Origin: Deltaproteobacteria bacterium
GTDB taxonomy: Bacteria > Myxococcota_A > UBA796 > GCA-2862545
DNA: 64,000 bases
NCBI GenBank assembly: GCA_007693595.1
Contig: REDI01000039.1
Location: 62,001 to 126,000 of the forward strand
Direction: 5' to 3'
The position numbers were made by a program, and so were the translations under genes. How positions within the stretch are numbered: position 1 is the stretch's first letter; each line of letters opens with the position of its first letter. Of the stretch, positions 1 to 64,000 are shown piece by piece. A model generated the notes under the pieces. The model searched no databases. It saw only the letters and a program-made list of their open reading frames with translations, and was not told the origin of the DNA.

Positions 1-1016
1 TGGGCGCCCCCCGAAGGAGCGTCGCGGGGGATCGAAGGGTTGCACTCCTTGGTTCGGGGAAAGCTCTTGAAGAGGACCTGAACGTCGGGGTGCTGATCCA
101 GGGCAGCCATGACCTCGAGGGTGGCGCCTCGGCAGAAGGGGCAGCTGTAATCGGCGAACTCCACCAGGATGTAGCGTGGGTTTGAGGCCCCCTTGGCGGG
201 CTCGGCGCCATGGAGCTCGAGCGGGGCGCTGAGCGGCCGGCTGAGCTTGTCGAGGTCGACGCGAAGCAGGCGATCCTTGGCCTCTTCGCCAGCCAGGTCC
301 ACAGGGGCATGCGGCTCGGGGGATGAGGCGGGGTAGACCAGGTGCCCAGCGACGACCACTCCGAAGAAGCATCCGGCGACGGTCCAGAAGCTCTTGTCAG
401 ACCAGGCCTTGCTCAGCTCGTCGAGCGGCCGAACCTCGCTCTGGGACACTCCCTTGAGGGCCGCCCAGAGGATCAGGGCGTTGGAGAGGTACATCGCGAT
501 ACAGAAGACGCAGATCTTTTGTTCGACGAGGAGCACCGAGGCCAGGTAGAGCGAGGTCATCAAGGCGAAGAGGGCCAAGCCCGCTGAAATCACGAAGAAT
601 CGTGGCGCCTTCTTGGGGGCCGAGAGGGAGGCGACGATCAGGCCCAAGTAATAGCCGGCACCCAGCAGAGTGATCGGGGTCTCGAGCCCTGTCCCCGCGA
701 AGATGACGGAGTAGGAGCTGTCGTTGATCGAGACGCAGTCGATCGTCTCGTTGACCGAGCACAGCGCAGGACCTTCGGTCGGACGCACCTTGAGCCAGTA
801 TAGGTAGAGGCCAGCCGAGAGCCCGATCGAGGCCGAGCCGAGGGTGCCCCAGCGCGGGGATCGCACCACCAGACCAGCGGCCGCGAGCAACGCGCCGCCG
901 ACCCAGCCGAAGATGGCAAAGTCCACGAGGTCTTCGCCCGCGAGTCCCAGGCTGATCCCCACGATGATAGCGAGCACAGCGCAGACGTAGAGGATGGTCT
1001 CAAGGGTGAGCTTCAT
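1..1016 (-). CDS. VKOR-family / DsbA-like thioredoxin fusion protein (3' end outside window)
   Basis: Membrane disulfide-bond formation protein. Residues about 1-230 form a hydrophobic multi-helix domain with the vitamin K epoxide reductase signature: a loop cysteine pair C86/C94 and the CVFC redox motif at C169-C172. After a further membrane segment (about 231-248), a periplasmic thioredoxin-fold domain begins and shows CPFC at C302-C305, as in DsbA/DsbG-type oxidoreductases. The fusion would let VKOR reoxidise its own thioredoxin partner with quinone as acceptor, replacing DsbB/DsbA. This role is known for fused VKOR homologues and inferred here. The ATG at 1016 opens directly into the first membrane helix. 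The gene leaves the window at base 1, so about 338 residues are visible. It lies 81 bases downstream of smpB on the same strand. Confidence 0.86.
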   Translation of the reverse strand, partial: MKLTLETILYVCAVLAIIVGISLGLAGEDLVDFAIFGWVGGALLAAAGLVVRSPRWGTLGSASIGLSAGLYLYWLKVRPTEGPALCSVNETIDCVSINDSSYSVIFAGTGLETPITLLGAGYYLGLIVASLSAPKKAPRFFVISAGLALFALMTSLYLASVLLVEQKICVFCIAMYLSNALILWAALKGVSQSEVRPLDELSKAWSDKSFWTVAGCFFGVVVAGHLVYPASSPEPHAPVDLAGEEAKDRLLRVDLDKLSRPLSAPLELHGAEPAKGASNPRYILVEFADYSCPFCRGATLEVMAALDQHPDVQVLFKSFPRTKECNPSIPRDAPSGGA

Positions 1017-1097
1017 GTCGGCATCCGAGGGCAAAGAGCGGGTCGCTGTATCTCATCGTCGGGCCTTAGCGCAACGCCCGACCAGCGTTCACCGGGC

Positions 1098-1550
1098 TCA
1101 GCGACCTCGCTCCATGTCGCGTCGCGCATCACGCTCCTTCATGGTCTGGCGCTTGTCGTGGAGCTTCTTGCCCTTGGCGAGCGCGACCTCGACCTTGATG
1201 AGCCGACCTTTAAGGTAGATCCGTACCGGCACGGCTGTCATGCCCTTTTGTTGAGTGCCCTTCTGGATCTTTTCGATCTCGGCGGGATGGAGCAAGAGAG
1301 GGCGCACTCGCAACGGCTCGTGATTATTGCGATTCGCCTGCGCATACGGTGAGATGTGGCAGCCGTGGAGATAGGCGCTGCCGTTCTTGATGCTCACGAA
1401 GGCCTCTTGCAAGCTTCCGCGCCCTGCCCGGAGCGACTTGACCTCGGAGCCGAGCAGCGCGATTCCAGCTTCGAAGTGATCTAGAAGGTGGTACTCGAAC
1501 CTCGCTCGCCGATTGACGACCAGATCTTTGTGGGGCGTGGGCTTGGACAA
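1098..1550 (-). CDS. smpB: SsrA (tmRNA)-binding protein SmpB
   Basis: Small basic RNA-binding protein that delivers tmRNA to stalled ribosomes for trans-translation. The family core is clear: VVNRRARFEYH near the N terminus, GIALLGSEVKSLRAG, then the YLKGRLIKVEVALAKGKKLHDKR region, and a basic C-terminal tail that in the family folds in the empty mRNA channel. I place the start at the TTG at 1550 because GAGGAGA sits about six bases upstream and it gives 150 residues, the usual length. The frame is open further upstream to an ATG at 1676, but that extension is low-complexity and unlike SmpB. No tmRNA gene was recognised next to it. Confidence 0.93.
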   Translation of the reverse strand: MSKPTPHKDLVVNRRARFEYHLLDHFEAGIALLGSEVKSLRAGRGSLQEAFVSIKNGSAYLHGCHISPYAQANRNNHEPLRVRPLLLHPAEIEKIQKGTQQKGMTAVPVRIYLKGRLIKVEVALAKGKKLHDKRQTMKERDARRDMERGR

Positions 1551-1671
1551 GGGGGTCTCCTCGAGGCCGGGCCCCGCTCCTAACCGCGATGGCGCGGCAT
1601 CGCTCCTCCGGTGTGCTGGAAGCCTCGATGGGAGGTTCACCCCGCGCATGGGCTGCGTTTCAGGCATATGA

Positions 1672-1686
1672 TCCACTTTGTTCCAC
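1672..1686 (-). promoter_or_regulatory. Two-repeat MraZ-like box facing smpB
   Basis: On the minus strand this reads GTGGA-ACAAA-GTGGA, two GTGGA repeats with a 10-base period. All 15 bases, spacer included, are identical to the first 15 bases of the plus-strand operator at 1930-1944. It lies about 120 bases upstream of the smpB TTG start, so MraZ may also act on the smpB side. That role is inferred. Confidence 0.45.
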
Positions 1687-1923
1687 CCTGGGTGAACGAG
1701 CGATTCATGGGAAAAAAGAACGTATAAACACAGTAATAGCTAGGTTTGTTCGAGCGCGCACGAAGGGGATCGCGGACAGCGCGTCGAGCTTGCGCCGGAT
1801 GGTCGAGATGTTGAAGCGAAGTCATGAGCGGTACTCGCTATTTTTTCTACTGACACAACGATGGTTCTTATTGTGAAATAAGCGACCTTCTTGCCTGGAT
1901 GGGGTCAGGATCAACGCGGGGGG

Positions 1924-1951
1924 TTGATTGTGGAACAAAGTGGAGTAGAGT
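1924..1951 (+). promoter_or_regulatory. Candidate mraZ promoter overlapping the MraZ operator
   Basis: TTGATT at 1924-1929 and TAGAGT at 1946-1951 are 16 bases apart, each matching four of six sigma-70 consensus positions. The elements interleave with the GTGG repeats, which would fit repression by occlusion. The match is modest. Confidence 0.35.
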
Positions 1952-1964
1952 GGAGAAGAGTGGT
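1930..1964 (+). promoter_or_regulatory. MraZ operator: four GTGG(A/T) direct repeats, 10-base period
   Basis: GTGGA at 1930, 1940 and 1950 and GTGGT at 1960 repeat exactly every ten bases, one helical turn, about 125 bases upstream of mraZ. MraZ is known to bind tandem short G-rich repeats upstream of its own operon with this kind of spacing, as a ring-shaped oligomer, so this is very probably the autoregulatory site of the dcw cluster. Confidence 0.72.
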
Positions 1965-2088
1965 GAGCTGAGGATCGGATCGATCTGATCTCAGGGGCGG
2001 TGAATGAAGGTCGGGAACGCAGGATCGACGCGAGAGTCCAAGGAAGTTCGCGCCAATTTGTCCTGTTGGGTCCGGCCGGGGAGCGAGG

Positions 2089-2535
2089 GTGCTTCGGACG
2101 CGATGCCAGGCGACGGTGACATTGGACAACAAGGGGCGCATCGCGCTCCCCGCTGTCCTCCGTCGCGCCCTCGAGGGGCACGACGTCGATGCCTTGGTGC
2201 TGACCTTCCACACCGGCGCGGTCTGGGCATGGACGCTCGAAGACTTCGAGCAGAAGATCGAGGCTCCCATCCTGCGCCAGGACCCCTTCAAGCCCGAGGT
2301 GCTGCAGTTCACCCGCGCGGTGCTCGCTCCGGCTCAGGAGGTCGAGGTCGACAAGCAAGGGCGCATTCGCATCCCGCCGATGCTGCGCGAGCTCGCGCGG
2401 CTCGAGAAAGAGGTCGTGGTCAACTCCATGCTCGACCGACTCGAGTTCTGGGACCGGGAGACCTGGAATGCGCAGTTCCTTCAGGATCTGCACGCCGTTC
2501 CGCGGCTCTCCGGCATGCCCGGAGGCGGGTCGTGA
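2089..2535 (+). CDS. mraZ: Transcriptional regulator MraZ
   Basis: First gene of the division/cell-wall cluster. It is a DNA-binding protein built of two SpoVT-AbrB-type half-domains. The first has TLDNKGRIALPAVLRR near residues 12-27; the second has EVDKQGRIRIPPMLREL near residues 86-102. The GTG start at 2089 follows a GGGGAGCGAGG stretch and gives 148 residues, the normal length. Its stop overlaps the GTG of rsmH (GTGA), implying translational coupling. The four-repeat operator at 1930-1964 is the likely binding site through which it controls its own operon. Confidence 0.93.
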   Translation: MLRTRCQATVTLDNKGRIALPAVLRRALEGHDVDALVLTFHTGAVWAWTLEDFEQKIEAPILRQDPFKPEVLQFTRAVLAPAQEVEVDKQGRIRIPPMLRELARLEKEVVVNSMLDRLEFWDRETWNAQFLQDLHAVPRLSGMPGGGS

Positions 2536-3449
2536 GCTCCTTTGCGCACATCCCAGTCATGCGAGACGAGGTGGTCCAGGTCCTCGCACCGGCAGCCGGC
2601 GAAGTCTTCTTCGACTGTACCCTGGGTGGCGGGGGGCACGCCGAGGCCCTGCTTGAGGCGGCAGACTGCCGCGTCGTGGGTCTTGACCGAGATCCCTCAG
2701 CGATCGAGGCCGCCACGGAGCGGCTCGCGCGCTTCGGTCCTCGCTTCGTCGCGGTGCGGTCCTCCTTCTCGCGGCTGGCTCAGGTCGCAGCGCAGCTCGA
2801 GCTCACCTCGGTCGACGGGGTCCTAGCGGACCTCGGGGTCAGCAGTCCCCAGCTCGACCAACCAGAGCGCGGGTTTAGCTTTCAGCGCAGCGGTCCCATC
2901 GACATGCGCATGGATCCCGATGCAGACCTTTCGGCGCTCGACGTCGTCAATTCTTTTGAAGAAGATCGGATCCGCGACATCATCTCGCGTTATGGTGAGG
3001 AGCGCCGCGCGCGAAGGGTCGCCCGATCCATCGTTCGCGGTCGCCCGTGGGCAGACACCCTCAGCCTCTCCCAGGCCATCGCCGAGGCAGTCGGGTCGCA
3101 GCGCGGATCTCGTATCCATCCCGCGACCCGTAGCTTTCAAGCGATTCGCATCTTCGTCAACGACGAGCTGGGCGAGCTGGAGCGGCTGCTCCCCGCGGCG
3201 GTCGAGCTGCTCTCCCCGGGTGGCCGACTGGCCATGATCTCGTTCCATTCCCTCGAAGACCGTATCGTCAAGCAGTTTATTGCCTACGAGTCCGGTCGGA
3301 CCTCCCCCAAAGACCCTTATGGGCATCCCCTTCACCCTCCCCGCCTCTCTCCCTCCCGCAAGTCCCTCTCTTCTTCTCCGAACGATCCGAACCCGCGTGC
3401 GCGCAGCGCGCGGCTCCGCACCGCTGTGAGGCTGCCGTGGAACGCATGA
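2532..3449 (+). CDS. rsmH: 16S rRNA (cytosine(1402)-N(4))-methyltransferase RsmH
   Basis: SAM-dependent methyltransferase (formerly MraW) that modifies C1402 in the decoding site of 16S rRNA. It shows HIPVMRDEVV at the N terminus, the SAM loop DCTLGGGGHAEALLE, DLGVSSPQLD, RGFSF and the late motif MISFHSLEDRIVKQF. The GTG at 2532 overlaps the mraZ stop; the frame stays open upstream but only this start gives the conserved N terminus. The last 40 residues are Ser/Pro/Arg-rich, encoded by a C/T-rich stretch (3326-3379), and do not match the usual compact end of the family. Confidence 0.94.
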   Translation: MSSFAHIPVMRDEVVQVLAPAAGEVFFDCTLGGGGHAEALLEAADCRVVGLDRDPSAIEAATERLARFGPRFVAVRSSFSRLAQVAAQLELTSVDGVLADLGVSSPQLDQPERGFSFQRSGPIDMRMDPDADLSALDVVNSFEEDRIRDIISRYGEERRARRVARSIVRGRPWADTLSLSQAIAEAVGSQRGSRIHPATRSFQAIRIFVNDELGELERLLPAAVELLSPGGRLAMISFHSLEDRIVKQFIAYESGRTSPKDPYGHPLHPPRLSPSRKSLSSSPNDPNPRARSARLRTAVRLPWNA

Positions 3450-3781
3450 CGACCTTGCAACCCGTCTCCCTCCCTGTCCTTGGGCAGTCGCAGGCGCTCG
3501 CCTCGACCTGGGCACGTCTACGCCCGATCGGGCGCTACCTGCTCTGGATCCTCGCGCTCTTCTTCGTGGTGGTGGTCGCGGTGGTGGTGCGCCTCGACGT
3601 CGCGCAGCTCGAGATGAACCTCGATCGGAACGACCGGGCCCAGCGCGCAGCTTCGGTGCTCAACGAGCGTCTCGAGCTCGAGCTTCGCTCGCGTCGGCGC
3701 CTCCAGGCGGTGCAGGGCTACGCCGCACAGCTCAAGGCCCAGGCCGAGGTGCCGATCGTGCGGGTCGAGGCGTCGCGGTGA
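3437..3781 (+). CDS. ftsL: FtsL-like cell division protein
   Basis: Small bitopic protein: about 33 cytoplasmic residues, one membrane helix (about 34-51, YLLWILALFFVVVVAVVV), then a periplasmic segment rich in Glu/Arg/Leu that looks like a coiled coil. This is the FtsL/DivIC plan, and FtsL forms a complex with FtsQ and FtsB that activates FtsWI. Sequence conservation in this family is poor, so the call rests on topology, length (114) and position between rsmH and ftsI. It overlaps rsmH by 13 bases and ftsI by 4; a second ATG lies at 3446. Confidence 0.8.
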   Translation: MERMTTLQPVSLPVLGQSQALASTWARLRPIGRYLLWILALFFVVVVAVVVRLDVAQLEMNLDRNDRAQRAASVLNERLELELRSRRRLQAVQGYAAQLKAQAEVPIVRVEASR

Positions 3782-5844
3782 GGCCCGAGTCGCCACGACG
3801 AGCGCCCCGTCGGGGGCGAGCCGGCAGCGCGGGCGGCCGTCGAATCCAAGTCCCGAGTGTGGAGGCGCGGGTCGAGCCACCCGAGGTGGTGCTCTCGCGC
3901 GCTCGTCGTCGGGCGACGGTCCTCGCGGTGCTCACCGCCGTGACCCTGGGGGCCATCGGAATACGGTCGGCGGCGCTTTGCGTCAGCCCCCATGACCAGA
4001 CCATCACGCTCGGCAGCACCCAGCGCTGGGAACAGATGGTGCTCAAAGCGCGCCGCGGCTCCATCCTCGATCGCAACGGGGATCCGCTGGTCGTCTCGGT
4101 CGACACCCCCAGTGTCATCGTGGACCCAGAGCTGGTTGAGCCCCAGGAGCGGGGGCAGCTCGCGCGACGGGTCGCCCACATCCTCGACGCTGAACCTGAC
4201 GAGATCCAACGGAAGATGAGTCGCTCGGGGCGCTACGCTCGTCTGGCCTCGCGCGTCCATCCTCGCATCGCTGCCGAGGTCCTCGATATCGGGCACAAAG
4301 CCCTCTTCGTCGAGTCCGACCAGCGCCGCTACTACACCGAGGGGGAGCTCGGTGGACACGTCCTTGGCTTCGTCAACTCCGAGGGCGAGGGCCAGTCCGG
4401 GGTTGAAGCGGCGTTAGACCCTTGGCTGCGTGGCACGAGCGTACTCCTCCAGCGGCGTCGGGATCGGCGCGGCCTCGACGTCGATCGTCTGCGGGATGTC
4501 GATCGGGTGAGCAGCGCGGGCATGGACGTTCAGCTCACCCTCGATCGACGTCTTCAGCACATCACCGAGCGCGCGCTCGACAACGTCATGGAGCGCCACA
4601 AGCCCGTGGCCGCCACCGCGGTGGTGATGGATCCCCGCACGGGTGAGGTGCTCGCGCTCGCGAACACGCCGTCGTTCAATCCGAACGCCCTCTCGGAAGA
4701 CGCCGAAGCTCGGCGCAATCGGGCCGTCGTCGACGCCATCGAGCCGGGCTCGGTGCTCAAGCCCTTCGTGGCGGCCGCTGCGGTCGAGGAGGGTAAGGTC
4801 CAGATCTCGACCCTCATCGACTGCGAGAACGGTCGCTGGCGCGTCGGCCGAAGCCGCATCGGTGATGACCACCCGCAGGGGGTGATCACGGTCAGCGAAG
4901 TGATCAAGTACTCCAGCAACATCGGCTCAGCCAAGCTGGCCTTCATGCTCGGTGCCGAGACCTACCTCTCCTACATGAAGGCCTTTGGTTTCGGCGAGCA
5001 GACGGGGATCGAACTTCCTGCCGAGCGCACAGGGCGCATGCGTGCGGCCGACAAGATCAAGCCCATCGAGCTCGCCACGACGTCGTATGGGCATGGGATC
5101 ACGGTGACGGCGGTGCAGCTCGCGTCTGCGGTCTCGGCGATCGCCAACGATGGCGTGCGCATGAAGCCTCGGCTCGTGCGCGAGGTCGTCGACGAAGACG
5201 GGGTGCCTGCGCTGGTGCGGGAGCCCGAGCCGCTCCAGCGGGTGATCTCGTCCGAGACAGCGACCGCGATCACGCGCGCCATGGTGACGGTCACCGAGAA
5301 GGGCGGCACGGCCACCCGAGCTCGGGTCCCCGGGTTCAACGTCGCGGGCAAGACCGGCACCGCATGGAAGATCAAGGACGGCAAGTACAGCGACGGCCGC
5401 ATCGGCTCCTTCGTCGGCTTCGTTCCGGCCGAGGATCCCCGGCTGGCCATCGTCGTGATCGTCGATGAGCCCACCGTCGGCAGCCGGTACGGAGGCATCG
5501 TCGCCGCGCCCGCCTTCGCCGAGATCGCCTCGCAGTCCTTGCGCACTCTGGGGGTCGCGCCGGATCCCGAGCTCCTGCCGACCTCCCACCCGGCCCGTCG
5601 TGCGCCCCCCGCGATCGTGGCCGCCCCAGCGCCGTCGGTCCGCAAGACCATCGCGGTCGCGGCGGACGAGCGCGCCTTGATCCTGCCCGACCTCTCGGGC
5701 CAGACCATGCGCGAGGCGCTCGCGACGCTGCAGGGCACGGGCCTTCAGCTCGAGCTGCTGGGTTCGGGGCGTGTCGCGCGCGTCGAGCCTGAGCCCGGGG
5801 TGCCCGTCCATCCTGGCACCCCTGTCCGCCTAACCTTTAACTAA
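3778..5844 (+). CDS. ftsI: Septal peptidoglycan transpeptidase FtsI (PBP3) with C-terminal PASTA domain
   Basis: Class B penicillin-binding protein that crosslinks septal peptidoglycan together with FtsW. A membrane anchor lies near residues 43-62, followed by the dimerisation domain (RRGSILDRNGDPL) and a transpeptidase domain with S325-V-L-K328, S379-S-N381 and K525-T-G. About residues 620-688 form a PASTA domain, common in Gram-positive and delta-type PBPs but absent from E. coli FtsI. An Ala/Pro-rich linker separates it from the catalytic domain. The GTG start overlaps the ftsL stop. It is followed by a spacer of about 400 bases, the only break in the front half of the cluster. Confidence 0.94.
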   Translation: MRPESPRRAPRRGRAGSAGGRRIQVPSVEARVEPPEVVLSRARRRATVLAVLTAVTLGAIGIRSAALCVSPHDQTITLGSTQRWEQMVLKARRGSILDRNGDPLVVSVDTPSVIVDPELVEPQERGQLARRVAHILDAEPDEIQRKMSRSGRYARLASRVHPRIAAEVLDIGHKALFVESDQRRYYTEGELGGHVLGFVNSEGEGQSGVEAALDPWLRGTSVLLQRRRDRRGLDVDRLRDVDRVSSAGMDVQLTLDRRLQHITERALDNVMERHKPVAATAVVMDPRTGEVLALANTPSFNPNALSEDAEARRNRAVVDAIEPGSVLKPFVAAAAVEEGKVQISTLIDCENGRWRVGRSRIGDDHPQGVITVSEVIKYSSNIGSAKLAFMLGAETYLSYMKAFGFGEQTGIELPAERTGRMRAADKIKPIELATTSYGHGITVTAVQLASAVSAIANDGVRMKPRLVREVVDEDGVPALVREPEPLQRVISSETATAITRAMVTVTEKGGTATRARVPGFNVAGKTGTAWKIKDGKYSDGRIGSFVGFVPAEDPRLAIVVIVDEPTVGSRYGGIVAAPAFAEIASQSLRTLGVAPDPELLPTSHPARRAPPAIVAAPAPSVRKTIAVAADERALILPDLSGQTMREALATLQGTGLQLELLGSGRVARVEPEPGVPVHPGTPVRLTFN

Positions 5845-6247
5845 GCCTTCGAGGTCTCTCCCCAAAGCACCGATCTGCGGCTGGCTCCTGTCGGCGACTG
5901 CGCCTCGCTCGAGGCGCGGCGGAGGGTCTGGCGCCCTGCCCCCGAGATCCATGGAGCCCTTCCTGGGCCCCTCCTCGGCGTCAGCACGCCCTCGCCTCGA
6001 TGTCGTCGTTGCGCTCGGCCAGCGATGGCGCCAGCCGCAGATCGGCCCCTCCTCGACCGAGGAGGTTGAGGACATCATGCCATAGGCGGAGTGGCGACGC
6101 ACGCGCGTTCCAGCGGGATCGGCTTGGGGCGCTTGCGTCGGAGGGGTCATTGGGGGTAGAAGGAAGGGGGTGTTCGCTCTTCCTTCCCCCGCGCTCACCG
6201 CCCTCCTCTCCCTTCCCCTCCCGCCTCCCTTCCCCTGTCGCCTCCTC
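5845..6247 (+). other. ftsI-murE spacer with hairpins and a pyrimidine tract
   Basis: 403 bases without a convincing gene. A perfect 8-bp inverted repeat (CCTCCTCG / CGAGGAGG, 2-base gap) lies at 6048-6065. A 7-bp arm pair AAGGAAG/CTTCCTT flanks 6170, and 6176-6246 is almost pure C and T. The spacer may hold an internal promoter or processing site for the murE-ftsZ half of the cluster; I cannot point to good promoter boxes. Confidence 0.5.
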
Positions 6248-7696
6248 ATGGTGCTCTCTGACTTGATCCGTCGGGTGGACCCGGTGTCGGTCCATGGTCC
6301 CGTCGACCTCGATGTCCATCGGGTGACCCGCGACTCGCGCGAAGCGGGTGTGGGTGCGGCCTTTGTGGCGATCCGAGGCGATCGGGTCGACGGCCATGAC
6401 TTCGTCCATGGCATCGAGGCAGGTGTCGTCTTCGTCGAGCGTGAGGTCCCGGTCCGGGCCGGGGTCACACGGGTGCGCGTCGCGGATACCCGCGCCTGCC
6501 TCGCTCCCTTGGCAGCGGCCCTGAACGGCGACCCGGCGAAGCGGCTCCCGGTGCTCGGTGTCACCGGAACCAACGGCAAGACCACGGTCACGACCCTGTG
6601 CGCGACCGCGCTCGACGCCCTGCAGATGAGCGCGGGCCGGATCGGGACCCTCGGCGCGTTCTGGCCTGGTGTGAGCCGCCCCTCTCCGCTCACGACCCCC
6701 GAGGCGCCGGCGCTCCACCATCACCTCCGAGAGATGCTCGAGGCCAACGTCAGGGCCGCCTTTGTCGAGGTGAGCAGCATCGCGCTCGTTCAGGGGCGGG
6801 TCGATGCGCTGCCCTTTCACGCGGTCGCCTTCACCAACCTCGGCCACGATCACCTGGACTTTCACGAGGACATGAGATCGTACGCACGAGCCAAGGGCTC
6901 GCTCTTCCGGGAGTCTCGGCTTCGATCGCGCGGGGGGCCGCCCCGAGCGGTGGTCTGCGCAGACGATCCCGTCTGGCGCGAGCTCGACGTTCCCGTCGAC
7001 CGATGGACCTACGGCTTCTCTGAGGGATGCGACCTGAGGATCTTGCGCACGGAGCTCCGGGGAGCTCGGCAGCGGGTCTCGGTCCTGACCTCCGAAGGTG
7101 AGATCGTCATCGACTCGGCCTTGATCGGTCGACACAACGCCTCGAACCTGACCTGTGCCCTGGGTCTTCTCGCGACCCTCGGGCTTCCCTTCGATCGCGC
7201 AGCCTTCGCGCTCGGCCAGGCCCCAGCCGTGCGGGGTCGGCTCGAGCCCGTAGCCGACCCGGCCGGTCGGATCGTGCTCGTCGACTATGCCCACACGCCC
7301 GACGCCCTGCGGGCGGTCCTCTCGGCCGCACAAGAGCTCTCGGGAGGGCGCGTGGCGGTCGTCTTCGGGTGCGGCGGCGATCGCGACGTCCAGAAGCGTC
7401 CGGTGATGGGACAGGTCGCGTCGGAGCTCGCGGATTGGCTGGTGATCACCTCCGACAACCCGCGCCATGAAGATCCGCAACAAATCATCGACGAGGTGAT
7501 GTCAGGAGTCGCGGGCCCGGCCGAGGTTGAGCTGGACCGGCGTCGCGCCATCGCTCGGGCGATCGCCCTCACGGGACCTGGCGATGTCGTGTTGATCGCC
7601 GGCAAGGGCCACGAGCTCACCCAGCAGATCGGCGACCGTCTCTACCCGTTTGACGACGCGGCGGTCGCGGCCGCTCTGCTCCTGGAGCGCTCATGA
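6248..7696 (+). CDS. murE: UDP-MurNAc-tripeptide synthetase MurE (meso-DAP type)
   Basis: Cytoplasmic Mur ligase that adds the third stem-peptide residue to UDP-MurNAc-L-Ala-D-Glu using ATP. It has the P-loop GVTGTNGKTTVTTL near residue 103, the central ligase domain, and a C-terminal domain with SDNPRHEDP. The DNPR motif is the known signature for meso-diaminopimelate rather than lysine. The ATG at 6248 is chosen because upstream codons encode a low-complexity Leu/Pro/Ser stretch from a pyrimidine tract; no clear Shine-Dalgarno is seen. Length is 482 residues. It overlaps murF by ATGA. Confidence 0.94.
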   Translation: MVLSDLIRRVDPVSVHGPVDLDVHRVTRDSREAGVGAAFVAIRGDRVDGHDFVHGIEAGVVFVEREVPVRAGVTRVRVADTRACLAPLAAALNGDPAKRLPVLGVTGTNGKTTVTTLCATALDALQMSAGRIGTLGAFWPGVSRPSPLTTPEAPALHHHLREMLEANVRAAFVEVSSIALVQGRVDALPFHAVAFTNLGHDHLDFHEDMRSYARAKGSLFRESRLRSRGGPPRAVVCADDPVWRELDVPVDRWTYGFSEGCDLRILRTELRGARQRVSVLTSEGEIVIDSALIGRHNASNLTCALGLLATLGLPFDRAAFALGQAPAVRGRLEPVADPAGRIVLVDYAHTPDALRAVLSAAQELSGGRVAVVFGCGGDRDVQKRPVMGQVASELADWLVITSDNPRHEDPQQIIDEVMSGVAGPAEVELDRRRAIARAIALTGPGDVVLIAGKGHELTQQIGDRLYPFDDAAVAAALLLERS

Positions 7697-9045
7697 TCCT
7701 CACAGCCCACGAGATCGCGCAGGCGACGGGGGGAGCGCTGATCCGCGAGGCGGCGGCGGGCCCGGTCCTCACCGACACGCGCGCCCTGACCCCGGGGAGC
7801 TGGTTCGTTGCCTTGCAAGGCCCAAGGTTCGACGGTCATGACTACTTGCAGGCCGCGCGGAGGGCCGGGGCGATCGGGGCGGTCGTCGCTCGCGATGTCG
7901 AAGGTTTTGACGGGGGTCTCGTCAAGGTCGCGGATACGACGCAGGCCTTTGCTGATCTGGGGCGCGCCGCGCGCCGCAAGCTCGACTGCCCGGTGGTCGG
8001 TCTGACGGGGACCTCGGGCAAGACCACCACGCGTGCGCTGATCGCGCTCGCGCTCTCTCCACTGGGCTTGGTCCACCAGACGGTGGCGAACCTGAACAAC
8101 CACCTTGGGGTGCCGATGACCTTGCTCGCGGCGCCCCCGGATCCAGCCGCGGTGGTGGTCGAGATGGGTACTTCAGGGCCTGGCGAGATCGCGAAGCTCG
8201 CCAAGACGGCGGAGCCCTCCCATCGACTGATCCTGAACATTGGTCACGGCCACCTCGAAGAGCTGGGTGACATCGAGGGGGTCGGACGCGAGAAGCGGGC
8301 CTTGTTCGACACCGCTCGACCCGGCGACACCGTCTTCCTCAACCTCGATGATCCACGCCTGTCCAATCCGAGCCTCCCCCGAGGCGTCTCGGTGATTACG
8401 TTCGGCCGGAGCGCCGGGGCGACCGTGTGTTTGCACGACCTCAAGCTGAGTCCCCAGACCTTGTCGACCCACGGGAGAGTCTCGACACCCCACGGGATCA
8501 TCTCATTCGAGATCCCGGCCTTCGGGGCGCCCTTCGCCCTGAACGCGACGGCCGCCATCGCGGTCGCTTTCGCCCTTCAGGTCCCCCTCCAGGCCGCCGC
8601 AGATGCCCTCTCTCGGTACGCCCCCGTCGGCATGCGCCAGCGGATCGAGACCGTCCCTGGGGGTCCGCTGGTCTTGAATGATGCCTACAACGCCAACCCC
8701 GACTCGGTGTGCGCCGCCCTGACCACCCTCGCCGCCATGCCGGGGCAAAGGGTAGCGATCTTGGGTGATATGCTGGAGCTTGGGGATCTCGAACGCGCGC
8801 TGCACCAGAGGGTGCTGGAGCACGCCCAAGCGCACGGAATCGACGAAATCTGGGTGGTCGGACCCCGTTTCGCGCAGGTGGCCCAGGGGTGGAAGGCGGT
8901 TCGAGTCGCCGAGGTCGACGAGATCGTCACCGCGCTTCGAGGCCGCCTGGGGCCGGACCATCGAGTCCTGGTCAAGGGGAGCCGAGGAATGCGCTTGGAA
9001 CGGATCGTGCAGGGGCTCCTCGCCCCCGCGCAGGAGAACTGCTGA
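7693..9045 (+). CDS. murF: UDP-MurNAc-tripeptide:D-Ala-D-Ala ligase MurF
   Basis: Mur ligase that attaches D-Ala-D-Ala to complete the UDP-MurNAc-pentapeptide. It shows VLTDTRALTPGSWFVALQG at the substrate-binding N terminus, the P-loop GLTGTSGKTTTRAL, EMGTSGPGEIAKL, NDAYNANPDS and AILGDMLELG, all typical of MurF. Length 450. It is translationally coupled on both sides (ATGA with murE, TGATG with mraY). Confidence 0.95.
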   Translation: MILTAHEIAQATGGALIREAAAGPVLTDTRALTPGSWFVALQGPRFDGHDYLQAARRAGAIGAVVARDVEGFDGGLVKVADTTQAFADLGRAARRKLDCPVVGLTGTSGKTTTRALIALALSPLGLVHQTVANLNNHLGVPMTLLAAPPDPAAVVVEMGTSGPGEIAKLAKTAEPSHRLILNIGHGHLEELGDIEGVGREKRALFDTARPGDTVFLNLDDPRLSNPSLPRGVSVITFGRSAGATVCLHDLKLSPQTLSTHGRVSTPHGIISFEIPAFGAPFALNATAAIAVAFALQVPLQAAADALSRYAPVGMRQRIETVPGGPLVLNDAYNANPDSVCAALTTLAAMPGQRVAILGDMLELGDLERALHQRVLEHAQAHGIDEIWVVGPRFAQVAQGWKAVRVAEVDEIVTALRGRLGPDHRVLVKGSRGMRLERIVQGLLAPAQENC

Positions 9046-10163
9046 TGCTCTACCACTTGATGCCCCTGCTCTCCGACGTCCTTCCGGGCGTCAATGTTTT
9101 CGTCTACATCTCCTTTCGAACCGCCTGGGGAGTGGTGACGGCGCTGCTGTTCACCTACCTACTCTTCCCATGGTTCATCCGCTGGATGCGCACGCGGAAG
9201 GTGTCGCAGATCATTCGCGATGATGGCCCCGAGAGCCACCTCCTCACCAAGGTCGGTACGCCCACCATGGGGGGGATCCCGCTCCTGCTCGGGGTGCTGG
9301 TCTCGGTGCTGCTCTGGGCCCGGCTCGACTCTCCGCTGACGTGGATGATGCTCACGATCATGGTCGGCTACGGCTTGATCGGGCTCTACGATGACTGGCG
9401 CAAGGTCTTCTATCAGAACACCGCGGGCCTCTCGGGTCGCTACAAGCTGCTGGCTCAGATCGTGGTTGGGGGGGGAGTGCTCGCCTACGGCTACCTCTCG
9501 GGGGTGATCGTGCCCGAGATGACCCTTCCCTTCGTCAAGACGTCGGCGCTCGTGATCAACTTTGAGCAGCTCTGGATCGGGGCGCCGTCTTGGCTCGGCT
9601 GGCTCTACCCGCTGGGCGCGCTCTTCATTTTGGTCGGGGCTTCCAACGCCGTAAACCTCACCGATGGGCTCGACGGCCTGGCGATCGGCCCGAGTATGAC
9701 GGTGGCGGCTACCTATGGCCTGCTCGCCTACCTCGCCGGGCACACAAACTACTCTTCCTTCCTCGAGATCCTCTACGTCCCCCACGCCGGAGAGCTGACG
9801 ATTCTCGCCTTCGCCCTGGTCGGTGCAGGCCTTGGCTTTCTATGGTTCAACGCCTATCCAGCGAGTATCTTCATGGGTGATACCGGCAGCTTGTCGATCG
9901 GCGGCACGCTCGCGCTGATGGCTGTGCTCACCAAGCACGAGCTCCTGCTGGCGGTGGTGGGAGGGATCTTCGTGCTCGAGGCCTTGAGCGTGATTTTGCA
10001 GGTTGGGAGCTTCAAGATGACGGGAAAGCGCATCTTTCGAATGGCGCCCATCCACCATCACTATGAAAAGCTGGGGTGGTCTGAACCTAAGATTATCGTT
10101 CGGTTCTGGATTATCAGCGTTGTCCTTGCCCTTGTCGCCCTCTCGACCCTCAAGGTGCGCTGA
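9045..10163 (+). CDS. mraY: Phospho-MurNAc-pentapeptide translocase MraY
   Basis: Polytopic inner-membrane enzyme that transfers phospho-MurNAc-pentapeptide to undecaprenyl phosphate, giving lipid I. Diagnostic motifs: GTPTMGGIPLLL near residue 66, YDDWRK, NAVNLTDGLDGLA, WFNAYPASIFMGDTGSLSIGG and PIHHHYEKLGWSE. About ten membrane helices are apparent. The ATG at 9045 shares a base with the murF stop and gives 372 residues, normal for the family; the frame is open further upstream but those codons belong to murF. Confidence 0.96.
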   Translation: MLYHLMPLLSDVLPGVNVFVYISFRTAWGVVTALLFTYLLFPWFIRWMRTRKVSQIIRDDGPESHLLTKVGTPTMGGIPLLLGVLVSVLLWARLDSPLTWMMLTIMVGYGLIGLYDDWRKVFYQNTAGLSGRYKLLAQIVVGGGVLAYGYLSGVIVPEMTLPFVKTSALVINFEQLWIGAPSWLGWLYPLGALFILVGASNAVNLTDGLDGLAIGPSMTVAATYGLLAYLAGHTNYSSFLEILYVPHAGELTILAFALVGAGLGFLWFNAYPASIFMGDTGSLSIGGTLALMAVLTKHELLLAVVGGIFVLEALSVILQVGSFKMTGKRIFRMAPIHHHYEKLGWSEPKIIVRFWIISVVLALVALSTLKVR

Positions 10164-11491
10164 TGGACCTCCATGGCCGTCGTGTCGTCGTTGTCGGGCT
10201 CGGAGCCTCGGGCCGGGCCGCTGCGGCGCTGTGTGCGGCGCGGGGAGCGCGGGTCACCGGGGTAGACCTACGCGAGTCCATCGACCCCATCGAGGGGGTG
10301 GAGCTCGAGCTGGGTCCTCATCGGCGCGAGACCTTCCTCGGTGCGGACCAGATCATCGTCTCTCCCGGCGTCCCTTCGTCCCAACCGGACCTGCGGGCGG
10401 CGGACGCGAGAGGGGTGCCGATCCTCGGTGAGCTGGGCCTGGCGGCGGCGCTGCTCGGCGAGGTGCCGATCCTCGGCGTGACGGGCACCAACGGCAAGTC
10501 GACGGTCACCTCGCTGTGTGGGCAGCTCCTTCGGGCGGCGGGCCTCAAGGTCTTCATCGGAGGGAACCTCGGAGATCCCCTCTGTGGGGCGCTACCGCGG
10601 CAGCCGGGGCCTGCGCCCTTCGAGCTCGCGGTGGTCGAGTGCAGCTCCTACCAGCTCGAACGGGCCGGAGAGCTCCGACCCCTCGCAGGCACCCTGCTCA
10701 ACCTGACGCCCGATCACCTGGCCCGACACGGGAACCTCCAAGCCTACGCCGACGCCAAGCTACGCCTCTTCGCCCATCAGCGAGCCGGAGACTTGGCTCT
10801 TCTTCCTGCCGACAACCCGCTGGTCCTCGGTCGATCCAAAGGGATCGGGAAGGGCTTTCGGGCCTTGATCGGGGCGGAGCCCGGGGTGCGGCTTGAAGGG
10901 GCGGTCGCACGGATCCGGCTGCCCGGCGTCACGCTGGATCTCGACCTCTCGGACCTGCCGATCCCCGGGGTCCACAACCGCCTGAATGCGGCCGTCGCGG
11001 CGAGTTTGGCCCTATGGGCCGGCGCCACCCCCTTGGCGATCCGCCAGGCCATCCCCAGCTTGCGAGGGCTGCCCCATCGCATGCAGATCGTCGGAGAATA
11101 CCGGCATGTCCTATGGATCAACGACTCCAAAGCCACCAATGTCGAGGCAGCAGCCGTGGGGATCGCCGGCTTGGACCGCCCCGCCGTCGTCCTCCTTGGA
11201 GGCGAGGCCAAGGGGGAGGGCTTCGCCGCCCTGGCGCCCTCCCTGCGCGACCATCGGGGCGTGATCACCTTCGGAGGCTCCGGCGAGGCCATCGCGAACG
11301 AGCTTGAGAAGGCTGGGCTGAGGCCTGTTCGCACCGCCTCGCTCTCGGACGCCGTGCGCCACGCGATGGACCTGGCCCGATCGGGCGACGCGGTGCTGCT
11401 GTCCCCCGGCTGCGCCAGCTTCGACGCCTTCGAAAACTTCGAGCATCGCGGGACGGTCTTCGCCGCTCTCGTCCAGGAGGTCGCCTCATGA
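10163..11491 (+). CDS. murD: UDP-MurNAc-L-Ala:D-Glu ligase MurD
   Basis: Cytoplasmic Mur ligase adding D-glutamate to UDP-MurNAc-L-Ala. A Rossmann-like N terminus (VVVVGLGASGRAAAAL) is followed by SPGVP, the P-loop GVTGTNGKSTVTSL, NLTPDHLARHG, HRMQIV, NDSKATN and the late LLSPGCASFDAFENFEHRG motif characteristic of MurD. Length 442. It overlaps mraY by one base and ftsW by four. Confidence 0.95.
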   Translation: MDLHGRRVVVVGLGASGRAAAALCAARGARVTGVDLRESIDPIEGVELELGPHRRETFLGADQIIVSPGVPSSQPDLRAADARGVPILGELGLAAALLGEVPILGVTGTNGKSTVTSLCGQLLRAAGLKVFIGGNLGDPLCGALPRQPGPAPFELAVVECSSYQLERAGELRPLAGTLLNLTPDHLARHGNLQAYADAKLRLFAHQRAGDLALLPADNPLVLGRSKGIGKGFRALIGAEPGVRLEGAVARIRLPGVTLDLDLSDLPIPGVHNRLNAAVAASLALWAGATPLAIRQAIPSLRGLPHRMQIVGEYRHVLWINDSKATNVEAAAVGIAGLDRPAVVLLGGEAKGEGFAALAPSLRDHRGVITFGGSGEAIANELEKAGLRPVRTASLSDAVRHAMDLARSGDAVLLSPGCASFDAFENFEHRGTVFAALVQEVAS

Positions 11492-12656
11492 GTACCGCCT
11501 CACTCCCGGTCGTACAGGATCCACCCGAGCACGGGCCCCTGGCGACGCTGCGACGCCTGGATTGGTGGCTTCTCGGCACCACCTTGGCCCTGCTCGCCTT
11601 CGGCATGATCATGATCCTCTCGGCGAGCTCGAACTACGCGGATCATCGCTATGGCGACTCGATGCACTTCGTGACGCGGCAGGGCATGGGGGCGGCCTTC
11701 GGCTTGACGGCGATGATCGGGATCCTCTTCTGCCCGATGCGGTGGATCCGACGTTACGGACCATGGATCTACCTCTTCGGTCTGGTGGGGCTGGTGCTGG
11801 TCTTCACGCCCTTGGGCCACAAGGCCTACGGTGCGGTGCGCTGGATCTCGCTCGGCCCCATCAAGATCCAGCCCTCCGAGTTCGCCCGTATCGGCCTGGT
11901 TCTCACCCTGGCCGGCTTTCTCCATCGGAACCAGGGTCGGATCAACGATGTCGTCGGCGTGCTCTTCCCGGTCGGCCTGATCTCCTCGGCGATGATCGTG
12001 CTGCTCATGTTGCAGCCGGACTTTGGCACCACGGTGCTCACCTGTGCGCTGATCTTCGTGATGGTCTTCATCAGCGGCCTGAACTGGGTCTGGGTCGGCT
12101 CACTCGGGGTGACCTTCGTGGTCGCCGCAGGTTTAGGGGCGATCGTCGCGCCGTATCGACTACAGCGCGTGACCTCCTTCCTCAACCCCTTCGACGACCT
12201 GGAGGGGGCGGGGCACCAGGTCATCCAAGGCTGGATCGCTATGGCCAGCGGAGGTTTGACGGGGCAGGGGATCGCGGGAGGGATCGCGCAGCGCGGCAAC
12301 CTGCCTGAGGCCCACACGGACTTCATCGCCGCCGTCGTCGGCGAGGATCTCGGGGCGATCGGCATGATCCTGCTCGTCTCGGCCTTTGGGATCCTGGTCT
12401 GGAGAGGCTACGGCATCGCCGCGCGCGCCAGCTCGTTGTACGGAGCGCTCGTCGCAGCAGCGCTCACGACCTTGCTCGCCTCCCAGGCGGTCGTGAACCT
12501 CGGGGTGCTCGTGGGCTGGGCACCTCCCAAGGGGCTGGTCCTCCCGTTCTTGTCTTACGGTGCGTCGGCCGTGGTCGCCCACTTGGTGTGCGTCGGCTTG
12601 CTGCTACGGATCTCGACGGAGTTGCCGCACAGCCCCTCCACCGAACGAGGTACCTC

Positions 12657-12660
<4 letters not shown>
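11488..12660 (+). CDS. ftsW: Septal peptidoglycan glycosyltransferase FtsW
   Basis: SEDS-family polytopic membrane protein that polymerises lipid II at the septum with FtsI. About ten hydrophobic helices are visible. Family landmarks include ILSASSNYA, KIQPSEFARIG, LQPDFGTTVL, GLTGQGIAGGIAQRGNLPEAHTDF (PEAHTDF being the SEDS hallmark) and PFLSYGASAVVAH. Length 390. In most bacteria murG follows ftsW; here the next gene is murC, overlapping by ATGA. Confidence 0.95.
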
Positions 12661-14038
<1,378 letters not shown>

Positions 14039-14042
<4 letters not shown>

Positions 14043-14851
14043 TCCCCGAGGGGCTGGTGTGGCTCGAGGGGGAGCCCTTGGCGCGACACACCGCGCTTCG
14101 CACCGGGGGGCCCTGCGAGGTCCTCGCGATCGCCCACGATCTCGACGCCTTGGCAGCGGCGACCGGAGCGCTCAAGGAGCGGTCGGGCAGTCCGCTGGTG
14201 CTAGGGGCCGGAACCCGCCTCGCCTTCCGAGACGGGCCATACGAGCGCGCCGTCCTCCGCCTGGGACAGTCCTTTCGGGAGGTATCGGTACAGGGTGGAC
14301 TCGTCGAGGTGGGCGCGGCCTGCCCGTGCCCGGCGCTGGCCTGGCGGCTGGTTCAGGCGGAGCGCACCGGCCTCGAGGGCCTGGCGCGGGTGCCTGGAAG
14401 CGTCGGAGCCGCGCTCGCCCTCGATGAAGGGTCGATCCGCGAGCGCCTCACCCAGGTCCAGATCTGGTCGAGGGGCGGGGCCCGCTGGGTCGCTCCGCCT
14501 AAGGGGTGCGGTTCGAAGCTGATCCTCGCGGCGCGCTTCGAACTCCCCTCCGCGCCGGGTGCCCAGATCCTCGAGCGTACCCGCCGCGCGCTCCGGGGCG
14601 CACGATCGCTCCCGTCGTGGTACCGGCCACCCAAGCGTGGTCAGGCCGGCGTGGAGCTCGTGCGGGTCGGTGTCGCAGGGGTCCGGCTCCGGGGCGCCTC
14701 GATCCCCGAGGTCGCTCCCGAGATGCTCATCAACGCGGGGCGCGGGTCGGCGGCGGACCTGCAGCTCCTTCACCGTACCGCGCTCGATCGGGTCGCTCGT
14801 ATGCGTGGCGTCGAGCTCAAGAGTGCGATTTCCTTTCTAGGGAGGGCGTGA
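14039..14851 (+). CDS. murB: Divergent MurB-like protein with missing catalytic residues
   Basis: Position and fold match UDP-N-acetylenolpyruvoylglucosamine reductase: HTALRTGGPCEVLAI, a GAGTRLAFRDG flavin-loop equivalent, GLARVPGSVGAAL, and a C-terminal GVAGVRLRGASIPEVAPEMLINAGRGSAADL stretch that follows the family pattern. Conserved active-site features are altered. The YRxS motif is replaced by KGCGS, the NAGA after the PGxxG turn by DEGS, GS(F/I)FxNP by PSWYRPP (serine kept, lysine/asparagine lost), and the C-terminal catalytic Glu (LxxEV) by Ala in LKSAI. At 270 residues it is shorter than most MurBs. It may be inactive, have shifted chemistry or play a structural role. It is co-translated with murC and ddl and shows no frameshift. 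Confidence 0.75.
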
Positions 14852-15759
14852 TGGGGTCCAGGATCGGGGTGCTGATGGGCGGGCTCTCGACGGAGCGGGA
14901 CATCTCGCTCAAGAGTGGGACGGCGGTGGTGGCGGCGCTGCGGGCGCGAGGACACGAGGTGGTCGACATCGTCGTCGATCGGGATCTGCCGACCCAGCTC
15001 CTGCACCATCGGATCGACGTGGCATGGATCGCCCTTCACGGCCGCTTTGGAGAAGATGGCTGCGTTCAGGGCCTGCTCGAGGTCATGGGGATCCCCTACA
15101 CGGGCTCGGGGGTGCTCGCCTCTGCGGTGTGTATGGACAAGGCGGCGACCAAGCGCGCCCTCCGAGGCGTGCCCGAGGTCGTGATGGCCGAGGATGTGAC
15201 GATCCGTCGCGGCGAGTCCATCCCCGAACTCCCGCTTCCTGCGGTGGTCAAGCCGGCGGTCGGTGGGTCGACGCTGGGGATAGCGCGCGTGACTCGCCCG
15301 GAGGAGGCCGAGCTCGCGATCCGGGCCGCGCTGGCCCTAGACCCGACTGTGCTGGTCGAGGCCTTCGTGCAGGGGCCCGAGATCACCGTCGCGGTGCTCG
15401 ACGGGGAGCCGCTGCCGGCGATCGGCATCGTCCCACAGAAGGGCTTCTTCGACTTCGAGGCGAAGTATTCCAAGGGGCAGACCCGCTATGATGCGCCTGC
15501 CCAGGTCCCCGACAGGGTATCCCAAGCCGCCCAGCGTGCGGCTAAGCTGGCCTATCGCGCGCTGGGATGCCGAGGTCTGGCCCGCGCGGACTTCATCGTC
15601 GGCTCCGATGACGTGCCGATCTTCCTCGAGATCAACACGCTGCCCGGCATGACCCCGACCAGCCTCTCACCGATGGCGGCGGAGCTGGTGGGGATCGACT
15701 TCTCTGGCCTGTGTGAGCGCATCCTCGCCACCGCTCAATGTATGGAGCCCGAGGTCTGA
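14851..15759 (+). CDS. ddl: D-alanine--D-alanine ligase
   Basis: ATP-grasp enzyme making D-Ala-D-Ala for MurF. It shows VLMGGLSTERDISLKSG at the N terminus, ALHGRFGEDGCVQGLLE, GIPYTGSGVLASAVCMDK, VVKPAVGGSTLGI, the EAFVQGPEITVAVLDG region, ARADFI and FLEINTLPGMTPTSLSP. Length is 302. The ATG at 14851 shares a base with the murB stop, so the open frame upstream can be ignored. It ends about 150 bases before the chosen ftsQ start. Confidence 0.96.
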   Translation: MGSRIGVLMGGLSTERDISLKSGTAVVAALRARGHEVVDIVVDRDLPTQLLHHRIDVAWIALHGRFGEDGCVQGLLEVMGIPYTGSGVLASAVCMDKAATKRALRGVPEVVMAEDVTIRRGESIPELPLPAVVKPAVGGSTLGIARVTRPEEAELAIRAALALDPTVLVEAFVQGPEITVAVLDGEPLPAIGIVPQKGFFDFEAKYSKGQTRYDAPAQVPDRVSQAAQRAAKLAYRALGCRGLARADFIVGSDDVPIFLEINTLPGMTPTSLSPMAAELVGIDFSGLCERILATAQCMEPEV

Positions 15760-15848
15760 GCCGACGCGGAGACCCGGGCGTGTCCGCGGAGCGAAAAACT
15801 GCCGCCGGCCGGTTGATCAACCGACTCGCATCGGGTAGTTTCTCTGTA

Positions 15849-15905
15849 TCCCTCCCCAGCCCTTCCCCCCCCACCCCTCCCTCCTCTCACCCCCAAGCCC
15901 TCCCC
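15849..15905 (+). repeat. Pyrimidine-rich tract before ftsQ
   Basis: Nearly uninterrupted C and T, with an eight-C run near 15866, ending at the GTG chosen for ftsQ. Read as protein it gives a Ser/Pro string unlike FtsQ, which favours a non-coding role. Similar tracts precede murE, ftsZ and the OmpA-family gene. Confidence 0.5.
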
Positions 15906-16667
15906 GTGACCTTCCTCTCTCGTCCAGCGGCGCCATTCTGGCGCTGGATCCGTCGTTTCCTTGTTGGGGCGACAGCGATCTTCCTCGGTGTGGTGGCGCT
16001 CTTCGTGCTGCTGCGGCCGGATCTACAGGTCGTGGAGCAGGTCGTCTTCGAGGGGCAGCGGCGCGCCACGGTCGGGGAGCTCCGCCACCTGGCGGTGATC
16101 GCCAACGGGACTCGGGTGTGGGAGCTCGAGGATCAACGCGCGGCGCGAGGGGTGGAGCGCCACCCTTGGGTCGCCCGCGCCCAGGTCAAGCGCGAGTGGC
16201 CTGCGACCGTGCGGATCCAGGTCGAAGAGCGGGTGCCCGTCGCGCTGCTTCGCGCCGACCGACTGTTCTACGTCGACATCCACGGTGAGCGCATCGTCGA
16301 GGCCCGCCCCGACGATCTGGACTACCCGGTGCTCAGTGGACTCTCGCAGGACCTCTACGAGCTCCATCCCGACCTGCCCGGCCGGGTGGTGCGCAGCGCG
16401 CTCGAGCTGGTCGATGAGCTCAAGGGTGCCGACATTCCTGCGGAACTGGTCTCCGAGGTGGTCTTCTCGCGTACCGCTGGGTTCACCGTTCATCTCCTGG
16501 GTGGACCGCAGCTGCTCTTCGATCTCGAAGACTTTCCGCGTCAGGTCTCGCGTCTGGCGGAGCTCCGCGCCCGAGGCGTGCGCCTCGACGAGCCAATCTA
16601 CGTCGACCTCGCGCCCCAGACCATGGCCATCGTGCGGCCTGCCGAGGTGGCTCATGCGGGTGGATGA
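15906..16667 (+). CDS. ftsQ: Cell division protein FtsQ/DivIB
   Basis: Bitopic division protein linking FtsB/FtsL to the divisome. A short basic cytoplasmic segment precedes one membrane helix (about residues 18-36, [18 protein letters not shown]). Then comes a POTRA domain ([47 protein letters not shown]) and the beta domain ([20 protein letters not shown]). The start is uncertain: GTG at 15906 gives 253 residues and avoids the pyrimidine tract; GTG at 15780 or an ATG at 15738 inside ddl would extend it with low-complexity sequence. No ftsA follows, unlike the usual ftsQ-ftsA-ftsZ order. Confidence 0.87.
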
Positions 16668-16839
16668 TCAGATCACCCTCTTCGGGGTGCTCGCTGGCTC
16701 TGATCCGGCCGCAACACCGGCGCCCCCGGTGGCGTCGCCCGCCAAGCCCGAAGCATCCCCCCCCTCTCCCTCCCTCACGGGGCCGCCTTCCGCGCCGCCC
16801 CTCATCTCTCGCCCAGCCCAGCCCACAAAGGAGTCCCCC
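16654..16839 (+). other. In-frame N-terminal extension or leader upstream of FtsZ
   Basis: An ATG at 16654, with GAGG six bases upstream, opens a frame that runs without a stop for 62 codons into FtsZ. It begins [17 protein letters not shown] and continues as a Pro/Ala/Ser-rich stretch. It could give a 436-residue long FtsZ, or be a translated leader that couples ftsZ to ftsQ, whose end it overlaps by 14 bases. Confidence 0.35.
16754..16820 (+). repeat. Pyrimidine-rich tract before ftsZ
   Basis: C/T-dominated stretch (an eight-C run near 16757, then CTCTCCCTCCCT) ending shortly before the ftsZ Shine-Dalgarno sequence. It encodes the Pro-rich part of the open frame upstream of ftsZ. Confidence 0.45.
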
Positions 16840-17964
16840 ATGATCGAGATCGTCGAAGACGAGCTTCCCCAAGGTGCCCGCATCAAAGTGATCGGTGTCG
16901 GTGGCGGTGGTGGCAACGCCGTAAACACGATGATCTCGGCAGGCCTCACCGGCGTCGAGTTCATCGTGATGAACACCGATGCCCAAGACATCCGTCGCAG
17001 CCTCGCCCCCCGTCGCTTCCAGCTCGGCGCTCAGCTCACCAAGGGGCTCGGCGCTGGCGCGGATCCCGAGGTCGGTCGCGAGGCCGCGCTCGAAGACCGT
17101 GACCGGATCGCCGAGCTTGTCGTGGGCGCGGACATGGTCTTTGTCACCGCGGGCATGGGAGGCGGAACGGGCACCGGCGCGGCGCCGGTCATCGCGCAGG
17201 TCGCCAAGGAGTGTGGCGCGCTCACCGTCGCGGTGGTCACGCGCCCCTTCTTCTTTGAGGGGCGTCGTCGGCTGCGCCAAGCCGCTGAAGGCGTCGAGAA
17301 GCTGACCGCGAATGTCGACACCCTGATCACGATCCCCAACCAACGCCTCGTGAGTATGGCCTCCGAGAAAACCTCGATGAAGGAAGCTTTCCGTATGGCT
17401 GACGAGGTCCTGCTCCAGGCGGTCCAGGGCGTCTCGGATCTGATCAACTTCCAGGGCATGGTCAACGTCGACTTCGCCGACGTGCGTACCGTGATGAGCA
17501 GCAAGGGCGTCGCCCTGATGGGCGTCGGACGCGCCTCGGGCGAGCACAAGACGGTCGAGGCGGCTCAGCGTGCGATCAGCAGTCCTCTCCTGGATGATCT
17601 ATCGATCGTCGGGGCGACCAGTGTACTGATCAACATCACGGGCAACTCCAACTTGACCATGTACGAGATCCACGAGGCCAGCTCCCTCATCCAAGAGGAA
17701 GCCCACGAGGATGTCGAGGTCATCTGGGGCTGGGTCGTCGACGAGTCGATGGAAGATGAGGCGCGGGTCACCGTCATCGCGACGGGCTTCGAGAGCGCTC
17801 GTCGTGGGCTCGAGATCCCCGGTGCGCGGGAGCGGGCGATCGGTGAGCGGGTCGCCGCCGCAGGCGGTGGGCGCCGTCGGGGTGGATCACCCAAGCTCCA
17901 CGCGGGCTATGAGCCGATCTACAACGAGTATGACATCCCGACCTTCACGACGGGTCGGGACTGA
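16840..17964 (+). CDS. ftsZ: Cell division GTPase FtsZ
   Basis: Tubulin homologue that polymerises into the Z-ring. It shows [22 protein letters not shown], the tubulin signature GGGTGTG near residues 107-113, the synergy-loop region with [11 protein letters not shown], and a short C-terminal linker. It ends in [11 protein letters not shown], the conserved tail peptide that binds membrane tethers. AAAGGAG at 16827-16833 places the start at ATG 16840, giving 374 residues, although the frame is open 62 codons upstream. The tail peptide is intact although ftsA is not in this cluster, so its partner is encoded elsewhere or is a different tether. It overlaps the convergent TPR gene by 20 bases. 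Confidence 0.96.
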
Positions 17965-18955
17965 TCCCTCCGGCCGAGATCTTTTCTTCGAGCTCTTCGT
18001 AGCGCCGCTCGATCTCACGCACGCGCCGCCCGCTCCACTCGAGCCGGGCGGCGACTTGCCTTCCGGTGTCGGCATAGCGGATCCCCCGCAACCAGAGGGC
18101 CGTGACGTGCTCTTGCAGGCCCCGAAGGTAGATCTCGCGCTGAGGGGCTGTGAGCTCCTGGGGGATCGGCACGCGAAGCAGGTCGTCGCCGAAGCGCTCG
18201 AAGCCCTCGATCAGGATCAGCACGCCTTCGAAGATCCATTCGGGCTCCCGCAGGGCGATGATCTCTCGGACCAGCTCTTCGGCCTCGCGAAGGGGATGGG
18301 TTCGCTGCCGGATCCCGCGCCGGATCGCACGCGGACGCTCGCCGAGGTCGACCTGGGCTGCGTCTTCGATGGCATGGCGGGCCAGGCGGGCCTTGCCTCG
18401 GGCGACGTAAAAGGCGATCTCGTCGGCCGGCGCCCGTCGGACCGCGCGCCGCAGACGTCGGGGGCGGCGGGCGTCGCCGCTGTCCAGGCGCCAGATCTCC
18501 CGCAGGATCTCGAGCTTGCCTCGGTCTGCTGGCTCCAGGCGTCGCGGACGCGGCAGTTCGCGGAGATCTCGAAGGGCGCGGGAGGGATCCCCGAGGATCG
18601 CACGGACCTCGGCTGCGCGAAAGAGGGCATCGTCTTGTCGGTGGCTCTCAGGCCAGCGCTGGGGGATCTGGCGGTAGCGCTGAAGCGCGAGGTCGTACCG
18701 CTCCTCGAGCACGGCGAGGCCAGCACGATGGTAGGTGATCTCGGGGAGGAGCGCGAAGCCTTGCGCGGGGGATACGCGCGTCTCGGCTTGATCGAAGAGG
18801 ATTCGAGCGCCCTCGAAGTCTCGGCGGCCCATGCGGTCCACCGCCAGCCGGATCAGGTCCTGCGCCCCGGCGGGGGGCGCGGAGGCTCCCTCGTCGAAGG
18901 AGCGCGGCTCCACGGGGGGCGCGGCGAAGGTTAGCGCGAAGAAGAGAAGGAACAT
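17945..18955 (-). CDS. Secreted TPR-like protein of unknown function
   Basis: Predicted periplasmic protein: [14 protein letters not shown] forms a short signal peptide if translation starts at ATG 18955; a longer frame to 19042 encodes low-complexity hairpin sequence and is not believed. The body is rich in Arg, Glu, Leu and Ala in helix-pair spacing like tetratricopeptide repeats (for example [33 protein letters not shown]) and ends with a charged coiled-coil-like segment. I cannot name a family. Convergent with ftsZ, overlapping it by 20 bases. Its 5' leader contains the 13-bp GC hairpin at 18974-19005. Confidence 0.68.
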
Positions 18956-18973
18956 TCTGAACCCCCGACGAAG

Positions 18974-19005
18974 CCCGCCCCCAGCCGGGGGGGGCTGGGG
19001 GCGGG
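18974..19005. repeat. 13-bp perfect GC inverted repeat with G6/C6 loop
   Basis: CCCGCCCCCAGCC (18974-18986) and GGCTGGGGGCGGG (18993-19005) are exact complements separated by six G. It lies 19 bases upstream of the TPR gene start, so it would form in that mRNA's leader and could limit ribosome access. There is no T-tract on either side to make it a standard terminator. Confidence 0.7.
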
Positions 19006-19032
19006 TGCCGAGTTGGCCGTACGGCCTGCAAC

Positions 19033-19147
19033 GGGTCCCCACCTCGTGACGAGGTGGGCTTCATGTCGGTGCTTCAGGCTTCCCTCTCATAAGGGCTTGC
19101 GATTCACGCCGAGGGACGAATCCCTGAGAATGATTGTGGGGGGACCC
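19033..19147 (+). ncRNA. Candidate structured leader RNA with alternative pairings
   Basis: GGGTCCCC (19033-19040) is complementary to GGGGACCC (19140-19147), closing a domain of about 115 bases. Inside are a perfect 9-bp hairpin (CCCACCTCG, TGA loop, CGAGGTGGG; 19038-19058) and a 5-bp AGGGA/TCCCT hairpin with a CGAA loop (19112-19125). The closing stem and the 9-bp hairpin share bases 19038-19040, so they exclude each other, as in switches. It lies 155 bases before the GT2 gene. I do not recognise a known RNA family. Confidence 0.35.
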
Positions 19148-19301
19148 CGCTGTTGCAGCTCTATTCGAACCACTCCGCGGGTCTAGTGTAACGCAAGTCG
19201 CCGCGACCCGACACAGGAGCTTTGTGGTCTAGCCCCCTATGAGGCTTCGGGCCGGTGCTGGCGGTCCCGCCGACCGTTAGAGCAAGGCCTGAGGAGTTTG
19301 G

Positions 19302-20825
19302 ATGGACGTACAAACGTGGCTGCTTGTCCTCTACGTCGCGCTGCACACCCCGCTGTGCGTCTACGGTCTGCATCGCGCCTGGCTTCAGCTCGTGGCGCTC
19401 GGGCCGGCGCCTGAGGATCCGGTGGTTCCCATCACCTCTCCCCCCCGGGTCACGGTACAGCTTCCTTTCTTCAACGAGCGCGATGTGGCGGAGCGGGCCA
19501 TCGATGCTGTCGGGTCGCTGGACTGGCCCCTCGACGCGCTCCAGATCCAGGTTCTCGATGACTCGACCGACGACACGACCGAGCGTGCGGAGTGGGCCTG
19601 TCGGGCCCTAAGGGAGCGCGGCCTCGATGCGCAGGTCCACCACCGAAGCGAGCGTGCGGGCTTCAAGGCAGGGGCGCTCGCCGCGGGGCTCTCGGAGTGC
19701 ACGGGCGACTTCGTAGCGATCTTCGATGCCGATTTTATCCCACCCAAAGACTTTCTTCGTCGTACCATCCCCTACCTTCTCGGTGGGGCGGACATGGTGC
19801 AGGCGCGCTGGGGCCACCTCAACGAGGACTCCGGGCTCCTGACGCGGCTTCAGGCGATCCTCTTGGATGGGCACTTCGCGGTGGAGCAGGTGGCGAGGCA
19901 CCGGGCGGGTCACTGGTTTCAGTTCAACGGCACGGCAGGGATCTGGCGACGGTCCGCGATCGACGGGGCGGGAGGCTGGCAGACAGACACCCTGACCGAG
20001 GATCTCGACCTGTCCTATCGCGCTCAGCTCGCCGGTTCTCGCTTCGTCTACCTCGACGAACTGGTCGCTCCGGCGGAGCTCCCTGCGGACATGATCTCGT
20101 TCAAGGCGCAACAACACCGCTGGGCCAAGGGCATGGCTCAAGCGCTCCGAAAGTCGGGAGGTCGCGTGATCCGGGCCGAAGCCCCCCTCGCCACTCGCCT
20201 CGAGGCCATCCTGCACCTCACGAGCGCCTGTGCCTGGCCGCTGGTGGCGCTCATCTCGGTCCTGCTTCCCTTGGTGGTGTTGGGGCGAGGGCTCGGCTGG
20301 TTGTGGGTTCCGCCGGTGGTGGATCTGGCCATCCTCGCCACCGCGACCTTCGCCATCGCCACCTTCTACGCGGTGGCAGCGGCGCGGGCGGATCGAGCAG
20401 GGCTCGCGAAGCGACTGGGGCTCATCCCCCTGGCGATGGCGCTCGGGGTCGGCTTGTCGCTGGCTCAGACGGCGGCGGTGATCCAAGGCCTGTTCGGGGG
20501 CACTGGGGTCTTCGAGCGTACCCCTAAGGCTGGGGCGGCGGGGCGGTCGAGCTATCGGGCGCGCGTGCGTCCGGTGGTGCTCTTCGAGGTGGCGATGGCG
20601 CTCTGGTTGTCGTGCGCGTCGATCTTCTCTCTGGTCTTCGGTCTGCCCTCGGCCGCTCCCTTTCTGGCGCTCTTGGCTTCGGGCTACGCCTTGGTAGGTG
20701 TCGGCGGGCTGATGGCCTGGCGTCGTCGCCACCACAGCTCGGCTCCGATCCCCAGCAACGCCGGGGGCCAAGTCAAGAACCACAGCCAAACGGGCTCCGA
20801 CCAAGCCCCGCTCTCGGCGTCGTAG
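19302..20825 (+). CDS. Membrane-bound family 2 glycosyltransferase (processive type)
   Basis: Polytopic GT2 enzyme resembling cellulose-synthase-like/beta-mannan synthases. After an N-terminal helix comes VQLPFFNE, then the catalytic pattern D86-D-S, D142-A-D144, TED (D234) and QQHRW (Q270-W274), followed by four or more membrane helices. This D,D,D,QxxRW arrangement is typical of processive synthases using a nucleotide sugar and extruding a polysaccharide or glycosylating a lipid. The ATG at 19302 has GAGGAGTT upstream. The last 47 codons overlap the 3' end of the convergent glycosyltransferase gene, and its C-terminal tail is unlike the rest of the protein. Confidence 0.85.
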   Translation: MDVQTWLLVLYVALHTPLCVYGLHRAWLQLVALGPAPEDPVVPITSPPRVTVQLPFFNERDVAERAIDAVGSLDWPLDALQIQVLDDSTDDTTERAEWACRALRERGLDAQVHHRSERAGFKAGALAAGLSECTGDFVAIFDADFIPPKDFLRRTIPYLLGGADMVQARWGHLNEDSGLLTRLQAILLDGHFAVEQVARHRAGHWFQFNGTAGIWRRSAIDGAGGWQTDTLTEDLDLSYRAQLAGSRFVYLDELVAPAELPADMISFKAQQHRWAKGMAQALRKSGGRVIRAEAPLATRLEAILHLTSACAWPLVALISVLLPLVVLGRGLGWLWVPPVVDLAILATATFAIATFYAVAAARADRAGLAKRLGLIPLAMALGVGLSLAQTAAVIQGLFGGTGVFERTPKAGAAGRSSYRARVRPVVLFEVAMALWLSCASIFSLVFGLPSAAPFLALLASGYALVGVGGLMAWRRRHHSSAPIPSNAGGQVKNHSQTGSDQAPLSAS

Positions 20826-21973
20826 CTCGAGAGCACTCCGTAGCTTCCCAAGATCGCCACCCCCGCGACGGCCCACCCCCATCGCCCCAGGAAGAGGGCC
20901 GGGGTCAGCGCCCACAGCCCGTACCAGGGGTGTGCGGTAGGGGTGAGGGCGAGAAAGGCTGTGCCCAGGATCAGCCAGACGAGGAGCGGTCGCCGAAGGC
21001 CTCGCCACAGGCTCCACAGCCCGACGGCTGCGCCCACGCCGAGCAGGAGGAGCCTCGCGGTTCCGCCGCCGAGGAGCACGGCGAGCCAGGGCCAGATCAG
21101 TCCGTTGAAGGACCAGTGCTTCGTGTAGTTTGTCAGCGCGAAGAAGAGGGCAGGGCCGGCGTCAAGCACGGGCCAGGCCAGCGCGAATAAGGTGAGAAGC
21201 GCGGCGGAGACGCCGAGGAGTCCCCACCTCCAGCCGGATCGAGCGAGGAAGGGTAGGAGGAGCAAGGCTGGAAATAGCTTCACCCCCGCGCCGAGGATCG
21301 CGAGGGCGGGCCCCAGCCGGGCTGAGGTGCTGGCCCATGCGAGGAAGGCGAGGGCGGGGGCTTCGAGGTGTGCGCTGCTGGCACTCTCGAGGGCAGGGAG
21401 GGGATGCAGGGCATAGATCAAGGCGCCGAGTCGAGCGCGCCCCCCACTCCGCAGCAGGGCGCCGACCACGAACACATCGGCTAGGGCCGCCAACGCCTGG
21501 GCCCCCCCTACGCCAGCCCCCGTCGCGTCGAGGAGGCGAAACCAGAGCAGGGCCAGGGGAGGATAGACGGTGGGGACCTCGGGGTGGTTGACCAGGGAGC
21601 GCACCTCGTCGAGCAGGCCCGGCAGGGATGCGGGTGGATACAGGAAGGGGTTGACGCCAGCGTTGAGGACGTGACCCTCGAAGAGGTAGCGGTAGACATC
21701 ATCCGAGAGCAGGGTCGGGGTGCCCAGCAGCGGAGCGCGCACCGCGATGGCCAGACCGATCACGAGCACGGGATTAAGCGCTGCCCGACGGAGCTTGAAT
21801 GCGGCGAGAAGGCAGGTAAAGCCCCAAATCCAAGCCAGAGGGACGATGAGTGCGGCGTCGGTCCGATCCGCCGCTTGATGGAGCAGAGTGGCAGAGAGGG
21901 CTGCCCACCCGATACACATCAGAGGCAGCACAAGACCGCTCCTTCCCCCCTCGCCGAATCTTCCCCGCACCAT
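20684..21973 (-). CDS. Polyprenyl-phosphate-sugar-dependent GT-C glycosyltransferase (GT87-like)
   Basis: Integral membrane protein with about ten helices and the GT-C loop LLSDDVYRYLFEGHVLNAGVNPFLYPP near residues 90-116; acidic residues (DD) here are the expected catalytic ones. The pattern matches DUF2029/mannosyltransferase-like enzymes that take sugars from polyprenyl phosphate donors on the outer face of the membrane. The C terminus overlaps the GT2 gene by 142 bases in opposite orientation. Start ATG 21973 lies only 41 bases from the divergent OmpA-family gene; an alternative ATG at 21919 would enlarge the shared promoter region. Confidence 0.75.
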   Translation of the reverse strand: MVRGRFGEGGRSGLVLPLMCIGWAALSATLLHQAADRTDAALIVPLAWIWGFTCLLAAFKLRRAALNPVLVIGLAIAVRAPLLGTPTLLSDDVYRYLFEGHVLNAGVNPFLYPPASLPGLLDEVRSLVNHPEVPTVYPPLALLWFRLLDATGAGVGGAQALAALADVFVVGALLRSGGRARLGALIYALHPLPALESASSAHLEAPALAFLAWASTSARLGPALAILGAGVKLFPALLLLPFLARSGWRWGLLGVSAALLTLFALAWPVLDAGPALFFALTNYTKHWSFNGLIWPWLAVLLGGGTARLLLLGVGAAVGLWSLWRGLRRPLLVWLILGTAFLALTPTAHPWYGLWALTPALFLGRWGWAVAGVAILGSYGVLSSYDAESGAWSEPVWLWFLTWPPALLGIGAELWWRRRQAISPPTPTKA

Positions 21974-22010
21974 TATCCTCCGATCGCTTCCCCCCTACCT
22001 CTCGCGAGGT
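21938..22010 (+). repeat. Pyrimidine-rich tract before the OmpA-family gene
   Basis: C/T-dominated sequence (CCTTCCCCCC, CTTCCCCCCTACC) spanning the start of the minus-strand glycosyltransferase and the leader of the plus-strand OmpA-family gene. It resembles the tracts before murE, ftsQ and ftsZ. Confidence 0.4.
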
Positions 22011-22014
22011 CCCC

Positions 22015-22788
22015 ATGCCCTCCCTCTTACCGCGCTCCGGCCTCTTGGTCGCCACGGGCCTGGCCCTGCTGCTGCTTCCGCCCCTGGTGGGTTCTCAGCA
22101 AGGGTGCAAGTGCAAGCGTGACACCCCCGATCCCGACTACGAAGAGCTCGATGAGCGCCAGCAGATCGATCTGGAGCGCAAGCTTCAGATCTCGCGCATC
22201 GTGCCCGACGTGGTGCCGCCGAACGAGCCCTTCACCGCCGACGTGCTCGGGGCGGGTATCCAAGGGGGCGCGAAGGTCAAGGCCGGACTGACCGAGGCTC
22301 GTGGGGTGGCCGTCCACTCCAGCACGCGCCTCACGGTCAACATGCCGCCCATGCAGGTCGGCGAATACGACCTGACCGTGACCAACCCCGATGGCGAGGT
22401 CGTGACCCTCCGCCGGGCGCTGCTGGTCCGGGTCCGCCCATCTCAAGCCATCCGCTGCGACCCGGTCACCGTCTACTTCGAGTTTGACCGCGACACCGTC
22501 ACCGCTCAGGGCCGCGACGCCCTCGACACCGTGGCGCCTTGTCTGGCCGAGGTCCAGGGTAGGGTGCGCCTCGAAGGGCACACCGATGAGCGCGGGAGCA
22601 CGGACTACAACCTCGCGCTCGGACAGCGTCGTGCTGACGCGGTCCATCGCTACCTCGTGGGACAGGCGGTGCCGCTGAATAGGCTCCGCACCGTCTCCTA
22701 CGGCGAGGAGCGTCCTGTCGATCCCGCCAGCAACGAGCGCGCCTGGGCCCTGAATCGTCGGGTCGAGGTGGTGGTGGAGGACCGATGA
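22015..22788 (+). CDS. Pal-like OmpA-family envelope protein with a TIG/IPT-like middle domain
   Basis: Signal peptide (about residues 1-30, MPSLLPRSGLLVATGLALLLL) ending near QQGC31, a possible but imperfect lipobox. Residues about 55-140 look like an immunoglobulin-like TIG domain (ISRIVPDVVPPNEPFTADVLG, YDLTVTNPDGEV). Residues about 145-257 form an OmpA C-terminal peptidoglycan-binding domain (VTVYFEFDRDTV, RLEGHTDERGSTDYNLALGQRRADAV, NRRVEVVV). It should tether the outer membrane to peptidoglycan, as Pal does. CpoB follows with ATGA overlap, supporting the Pal assignment, although tolQRAB are not here. Start ATG 22015 has GCGAGG upstream. Length 257. Confidence 0.8.
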   Translation: MPSLLPRSGLLVATGLALLLLPPLVGSQQGCKCKRDTPDPDYEELDERQQIDLERKLQISRIVPDVVPPNEPFTADVLGAGIQGGAKVKAGLTEARGVAVHSSTRLTVNMPPMQVGEYDLTVTNPDGEVVTLRRALLVRVRPSQAIRCDPVTVYFEFDRDTVTAQGRDALDTVAPCLAEVQGRVRLEGHTDERGSTDYNLALGQRRADAVHRYLVGQAVPLNRLRTVSYGEERPVDPASNERAWALNRRVEVVVEDR

Positions 22789-23645
22789 GCCGCACCTTGG
22801 TCTTGCTCCTTTCCTTCGGGGTCGGCTGTGTACCGAAGACCTATCAAGAGGCGCAGTCAGCCACCGAGTCGCGCGTCGCGATGATGAGCAACCGGCAGGC
22901 CGTCTTCGAGCAGTCCCTCGAGGAGCAGTCCGACAAACTCGACCAGCTCCACGACGCGCTGCGTGCTCGGGGGCGCTCCGAGGCGGAGGCCCTCGAGAAC
23001 TTGGAGCAGGTCGCCGATCGGCTGCGTACCATCCGGGGCGACATCGAGGGGCTTCGCTTCGGGCTCGAAGATCTCCAGCGCGATGTACGAGACTACATGA
23101 AGCAGCAGGAGCGCAGGCAGCTTCACGACGAGCTTCGCCTCAAGCAGATCGAGCGCGCGCTGGGTCTCACGGCACCCCCGCTCCCCGAGCTCGACCCCGA
23201 GGATCTCCTCGACGGCCTCACCGACGATGAGCCAGACGAGGACGAGACCCCCGACGCCGCGAGCCTGCCGGAGTCGGCCGGAGGCAAGCTGGAGCGAGCC
23301 ATCGAAGAGATGCAGAAGGGGCGACAGGGGGTCGCGCGCTTCGTACTCGAGCGTGGCGTCGAGGAGCACGCAGGCCACGCGCTCGAGGCCGAGATGCGCT
23401 ACCGGATCGGTGAGACCTACGCCAATGAGAAGTCTTGGATCCGTGCTGCGAACGCATTTGATCAGGTCGTTACGAACCACCCCAAGTCGAGTTGGGCCGC
23501 GTGGTCCATGCTGCGGACCGGCGAGGCCTTTCTGGAGCTCGGGCGACGAGACGGCGCGATCCTCTTCTTCGAGGACACCGTCCGGCTTTATCCCAAGTCA
23601 GAAGCCGCCACAGAGGCCAAAGCGAAGCTTGAGAAGTTGCAGTAG
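22785..23645 (+). CDS. CpoB/YbgF-like periplasmic TPR protein (lipoprotein)
   Basis: CpoB works with the Tol-Pal system to coordinate outer-membrane constriction with peptidoglycan synthesis. The order of parts fits: a lipobox-like SFGVGC15, a long Gln/Glu/Arg/Leu coiled coil (about 25-130) that would trimerise, an acidic linker (about 137-165), and C-terminal TPR repeats (YRIGETYANEKSWIRAANAFDQVV, LRTGEAFLELGRRDGAILFFEDTV, YPKSEAATEAKAKLEKL). E. coli CpoB is soluble, whereas this one is probably lipidated. It overlaps the preceding gene by ATGA, so they form an operon. An intrinsic terminator-like hairpin lies about 130 bases downstream. Confidence 0.82.
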   Translation: MSRTLVLLLSFGVGCVPKTYQEAQSATESRVAMMSNRQAVFEQSLEEQSDKLDQLHDALRARGRSEAEALENLEQVADRLRTIRGDIEGLRFGLEDLQRDVRDYMKQQERRQLHDELRLKQIERALGLTAPPLPELDPEDLLDGLTDDEPDEDETPDAASLPESAGGKLERAIEEMQKGRQGVARFVLERGVEEHAGHALEAEMRYRIGETYANEKSWIRAANAFDQVVTNHPKSSWAAWSMLRTGEAFLELGRRDGAILFFEDTVRLYPKSEAATEAKAKLEKLQ

Positions 23646-23773
23646 GTCCGTCCTGACGCGGCGCGTGGCTAGCCGATCTTCATCCGTGTCTCGTCGCGGG
23701 CGACATCGTTTCCCCCGTTGCCGCCTTGGCCACGATGTGCTAAGTGCACGTCTTCCGAACCGCAGACCCCACG

Positions 23774-23808
23774 GGGAGCGGCCCTTCCGGGCCCGCTTCC
23801 TTTTTTTT
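23774..23808 (+). terminator. Intrinsic terminator / attenuator abutting the rimP start
   Basis: An 11-bp stem with one bulged C (arms 23774-23784 and 23789-23800, TTCC loop) is followed at once by eight T (23801-23808), and a GTG-ATG start pair for rimP begins at 23809. It would end pal-cpoB transcripts. Because rimP starts within the T-tract, any transcript of rimP-nusA-infB begun upstream must read through it, as at an attenuator. Confidence 0.75.
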
Positions 23809-23811
23809 GTG

Positions 23812-24360
23812 ATGGCCATGGACCCGATCACCCTCCGACAGACCCTTCGCGAGCTCATCGAGCCGGCCGTTCATCGGCTAGGTTTTGATCTCGTAGCGAT
23901 CGAGTGGGCGGGACAGGTCCTCCGCGTAAGCATCGATGTGGCCCCCCAAGCCACCGATGAGCAGGTGCAGGCCGCGGTTACGGCGGGGGCATGTGCGCGG
24001 GTGAGCCGCGCCATCGAGCCCCTCCTCGACGCAGCCGATCCGATCTCGAGCAGCTACACCCTCGAAGTGAGCAGCCCGGGCATTGAGCGACCCGTGCAGC
24101 GCCGCGCCGACTTTGAGCGGTTCGTTGGCTATACCCTAAGACTTCGTCTCGAACCCGGCCCGCCTCGCAGGCGGTATACGGGTCAGATCGTCGGCGTTCG
24201 CGGCGATGATCTGATCCTCCTGGTCGATGGCGAAGAGCACCCCCTTCACCTGGATATGATCGAGCGCGCCCACCTCGTCTTGAGCGTCGAAGAGTACGAA
24301 GCTCTTGGACGAGGGCTTCCCCAGCCGCGCCCGCAGGAGGAATCCGATGATCATCAGTGA
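23812..24360 (+). CDS. rimP: Ribosome maturation factor RimP
   Basis: Assembly factor for the 30S subunit and first gene of the nusA-infB operon. It shows LRELIEPAVHRLGFDLVAIEW, SIDV, VSRAIEPLLD, YTLEVSSPGIERPVQRRADFERFVG (the family hallmark) and a C-terminal SH3-like domain. Starts at GTG 23809, ATG 23812 or ATG 23818 are all possible; the preceding bases are the T8 tract of a terminator hairpin, so there is no Shine-Dalgarno sequence. Length is about 182. It overlaps nusA by 14 bases. Confidence 0.93.
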   Translation: MAMDPITLRQTLRELIEPAVHRLGFDLVAIEWAGQVLRVSIDVAPQATDEQVQAAVTAGACARVSRAIEPLLDAADPISSSYTLEVSSPGIERPVQRRADFERFVGYTLRLRLEPGPPRRRYTGQIVGVRGDDLILLVDGEEHPLHLDMIERAHLVLSVEEYEALGRGLPQPRPQEESDDHQ

Positions 24361-25669
24361 TCTCGAGCGAATCATCGATGCGATCACCCGCGAAAAGAAC
24401 ATCCCTCGCGACGTGGTGATCGAGATCATCGAAGGCGCCATCGTCACGGCGGCACGTCGCAGCTATGGTCGCGATCGCCAGCTCGAAGCCGTCTACAACG
24501 AAGATGCCGGCGAAGTTGAGCTCTTCCAGTACTTCACGGTCATGGAGGAGGTCGAGGACGAAGACACCGAGATGGACCTCGAGACGGCCCGCGGCCACGA
24601 CCCCGACTGCGAGGTCGGCGACGAGCTCGGCTTGCTGCTCGAGGTGGAGCACCTCGGTCGGATCGCCGCACAGGCCGCCAAGCAGGAGCTCATCCAAAAG
24701 ATGCGCGACGCGGAGCGTGAGCTGGTCTTCAACGAGTTCAAGGATCGCAAGGGTGAGCTCATCACCGGCATCGTGCGACGCTTCGAGCGGGGAAACATCA
24801 TCGTCGACCTCAACCGCGCCGAGGCCGTCATTCCCCGCCGCGAGCAGGTCATGACCGAGACCTATCGTCCGGGCGACCGGATCCAGGCCTACGTGCTTGA
24901 TATATCTCGGGCCAGCCGTCAGGCTCAGGTCGTGCTCTCGCGGACCCACCCGGGCCTGATCATGAAACTCTTCGAGCGTGAAGTCCCCGAGGTCGCCGAG
25001 GGCATCGTGCGCATCGAAGCCTGCGCCCGCGAGCCGGGGCATCGGGCGAAGATCGCGGTATCGAGCAACGATCCGGCGGTCGATCCCGTCGGCGCTTGCG
25101 TGGGGCTCAAGGGCTCTCGGGTCCAGGCGGTCGTGGCCGAGCTTCGCGGTGAAGCCATCGACATCATCCCCTGGCACCCCGACGCCGGGCGCTTCATCGT
25201 GCACGCGATCGCCCCTGCCTCGGTCAGCCGGGTCTACATCGACGAGACCACCCGCACCATGGAGCTCATCGTCCCCGACGATCAGCTCGCCAAGGCCATT
25301 GGCCGTCGCGGGCAGAACGTACGCCTCGCCGCTCAGCTCACGGGCTGGCGGATCGACATCGTCAGCGAACAGAAGCACGCCGAGATGCTCGATTCCGCGC
25401 GCGACGAGATCAGCCGGATCGCCCTGCTCGACGAGACCCAGGTCGAGTACCTCCTGGGAGCGGGCTTCCAGAGCGCCCAAGAGATCGCCGACGCGACGGC
25501 CGAGGAGGTCGCGGGCATCCTAGGGATCGAAGACGACGAGGCCCAGGGCATCGTCGACCAGGCCGACAGCGTGGTCGAGGCCCTGATCATGGAAGAGGCC
25601 GAGCGGCGTCGTCAGGCCCAGGCTGCACCCGCCCCGACCCCAGACGCGCCGGAGCGCGCGGAGGCCTGA
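24347..25669 (+). CDS. nusA: Transcription termination/antitermination factor NusA
   Basis: RNA-polymerase-associated factor controlling pausing, termination and antitermination. The N-terminal RNAP-binding domain (LERIIDAITREKNIPRDVVIEIIEGAI) is followed by an S1 domain (ITGIVRRFERGNIIVDL), two KH domains (VGACVGLKGSRVQAVVAEL; LAKAIGRRGQNVRLAAQLTGW) and a helix-hairpin-helix-type C-terminal segment (TQVEYLLGAGFQSAQEIADATAEEVAGI). AGGAGG before ATG 24347 fixes the start. Length 440, between short Gram-positive and long E. coli forms. Confidence 0.95.
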   Translation: MIISDLERIIDAITREKNIPRDVVIEIIEGAIVTAARRSYGRDRQLEAVYNEDAGEVELFQYFTVMEEVEDEDTEMDLETARGHDPDCEVGDELGLLLEVEHLGRIAAQAAKQELIQKMRDAERELVFNEFKDRKGELITGIVRRFERGNIIVDLNRAEAVIPRREQVMTETYRPGDRIQAYVLDISRASRQAQVVLSRTHPGLIMKLFEREVPEVAEGIVRIEACAREPGHRAKIAVSSNDPAVDPVGACVGLKGSRVQAVVAELRGEAIDIIPWHPDAGRFIVHAIAPASVSRVYIDETTRTMELIVPDDQLAKAIGRRGQNVRLAAQLTGWRIDIVSEQKHAEMLDSARDEISRIALLDETQVEYLLGAGFQSAQEIADATAEEVAGILGIEDDEAQGIVDQADSVVEALIMEEAERRRQAQAAPAPTPDAPERAEA

Positions 25670-26233
25670 GTGGGCCCCTTGCGAACCTGCATCGTCACTC
25701 GGGAACAAGACCGTCCCGAGGGCTTGATCCGGCTCGTGCGCCACCCCACCACGGGCGAGGTCGTGCCGGACCTTGCGCAGAAGCTCCCTGGCCGCGGGGC
25801 GTGGGTTCGTCCCACCCGTGAGGCGTTGGCGGCGCTCGAGCGAAAGCCTGGCCGACTCGCCCATGCGCTCAAAGGCCCGATCCAGGTCGACGGGCTGCAT
25901 GAGCGGGTGCTGTCGGCCGTCGAGCGAGTCGCGATGCAGGGCCTGAGCTTGGCTGCGGCCTCGGGCTCCTTGGTCGGAGGTCATGATCGGCTCCGTGCGG
26001 CGCTGACCCAGGGCGAGATCCGGCTCGTGGTGGTCGCGCGGGGGGCGAGCGATCGAACGATCGACTCCCTTCGAAGCGTCGCGGCAGAGGTCCCCTTCGT
26101 TCAGATCGCGCTCGATGCGCAGGGCCTCGGCGACCTGGTCGGGCGTGGCGCTCGGGCTGCGCTGGGCCTCAAGCGAACGAAGGGTGCCTCGTTCGCGGAG
26201 CGCCAGTTGCGCCGGTGGATGGACCTGCGTTAG
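25670..26233 (+). CDS. YlxR (DUF448) - L7Ae-like fusion RNA-binding protein
   Basis: Residues about 1-75 match the YlxR fold: LRTCIVTREQ, LIRLVRHPTTGEVVPDL and the LPGRGAWV signature. Residues about 90-187 resemble an L7Ae/YlxQ domain (AAASGSLVGGHDRLRAALTQGEIRLVVVARGASDRT). In Bacillus these are two neighbouring genes (ylxR, ylxQ) between nusA and infB, so this gene is a fusion in the same place. The function is not settled; RNA or nucleoid binding has been proposed for the family. GTG 25670 follows the nusA stop directly. Confidence 0.82.
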   Translation: MGPLRTCIVTREQDRPEGLIRLVRHPTTGEVVPDLAQKLPGRGAWVRPTREALAALERKPGRLAHALKGPIQVDGLHERVLSAVERVAMQGLSLAAASGSLVGGHDRLRAALTQGEIRLVVVARGASDRTIDSLRSVAAEVPFVQIALDAQGLGDLVGRGARAALGLKRTKGASFAERQLRRWMDLR

Positions 26234-26412
26234 GGGGGGTGTCGGCGGGTCGCTCAACGGCGACGCCCGGCCCCGTCGTGGGGGTGAGTGCGCTCCGGTC
26301 AAGGCCAGGGTGGCTAGGTCGCTCGTGTGGGATATGGGCTCGGCCCGGAGCGGGTTGGCCCGCACGGCGGGTGGGCGTCGGCCGCAAGCAACGGTCGACG
26401 ACGTCGACGAAC

Positions 26413-26431
26413 GCCGCGAAGTCTTCGCGGC
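26413..26431 (+). promoter_or_regulatory. Hairpin in the infB leader
   Basis: GCCGCGAA (26413-26420) and TTCGCGGC (26424-26431) form a perfect 8-bp stem with a GTC loop, 24 bases before the infB ATG. There is no T-tract. It may affect infB translation or be a processing site in the 222-base spacer after ylxR. Confidence 0.45.
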
Positions 26432-26455
26432 CATTGAATAGGCACAAGGGGCTTT

Positions 26456-29044
<2,589 letters not shown>

Positions 29045-29080
29045 GAGCTGTTTGGTTGATTCGGGCGAAGGACCTAGGTG

Positions 29081-29443
29081 ATGATGCATCAAGCAGCCAA
29101 GGTCTACCTGGGGGTTCTGCGGGCAACGGTCGTGGTGCCAGGGGCGCGGACTCTTAAGCAGAGACGTTCCGTGGTTCGTAGCCTGTGCGATCGGATCCGG
29201 AGTCGGTTCGCGGTGAGCTTGCACCTGCTCCCTGGGCCAGAACACCCCGGACGGCAAGACATCGTGGTGACGACAGGGGGTGGGGATCGATCGGTTGTCG
29301 AGCGATCCATAAGAGAAGTCCAGCGCTTTCTCGAGACCGCCCCCGAGTCGCACCTCGGGGGGCTCGACGTGGAGTGTTTCGGCTGGCATCCTCCTTCTGA
29401 GCGAGATGTCGACGCGTACCTCTGGGAGGGTGATGATGAGTGA
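29081..29443 (+). CDS. DUF503 (YlxP-like) family protein
   Basis: The N-terminal half matches DUF503: VYLGVLRATVVVPGARTLKQRRSVVRSLCDRIRSRFAVSL. The YlxP protein sits at this place next to infB in many bacteria. The second half (RQDIVVTTGGGDRSVVERSIREVQRFLET) keeps the helix that closes the domain but lacks the AEVDxxDxW-type motif usual after the first helix. Function unknown. ATG at 29081 or 29084, GTG at 29078. Length about 120. Confidence 0.75.
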   Translation: MMHQAAKVYLGVLRATVVVPGARTLKQRRSVVRSLCDRIRSRFAVSLHLLPGPEHPGRQDIVVTTGGGDRSVVERSIREVQRFLETAPESHLGGLDVECFGWHPPSERDVDAYLWEGDDE

Positions 29444-30023
29444 GCTGGCCCGTCGCCGCCGAGGTCGAGACATCTGGATCTCTCGTGCCCACCTCTGGGC
29501 GATTGGAGCAGCCTTCGTCTTGGTCGGCGCGGTCGGCTTTGTGACGGGTCTGTGGGCCGGGGGAGGCCAGGGTGGAGCCTCGGTGACCCGGGCTGCGCAC
29601 GCGAGCGATGCCTCGCTGGTCGACCTGCTTGCGCGGGTCGATCGCCAGGTGGTCGCAGATGATGGGGTCGGAACACTGACGTTTCCCGATGCGCTCACGG
29701 GCATCGGCCCGGAGCCCGCGGTCCCGCTCCTCGAGCCGGCCGATGCTGAGCCTGCCCTGGTCGAAGGCTCGCTAGAGGTGTCGCCACCCCTCGATCTCAT
29801 CGTGAAGATCCGTGAGGCCGAGGAAGAGCCCGGGGTCCTCGCTACGCTGCGAGAGCTGTCTTGGGCCCCCGAACCTGTCGAGGGGGGGCTGCGGGTCGCC
29901 TTCGCCCTGGATCGCGCCGACGCCTTGGAGCTGCGCGACGAGCTGGCCAACGAGCTCGAGCAGGCTGGGATCACCGCGTCGATCGAGCTTCGGATCGCTC
30001 AGAGTGGGCCTGACGGACTGTAG
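29436..30023 (+). CDS. Single-pass membrane protein of unknown function
   Basis: Short basic cytoplasmic end (RRRRGRDIW), one membrane helix (about residues 18-40, HLWAIGAAFVLVGAVGFVTGLWAGG), then an acidic extracytoplasmic region. The last 70 residues (LDLIVKIREAEEEPGVLATLRELSW, LRVAFALDRADALELRDELANELEQAG) have the beta-alpha spacing of a SPOR-like fold, but the match is weak. It overlaps DUF503 by 8 bases; GGGAGGG precedes ATG 29436. Unidentified. Confidence 0.6.
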   Translation: MSELARRRRGRDIWISRAHLWAIGAAFVLVGAVGFVTGLWAGGGQGGASVTRAAHASDASLVDLLARVDRQVVADDGVGTLTFPDALTGIGPEPAVPLLEPADAEPALVEGSLEVSPPLDLIVKIREAEEEPGVLATLRELSWAPEPVEGGLRVAFALDRADALELRDELANELEQAGITASIELRIAQSGPDGL

Positions 30024-30201
30024 GGGCCTTTCGGGCTATCTCCCTTCGCTTCGCGCGCCGGATCCAGACCCGACGAGTGTTCCCGACGAGGCCTCTCTCG
30101 GCCGTGCACTTGAAGGCTGCGGAAACGAGAGGAGGGTAGTGGGGGCGCGGACGCGGGAGGCGATAGGGGGCCGTCGTGGTCATCGAGAGGGAGGGCCGAG
30201 A

Positions 30202-31242
30202 GTGCAGCCGTCTAGGTCGGGAGCTGACAGGGCGTCAGGGGTAGGGGTCATCGAACCTTTCTGGGCGGGAGCTCGACGGTTCGCCCGAGGGGCGGAGCTG
30301 GGGCTGCTCGCGGCTCGCTTAGGGGGCCGAGAGCAGGTCGCTCGGGCGGCGCTACCCGATCTCCTCGCGGTGGGGGTCCCCAAGGGCAGGGCCGAGGCGT
30401 GGCTCGGCGAGGGCGAGGCGCGAACGCTCGGCACTCCATTGACATGGTCTGATCCTCGCTATCCACCGGCGCTGCGGCCGGTGCCCGACCCACCGGCTGT
30501 GCTCTGCGTCGAGGGGGACCCAGGACTGCTGCGGTCCTCGGCCGTCGCGGTGGTAGGAACCCGGACCTGCACGCCTTATGGGGCGGCTGTCGCGCGGCAC
30601 TTGGGTCAGGCTCTCTCGGCTCGCGGGATCGTCGTGGTGTCGGGCCTGGCCCGCGGGATCGACACCCATGCGCACCGGGCTGCGCTCCGAGCCGGCCAGA
30701 CCCTTGCGGTGCTCGGGCATGGGCTGGCGACCACGGCGCCCCCTTCCAACCGCCCCCTTCGCCGCAGTATCGTTGAAGCAGGCGGCGCGATTGTGAGCGC
30801 CTACCCCGATGATCTCAGCCCCGCTCGGTGGACCTTCCCTCAGCGAAACGCATGGATCGCCGGGCTGAGCCAAGCGGTCGTTGTCGTCGAGGCACCGCTC
30901 CGAAGCGGAGCTTTGATCACGGCGACCGAGTCGGCTGCGATCGGCCGCGAGGTCTGGGCCGTGCCTGGGCGGCTGGGCGAGCCAAGCTCGGCGGGCTGTC
31001 TGCGACTGCTGGCCGATGGGGCCCAGGTGGTGGACGACGTCGAGTCCTTCGCGGATCGCTTCGGGTCGCGTCAAGCGGAGCTGGGCGACCCCGTCCTCTT
31101 CGCGCTGCGCGATGGCCCGACGGCCCAGGCCCTCGCCGAGCGGCTCGAGCTCCCCGTCGCGACGGTCCTCGCCCGACTCGCAGCGCTCGAAGTCGAGGGG
31201 CGGGTCGTCCGGCTGTCGGGACATCGGTTTGGCTTGGCCTGA
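30202..31242 (+). CDS. dprA: DNA processing protein DprA (Smf)
   Basis: Rossmann-fold protein that loads RecA on incoming single-stranded DNA in transformation. It shows SSAVAVVGTRTCTPYG, VVSGLARGIDTHAHRAAL, AVLGHGL, FPQRNAWIAGLSQAVVVVEAPLRSGALITA, EVWAVPG and GCLRLLADGA. The C-terminal DprA winged-helix (VLARLAALEVEGRVVRL) and an N-terminal SAM-like region are present. GTG 30202 has GAGGGAGG upstream and gives 346 residues; the frame is open further upstream over the end of the previous gene. Suggests natural competence or a general RecA-loading role. Confidence 0.9.
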   Translation: MQPSRSGADRASGVGVIEPFWAGARRFARGAELGLLAARLGGREQVARAALPDLLAVGVPKGRAEAWLGEGEARTLGTPLTWSDPRYPPALRPVPDPPAVLCVEGDPGLLRSSAVAVVGTRTCTPYGAAVARHLGQALSARGIVVVSGLARGIDTHAHRAALRAGQTLAVLGHGLATTAPPSNRPLRRSIVEAGGAIVSAYPDDLSPARWTFPQRNAWIAGLSQAVVVVEAPLRSGALITATESAAIGREVWAVPGRLGEPSSAGCLRLLADGAQVVDDVESFADRFGSRQAELGDPVLFALRDGPTAQALAERLELPVATVLARLAALEVEGRVVRLSGHRFGLA

Positions 31243-31314
31243 GACGATCCACTTCGCGATGCCTCGGGAGCGCCCCGCACATGCTATGTTCTCGTCATCT
31301 TCTCGGAGTGCTTC

Positions 31315-31584
31315 ATGATCCCACCCCTTCGCGCAAGGTTGTCCGGGCCCGCCTTTCGCTTCGCGATGTTGCTGCGTGACTTCGGGCACCTCGACGAACA
31401 GGGGCTCTCCCAGCTCCTCCTGGCCGTCCCCGAAGAGCGACCCCTCGACGATGGAGCGGAGCCAGTTCTCGGTGTCCTCGAGGTCCGTCGCGCAGCGGCC
31501 AAGCTCCTCTTTGAGCGCAGCGCCTCCGAGGCCGACCAAGGCCGCACCCCCCTGAACGAAGACTGGCCCCTGCTGTTCAGCTGA
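31315..31584 (+). CDS. Small protein of unknown function between dprA and xer
   Basis: 89 residues: LSGPAFRFAMLLRDFGHLDEQGLSQLLLAVPEER followed by a helical segment (EPVLGVLEVRRAAAKLLFER). The position after dprA and the leucine-rich pattern recall Smg/DUF494, but it is about half the usual length, so this is only a suggestion. Its stop overlaps the ATG of the recombinase (TGATG), which supports it being real. Confidence 0.5.
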   Translation: MIPPLRARLSGPAFRFAMLLRDFGHLDEQGLSQLLLAVPEERPLDDGAEPVLGVLEVRRAAAKLLFERSASEADQGRTPLNEDWPLLFS

Positions 31585-32450
31585 TGGAACCCTCGGCGCT
31601 CCTTTTGGCCTACCGCGACCACCTTCGGGCGGAGCGGGGTGCATCGCAGCATACCGAGCGGGCCTACCTCCACACCCTCCGGCGTCTTCAAGCCTGGCTC
31701 ATGGATCGTGAGCTCTCGGTGGTCCATGCCACCCCGGTCCACCTGCGGAGCTTCCTGCTCTCGGTGAGTGAGGGCAACCAGTCCGCGACGTTGGCTCGAC
31801 ATATCTCGGCGCTACGAACCTTCTATCTGTGGCTGGTGCGCGAAGGCGTGATCGCCTCCAGCCCAGCCGAGGGCCTCCGGACTCCCCGCATCGGGCGTCA
31901 CCTGCCCCATGTTCCCTCGACCTCGGCTTGCGATACCCTGTTTGAACAGCCGGCATCGGCCCGCGATCGGGCCCTCGTCGAGCTCCTCTATGGCGCGGGC
32001 CTTCGCGTCTCGGAGGCGGCGGCGTTGAGCTGGGAGGATCTCGATCTGAAGCGGGGGCTGGTCCACGTCCGCGAGGGTAAGGGGGGAAAGCCGCGCCAGG
32101 TTCCGCTTACGCCGCCGGCGGTCCAGGCGCTTCGGGCGCTGAGCGAGGGCCGAGCGACGGGGGCGGTCTTTCGCAACCGCAGGGGAGGGCGGCTGACCGA
32201 TCGCTCCATGCGGCGGATCGTCCGCAAGCTGGGGCTGAAGGCCGGGGTAGGCGGACTTCATCCCCACGCCTTTCGCCACGCTTTTGCGACCCACCTGCTG
32301 GATGGAGGGGCCGACCTTCGGGCCGTGCAAGAGATGCTGGGCCATCGCAGCCTCAGTACCACCCAGCGCTACACCCATGTGAGCGTGCGCTCCTTGCGCG
32401 CCACGCACCGCAAGGCGCACCCACACGGGCGGGCGCGCGACGAGGACTGA
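31584..32450 (+). CDS. Xer-type tyrosine recombinase
   Basis: Site-specific recombinase with an N-terminal SAM-like core-binding domain (about 1-90) and a catalytic domain carrying the full set R141 (GLRVSE), K166 (GKGGK), H228 and R231 (HAFRHAFATHLL), H254 (LGHRSL) and Y263 (RYTHV). The 288-residue length and the location next to dprA fit a chromosomal XerC or XerD acting at dif to resolve dimers. XerC versus XerD cannot be decided from this alone. No flanking att-like repeats or phage genes suggest an integrase. Confidence 0.88.
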   Translation: MEPSALLLAYRDHLRAERGASQHTERAYLHTLRRLQAWLMDRELSVVHATPVHLRSFLLSVSEGNQSATLARHISALRTFYLWLVREGVIASSPAEGLRTPRIGRHLPHVPSTSACDTLFEQPASARDRALVELLYGAGLRVSEAAALSWEDLDLKRGLVHVREGKGGKPRQVPLTPPAVQALRALSEGRATGAVFRNRRGGRLTDRSMRRIVRKLGLKAGVGGLHPHAFRHAFATHLLDGGADLRAVQEMLGHRSLSTTQRYTHVSVRSLRATHRKAHPHGRARDED

Positions 32451-32550
32451 GTCCTTTGCTGACGCTGAACGGACAGATGCGATCTTCCGGTCGCTCCTGC
32501 GGGGCGTCCCTGAGCGATGGGCGTTACCCCTGCCGCGGTGCTCCCGATGA

Positions 32551-33858
<1,308 letters not shown>

Positions 33859-33919
33859 AACGCGTTGCCCTCCGACTCGCCTCGCCAACAGGGGCGGGAT
33901 CTGGTAAGGGACCCTCTTC

Positions 33920-33992
33920 GGGCCGCTAGCTCAGTTGGAAGAGCACCGGACTTTTAATCCGATGGTCACAGGTTCGAGCCCTGTGCGGCCTA
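33920..33992 (+). tRNA. tRNA-Lys (UUU)
   Basis: Full cloverleaf: acceptor GGGCCGC/GCGGCCT with a G-U first pair, D-arm GCTC...GAGC, anticodon loop CTTTTAA with TTT, T-arm ACAGG-TTCGAGC-CCTGT, discriminator A. CCA is not encoded. Confidence 0.95.
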
Positions 33993-34215
33993 CTCTCTAC
34001 TCCTTGCGCCATTTGCGTGGTGTTCGGTCTCGACTCCGTGATCGAGCAGAACCAAGGCCTATTGCTCCGTCAGGCCGGTGGAGGAGCGCAGGGTCCGCCG
34101 GGAAGGCGTCGATACCGTGCAACGCCGATCCTCTGAAGCGTCTTGGGACGACTCTTGGCCGGACCGTGCGCCGAACCCCACCCGAAAGCGACGGATTACG
34201 ACCCGCTAGACACGA

Positions 34216-34253
34216 AACCCGGCAAGCCTGAGCCTGCCGGGTTCGTTGTTTTT
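34216..34253 (+). terminator. Intrinsic terminator
   Basis: Perfect 9-bp stem AACCCGGCA/TGCCGGGTT (34216-34224, 34235-34243) with a ten-base loop, followed by CGTTGTTTTT. It would end plus-strand transcription from the tRNA-Lys side before the minus-strand tRNA-Glu. Confidence 0.7.
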
Positions 34254-34273
34254 AGCTTGATTCTCGAAGAGAA

Positions 34274-34348
34274 TGACCCCAACGGGATTCGAACCCGTGT
34301 TGCTGGAATGAAAATCCAGAGTCCTGGACCTGACTAGACGATGGGGTC
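34274..34348 (-). tRNA. tRNA-Glu (UUC)
   Basis: On the minus strand: acceptor GACCCCA/TGGGGTC, anticodon stem-loop with TTTTCAT containing TTC, T-arm with GGTTCGAATCC, discriminator A. CCA not encoded. 75 bases. Confidence 0.95.
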
Positions 34349-34423
34349 GGGGCTCGGATCGGGGCAGGGCCCCCCCTTGAGCACCAGGTGTCTAACCACA
34401 CCTCATCGGGCCGGCCACCCCCG

Positions 34424-34440
34424 AGGTGGCGATCGGGGGG
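34424..34440 (-). terminator. Hairpin at the end of the caspase operon
   Basis: GCCACC/GGTGGC with a 5-base loop lies three bases after the minus-strand stop codon at 34444. There is no T-run, so it may stabilise the transcript end or act as a factor-dependent terminator. A second stem (AGGTGT/ACACCT, 34386-34403) follows. Confidence 0.4.
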
Positions 34441-34443
34441 GGC

Positions 34444-35658
34444 TCAGAACTCGGGAGAGTGCTCGGGAGCAGGCTCGACCAGGATGTACTTGAGCATCTC
34501 GTCGGTGGCTGCGACGGGAGCGCTCATGCCGTCAAAGCCGAGGTGTCTGAGCTTGCGTCGGACGTAGACCGAGGCCTCTTGCAAGGTGACTTTGCCGTCC
34601 CGAACGCCGTCGATCTCGCCGTCGGCCCAACCGCGGAGCGCGCCTAGGACCAAGAAGGTAAAGGCGCCGTGCCGTTGGGCCTGAAGGGGCATCGCGACCT
34701 CTCCTGGGCCGGTGCTCGACCACTCGATGATCGAGTTGGATCGTATCGAGGAGCTGGGGATGAGGAAGCGGGCCCCCTCGACCAGTGGAGCTCCATCGCG
34801 GCCGGTGCCGGTAAAGCAGGTGTCGAGGACGGCGATCGCCTTGGACGAGTTTCCTCGAGCTTGCCGGATGAGCCCTTCGACGGGTGTGCCTCGAGAGCCG
34901 AGCGAGACGGCGTCGGGGCGTAGGTCATCGCCCAAGAGGAGCCGCTCTCGGGTGACGGGGTGAGAGGCGCCGTGGCCCGCGAAGTAGAACCAGAGCGTTC
35001 CGCCGGACTTCGTACGCTCGGCGACCCGCTTGGCCGCCTCGCGCATGGCCTCGACGCTGCCCGAGGTGACGACCTCGATCCGGTGGTCGGGTACGCCTAT
35101 GGTGTAGCGGAGGTGGTCGGCGAAGGCTTGCGCGTCGCGCATCGCGAAGGGGACGTCGGTGGCGAAGGGGTAGCGCTCCAGCCCGATGACCAAGGCGGCG
35201 TCGAGGGAGCGCTCAGCGCCGGTACGAAGGGGCTCTTCGAGGGATGGTAGCGACGGTCCGTTGGTCGGGCCCGAGGTGTTCGGAGTCCGGGCGAACCAGT
35301 CTGGGATGTCCGGGCTGCCCTTGTCGCAGCCTGGATAGGCTGGATCGACATCGCAGAGCTGGCGTCGGGCGATCGGAGCCCAGTGGGAGTTGGAGGGTGC
35401 CCCGCTCAGGTAGCCTTCGAGGGCGGGGCGGGTGTTCTCACGGGCCGCAAGCTCGAACGCGCACCGATCAAGGAGCTGAGGAAGTTGGATGGTGTCGCGG
35501 GCGGAGTGCGGGCGACGGAAGGTTGCGCGGGCCAACTCGCAACCCCGGTCGATGGCCCCTGAGTCGAAGGCGCGTGCCGCACCGCCGACGGAACCGCTCC
35601 GAGCGCCGCCGCATGCCATCAGGAACAGGAGCGAGACGATCGCGAAGACGTTTCTCAT
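34444..35658 (-). CDS. Caspase-like (peptidase C14) lipoprotein
   Basis: Envelope-anchored cysteine peptidase of the caspase/metacaspase clan. MRNVFAIVSLLFLMAC16 is a typical lipoprotein signal with lipobox. Residues about 25-125 are a helical Cys-rich region. From about 150 a caspase p20-like domain begins: ALVIGLERYPFATDVPFAMRDAQAFADHL, catalytic His in WFYFAGHG (H229) and catalytic Cys in VLDTC281FTG, followed by a p10-like part (FTFLVLGALRGWADGEIDG). Both catalytic residues are intact, so it is probably active, likely cleaving after basic residues as orthocaspases do (inference). It is the second gene of an operon, overlapping the upstream gene by ATGA. A surface or periplasmic caspase-like lipoprotein is unusual. 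Confidence 0.86.
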   Translation of the reverse strand: MRNVFAIVSLLFLMACGGARSGSVGGAARAFDSGAIDRGCELARATFRRPHSARDTIQLPQLLDRCAFELAARENTRPALEGYLSGAPSNSHWAPIARRQLCDVDPAYPGCDKGSPDIPDWFARTPNTSGPTNGPSLPSLEEPLRTGAERSLDAALVIGLERYPFATDVPFAMRDAQAFADHLRYTIGVPDHRIEVVTSGSVEAMREAAKRVAERTKSGGTLWFYFAGHGASHPVTRERLLLGDDLRPDAVSLGSRGTPVEGLIRQARGNSSKAIAVLDTCFTGTGRDGAPLVEGARFLIPSSSIRSNSIIEWSSTGPGEVAMPLQAQRHGAFTFLVLGALRGWADGEIDGVRDGKVTLQEASVYVRRKLRHLGFDGMSAPVAATDEMLKYILVEPAPEHSPEF

Positions 35659-36905
35659 CGGATCCTCCGGGCGCGCATCCAGCCGCGCATGCCATCGGGA
35701 AGTTGAACCTCGACAAAGCCGTTATCTGTACGGATCCGCCGGACGTGAATACGCCCCGGAACGGTGAGAAGCACGGCGCTCTGGCCCGAGGGAGACTCGA
35801 ACACCGGATTACGGCGGTTTCGTCCGCCCTTGGTCCTGGCTGGGCTGCCCATGACCTCGGACTCGGCGGCCCGCGAGGCCCGTCGAATGAGCTGATCGAG
35901 CTCAGGTCGCACGACGGGCTTCACCGACAGACCGTAGGCCTGCTCCAGGATCTGGTGGTGACGCAGGGTGGTCTGGGCTCGCGCTGCGGCATCGGTGAAG
36001 GTGGAGTTGTTACCCAGGCGATCGGCGAGCTTGAAGACGACCTGGGCCTGTTCTGGGCGACCGTCGAGCTCGAGCGCCAACCCGAGGGTGTACATGACGC
36101 GGGGGTTGTAGGGGTCGACCTTCTTGACGTTGAGCAGCTTCGTGACGGCAGCGGTGGGGTTTCGGTCGACTTGCCGCATAATGGGTCGAACCACCCGGTC
36201 GAGCTCAATCTCATACTCGAACCGGCGCCAATGGGGCATGAAGTCGCGAACTAGAATGTCCGCGAAGCGCTCGAAGCGTCGGGACGAGATGGCTTCGGCA
36301 GGCGCGAGGCTCGAGATGCTCTGACGCTGCCAGGGGATGTCGCAGGCTGCCGGTTGGTCGGTCTGGGAGAGGCGACGGCTGAAGAGCAACGTGCCCTGGG
36401 CGTCGAAGACGCGCATGTCGGCCCCGACCTCGACTTCACGACGGATGCATGGGACGGTCACTTCTTTGGTGACGGTCTCGCCGTCATCTCCCTTGACGGA
36501 ACGGTTCACGGTACGCTCGTAGGGTACATCGGTCGAGCGTACGACCTGAGCCTGGATCTCGACGACCCCTTGGGCCTCGTTCCGCTCGGCGAGGCTTCGG
36601 ATCCGATCGGTGGTCAAGATGTTGCGTGAGCGGTGACGTTCCAGCTCCGCGATTCGGGTATCGATCCCGGGGGAAGCGTTGGGGATCCGGTTGTCGAAGC
36701 CCAGGTTGCGTCGTGTGCGGTCTCCGACGGAGTCTGCAACGGACAGAGAGGTTCCACCCCCGACATCGACGATGAGGACCTTCTTGAGTCCAGGGATGAC
36801 CGCCTCGGGCGCGACGGCCCGCTGGGCAGGTTCAGCGTTGGCGCTTGTGAAGGCGCCAATCATGATCAAAGTAGCGCAGAGAAGAGGGATGGTGCGACCT
36901 ATCAT
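35655..36905 (-). CDS. Secreted LpoB/CsgG-like, TPR and SH3-domain protein
   Basis: Signal peptide MIGRTIPLLCATLIMIGAFTSANA, then an alpha/beta region (KVLIVDVGGGT, RIAELERHRSRNILTTDRIRSLAERNEAQGVVEIQAQVV) whose spacing recalls the LpoB/CsgG fold. Next comes a TPR-like pair (VDPYNPRVMYTLGLALELDGRPEQAQVVFKLADRLG) and a C-terminal SH3b-like segment (LLTVPGRIHVRRIRTDNGFVEVQLPDGMRGWMRARRI). The domain calls are by pattern only. It is the first gene of the pair with the caspase-like lipoprotein, so it may be a partner, substrate or regulator. No similar gene pair is known to me. Confidence 0.65.
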   Translation of the reverse strand: MIGRTIPLLCATLIMIGAFTSANAEPAQRAVAPEAVIPGLKKVLIVDVGGGTSLSVADSVGDRTRRNLGFDNRIPNASPGIDTRIAELERHRSRNILTTDRIRSLAERNEAQGVVEIQAQVVRSTDVPYERTVNRSVKGDDGETVTKEVTVPCIRREVEVGADMRVFDAQGTLLFSRRLSQTDQPAACDIPWQRQSISSLAPAEAISSRRFERFADILVRDFMPHWRRFEYEIELDRVVRPIMRQVDRNPTAAVTKLLNVKKVDPYNPRVMYTLGLALELDGRPEQAQVVFKLADRLGNNSTFTDAAARAQTTLRHHQILEQAYGLSVKPVVRPELDQLIRRASRAAESEVMGSPARTKGGRNRRNPVFESPSGQSAVLLTVPGRIHVRRIRTDNGFVEVQLPDGMRGWMRARRIR

Positions 36906-37197
36906 CGTAGGGACTCCAAGAGGTCGGGACGAACCGTAAGGTTGGCAACCAACAGGACTTCAGGTCGATAGCCCGGCAGAGGCCGCCCGTGCTACATCCG
37001 GCAAGATCGAGAAGCTCGACCAGGGGAGGCAGCGTGGACGTGCGAGGCGGTAGGATATTCGATCTGGGTCGCGTCTTGGGCGATCCGAGCACGGCGGTTG
37101 GTCGACTTAGCCTGAGATGTCGAGGGACGGGGGCGAATGGCGTGACGCCGAAGTACGCTGCCGCCAGCTAAGCTGCCGCTCCCCGCTTCCTGTCGAG

Positions 37198-38034
37198 GTG
37201 CTCATCTCCCTCATCCCGTCTATCCGCCGTCGCATCCCGCTCCTCCTTGGGACGCTCCTGGCCCTCTACGCCGCGCCGGCCATCGTGCTCTGGCTTGGGC
37301 AGGACTACCTCCTCTTTCCAGCTCCGGGCCTCACCGTCGAGGCGCTCGACGAGCAGGCGGAGAAGCATGGGGCCACGCCGATCTGGCTTCGGGCCGACGA
37401 TGGGATCTCCCTGTATGGCTGGCACATCGGGCAAGGTGGATCAAAGTTGGTCCTCTACTTTCACGGAAATGGATCCAGCCCCTTCGAGGCGGCTGGGATC
37501 GCTGCTCTGGTCGCGCCGCTCGGCTACGATGTCCTCTCTCCCTCCTATCGGGGCTATTCCCCGAGCGAAGGGCGGCCTTCGGAGGCAGGCCTCATCGAGG
37601 ATGCGCGCACCGCCTGGCGCTACGCCACGACAGAACTAGGCTTTCAGCCAGAACAGATCGTCCTCCACGGCCGGAGCCTGGGCGGAGGCGTGGCGACGGC
37701 GCTGGCGGCCGAGGTCGAGCCTCGCGCCCTCGTCTTGGAGTGTACCTTCGCCTCGGTCCGAGACGTGGCTCAGCGTCAGTACCCGATCTATCCTGTCAGG
37801 TTTCTCCTTCGACACCCCTTCGACAGCGAGGCGCGTGCAGCGGAGGTCGGCGCGCCGGTGCTCATCGCGCACGGAGACCGTGACGAGGTCGTGCCCGTGA
37901 CCCAAGGTCGACGCTTGGCCGAGTCCTTTGCTCAGGTGACCTACCTAGAGGTGCCCGGGCAGGGCCATGGTGGACCGCTCCTCCGGGGCCGTGGACCCGC
38001 CCAAGAGGCCTGGCTCCGGCTCCTCTCGGACTGA
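37198..38034 (+). CDS. Membrane-anchored alpha/beta hydrolase
   Basis: N-terminal membrane helix (about residues 12-30, LLLGTLLALYAAPAIVLWLG), then the alpha/beta-hydrolase core: LYFHGNGSSP (oxyanion loop), PSYRGYSPSEGRPSE, the nucleophile elbow HGRSLGGGVAT, a late acid in LIAHGDRDEVVP and the catalytic His in PGQGHGG. It resembles the BEM46/YfhR group of serine hydrolases; the substrate is unknown. The frame is open from ATG 37117, but GTG 37198 puts the membrane helix at the usual place; neither start has a strong ribosome-binding site. Convergent with the TonB receptor gene, 33 bases apart. Confidence 0.78.
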   Translation: MLISLIPSIRRRIPLLLGTLLALYAAPAIVLWLGQDYLLFPAPGLTVEALDEQAEKHGATPIWLRADDGISLYGWHIGQGGSKLVLYFHGNGSSPFEAAGIAALVAPLGYDVLSPSYRGYSPSEGRPSEAGLIEDARTAWRYATTELGFQPEQIVLHGRSLGGGVATALAAEVEPRALVLECTFASVRDVAQRQYPIYPVRFLLRHPFDSEARAAEVGAPVLIAHGDRDEVVPVTQGRRLAESFAQVTYLEVPGQGHGGPLLRGRGPAQEAWLRLLSD

Positions 38035-38067
38035 AGCGGAGGGTCTCGCTGTCGGCGACGGGTTCCA

Positions 38068-40314
38068 CTACTTGAAGGATCCGCGCACCCCTCCAAGGAC
38101 CTGGCGGAACATCCCTGGCTGGATCCCTTGTGGAGCACGCGCGGCGATGAAGCGCTCGTCCGTCAGATTCTTCCCCATGACGTAGAGCTCGATGTCCTGG
38201 TTGACATATCGCTCGAGGTTGAAACCGATCCGGGCGTCGAGCAGGGTTCGAGCATCGATGACGCCGTTCGTGCCGTCTATCGCCGCCTCGCGGGTGTTGA
38301 AGACATCGTGGTACTGCTCGCTTAGATAGTGGATGTTTCCCTGGACGGAGAGGCCGGAGGGGTGAACGAACCGTGCTTGGCCCGCGATGATGTGCTCGGG
38401 GGCGTAGGGGAGCCGGTTGCCGACGATGCCTTCCTTCCAGCTATCGCCGAAGACGGCGTAGGTATAGGTGTAGTTCACCATCAAGGGCAGGTTGAAGCGC
38501 CAGTCCATCAGCGCGCCAGGATCGACGACGAGCGAGGTCTCTACGCCCATATGTCGTGTCTCTCCACCGTTGATCAGCGCACGCTCAAGGAGAGCGGAGT
38601 CGACACCCAGGAGTCCGCTCGCCTCGGTCGGGGCGATGACCTGGTTCTGAAAGTCGAGGAGGTACCCAGTGACTTCGGCACGTATGCCCTGTTCGAGCTG
38701 CACCCGTGCGCCGACCTCGTAGTTCCAGGAGTACTCGGCCTCGAGCTCGAGGGTCTCACCCGTCGCGGTGACGGCATCTTTGGTGCGCGGAGGTGCGAAG
38801 CCTCGGTGCGCTCCGGCGTAGATCGCCACGTCGGGTGTGAGGTCGAAGGAGGTTCCCAGTCCGGGGATCAGGGCGAAGATGTGATCCCGATCTTGCAGCG
38901 GTCGGACGTGGTCGGTGGGCGTCCCGTCGACACGGCTTCGGAGGATGTCTCGACCGTGCCAGAAGCTCTCGACGCGGAGGCCAGGGCTCAGCTTGAGCCG
39001 ATCGGCGAGGGTGAAGCGGTTGTGCACGAAGGCGGAGAGGGCGTCGCCCTGTCGCCTTTCGTCTTGTCGCAGCACGCCACTGGTGGAGGAGGGGGTCTCG
39101 CCGTCGAGGCGCTGTTCTACGGTACGTTCTGCGTGATACCGAACGCCGGTCTTGAGCTCCCCTCGAAGGCTGGAGCTGAGCGAGTACGACCAAGTCAGCC
39201 TCGACTCCGCTCCGAGCACGTTGAAGGCACGGATCCGTGAGCCGGTGCTGTTTCGGAAGAAGATGGAGCTGCCGTCGTCATCGTACCCGCCCTGACCGAG
39301 CACATCACGGCCTCGACCATCGATGATGCGATCGTAGTCCCGGCCCTCGACGTAGGCGCGGTCGAAGTCTTGTCGGGTCCAGTCGCGCGTGGTGCGGTTG
39401 GCGTAGAGGGTCGTCTGGAGCAGCAGGTCGTCGTTGAGCGAGGCGTTGTGGGTGACGGAGCCGCTGAACCGCTGCACGGGCAGCACGTCGTTCGACGCGA
39501 AGTTCGCGCGGGGATCAGACTCGAACTGCGGGGTGGTCAGGCCGAGATAGGTCGCATTGGAGAGCTCGTCGTAGACGTTGAGCTTGACGCCGACGTAAGA
39601 CCGCGGCGAGATCTGAAGCCGGAGTGCCCCGCGCACGTCCGTCACGCGGAGGTTGAGGGCTCGGTGACCCGCGAAGCGCTGGTGCATCACCGAGAGACGG
39701 TATCCGACGTCGCCATGGGTATCGCCGATGGAGGCCCTGGCCATGCCGTAGCCGAAGGTGCCGAGCCGGGCCTCGGCGTCGAGGGTACGCTCGCGGGGAG
39801 GCTCCGCCGTAATGTAGTTGAGCACGCCGCCGATGGTCTGGGGCCCGAAGAGGATGGACCCCGATCCCTTGACGAGCTCCAGCCGCTCCATGGCCTCGAT
39901 GGCGGGGGCGTAGTAGAGTTCGGGCTCTCCGTAGGGCGCGAGGGAGACCGGCACGCCGTCTTCGAGGACCAGCAGGTTGCTGCTGCGCGAGGGGTTGAGC
40001 CCGCGAAGACCGATGTTCGGCCGAAGTCCGATCCCCTCCTCTTCGCGGATGTTCACCCCAGGGAGCACCCTGAGCGCTTCGTTCGCGGAGAGGGGGGACT
40101 GCGCGCGAAGATCCTCTTCGGTGATGACCGAGGCGGCACCGGGAACCCCTTGTAGCGCCCCGCGCTGGCGTCCAATGACGTCGATCCGAGGGATCTCGCT
40201 GGTAGAGGTGTCGTCGTAGGGATCGGCTCCGACGATCGCGTCTTCCTCTTCGGGCTCTTGGGCGAGAGCCATTGAAGGAAGCAGAGAAAAGATGAACAAT
40301 CCACGGCGGTACAT
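38068..40314 (-). CDS. TonB-dependent outer-membrane receptor (FecA-like)
   Basis: Signal peptide MYRRGLFIFSLLPSMALA, plug domain (IDVIGRQRGALQGVPGAASVITEEDL, ANEALRVLPGVNIREEEGIGLRPNIGLRGLNPSRSSNLLVLEDGVPVSLAPYGEPE) and a 22-strand barrel ending in LDARIGFNLERYVNQDIELYVMGKNLTDERF. The RPNIGLRG pattern and overall plan are those of the ferric-citrate receptor group. The final residues are GVRGSFK, so the last residue is Lys rather than the aromatic usually favoured by the Bam machinery. No fecIR or ABC transporter genes are nearby; the ligand remains open. Length 748. Confidence 0.9.
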   Translation of the reverse strand: MYRRGLFIFSLLPSMALAQEPEEEDAIVGADPYDDTSTSEIPRIDVIGRQRGALQGVPGAASVITEEDLRAQSPLSANEALRVLPGVNIREEEGIGLRPNIGLRGLNPSRSSNLLVLEDGVPVSLAPYGEPELYYAPAIEAMERLELVKGSGSILFGPQTIGGVLNYITAEPPRERTLDAEARLGTFGYGMARASIGDTHGDVGYRLSVMHQRFAGHRALNLRVTDVRGALRLQISPRSYVGVKLNVYDELSNATYLGLTTPQFESDPRANFASNDVLPVQRFSGSVTHNASLNDDLLLQTTLYANRTTRDWTRQDFDRAYVEGRDYDRIIDGRGRDVLGQGGYDDDGSSIFFRNSTGSRIRAFNVLGAESRLTWSYSLSSSLRGELKTGVRYHAERTVEQRLDGETPSSTSGVLRQDERRQGDALSAFVHNRFTLADRLKLSPGLRVESFWHGRDILRSRVDGTPTDHVRPLQDRDHIFALIPGLGTSFDLTPDVAIYAGAHRGFAPPRTKDAVTATGETLELEAEYSWNYEVGARVQLEQGIRAEVTGYLLDFQNQVIAPTEASGLLGVDSALLERALINGGETRHMGVETSLVVDPGALMDWRFNLPLMVNYTYTYAVFGDSWKEGIVGNRLPYAPEHIIAGQARFVHPSGLSVQGNIHYLSEQYHDVFNTREAAIDGTNGVIDARTLLDARIGFNLERYVNQDIELYVMGKNLTDERFIAARAPQGIQPGMFRQVLGGVRGSFK

Positions 40315-40569
40315 CGGCCCTCCAGGAGGAAGTCGCTCTTGGGGGGGGGAGGTATCGGATCTCGAATGAAAGTGAAAGCCTTTATCAACACAAGCTGTGG
40401 AGCTTCATCATTGAGAGCGATGACCTCCTACTTTGGGATCTGCAGCGATCTGTTGTCGCGTGGAGCTTCGGTTGGAGCCCTATCGGCGAGATCGAAGCGG
40501 TGAGGAGTTGGGCGACTTCCGGGCCCGTGAGGACCTGGGTTGGCCGGAGTTGGGCGCGCGGACTACGCC

Positions 40570-40716
40570 ATGAGAGGTCGGACGAGACGAGCGACCGAGC
40601 AGCGCGCCGACCCTGCGTTCTTCATCGAAGTCCTGCGCCGAGGTCGCGCTCGAGACCTCTCGGACAGGCTGAGAGACGAGACCATGAACAACAGCCTGCC
40701 GGGTGAGGGGCCATGA
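40570..40716 (+). CDS. Small ORF (48 aa) translationally coupled to frdA
   Basis: MRGRTRRATEQRADPAFF at the N terminus, Arg-rich, no family recognised. It ends by ATGA overlap with the frdA start, the same junction type used by neighbouring real genes. A second possible role is as a leader peptide. It has no clear Shine-Dalgarno sequence. Confidence 0.35.
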   Translation: MRGRTRRATEQRADPAFFIEVLRRGRARDLSDRLRDETMNNSLPGEGP

Positions 40717-42485
40717 GAGAGATCGTCACCGTCCATGCCGAAGTCCTCGTCATCGGAGGAGGCGGGGCTGGGCTGAGGGCCGCCATCGCGGCTGCCGAGT
40801 CCGGCGCGAGGGTGGCCCTGCTCTCCAAGGTCTACCCGATGCGCAGCCACACCGTCGCCGCCGAGGGGGGGGCAGCGGGGGTGGCTCAGCCCGAGGATGA
40901 TCTCGAGGCTCACTTCCGCGACACCGTCGCAGGCGGGGACTGGCTCTGTGATCAGTCCGCCGTCTCCTACTTCGTCGCTCACGCCACCGCGGAGCTGACC
41001 TGGCTCGAACACCACGGCTGTCCTTGGTCGCGCGAACCTGACGGCCGGGTAGCCGTGCGAAAGTTCGGGGGGATGAAGCGCGCACGAACCTGGTTCGCAG
41101 CCGATAAATCAGGGTTCCACATCCTTCAGACCCTCTTTCACACCGCGTTGGCTCTCCCCTCGATCGACCGCTTCGACGAGTTTTTCTGCACCGGCTTGTT
41201 GGTGCACGACGGCGTGTGTCACGGGGTCATGGCGCTTCGGATCAGCACGGGCGAGCCCTACCTCTTCCTTGCTCCGAGCGTCGTTCTCGCCACCGGGGGG
41301 GCCGGTCGGGTCTATCGCTTCAACACCAACGGCAGCATCGTCACCGGCGATGGGCTGGCCATGGCTTGGCGCGCGGGGCTGCCCTTGCGGGACATGGAGT
41401 TCGTCCAGGTCCACCCGACGGCTCTCCCGGGCTCTGGAGTCTTGATCACCGAGGCGTGTCGCGGCGAGGGCGGGATCCTCCTCAACGCCGAAGGTCGCCG
41501 CTACCTTCAGGACTACGGCTTGGGCCCCGAGACGCCACCCGGACAGCCGCGCAACAAGACCATGGAGCTCGGCCCTCGCGATCGCCTCAGTCAGGCCTTC
41601 TGGCATGAGCAGCGCGCGGGGCGTACCGTTCCGTCTCCCCGAGGCGATGCGGTTCATCTCGACTTACGCCACCTTGGTGCTGAGCGTCTCGCCGAGCGCT
41701 TGCCCCTCATCTGTAGTCTGTCCGAGAAGCATGTGGGGATCCACCCCAAAGATGCCCCGATCCCCGTCCGACCTGCGGTTCACTACACCATGGGGGGGGT
41801 GCCGACTTCCGTCGACACCTCCACGGCCATCTCGGGCCTCTACGCCGCGGGGGAGTGCGCCAGCGTCGGACTGCATGGAGCGAACCGGCTCGGCTCGAAC
41901 TCCTTGGCGGAGTTGCTCGTCTTTGGGCGTGCGGCCGGAGAGAGGGCGGCGGCTCGGGCCCGCGCAGGCGCGCCACCTCCCCCGGGTTCAGCCTTGGGCC
42001 ACGCGCGAGAGCACCTGTGCGCGATCCAGGCGCTGCGCGCCAAGAAGGGTACGGTCCGCCTCGCCGAGCTTCGTGACGCCATGGGGTCGATCATGGACGA
42101 GTGCTTCGGCATCTACCGGCTGGGGCCCGACATGGAGCGTGGGCTCTCCCGGCTCGTCGAGCTCCGCGAGTCCTGGTCCGATCTCGAGCTCCGCGACGCC
42201 AGTGAGCGGTTCAACACCGAGCTCATCGCCGCCCTCGAGCTCTCGTGTGCCCTCGACGTGGCGCTGGCCATCGGGGCCTCCGCGGCCGCCAGGAAAGAGA
42301 GCCGAGGGTCCCACCAACGACTCGACGCCTTCTCTGTGCGCGACGACGAGCGCTTCCTCGCCCACAGCCTCGTCGACTATGCGGAGTCCGGGGTGCCTGC
42401 AATCCGCTACGGTCCGGTGGAAATCACGAGTTACCCCCCCGAGGAACGGGTCTACGGGGGGGAGGCCCAGGTGGGGGACTCATGA
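40713..42485 (+). CDS. frdA: Quinol:fumarate reductase flavoprotein subunit FrdA
   Basis: Catalytic subunit that reduces fumarate to succinate (or the reverse) on the cytoplasmic side of the membrane. It shows the FAD Rossmann motif VLVIGGGGAGLRAAIAAAE, the covalent-FAD His region MRSHTVAAEGG, the HPTALPGSGVLITEACRGEGG active-site stretch, MELGPRDRLSQAFWHE, RPAVHYTMGG and GLHGANRLGSNSLAELLVFG. The resemblance to E. coli FrdA is stronger than to SdhA (MELGPRD, VHYTMGGV). Length 590. First full gene of frdABCD, all joined by ATGA-type overlaps. Confidence 0.95.
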   Translation: MREIVTVHAEVLVIGGGGAGLRAAIAAAESGARVALLSKVYPMRSHTVAAEGGAAGVAQPEDDLEAHFRDTVAGGDWLCDQSAVSYFVAHATAELTWLEHHGCPWSREPDGRVAVRKFGGMKRARTWFAADKSGFHILQTLFHTALALPSIDRFDEFFCTGLLVHDGVCHGVMALRISTGEPYLFLAPSVVLATGGAGRVYRFNTNGSIVTGDGLAMAWRAGLPLRDMEFVQVHPTALPGSGVLITEACRGEGGILLNAEGRRYLQDYGLGPETPPGQPRNKTMELGPRDRLSQAFWHEQRAGRTVPSPRGDAVHLDLRHLGAERLAERLPLICSLSEKHVGIHPKDAPIPVRPAVHYTMGGVPTSVDTSTAISGLYAAGECASVGLHGANRLGSNSLAELLVFGRAAGERAAARARAGAPPPPGSALGHAREHLCAIQALRAKKGTVRLAELRDAMGSIMDECFGIYRLGPDMERGLSRLVELRESWSDLELRDASERFNTELIAALELSCALDVALAIGASAAARKESRGSHQRLDAFSVRDDERFLAHSLVDYAESGVPAIRYGPVEITSYPPEERVYGGEAQVGDS

Positions 42486-43216
42486 CGGTGCTCGAGATCC
42501 AGCGCTACCTTCCTGAGTCGGACCAGGCGCCGCGCTGGCAGCGCTACGAGGTCGAGGGGGAGCCGGCCTGGTCGCTCATCGATGCGCTTGGCTACATCAA
42601 AGATCACGTGGACCCAACCCTTGCATGGAGAGCATCATGCCGCATGGGCATGTGCGGCTCCTGCGGCGTGCTCGTCGATGGCGTCCCCCGACTGGGCTGC
42701 GAGGTCTTTCTTCGCGATCTACCGGACCGTCCGGCCCGGATCGCTCCCCTGGCACACCTGCCGGTCGAGCGAGACTTGATGGTCGATACGGAGGGCTATC
42801 TGCGGCGTCTTCGGGCGGTCGAGCCATGGCTACAGCCCTCCGATGCTGACCCGGTCGGTCCGGTCGGAGAGCGCCTTCAGACTCCAGCCCAACAGGCAAA
42901 GTATCTCGAGACCGCCCAGTGCATTGGGTGCATGCTCTGTTACGCGGCGTGTCCCCAGGTCGCGGTCAACGAGCCCTTCTTGGGGCCCGCCGCGCTCGCC
43001 GCCGCGCACCGCTATCTGAGCGACAGCCGGGATCACGGGCACGCTCGCCGAGGCAGCGTGCAGGGACTTCAGGGCGTCTGGGGGTGTACCTTGGTAGGCA
43101 CCTGCTCCGAGGCATGCCCCAAGGGGGTCGACCCCGCGGCCGCGATCCAGCGCGAGAAGGTGAGGGGAGCGCTCTCGTTTGTTCCGTCGCTCTTCGTCCG
43201 AGGTGAAGATGACTGA
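42482..43216 (+). CDS. frdB: Fumarate reductase iron-sulfur subunit FrdB
   Basis: Carries electrons from quinol to FrdA. The [2Fe-2S] site is CRMGMCGSCGVLVDGVPRLGC; the [4Fe-4S] site CIGCMLCYAACP; the [3Fe-4S] site CTLVGTCSEACPKGVDP. SLIDALGYIKDH, GPAALAAAHRY, DSRDHG and VDPAAAIQREKV match E. coli FrdB closely. Length 244. ATG 42482 overlaps the frdA stop; the open frame further upstream lies inside frdA. Confidence 0.95.
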   Translation: MTVLEIQRYLPESDQAPRWQRYEVEGEPAWSLIDALGYIKDHVDPTLAWRASCRMGMCGSCGVLVDGVPRLGCEVFLRDLPDRPARIAPLAHLPVERDLMVDTEGYLRRLRAVEPWLQPSDADPVGPVGERLQTPAQQAKYLETAQCIGCMLCYAACPQVAVNEPFLGPAALAAAHRYLSDSRDHGHARRGSVQGLQGVWGCTLVGTCSEACPKGVDPAAAIQREKVRGALSFVPSLFVRGEDD

Positions 43217-43640
43217 TCCGGTCGCCGATGCACGCGGGCGCGCGACGTCCACCGCCTACCGACCTTCTTTAGCGCGTACGTGGTTCTTGAGGAATCCCTC
43301 TTTTCGGCTCTATGCTCTACGGGAGCTCACCTCCGTGGGGTTGTCGGTCGTCGCCCTCGATCTGGCGGCGGGCGCGATCTGTCTCGGTCTTGGTGCCGAG
43401 GCGTGGAAGGTCTGGACCGACCTGCAGCACAGTCCCCTCGGGCTGGCCTTGCTCGTCATGGGCTTGGCGTCCTGCTTGTTTCACGCCGCGACGTGGTTCT
43501 CCGTCTCGTCCAAGCTGCTCCCCGCCCCCGTGTCTCGGCGGGTCTCGCGCTCGACCTTCGCGACGATGCAGTGGGTCGTGACGTTGTGCATCGCTGCGAC
43601 CCTCTTGGCTGTGGCGCTCGTGCTGGGAGGGGGCCGATGA
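43209..43640 (+). CDS. frdC: Fumarate reductase membrane subunit FrdC
   Basis: Three-helix membrane anchor of the E. coli-type enzyme. It has an N-terminal RTWFLRNPSFRLYALRELTSVG stretch in which RxxWxxxxxFYxxYMxRE-type residues including the Glu after Arg are kept. Helices lie near residues 48-66, 79-96 and 116-137. Unlike the FrdC of epsilon- and most deltaproteobacteria, there are not enough His ligands for two haems. Overlaps frdB by 8 bases (ATGACTGA). Length 143. Confidence 0.88.
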   Translation: MTDPVADARGRATSTAYRPSLARTWFLRNPSFRLYALRELTSVGLSVVALDLAAGAICLGLGAEAWKVWTDLQHSPLGLALLVMGLASCLFHAATWFSVSSKLLPAPVSRRVSRSTFATMQWVVTLCIAATLLAVALVLGGGR

Positions 43641-44008
43641 GGCGGGTACGTTTTCGCTTCGAGCACATCGAGCCCGTCTGGTGGGGGCTCTTTGGCGCGG
43701 GGGGCGTGCTCGCAGCGATGGTCCTGCCCGGTCTCCTCGTGCTGCTTCTCCTCTCGGGCTGGCTGCCCGCCCTCGATGTTGCGCGGCTTCCCGAGATCGA
43801 GGGGCTCTGGTTTCTGCGTCTCGGGGTACACCTCCTCGTCTCCGCCTTGCTCTTTCATTCGGCGCATCGGATCTATCATGGGATGCACGACCTGCTCCTC
43901 CCCACGGGCTGGGTCGCGCGCGCGCTGACTTATGGGCTGGCCATCGCCTATCTGGGGCTGGTGGTCTTTGACTTGAGTGGTGCGCTGGGCGCAGTCTTGG
44001 GGACTTGA
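43637..44008 (+). CDS. frdD: Fumarate reductase membrane subunit FrdD
   Basis: Second membrane anchor: VWWGLFGAGGVLAAMVLPGLLVLL and two more helices, with FLRLGVHLLVSALLFHSAHRIYHGMHDLL, the conserved HxxHRIxHGxHD-type region of FrdD that helps form the quinol site. Length 123, as in E. coli (119). ATG 43637 overlaps the frdC stop. Confidence 0.88.
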   Translation: MRRVRFRFEHIEPVWWGLFGAGGVLAAMVLPGLLVLLLLSGWLPALDVARLPEIEGLWFLRLGVHLLVSALLFHSAHRIYHGMHDLLLPTGWVARALTYGLAIAYLGLVVFDLSGALGAVLGT

Positions 44009-44090
44009 CCCTCTGCTCCCTTGGGGCCGAGGCCTTCCTGCTCGACGGGCTGATCTTTGGCGCATCGGTTATAGGGAGGGGGGAGGTCGG

Positions 44091-45044
44091 ATGGATACCA
44101 CCTTGCGCATGTACGAGGTCAGCCTGCGCGATGGCCTGCAGAACGAAGATCAGGTCGTGCCGACGGCGACCAAGGTGGCGTTGGCGGAGCGGCTCGTTCA
44201 GGCCGGCTTTCGAGACATCGAGTTCGGATCCTTCGTCTCGCCTCGGCACGTCCCCCAGATGGCCGACACCGACGAGCTCTTCCAGCGCCTACCCGAACGC
44301 GACCGCGTCCGGTATTGGGCCTTGGTGCCGAATAGTCGAGGCCTCGATCGCGCCCTCGACGCGGGGGTGGGCCACATCGCGACCTTCCTCTCCGCCTCCG
44401 AGACCCACAACCTCAAGAACGTCAACCGCACGATCCGGGAGTCTCTCGCCGATCTTCGCCGGGTGGTACAGACGGCCTCGGCCCAGGGCATGCGGGTGCG
44501 GTCCTACATCTCGACCGTGTTCGGTTGCCCCTACGAAGGAGAGATCCCCGTCGAGCGCACGCTGGAGCTCGCTCACGAGTTGCTTCAAGCGGGTGCGCAC
44601 GAGATCGCCCTGGGCGACACCACAGGCATGGCAACGCCCGCCCAGGTGCAGCACATCCTGCGGCGGCTCGAAGCGGGCGGGATCGATCTCGACCTGGTGG
44701 CCTGTCATTTCCACGACACTCGGGGTACGGCTGTGGCCAATGCCTGGGCGGCTCACGGTGTGGGTATCCGCTCCTTCGACGGTTCGATAGGCGGGATCGG
44801 TGGCTGCCCCTACGCCCCGGGAGCCTCCGGCAACGCCTCCACCGAAGACCTGCTGCACACCTTCGCTGCGCAGGGCGAGAACACGGGGATCGACCTCGAC
44901 CAGACGTGCGAAGCGGCCGCCTTCATGGAGCGTGCCCTTGGTCGGGCCTTGCCAGGTCGCTTCTTACAATACTGGAAGGCCCGCGACCGCGGAGCTGCGC
45001 GCGATCAACAGGCTGAATCCGACTCCCAAACGGCCTCGGCCTGA
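44091..45044 (+). CDS. Hydroxymethylglutaryl-CoA lyase-like enzyme
   Basis: TIM-barrel lyase that cleaves HMG-CoA to acetyl-CoA and acetoacetate. It shows YEVSLRDGLQNEDQ (catalytic Arg-Asp), EFGSFVSPRHVPQMAD, FLSASETHNLKNVN, ISTVFGCPYEGEI, LGDTTGMATPAQVQ, CHFHDTRGTAVANAW and the lyase signature GIGGCPYAPGASGNASTED with the catalytic Cys. GGGAGG precedes ATG 44091. Length 317. It implies leucine degradation or ketone-body metabolism. It may be co-transcribed with frd (82-base gap). Confidence 0.92.
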   Translation: MDTTLRMYEVSLRDGLQNEDQVVPTATKVALAERLVQAGFRDIEFGSFVSPRHVPQMADTDELFQRLPERDRVRYWALVPNSRGLDRALDAGVGHIATFLSASETHNLKNVNRTIRESLADLRRVVQTASAQGMRVRSYISTVFGCPYEGEIPVERTLELAHELLQAGAHEIALGDTTGMATPAQVQHILRRLEAGGIDLDLVACHFHDTRGTAVANAWAAHGVGIRSFDGSIGGIGGCPYAPGASGNASTEDLLHTFAAQGENTGIDLDQTCEAAAFMERALGRALPGRFLQYWKARDRGAARDQQAESDSQTASA

Positions 45045-45047
45045 GCT

Positions 45048-45800
45048 GTGGCGATCGTCAAGGGCTTCTTACAGTTCATCTCGGGCCCGCGCGCTGGGCA
45101 CACGGTAGCTGTTCGCTCGGATCAGGTGCTCACCTTGGGGCGGAAGCGGGGTGACCTGCTGCTCGACGATCCGCTGGTGAGCGGCGCACACTGTCGGATC
45201 AAGTTCAGTGATGGGGCGTTCATTCTCGAAGATCTCGGGAGTACGAACGGCACCTTGGTCGATAATCAGTTGGTGCGCGAGGTTCGGCTCGTGCCGGGCG
45301 CCGAGATCCGCGTCGGCGCGAGCCGCATCGTGCTCTTTGTCGGCGATGAGGATCCCGTCTCCCATACCTCGGATCCATCGGTGCCCTCTTCACACCTCGA
45401 TATTGCCTGGCTCCTCGACGAAGAGCTGGTGGAGCTCCGGGGCTCCGGTGAGCGCACCCGAGGCACGACGGATGTGATCAGCCAGGATCTTCGGCTCCCG
45501 CCGGGACTGAACGCTGTCGTCGAGGTCGTGGCGGGTCAGGATGCGGGTAAGGTCTTCCGCTTCACCCGTGGCAACGTCACCTTCGGTCGTCGTCAAGGCG
45601 AGGTCCCCCTGTCGGACGTCGAAGTCAGTCGCCGTCATGCGGTCGTCGAGGTCTTCGGTCGCGAGATGATCTTCCTGCGCGACCTGGGCAGCACCAACGG
45701 CACCTATCATAACGGGCGACGGATCTCGGTCTCGAAGCTCCAGTCTGGCGACACGATCGGCTGCGGCAAGACCGTGCTGAAGCTCCAGGTTAGTCGATAG
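45048..45800 (+). CDS. Two-domain FHA phosphothreonine-binding protein
   Basis: Residues about 7-95 form one FHA domain (LTLGRKRGDLLLDDPLVSGAHCRI, LEDLGSTNGTLVDN) and about 160-245 a second (VTFGRRQGEVPLSDVEVSRRHAVVEV, LRDLGSTNGTYHNG). Both keep the GR, SxxH and TNGT residues that bind phosphothreonine. An acidic linker joins them. It is likely an adaptor for Ser/Thr kinase signalling. No kinase or phosphatase lies adjacent. GTG 45048 follows the lyase stop by three bases. Confidence 0.9.
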   Translation: MAIVKGFLQFISGPRAGHTVAVRSDQVLTLGRKRGDLLLDDPLVSGAHCRIKFSDGAFILEDLGSTNGTLVDNQLVREVRLVPGAEIRVGASRIVLFVGDEDPVSHTSDPSVPSSHLDIAWLLDEELVELRGSGERTRGTTDVISQDLRLPPGLNAVVEVVAGQDAGKVFRFTRGNVTFGRRQGEVPLSDVEVSRRHAVVEVFGREMIFLRDLGSTNGTYHNGRRISVSKLQSGDTIGCGKTVLKLQVSR

Positions 45801-45843
45801 CTGCCTTTTGGGAGACCCTTCGTGGCGAGACGGCTCCCTGTGC

Positions 45844-46737
45844 TCAGAGCTTGATCTCGGAACGGACGGAGCCCGAATACTTGGCTTCGAGGTTGTCGAT
45901 GGCTCGGAGCGCTTCATCATCGAGAACGTCGGGTAAGCGCAGGCGCAGCACCAGGTACAGGTCGCCGGGGGCGCCCTTTCGCTGAACGCCCTTGCCGCGG
46001 ACGCGGAGCCGCTGTCCGTCGGTGGCGCCGGCCGGCACGGTGACGGTGATCTCGCCGGTGGGGGTGGGGACCTCGACCTTGGCGCCCCGCGCTGCCTCGC
46101 CGAGGGTGACGGGCAGATCGAGCTCGAGGTTGTGGCCGTCGCGCCGAAGGAGGGGGTGTTCAGGAATGTTCAGTCGGAGGATCAGGTCTCCGGGCTCCCC
46201 GTTCCCGCGCGGCTGGCCTCCCTTGCCGCGCAGACGCAAGGTGCCTCCATCGGTGACTCCCGCTGGGATCCGCACCCGTAGATCTTCCGTGTAGCCGCCG
46301 GGTCGACCCACGCTGACGGTACTCTCGCCCCCGGTGAACGAGAGCATCGGCGTCAGCTCGAGCACTGCCTGGTGATCCGCGCCGCGTCGGCCTCGACGGG
46401 CGCTCGCTCCCGCACCGAACATCGACGAGAGCATGTCGTCGAGATCGATCCCCTCGCCCTCGCCAAAGTCTACGCGAAATCCGGAAAAGCCAGGCCCTCC
46501 GGCTCCGGCCCCGCCCGGGATGGGGCCGCCTGTCGATCCGAAGGTGTCGAAGCGCCTTCGCTTCTCGGGATCCTTCAGGGTATCCCAAGCCTGGTTGACC
46601 TCCTTGAACTTTCGATCGGCGTCGGGCTCCTTGCTCACATCGGGATGGTAGCGGCGTGCGAGCTTTTTGTAGGCCTTCTTGATGGTGTCGTGCTCCGCGT
46701 CTCGCGCTACGCCGAGCACCGTGTACGGGTCCTTCAT
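45844..46737 (-). CDS. DnaJ-like co-chaperone (CbpA type)
   Basis: Type B J-protein that stimulates DnaK ATPase. The J-domain has Y5-VLGVARDAEHDTIKKAYKKLARRYHPD33 (HPD at 31-33). A Gly/Phe-rich linker (about 68-115) follows, then two beta-barrel substrate-binding domains (VLELTPMLSFTGGESTV, LPVTLGEAARGAKVEVPTPTGEITVTVP). It lacks the CxxCxGxG zinc centre of DnaJ. Length 297. Convergent with the FHA gene, 43 bases apart. Confidence 0.92.
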   Translation of the reverse strand: MKDPYTVLGVARDAEHDTIKKAYKKLARRYHPDVSKEPDADRKFKEVNQAWDTLKDPEKRRRFDTFGSTGGPIPGGAGAGGPGFSGFRVDFGEGEGIDLDDMLSSMFGAGASARRGRRGADHQAVLELTPMLSFTGGESTVSVGRPGGYTEDLRVRIPAGVTDGGTLRLRGKGGQPRGNGEPGDLILRLNIPEHPLLRRDGHNLELDLPVTLGEAARGAKVEVPTPTGEITVTVPAGATDGQRLRVRGKGVQRKGAPGDLYLVLRLRLPDVLDDEALRAIDNLEAKYSGSVRSEIKL

Positions 46738-46882
46738 GGGTCGCTCTTCGTGGATGGGGTAGGGTGGCAGGCCTGCCGGGTGCCCCCGCGGTGGGTGCGG
46801 TCAGACACGAGGCGGCCGAGGCCAGCAAAGTGTGTCACTGTCAGTCTACGGACCGAGGGCGTCGCGGCAAGGGGAGGAGAGC

Positions 46883-47731
46883 GTGGGGCTGATCGACAAG
46901 CCCGATCCGGAGCGTCGGGAGCGGTGGGTCGCCGGGGGGCTGTTCTTCTCGACCTGTTGTACCGTGTTCCTGGTCTATGCGATCGGTTGGCAGGGGGAGG
47001 CGCCTCTCGAGCTAGCAGGGCGGCGCGCCTTGCTGTTTACCTTATCTTTAATGGGGATCTTGCTGCTTCACGAGCTGGGTCATGTCGCGCTCGCCATGCG
47101 CCACGGGTTTCGGATCGGCTGGCCGTGGTTCTTGCCCTTCCCCCTCTTTATCGGGACCTTGGGAGCGGTGATCCGGCTTCGCGAGATCCCGCGGACCCGC
47201 ACGGGCTTGCTCGAGATGGGCGCGGCGGGTCCCCTGGCGGGCTTGGGGGTCGTGGTGGGGGTGATCGGGCTCCGCGTCTTTCTCGGACCCCTCCATCTTG
47301 CAGACGAGAGCGTCGCTCTCGCGACCCCGCTGATCTTCCATCTGGTCCACCTCAGCTTGTTCCAAGGTCTGGCACCCCCGGTCTCGGTCCTGGATCCGCT
47401 CGGGTTCGCGGCTTGGATCGGATGTCTGGTGACCGCGATGAACCTCCTGCCGCTGGGCCAGCTCGATGGCGGGCACGTCGTCTCCGCGCTCCTGCCGACA
47501 TGGACGCGGTGGATCGGCTGGGTCGTCACCATCGCGCTGCTCTTGGGGGGGCTTCTCTGGCCGGGGTGGGCGGTCTGGGCCGTGGCCTTGCACCTGATGG
47601 GGGCGCGCCACGCGGTGCCGGTCCGCGATCCGACCGTCCCACCTGATTCGCGCGCCCGCTGGGTCGCCCTGGGAGCGCTCGTCGCGTTCGTGCTGACCTT
47701 TACGCCGGTTCCCCTTCGCTTCTCTGGCTGA
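46883..47731 (+). CDS. M50-family (site-2-protease-type) membrane metalloprotease
   Basis: Polytopic intramembrane protease: HELGH at about 63-67 within a membrane helix supplies two zinc ligands, and NLLPLGQLDGGH supplies the third (Asp). About six helices. No PDZ domain. It may cleave anti-sigma factors or other membrane proteins; the substrate is unknown. GGAGGAGA before GTG 46883 sets the start; a GTG at 46832 lacks a ribosome-binding site. The 3' end overlaps the convergent RqcH-like gene by 32 bases. Confidence 0.85.
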   Translation: MGLIDKPDPERRERWVAGGLFFSTCCTVFLVYAIGWQGEAPLELAGRRALLFTLSLMGILLLHELGHVALAMRHGFRIGWPWFLPFPLFIGTLGAVIRLREIPRTRTGLLEMGAAGPLAGLGVVVGVIGLRVFLGPLHLADESVALATPLIFHLVHLSLFQGLAPPVSVLDPLGFAAWIGCLVTAMNLLPLGQLDGGHVVSALLPTWTRWIGWVVTIALLLGGLLWPGWAVWAVALHLMGARHAVPVRDPTVPPDSRARWVALGALVAFVLTFTPVPLRFSG

Positions 47732-49142
47732 TCTCGCCCAATGCATCCACGTCGAGGTAGTCGAGGTCCGTCCGGCTCCATGCCTGGAGGACGGAGGGGT
47801 CCCGAACCACGCGAAGCACGCGTTCCTCATGTACGATCACCTTGCCGTCCGGGGCGCCCTTGATCGAGCGGACTTGGTTGGCGCGCGTATACTGAACCTC
47901 GAAGGCGACACCCTCGGGGATGCGCGCGTGAGTGCCGGCGATCTGTGCCGCGGCGAGCAGGGTGTCCAAAGAGGGGCTCTGACCGCGCTGACAGGGGATC
48001 AAGACGTGGGCTCCGGGTCGTTCGCGTAGGTGCATCCAGAAGTCGCTGGACCGCGCTCTCTGGAAGGTGAGTCTGCGGTTGCCCGATGCGTTCCGGCCGA
48101 CCAGGACCTCCTGCCCCCCGTCGGAGACCCAGGTGAACCAAGGTCCTGCGTCCCTTTGGGTGCGCTGCTTTCGACGGTGGGGCACGAGGGTTTCGAGTCG
48201 GTCCAGGGTCTGGTCATCGACCTCGTCCAATACGACCAAGGCCGCCTCGAGGCTGCGCGCGCGTCGCTCCACCCGCTCCATGTGCTCCAGCACGCGCTCT
48301 CCGGTGCGTTCAAGACGGCGGACCCTCGCGTAGAGCGCCGTGAGATTATCTCCGGGACGTTTGGTGGGGTCCACCTTGAGGAGGAAGCGACGATCCGGAT
48401 CGAAGGGATCGGGCACCGAGACCTCGGTGTCTCCACGACGGAGCAAGTGGAGAGAAGAGGCCAAGGCGTCGGCGCGCCTCCGCTCGACTTCGACCTGGTC
48501 CGCCCTGTCGAGATCGCGCTCGAGCGCCTGCAGAAGCCGCCGATCGCGGCGGAGCTGATCGCCCATCCTGCGACGCAGCTGGGACCTGCGCTCGGTGCGA
48601 CGGGCCTCGCTCTCGCGCTGCCCAAACCAGCGGGCGGCGGCTTCGTTGACCGTGGCGCGCTCGGGGATGGGAAAGCGGATGGCGAGCGCGCGGGAAGGGA
48701 GAGGGGGTGGGGGCGGGAGAGCGGGCAGCTGCGCGGGGGCTGGCCCGTCATAGGCTGCGAGGACCGCTCCGTCGTCGTCGAGGAGCCAGATCCCCCCGCG
48801 ACGGCCGGTGAGGCGCACATGGAGCCGACCACGACCGAAGATCATGTCCACCACCCGGTCGCCTGGCGTCAGCCGTAGATCGCGGAGTGGACCGTGAAGG
48901 TGCGCTCGACATGCGCCTTGAAAGCTGAAGGGGCTTCGGGGGCTGCGAAGCCGGCGCCCCTCGAGGTGTAGTCTCGCGAAAGGGCCGCGGGGTACGATGA
49001 GCAAGAAGCGCTCCCCCAGGCCTAGGTAGAGGCGGTCCCGTCGAGGCTGCCACGCCCCGGATACCGGCGTTCCTACGAACGAGGTGAGTTCGGAGACGAT
49101 CGCTTGGAGCTCTGGCTGGTTCACGGGGTTGGCCTCGCGCAA
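47700..49142 (-). CDS. RqcH-like NFACT-domain ribosome quality-control protein
   Basis: NFACT proteins add C-terminal alanine tails to nascent chains on stalled 50S subunits. The N-terminal NFACT-N domain has SGAWQPRRDRLYLGLG and the GDRVVDMIFGRGRLHVRL region. A coiled-coil segment follows at about 170-300 (RRMGDQLRRDRRLLQALERDLDRA, VRRLERTGERVLEHMERVERR). The C-terminal NFACT-R domain shows VLVGRNASGNRRLTFQRARSSDFWMHLRERPGAHVLIP. Together with SmpB this gives the chromosome two rescue routes. It diverges from a secreted SPOR-like protein gene. Confidence 0.83.
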   Translation of the reverse strand: MREANPVNQPELQAIVSELTSFVGTPVSGAWQPRRDRLYLGLGERFLLIVPRGPFARLHLEGRRLRSPRSPFSFQGACRAHLHGPLRDLRLTPGDRVVDMIFGRGRLHVRLTGRRGGIWLLDDDGAVLAAYDGPAPAQLPALPPPPPLPSRALAIRFPIPERATVNEAAARWFGQRESEARRTERRSQLRRRMGDQLRRDRRLLQALERDLDRADQVEVERRRADALASSLHLLRRGDTEVSVPDPFDPDRRFLLKVDPTKRPGDNLTALYARVRRLERTGERVLEHMERVERRARSLEAALVVLDEVDDQTLDRLETLVPHRRKQRTQRDAGPWFTWVSDGGQEVLVGRNASGNRRLTFQRARSSDFWMHLRERPGAHVLIPCQRGQSPSLDTLLAAAQIAGTHARIPEGVAFEVQYTRANQVRSIKGAPDGKVIVHEERVLRVVRDPSVLQAWSRTDLDYLDVDALGEISQRSEGEPA

Positions 49143-49172
49143 GGGGATCGCTTATTCGGACGGGGCGCCGGA

Positions 49173-50204
49173 GTGCACGTGTTGTTCAGCCTATCCATGT
49201 TGCTGGCGTCGGTCGCGGGAACCACCTTCGCCGCCGAGCCGATCACCGTGCAGGGCCCGCAGTTTGAGCAGCGTCGCGACGCGGCAGCTCACGCCCAGGC
49301 GGCTCGGGCTGCAGGGCTGCGCCCGAGGCTTCAGCGCCGCTTTCATCACGCCGAAGGATGGCGTTGGACGATCGTATTCCAGGGCTTCTCCGATCTGGCC
49401 GAAGCCACGGGGACTGCCGAGCGGGCCTCCAGCCTCACGGGGCGCAGCTATGTCGTCTATGGGGTGGAGCCGATCACCGGGCCGAGGCTGGCCGAGCCGA
49501 TCGAGCTGGATCAGCCCATCGATCCTGTCGCCGTCATGCTTCGAACACGCCGAAACCACGGCCCGATAGACGCCTTGGAGCGCGTGGAGCACGCCACGTC
49601 GGTCACCTTCCGATTCATCCGCCGAACACCTGACGGACGAACCATCCACCACGAGTACGTACGCGACGGACGGTATGGGTACCTGAAGTTCTGGCAGCCC
49701 GATGTCCCGGGGGCGGGTGGTGAGTTCATCGTGCGCGACGGCCAGGGCTTCTCCGCCACCCCAGATGGCGACCTCTCCGTGCGCGATCTGCACCGCACCA
49801 GGGACCGCATCGCCCGCTTCGCTCCGGAACGAGTGCTGCATCCCGTGCTCTTGTTGTCCCGCGCACTGATCGAGCGCCGCGAGCTCGCGTTGGCGACCCC
49901 CACCCCGGGGCGCGCGACAGATCTCGAGGTCCTCTACGCCTTCAAGGGGGACCACCTCGCGGGCCCAGCCCGACTGTGGATCGATCCCCACCTCTCCCGC
50001 GTGCTCCGCTTCGAGCTCGGCGAGAACGAGCGCGCGGTCATGCGAGAGCTTCGAGGTAGCCTCGGGCACGAGCTGGGTCTGCCGCGGGAGCTGATCACGC
50101 GGCGCGGCGGGGTCGAGATCGACCGGATCCAGATCTTGGAACTCTCTGTGACAGATGGGCATAAACCAACATCTTCGGGTGCTCCGGGTCTCCTCGATCC
50201 CTGA
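49173..50204 (+). CDS. Secreted protein with SPOR-like N-terminal repeat, unknown function
   Basis: Signal peptide VHVLFSLSMLLASVAGTTFAAEP with start at GTG 49173 (GTG 49179 or ATG 49197 also possible). Residues 24-110 show a SPOR-like beta-alpha-beta pattern (TVQGPQFEQRRDAAAHAQAARAAGLRPRLQRRF, WRWTIVFQGFSDLAEATGTAERASSLTG). The rest is beta-rich and includes VHEYVRDGRYGYLKFWQPD-like residues about 170-195 and LEVLYAFKGDHLAGPARLWIDPHLSRVLRFEL near residue 250. I do not recognise a family for that part. Periplasmic, probably envelope-associated. Confidence 0.65.
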   Translation: MHVLFSLSMLLASVAGTTFAAEPITVQGPQFEQRRDAAAHAQAARAAGLRPRLQRRFHHAEGWRWTIVFQGFSDLAEATGTAERASSLTGRSYVVYGVEPITGPRLAEPIELDQPIDPVAVMLRTRRNHGPIDALERVEHATSVTFRFIRRTPDGRTIHHEYVRDGRYGYLKFWQPDVPGAGGEFIVRDGQGFSATPDGDLSVRDLHRTRDRIARFAPERVLHPVLLLSRALIERRELALATPTPGRATDLEVLYAFKGDHLAGPARLWIDPHLSRVLRFELGENERAVMRELRGSLGHELGLPRELITRRGGVEIDRIQILELSVTDGHKPTSSGAPGLLDP

Positions 50205-50217
50205 ATCGAGGCACCCG
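50176..50217 (+). terminator. Terminator-like hairpin ending the SPOR-like gene
   Basis: Outer stem CGGGTGC/GCACCCG (50176-50182, 50211-50217) and inner stem CTCGAT/ATCGAG (50193-50198, 50205-50210) overlap the gene's end. There is no T-tract; the tRNA promoter begins right after. Confidence 0.45.
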
Positions 50218-50219
50218 CC

Positions 50220-50246
50220 TTGACATCGGCGCGCAGTCTTCATAAG
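50220..50246 (+). promoter_or_regulatory. Promoter of the tRNA-tuf operon
   Basis: A consensus -35 TTGACA at 50220-50225 is followed 15-16 bases later by CATAAG/ATAAGG and a GC-rich discriminator (GACGGCGGCGCTGCG). This layout is typical of stringently controlled stable-RNA promoters. It lies about 50 bases upstream of tRNA-Thr. Confidence 0.6.
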
Positions 50247-50296
50247 GACGGCGGCGCTGCGAATGGGGACTCCGATAGGGTCCCCGACCGGTCATC

Positions 50297-50372
50297 GCTG
50301 GCGTAGCTCAACTGGTAGAGCAGCTGATTTGTAATCAGCAGGTTGTGGGTTCAAGTCCCGTCGCCAGCTCCA
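50297..50372 (+). tRNA. tRNA-Thr (UGU)
   Basis: Acceptor GCTGGCG/CGCCAGC, anticodon stem CTGAT-TTGTAAT-CAG with TGT, T-arm with GGTTCAAGTCCC, encoded CCA. First of the tRNA-Thr-Tyr-Gly-Thr-tuf group, the same order as in many proteobacteria. Confidence 0.95.
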
Positions 50373-50401
50373 CCGCGATCTCTGATTCACCAATATCCTT
50401 C

Positions 50402-50487
50402 GGGGGGATGCCCGAGCGGCCAAAGGGAGCGGGCTGTAAACCCGCCGGCTTACGCCTACACTGGTTCGAATCCAGTTCCCCCCACCA
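50402..50487 (+). tRNA. tRNA-Tyr (GUA)
   Basis: Acceptor GGGGGGA/TCCCCCC, anticodon GTA, long variable arm (class II), T-arm ACTGG-TTCGAAT-CCAGT, encoded CCA. Confidence 0.95.
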
Positions 50488-50495
50488 TTCTCGGG

Positions 50496-50563
50496 CGGAC
50501 TTCCGTCCGATTCGTCGAAGGGCAGCCCTGCTGCCTTGACCCGAGCCAGACAGCTTTGCTGTC
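50496..50563 (+). repeat. Three tandem hairpins in the tRNA-Tyr/tRNA-Gly spacer
   Basis: Perfect short inverted repeats: CGGAC-TTCC-GTCCG (50496-50509), GGCAG-CCCTG-CTGCC (50521-50535) and GACAGC-TTT-GCTGTC (50549-50563). They fill the longest spacer of the tRNA cluster and may guide RNase processing of the precursor. Confidence 0.6.
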
Positions 50564-50568
50564 GCCAC

Positions 50569-50644
50569 GCGGGAATAGCTCAGTTGGAAGAGCATCGGCC
50601 TTCCAAGCCGAAGGTCGCGGGTTCGAGCCCCGTTTCCCGCTCCA
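50569..50644 (+). tRNA. tRNA-Gly (UCC)
   Basis: Acceptor GCGGGAA/TTCCCGC, anticodon stem-loop CGGCC-TTCCAAG-CCG with TCC, T-arm with GGTTCGAGCCCC, encoded CCA. Confidence 0.95.
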
Positions 50645-50649
50645 TCGTT

Positions 50650-50724
50650 GCCCATGTAGCTCAGAGGTAGAGCACCTCCTTGGTAAGGAGGAGGTCACCG
50701 GTTCAATTCCGGTCATGGGCTCCA
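50650..50724 (+). tRNA. tRNA-Thr (GGU)
   Basis: Acceptor GCCCATG/CATGGGC, anticodon loop TTGGTAA with GGT, T-arm CCGG-TTCAATT-CCGG, encoded CCA. Followed by tuf after 66 bases. Confidence 0.95.
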
Positions 50725-50790
50725 TTCGTTACCACCGCACGCGGCCGCAGCCGGCTAAATCCGCCTTAGGGGCGGTTCTTAGGAGACAAC

Positions 50791-51981
<1,191 letters not shown>

Positions 51982-52003
51982 GCCTCTCGGCTTTGTCACT
52001 CGA

Positions 52004-52053
52004 GGGTGGGCGGGTCTCCCGTCCACCCTTGCGCGTGCTAGCACTCTGTGCTA
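52004..52053 (+). terminator. Paired hairpins between tuf and secE
   Basis: An 11-bp stem with one G-U pair (GGGTGGGCGGG, TCT loop, CCCGTCCACCC; 52004-52028) is followed by TAGCAC-TCT-GTGCTA (52039-52053). Only TT follows the first stem, so it is not a canonical intrinsic terminator; it may partly terminate or be processed between tuf and secE. Confidence 0.5.
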
Positions 52054-52095
52054 GAGCGCGTCGCGCTTCGCGCACCCTCACTGGAGTCAGCAGTC

Positions 52096-52482
52096 ATGCG
52101 CCATCTGCCTTGGGTCATTCTGTCGATCGCCATCTCGGCGATCCTGACTGCCATGGTTGTGAGCACGGCGCTCCACTCCGCTCTCATGTTCTTCGGCATC
52201 GCAGACATTCGGGTGTTGGGGTCCCCCTTGGCGCTCAGCACGGTCATCGCGGTCGTCGTCGGTCTGGCCGGATTCCTCGTCGTACTTCGGACCCGCAAGT
52301 ACGTCACGTTCATCGACGAGGTCGTCGGTGAGCTGGCCAAGGTCTCGTGGCCCACCCGCGAAGAGACCGTCAAGGCCAGCATCACGGTGGTTGGTACCAC
52401 CATCTTCACCGCAGCGCTCCTGGCCTCCTACGACTATGTCTTTAAGAACATCGCCGACTATTTCTTGTTCAACCAGAGCTGA
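52096..52482 (+). CDS. secE: Preprotein translocase subunit SecE
   Basis: Membrane subunit of SecYEG. Three predicted helices (about 5-25, 40-61 and 93-115), as in E. coli. Between the last two is the conserved amphipathic segment FIDEVVGELAKVSWPTREETVKAS. Length 128. ATG 52096; the frame is open 16 codons upstream. tRNA-Trp, often found before secE, is absent. Confidence 0.94.
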   Translation: MRHLPWVILSIAISAILTAMVVSTALHSALMFFGIADIRVLGSPLALSTVIAVVVGLAGFLVVLRTRKYVTFIDEVVGELAKVSWPTREETVKASITVVGTTIFTAALLASYDYVFKNIADYFLFNQS

Positions 52483-52553
52483 ACTCCAGCTCTCTGGATC
52501 CTGCGCCGGCTCGCGCCGCGCATCTCGTTCACCAACTCCCTGAGGGATCGTTC

Positions 52554-53084
52554 ATGGCCATGCGCTGGTACGCCGTCAATACGTTGTCTGGCTCCGAAGA
52601 GCGAGCCCGACAGGCCTTGGAGCAGAGGGTCAAGATGTACGGTCTCGATGACCGCATTCGAACCATCCTCGTGCCTTCCGAGACCGTGATCGATCCGAAG
52701 ACCAAGCGCAAGGTCACCCGCAGGTTCTTTCCTGGCTATATGCTGGTAGAGATGGAGCTCGACAAGCAGACCCTGCACGTCGTGCAGGACACTCCCAAGA
52801 TCATCGGCTTCGTGGGTGACAAGCGCAACCCGCCCCCCGTGCCCCAGTCCGAGGTCGAGAAGATCACGGGCATGCTCAAGAAAGACACCGAAGAAGCACC
52901 TCGCCCGGTGGTCAACTTCTCGCTTGGCGAAGAGGTCCGGTTGACGGAAGGCCCCTACGCCTCCATGAGCGGCATCGTCGACGAGATCAACGAAGCGCGC
53001 GGCAAGCTCAGGGTCACCATCACCATCTTCGGGCGCCCAGTCTCTACCGAGCTCGGCTTCCACCAGGTCGAGAAGATCGCCTGA
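52554..53084 (+). CDS. nusG: Transcription termination/antitermination factor NusG
   Basis: Binds RNA polymerase through its NGN domain (RWYAVNTLSGSEERARQALEQRV, FFPGYMLVEMELD, VVQDTPKIIGFVGDKRNPPPV) and Rho or S10 through the C-terminal KOW domain (LGEEVRLTEGPYASMSGIVDEINEARGKLRVTITIFGR). Length 176. Starts at ATG 52554, 71 bases after secE. Confidence 0.97.
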   Translation: MAMRWYAVNTLSGSEERARQALEQRVKMYGLDDRIRTILVPSETVIDPKTKRKVTRRFFPGYMLVEMELDKQTLHVVQDTPKIIGFVGDKRNPPPVPQSEVEKITGMLKKDTEEAPRPVVNFSLGEEVRLTEGPYASMSGIVDEINEARGKLRVTITIFGRPVSTELGFHQVEKIA

Positions 53085-53148
53085 TCACTCGATAACTCTG
53101 CACTAAATTTCGAACCGGCTCGGTTCTCCATTCGATCGAGGTTTCGCC

Positions 53149-53580
53149 ATGGCCAAAAAGGTCGTCAACCAAATCAAGCTCCAGATCCCCGCGGGGCAGG
53201 CTCGGCCCGCTCCGCCGGTCGGCCCTGCCCTGGGTCAGGCGGGCGTGAACATCAAGCAGTTCTGCGATGAGTTCAACAACCGCACCAAAGAGCAGGCCAA
53301 GGACGGCATGGTGATCCCCGTGGTCATCACGGTCTTCAACGATCGGTCCTTCACCTTCATCACCAAGACCCCGCCCGTCGCGGGCCTGCTGCTCAAGGCA
53401 GCGGGCATCCAGAAGGGCTCGGGTGAGCCCAACCTGAACAAGGTGGGTACGGTGACCATGGCCCAGGTCGAAGAGATCGCCCGCATCAAGCTTCCTGATC
53501 TTAACTGCACCAACCTGGAGTCGGCTGTGAACCAGGTGGTGGGTACTGCGCTCTCGTCGGGAATTATCGTCGAGGGCTAA
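53149..53580 (+). CDS. rplK: 50S ribosomal protein L11
   Basis: Binds the GTPase-associated region of 23S rRNA. It shows [56 protein letters not shown] and a C-terminal rRNA-binding domain ending in [10 protein letters not shown]. Length 143. ATG 53149. Confidence 0.97.
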
Positions 53581-53683
53581 CCTAGACTTGGACCCGTTGG
53601 GGGAGGGTGGCCGACGCCCGCTTACCCCGGCCCCAAGAGGGGTGTCCGCGCCTGAAGGCGTGTCCATCCCAAGAGAGGACAGC

Positions 53684-54406
53684 GTGCCGAATACCGGCAA
53701 GCGTTTCCAGGCGATTCGCCAGAAGGTCGATTCCGACCGAAGGTACTCGCTCGACGAAGCGCTAGAGATAATGAAGGAGACAGCCACTGCGAAGTTCGAC
53801 GAATCCGTCGACATCGCAGTCCGGCTCGGGGTGAACCCCCGCCAGGCGGACCAGATGGTCCGTGGTGCGGTCGCGCTCCCTCATGGCACTGGCAAAGTGA
53901 TCCGCGTGGCGGTCTTTGCCGAGGGCGATGCCGCCCGTGCCGCCGAGGAAGCTGGCGCTGACTACGTAGGCGGGATGCAGCTCATTCAGAAGATCCAGAC
54001 CGAAGGCTGGACCGAGTTCGACAAGGCGATCGCCGTTCGCGCGATGATGGCCAAGGTCGGTCGGATCGGCCGGATCCTGGGCCCACGTGGACTCATGCCC
54101 AACCCCAAGACTGGGACGGTGGTCGCCCCCGAAGCGGTGGCTGAAGCCGTTCGCGAGGTCAAGGGGGGCCGGATCGACTTCCGAGTCGAGAAGGCAGGCA
54201 TCGTGCACACGTCGGTCGGCAAGGCGAGCATGACCAACGATCAGCTGCGCGACAATGTTCTCGCATTGATCGGCACCTTGGTTCGGCTCAAGCCTTCGAC
54301 GGCCAAGGGCGTCTACATGCGCAGCGTCGCGCTCTCCACAACGATGGGTCCGGGCATCCGCCTCGACACCAACGATGTGATCCGCGCTAGCTCCGAACGC
54401 CGGTGA
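53684..54406 (+). CDS. rplA: 50S ribosomal protein L1
   Basis: Forms the L1 stalk that helps release E-site tRNA. It shows FDESVDIAVRLGVNPRQADQMVRGAVALPHGTGK, LGPRGLMPNPKTGTV, GRIDFRVEKAGIVH and GVYMRSVALSTTMGPGI. GAGAGGA upstream of GTG 53684 sets the start; the open frame before it crosses the 103-base rplK-rplA spacer. Length 240. Confidence 0.96.
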   Translation: MPNTGKRFQAIRQKVDSDRRYSLDEALEIMKETATAKFDESVDIAVRLGVNPRQADQMVRGAVALPHGTGKVIRVAVFAEGDAARAAEEAGADYVGGMQLIQKIQTEGWTEFDKAIAVRAMMAKVGRIGRILGPRGLMPNPKTGTVVAPEAVAEAVREVKGGRIDFRVEKAGIVHTSVGKASMTNDQLRDNVLALIGTLVRLKPSTAKGVYMRSVALSTTMGPGIRLDTNDVIRASSERR

Positions 54407-54414
54407 GGTGACCG

Positions 54415-54939
54415 ATGAATCGTGAACAAAAAGAAGCTTTCATCGAAGATGTCCGTGAGCAGTTTCTCGCTGCTCCCTTGGTCATCCTCACGGACTGGAA
54501 GGGGTCGACCGTCGCCGAGATGGACACGCTGCGCCGCGCTTGCGAGCCGGTGGGCGTCCAGTTCCGCGTGGTCAAGAACACCCTGTGCCGCCGTGCGGTC
54601 CAAGGCACCGAGCTCGAGCCGCTCAGTGACCACTTCAAGGGCAACATCGGGGTGTTCTTCGCCGGCGAGGATCCCATCGCCGCCGCCAAGCTCTTCCGTG
54701 AGCAGAAGAAAGAGAACGAGAAGTTGATCTGTCGCGTGGGTTTCTTCGAGGGCACGCTCCTCGACGAAAAGGGCGTGGACACGGTCGCTGACCTTCCGTC
54801 TCGCGAAGAACTGCTCGTTACCTTGCTTCGTACCATCCAAGAGGGCCCGCGTCGCGTCCTCGGAGTCCTTCAGGGCCCCGCTCGCGACCTGCTCTACCTT
54901 CTCAACAACTACGCTGCGAAGCTCGAGGACGCGGGCTGA
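54415..54939 (+). CDS. rplJ: 50S ribosomal protein L10
   Basis: Base of the L7/L12 stalk. It shows VREQFLAAPLVILTDWKGSTVAEMDTLRR, FRVVKNTLCRRAV, NIGVFFAGEDPIAAAKLF and the L7/L12-binding C-terminal helix. Length 174. Only eight bases separate it from rplA, leaving no room for the L10 leader that usually sits here. Confidence 0.95.
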   Translation: MNREQKEAFIEDVREQFLAAPLVILTDWKGSTVAEMDTLRRACEPVGVQFRVVKNTLCRRAVQGTELEPLSDHFKGNIGVFFAGEDPIAAAKLFREQKKENEKLICRVGFFEGTLLDEKGVDTVADLPSREELLVTLLRTIQEGPRRVLGVLQGPARDLLYLLNNYAAKLEDAG

Positions 54940-55032
54940 GCCCGCCGATTCGACTCTTCGTCTCCATCTCATGTCCTAAGGCCCCGTCAGGGCAACCGCC
55001 CAAGAGGCGAGGCCACCCATCGGAGGAATCCC

Positions 55033-55410
55033 ATGTCCGTTTCCCAAGATCAAGTTGTCGACTACATCAAGAACCTCAAGCTCTCCGAGGTCAAGGATCT
55101 GATCTCGATCCTCGAAGACGAGCTCGGTGTCGAGGCCTCCGCCCCGGTCGCCATCGCTGGCCCCGCGGCGGGCGGCGCGGCTGAGGCTGCCGAAGAGCAG
55201 ACCGAGTTCGACGTCATCATGACCTCCTTCGGCGCCAAGAAGATCGCCGTCATCAAGGTGGTCCGCGAGCTTACCGGGCTCGGTCTCAAGGAGGCCAAGG
55301 CCATGGTCGACGAGGTTCCTGCCAAGGTCAAGGAAGCCATCTCCAAGGAAGAGGCCGACGCTGCTGCGGCCAAGCTCGAGGAAGCCGGCGCCAGCGTCGA
55401 GGTCAAGTGA
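55033..55410 (+). CDS. rplL: 50S ribosomal protein L7/L12
   Basis: Multimeric stalk protein recruiting translation GTPases. N-terminal dimerisation domain ([28 protein letters not shown]), Ala-rich hinge, and C-terminal domain with [43 protein letters not shown]. Length 125. GGAGGAATCCC precedes ATG 55033. Confidence 0.97.
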
Positions 55411-55705
55411 TCTCGGCCTTCATGGCCCATCATCCGCTCTGCTCCGGGGTTTACCCGACCGTCTTCGGAGCATCTCTACCGCCATCCGGCGGCTCGCGTG
55501 CCCCCTTCGGGGGGCCGCGAGGAGGTCGGTATCGTAGCGGGCTGATCCTGACCGCAACCCTCTCGCGCCTTCATCACCCCTTTCGAGCCCCGCTTCACGG
55601 CGCCGTGGCTCACCGAGCCGGTACGCCTCGCTGCGCGCCGGCTTTGGGTGCTTGTGATGGCAATCCGTGCTCCCGCACATCCGCGCCCCTTCGAGGAGTC
55701 ATCTG
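55411..55705 (+). promoter_or_regulatory. rplL-rpoB spacer with two hairpins
   Basis: 295 bases with no credible ORF. CCGCC-ATCC-GGCGG (55479-55492) is followed by GCCCCC-TTCG-GGGGGC (55500-55515), the latter with a stable UUCG loop. In E. coli this spacer holds an attenuator and an RNase III site that set the rpl:rpo ratio; these stems could do the same here. No T-tract. Confidence 0.55.
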
Positions 55706-59911
<4,206 letters not shown>

Positions 59912-59989
59912 CCCTTTTTTCCTTTCTCGGGTCGCCCCTCCGGGCGGCCCTCGCTGACCTCTGGTCTGCTCTTGCCCCAGGAGATCGCC

Positions 59990-64000
<4,011 letters not shown>

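Follow-up and report, generated by a model that had tools for sequence, protein, structure and literature searches.

A predicted caspase-like lipoprotein and a secreted partner encoded by overlapping genes in an uncultured myxobacteria-like bacterium

What might a caspase homologue do at the envelope of a bacterium? Caspases are best known from cell death in animals and, to our knowledge, nearly all thinking about their bacterial homologues centres on the cytoplasm and on cell death. The question is raised by a 64-kb stretch of DNA (hereafter the window) from an uncultured, myxobacteria-like bacterium, in which the gene of a caspase-like protein with a lipoprotein signal (P0001) overlaps the gene of a secreted partner (P0002).

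A stand-alone unit of two overlapping genes

On the minus strand P0002 lies upstream and P0001 downstream (Table 1). Because the start codon of P0001 falls inside the stop codon of P0002 and its Shine-Dalgarno sequence within the last codons of the same gene, the two genes appear to be translationally coupled. A gene caller based on codon usage, with the housekeeping genes of the window as its training set, chose both frames, and the two open reading frames lie exactly where a first-pass annotation had placed them. P0002 and P0001 thus form a genuine two-gene unit, which stands alone between a divergent alpha/beta hydrolase gene upstream and a tRNA-Glu gene downstream. A sigma-70 promoter scan upstream of the unit returned no match, the scan being uninformative at the GC content found here. 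The scanned neighbours encode PurA, tRNAs, the alpha/beta hydrolase, a TonB receptor, a succinate dehydrogenase-type flavoprotein and a tyrosine recombinase. Among them we found no gasdermin-like or other defence family, as the first-pass annotation had already noted for gasdermins, and no toxin/immunity layout or secretion genes adjoin the unit.

Table 1. Features of the P0002-P0001 unit, in positions of the window
Feature	Position	Strand	Details
Shine-Dalgarno of P0002	36914..36917	(-)	GGAG
Partner gene P0002	35655..36905	(-)	416 aa; secreted, DUF6340-like (remote) with TPR and SH3
Sec signal peptide of P0002	36834..36905	(-)	residues 1-24, ANA cleavage motif; direct sequence
TPR region of P0002	35961..36167	(-)	about residues 247-315; family profile against designed TPR and MamA chains
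Basic linker of P0002	35805..35933	(-)	residues 325-367, between TPR and SH3; LIRRASRA and ARTKGGRNRRNP
Bacterial SH3-like domain of P0002	35664..35804	(-)	residues 368-414; SH3_3 E 0.018, sub-threshold
Shine-Dalgarno of P0001	35664..35668	(-)	GGAGG, within the last codons of P0002
Stop/start overlap	35655..35658	(-)	4 bases (ATGA)
Caspase-like lipoprotein gene P0001	34444..35658	(-)	404 aa; Pfam PF00656, 38.4 bits
Lipobox of P0001	35611..35622	(-)	L13-M14-A15-C16, Cys16 probably lipidated, Gly at +2; direct sequence
N-terminal helical region of P0001	35347..35559	(-)	residues 34-104, orphan; four helices predicted by model
Caspase (C14) domain of P0001	34534..35211	(-)	about residues 150-375; profile, alignment, model, Foldseek
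Catalytic His229 codon	34972..34974	(-)	in FAGHGA; kept in 39/39 active-type members
Catalytic Cys281 codon	34816..34818	(-)	in DTCFTG

The predicted lipoprotein and its partner

P0001 exceeds the curated cut-off of the Pfam Peptidase_C14 model (21.4 bits), the family to which the bacterial orthocaspases belong. Its His-Cys dyad is intact and lies within the caspase fold, and the numbering that the first-pass annotation had given for the two residues (H229 and C281) is correct. Since a PDB sequence search with P0001, as a single sequence and as a 17-member profile, gave no real match, we placed the fold by an AlphaFold model built with 16 homologues (mean pLDDT 80, rising to about 90 or above across most of the caspase core) and by Foldseek. 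The best PDB match of the model was MALT1 (TM 0.74 by target length), with metacaspases also among the top structural matches; the alignment spans the whole MALT1 caspase domain, and the strands and helices of the model run on to residue 394. Both observations bear on whether P0001 has a p20 part only and lacks p10, as the strict sense of orthocaspase would have it. On the Pfam match and this modelling we regard the caspase fold of P0001 as secure.

Two residues before Cys281 lies Asp279, which together with Asp175 makes up the signature of an acidic S1 pocket. Asp279 is invariant in the 67 family members that we compared; position 175 is occupied by Asp in 24 of the 39 active members (Asn in 15) and in 27 of the 28 dead ones. 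In TbMC2, the acidic S1 residues Asp95 and Asp211 accept a basic P1 residue (PMC6426788). D175 and D279 of P0001 match these acids by motif position, without structural superposition, and on that basis the protease is predicted to cleave after Arg or Lys. The closest solved folds, MALT1 and the type II metacaspases, share with P0001 the caspase fold over about 257 columns and the S1 acids of the Arg/Lys type, but they are only about 15% identical to it, eukaryotic and cytosolic, and carry other accessory domains.

Residues 11-16 of P0001 read LFLMAC, a lipobox cysteine placed after an n/h-region, so the lipoprotein signal that had been annotated on the caspase is present in the sequence; we made this call and those of the signal peptides by visual inspection and regular expression. 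A Met at position -2 of a lipobox is uncommon, and a Gly at +2 favours the outer membrane under the usual rule. The Gly at +2 makes outer-membrane anchoring of P0001 probable, and we infer that the protein is probably lipidated at Cys16 and held in that membrane facing the periplasm. For the helical region that follows (residues 34-104), the 59 other genomes of the order offered no convincing homologue (best E 0.013).

The export of P0001 bears on whether the unit could act from the membrane in phage defence or cell death, like caspase-gasdermin or EACC1 systems. Such systems are cytoplasmic and P0001 is exported; this and the lack of gasdermin-like or defence families among the scanned neighbours weigh more than a weak PADLOC caspase match (26 bits) and a sub-threshold match to NF047832, and we hold such a role to be very improbable. 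As an EACC1-associated caspase (NF047832) P0001 was rejected, with 59.4 bits against a cut-off of 140.

The partner P0002 starts with a Sec signal, in keeping with its earlier annotation as a secreted protein. Its profile aligned with DUF6340 (PF19867) at an hhalign probability of 98.6% (E 5.7e-16, 298 columns), and still at 95.2% (E 2.6e-8) when the TPR part was removed. Pfam's own PF19867 model gave no match over its cut-off in the source genome, P0002 included, so the protein is a remote relative rather than a curated member of this family. With the DUF6340 lipoproteins it shares remote full-length homology that includes the TPR end; it differs from them in having no lipobox, in adding an SH3-like domain and in carrying Cys153 and Cys188, which are invariant in its own family. 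A literature search on DUF6340 found no papers. The first-pass annotation had described the partner as an LpoB/CsgG-TPR-SH3-like protein; the TPR and SH3 parts stand, as seen through relatives only (one of which matched SH3_16 at 1.2e-5), and the LpoB/CsgG part does not. Neither a CsgG nor an LpoB match was found for P0002 in Pfam up to E=1, CsgG matched nowhere in the source genome, and an hhalign comparison with CsgG proteins from this order gave a probability of 2.7%, through the TPR only, with 0.2% for the N-terminal part. Judged by these profile comparisons, P0002 is a remote DUF6340-TPR-SH3 protein.

Between the TPR and SH3 parts, P0002 has a linker that contains the most basic 14-residue stretch of the protein and that carries insertions missing from its SH3-bearing relatives. 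In a single-sequence model of P0002, which is poor (pLDDT 43), the linker is of low confidence. Speculatively, this segment may be a candidate cleavage site. A stronger version would make P0002 the specific substrate of P0001, the cut in the Arg-rich linker freeing or inactivating the SH3 part as a periplasmic switch at the peptidoglycan. The basic residues set between folded parts (RR, R, K, R, RR), the absence of the linker from relatives without a neighbouring caspase and the acidic S1 residues of P0001 would all suit such a switch; however, basic stretches occur elsewhere in the sequences of the relatives too, and the specificity of the pocket is deduced by homology. We consider the specific-substrate version unlikely.

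Our preferred reading of the locus, to which we give a probability of about 0.4, is that of an outer-membrane-anchored periplasmic Arg/Lys protease made together with a TPR/SH3 adaptor whose linker is a possible substrate. Under this reading, P0002 and P0001 would be made together from the stand-alone, translationally coupled unit; P0001 would pass through Sec, receive its lipid at Cys16 and be held in the outer membrane facing the periplasm, where it would act as a clan CD protease of the orthocaspase/paracaspase type, cutting after Arg or Lys. P0002, as a soluble exported adaptor, would interact physically with P0001 and bring it to targets in the envelope, and its basic linker could, more speculatively, be cut by P0001 to free the SH3 part. 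The genomics renders each of these steps plausible.

Conservation of the pair within an exported caspase family

We then considered P0001 among its relatives. By Pfam, the source genome has only two C14 genes; a search with the P0001 sequence gave eight matches there, seven of which align with both catalytic residues, the eighth being short and weak. Relatives were present in 45 of 58 related genomes. Read with their flanks, at least 51 of 66 relatives begin with a Sec signal, and several of the remainder are start-site errors of a simple gene caller; the lipobox pattern matched none of these 66 other family members. These results indicated that export is the rule in the lineage and the predicted lipidation the peculiarity of P0001. 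The first-pass annotation had set the exported location against the usual cytoplasmic one of orthocaspases, but export is no surprise here: Sec signals are general in the family of this order, and a 2012 paper already described bacterial metacaspases with predicted export (PMC3501461). Those exported metacaspases and orthocaspases (PF00656) have in common with P0001 the C14 His/Cys dyad and an N-terminal export signal, and they are abundant in the former Deltaproteobacteria. P0001 departs from them in being, by prediction, lipidated rather than Sec-released, in its extra orphan helical N-terminal region and in the overlap of its gene with that of a DUF6340-like TPR/SH3 partner. P0001 is best explained as a lipidated copy, specific to its lineage, within a Sec-exported caspase family that has expanded in the order.

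An expanded family of exported caspases with variable neighbourhoods could also act outside the cell, killing or digesting neighbours or kin, and action of this sort has been suggested generally for exported bacterial metacaspases (PMC3501461). For P0001, however, the lipobox argues for retention by the cell, and neither a toxin/immunity layout nor secretion genes lie next to the unit. We judge extracellular action quite unlikely for this protein.

Several loci of active family members were observed alongside. In the source genome itself, at the neighbourhood C80 (L118:7126-12821), one or more active exported caspases stand together with two further exported proteins that match no Pfam family, a 'FLRxAFDTDPS' protein and one reminiscent of LPP20-type lipoproteins. 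This type of neighbourhood recurs in 7-9 genomes of several families (also L061, L063, L065 and L067) and makes a better case for a caspase-associated operon than the P0002-P0001 pair does. Another locus (L098, G046:C354:5000-24900) holds at least four active exported caspase genes in 20 kb, with serine/threonine-kinase-like genes nearby.

Full-length P0002 homologues were found in 8 of the 63 genomes of the order, and an active caspase adjoins only one of the eight, the copy in the window. From the other side, no P0002 or DUF6340 gene was found at the other caspase loci examined, and the only other genome of the same genus examined, a fragmented one, had no close relative of either protein. 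Elsewhere, P0002 homologues lie in many different gene contexts. The partner-side search was extended over 379 genomes of the phylum. A conserved P0002-caspase pair in several genera is ruled out within the order from both sides; the first-pass annotation had named conservation of the gene pair as the check on its reading, and the check came out essentially negative.

Two further loci bring a caspase-fold gene close to a gene of the partner's kind. In G042 (L114:5973-8659), a TAT-signal C14 protein (34.8 bits) that has neither the catalytic His nor the Cys is encoded directly upstream of a P0002-like gene. In G019 (L225:5225-8104), the genes of a DUF6340 lipoprotein, a 179-aa exported protein and an exported divergent caspase-fold protein follow one another on one strand, the only such case among 30 further loci with DUF6340 or P0002-profile matches. 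Both caspase-fold neighbours are divergent and catalytically dead. By our own estimate, fewer than 0.1 caspase-fold genes would be expected by chance within two genes, against two observed; the estimate takes a few caspases in every 5,000 genes and some 37 loci outside the window as its basis, and is post hoc and weak. Given this recurrence, which is weak and involves dead caspases, the two kinds of protein may still be functionally linked.

The main rival to the adaptor mechanism is that P0001 and P0002 share only a transcript, one being an interchangeable exported paralogue and the other a DUF6340-like protein with an unrelated function in the envelope. The absence of the pair elsewhere, the many contexts of P0002 homologues, the seven active exported caspases of the source genome and the variable neighbourhoods of active members all fit a mere shared transcript. 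The 4-base overlap, the Shine-Dalgarno sequence within the upstream gene, the export of both products and the caspase-fold genes near P0002 or DUF6340 genes in G042 and G019 speak against it. We regard a shared transcript as a serious possibility, held tentatively. With exported caspases normal in the lineage and the pairing unshared by relatives, the unit is a modest variant of the exported orthocaspases already known.

An exported pseudo-caspase clade

A more striking pattern than the pair in the window emerged from the tree of the 67 C14 domains (39 active-type and 28 dead members). Twenty-seven domains without Cys281 form one clade (bootstrap/SH-aLRT 98/95), with one member per genome; the Cys is replaced by Ser, Gly, Asp, Pro or Ala, the His is mostly kept and the S1 acids are retained. 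When six-frame matches are counted, 28 of the 43 genomes whose loci were read have a member without Cys281; among them is G031, where a second pseudo-caspase copy is placed separately. At the loci of the clade (L079-L110, e.g. L086:5099-6889, L093:5959-7752 and L101:5073-6860), the pseudo-caspase gene is syntenic with miaB (8 genomes) or with an FAD oxidoreductase gene (7 genomes), the second arrangement sometimes including a moaB-like gene. This synteny argues for vertical inheritance of the exported pseudo-caspase.

A survey of pseudo-orthocaspases placed 90% of them in Alphaproteobacteria and Cyanobacteria (PMC6426788); within the literature searched, the exported clade thus seems undescribed. 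A literature search on orthocaspases together with Myxococc- found no papers. Like the surveyed proteins, its members have lost the catalytic Cys and kept the S1 acids. They differ in being exported, in mostly keeping the His and in belonging to a group that is not among the main holders in the survey; P0001, for its part, is intact. The clade deserves study.

A broader scheme, which we think rather unlikely, would have the caspases of the order work as a network outside the cytoplasm. In it, several active Arg/Lys proteases that are exported would be accompanied, in most genomes outside the family of the source genome, by one vertically inherited exported pseudo-caspase with a basic-residue pocket, serving as competitor, inhibitor or scaffold; the operon in the window would supply the branch tethered to the membrane, its dedicated DUF6340-TPR-SH3 partner being cut within the basic linker.

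What stands out is a lineage in which caspases are overwhelmingly exported and expanded, one of them apparently lipidated, and in which most genomes hold a conserved inactive copy. If active, these proteins would be envelope proteases with a preference for Arg or Lys, and the group that makes them has relatives among bacteria with predatory habits and complex development. The pair in the window offers a self-contained case of two proteins, in which in vitro tests can address the protease, the possible adaptor and the possible site of cleavage.
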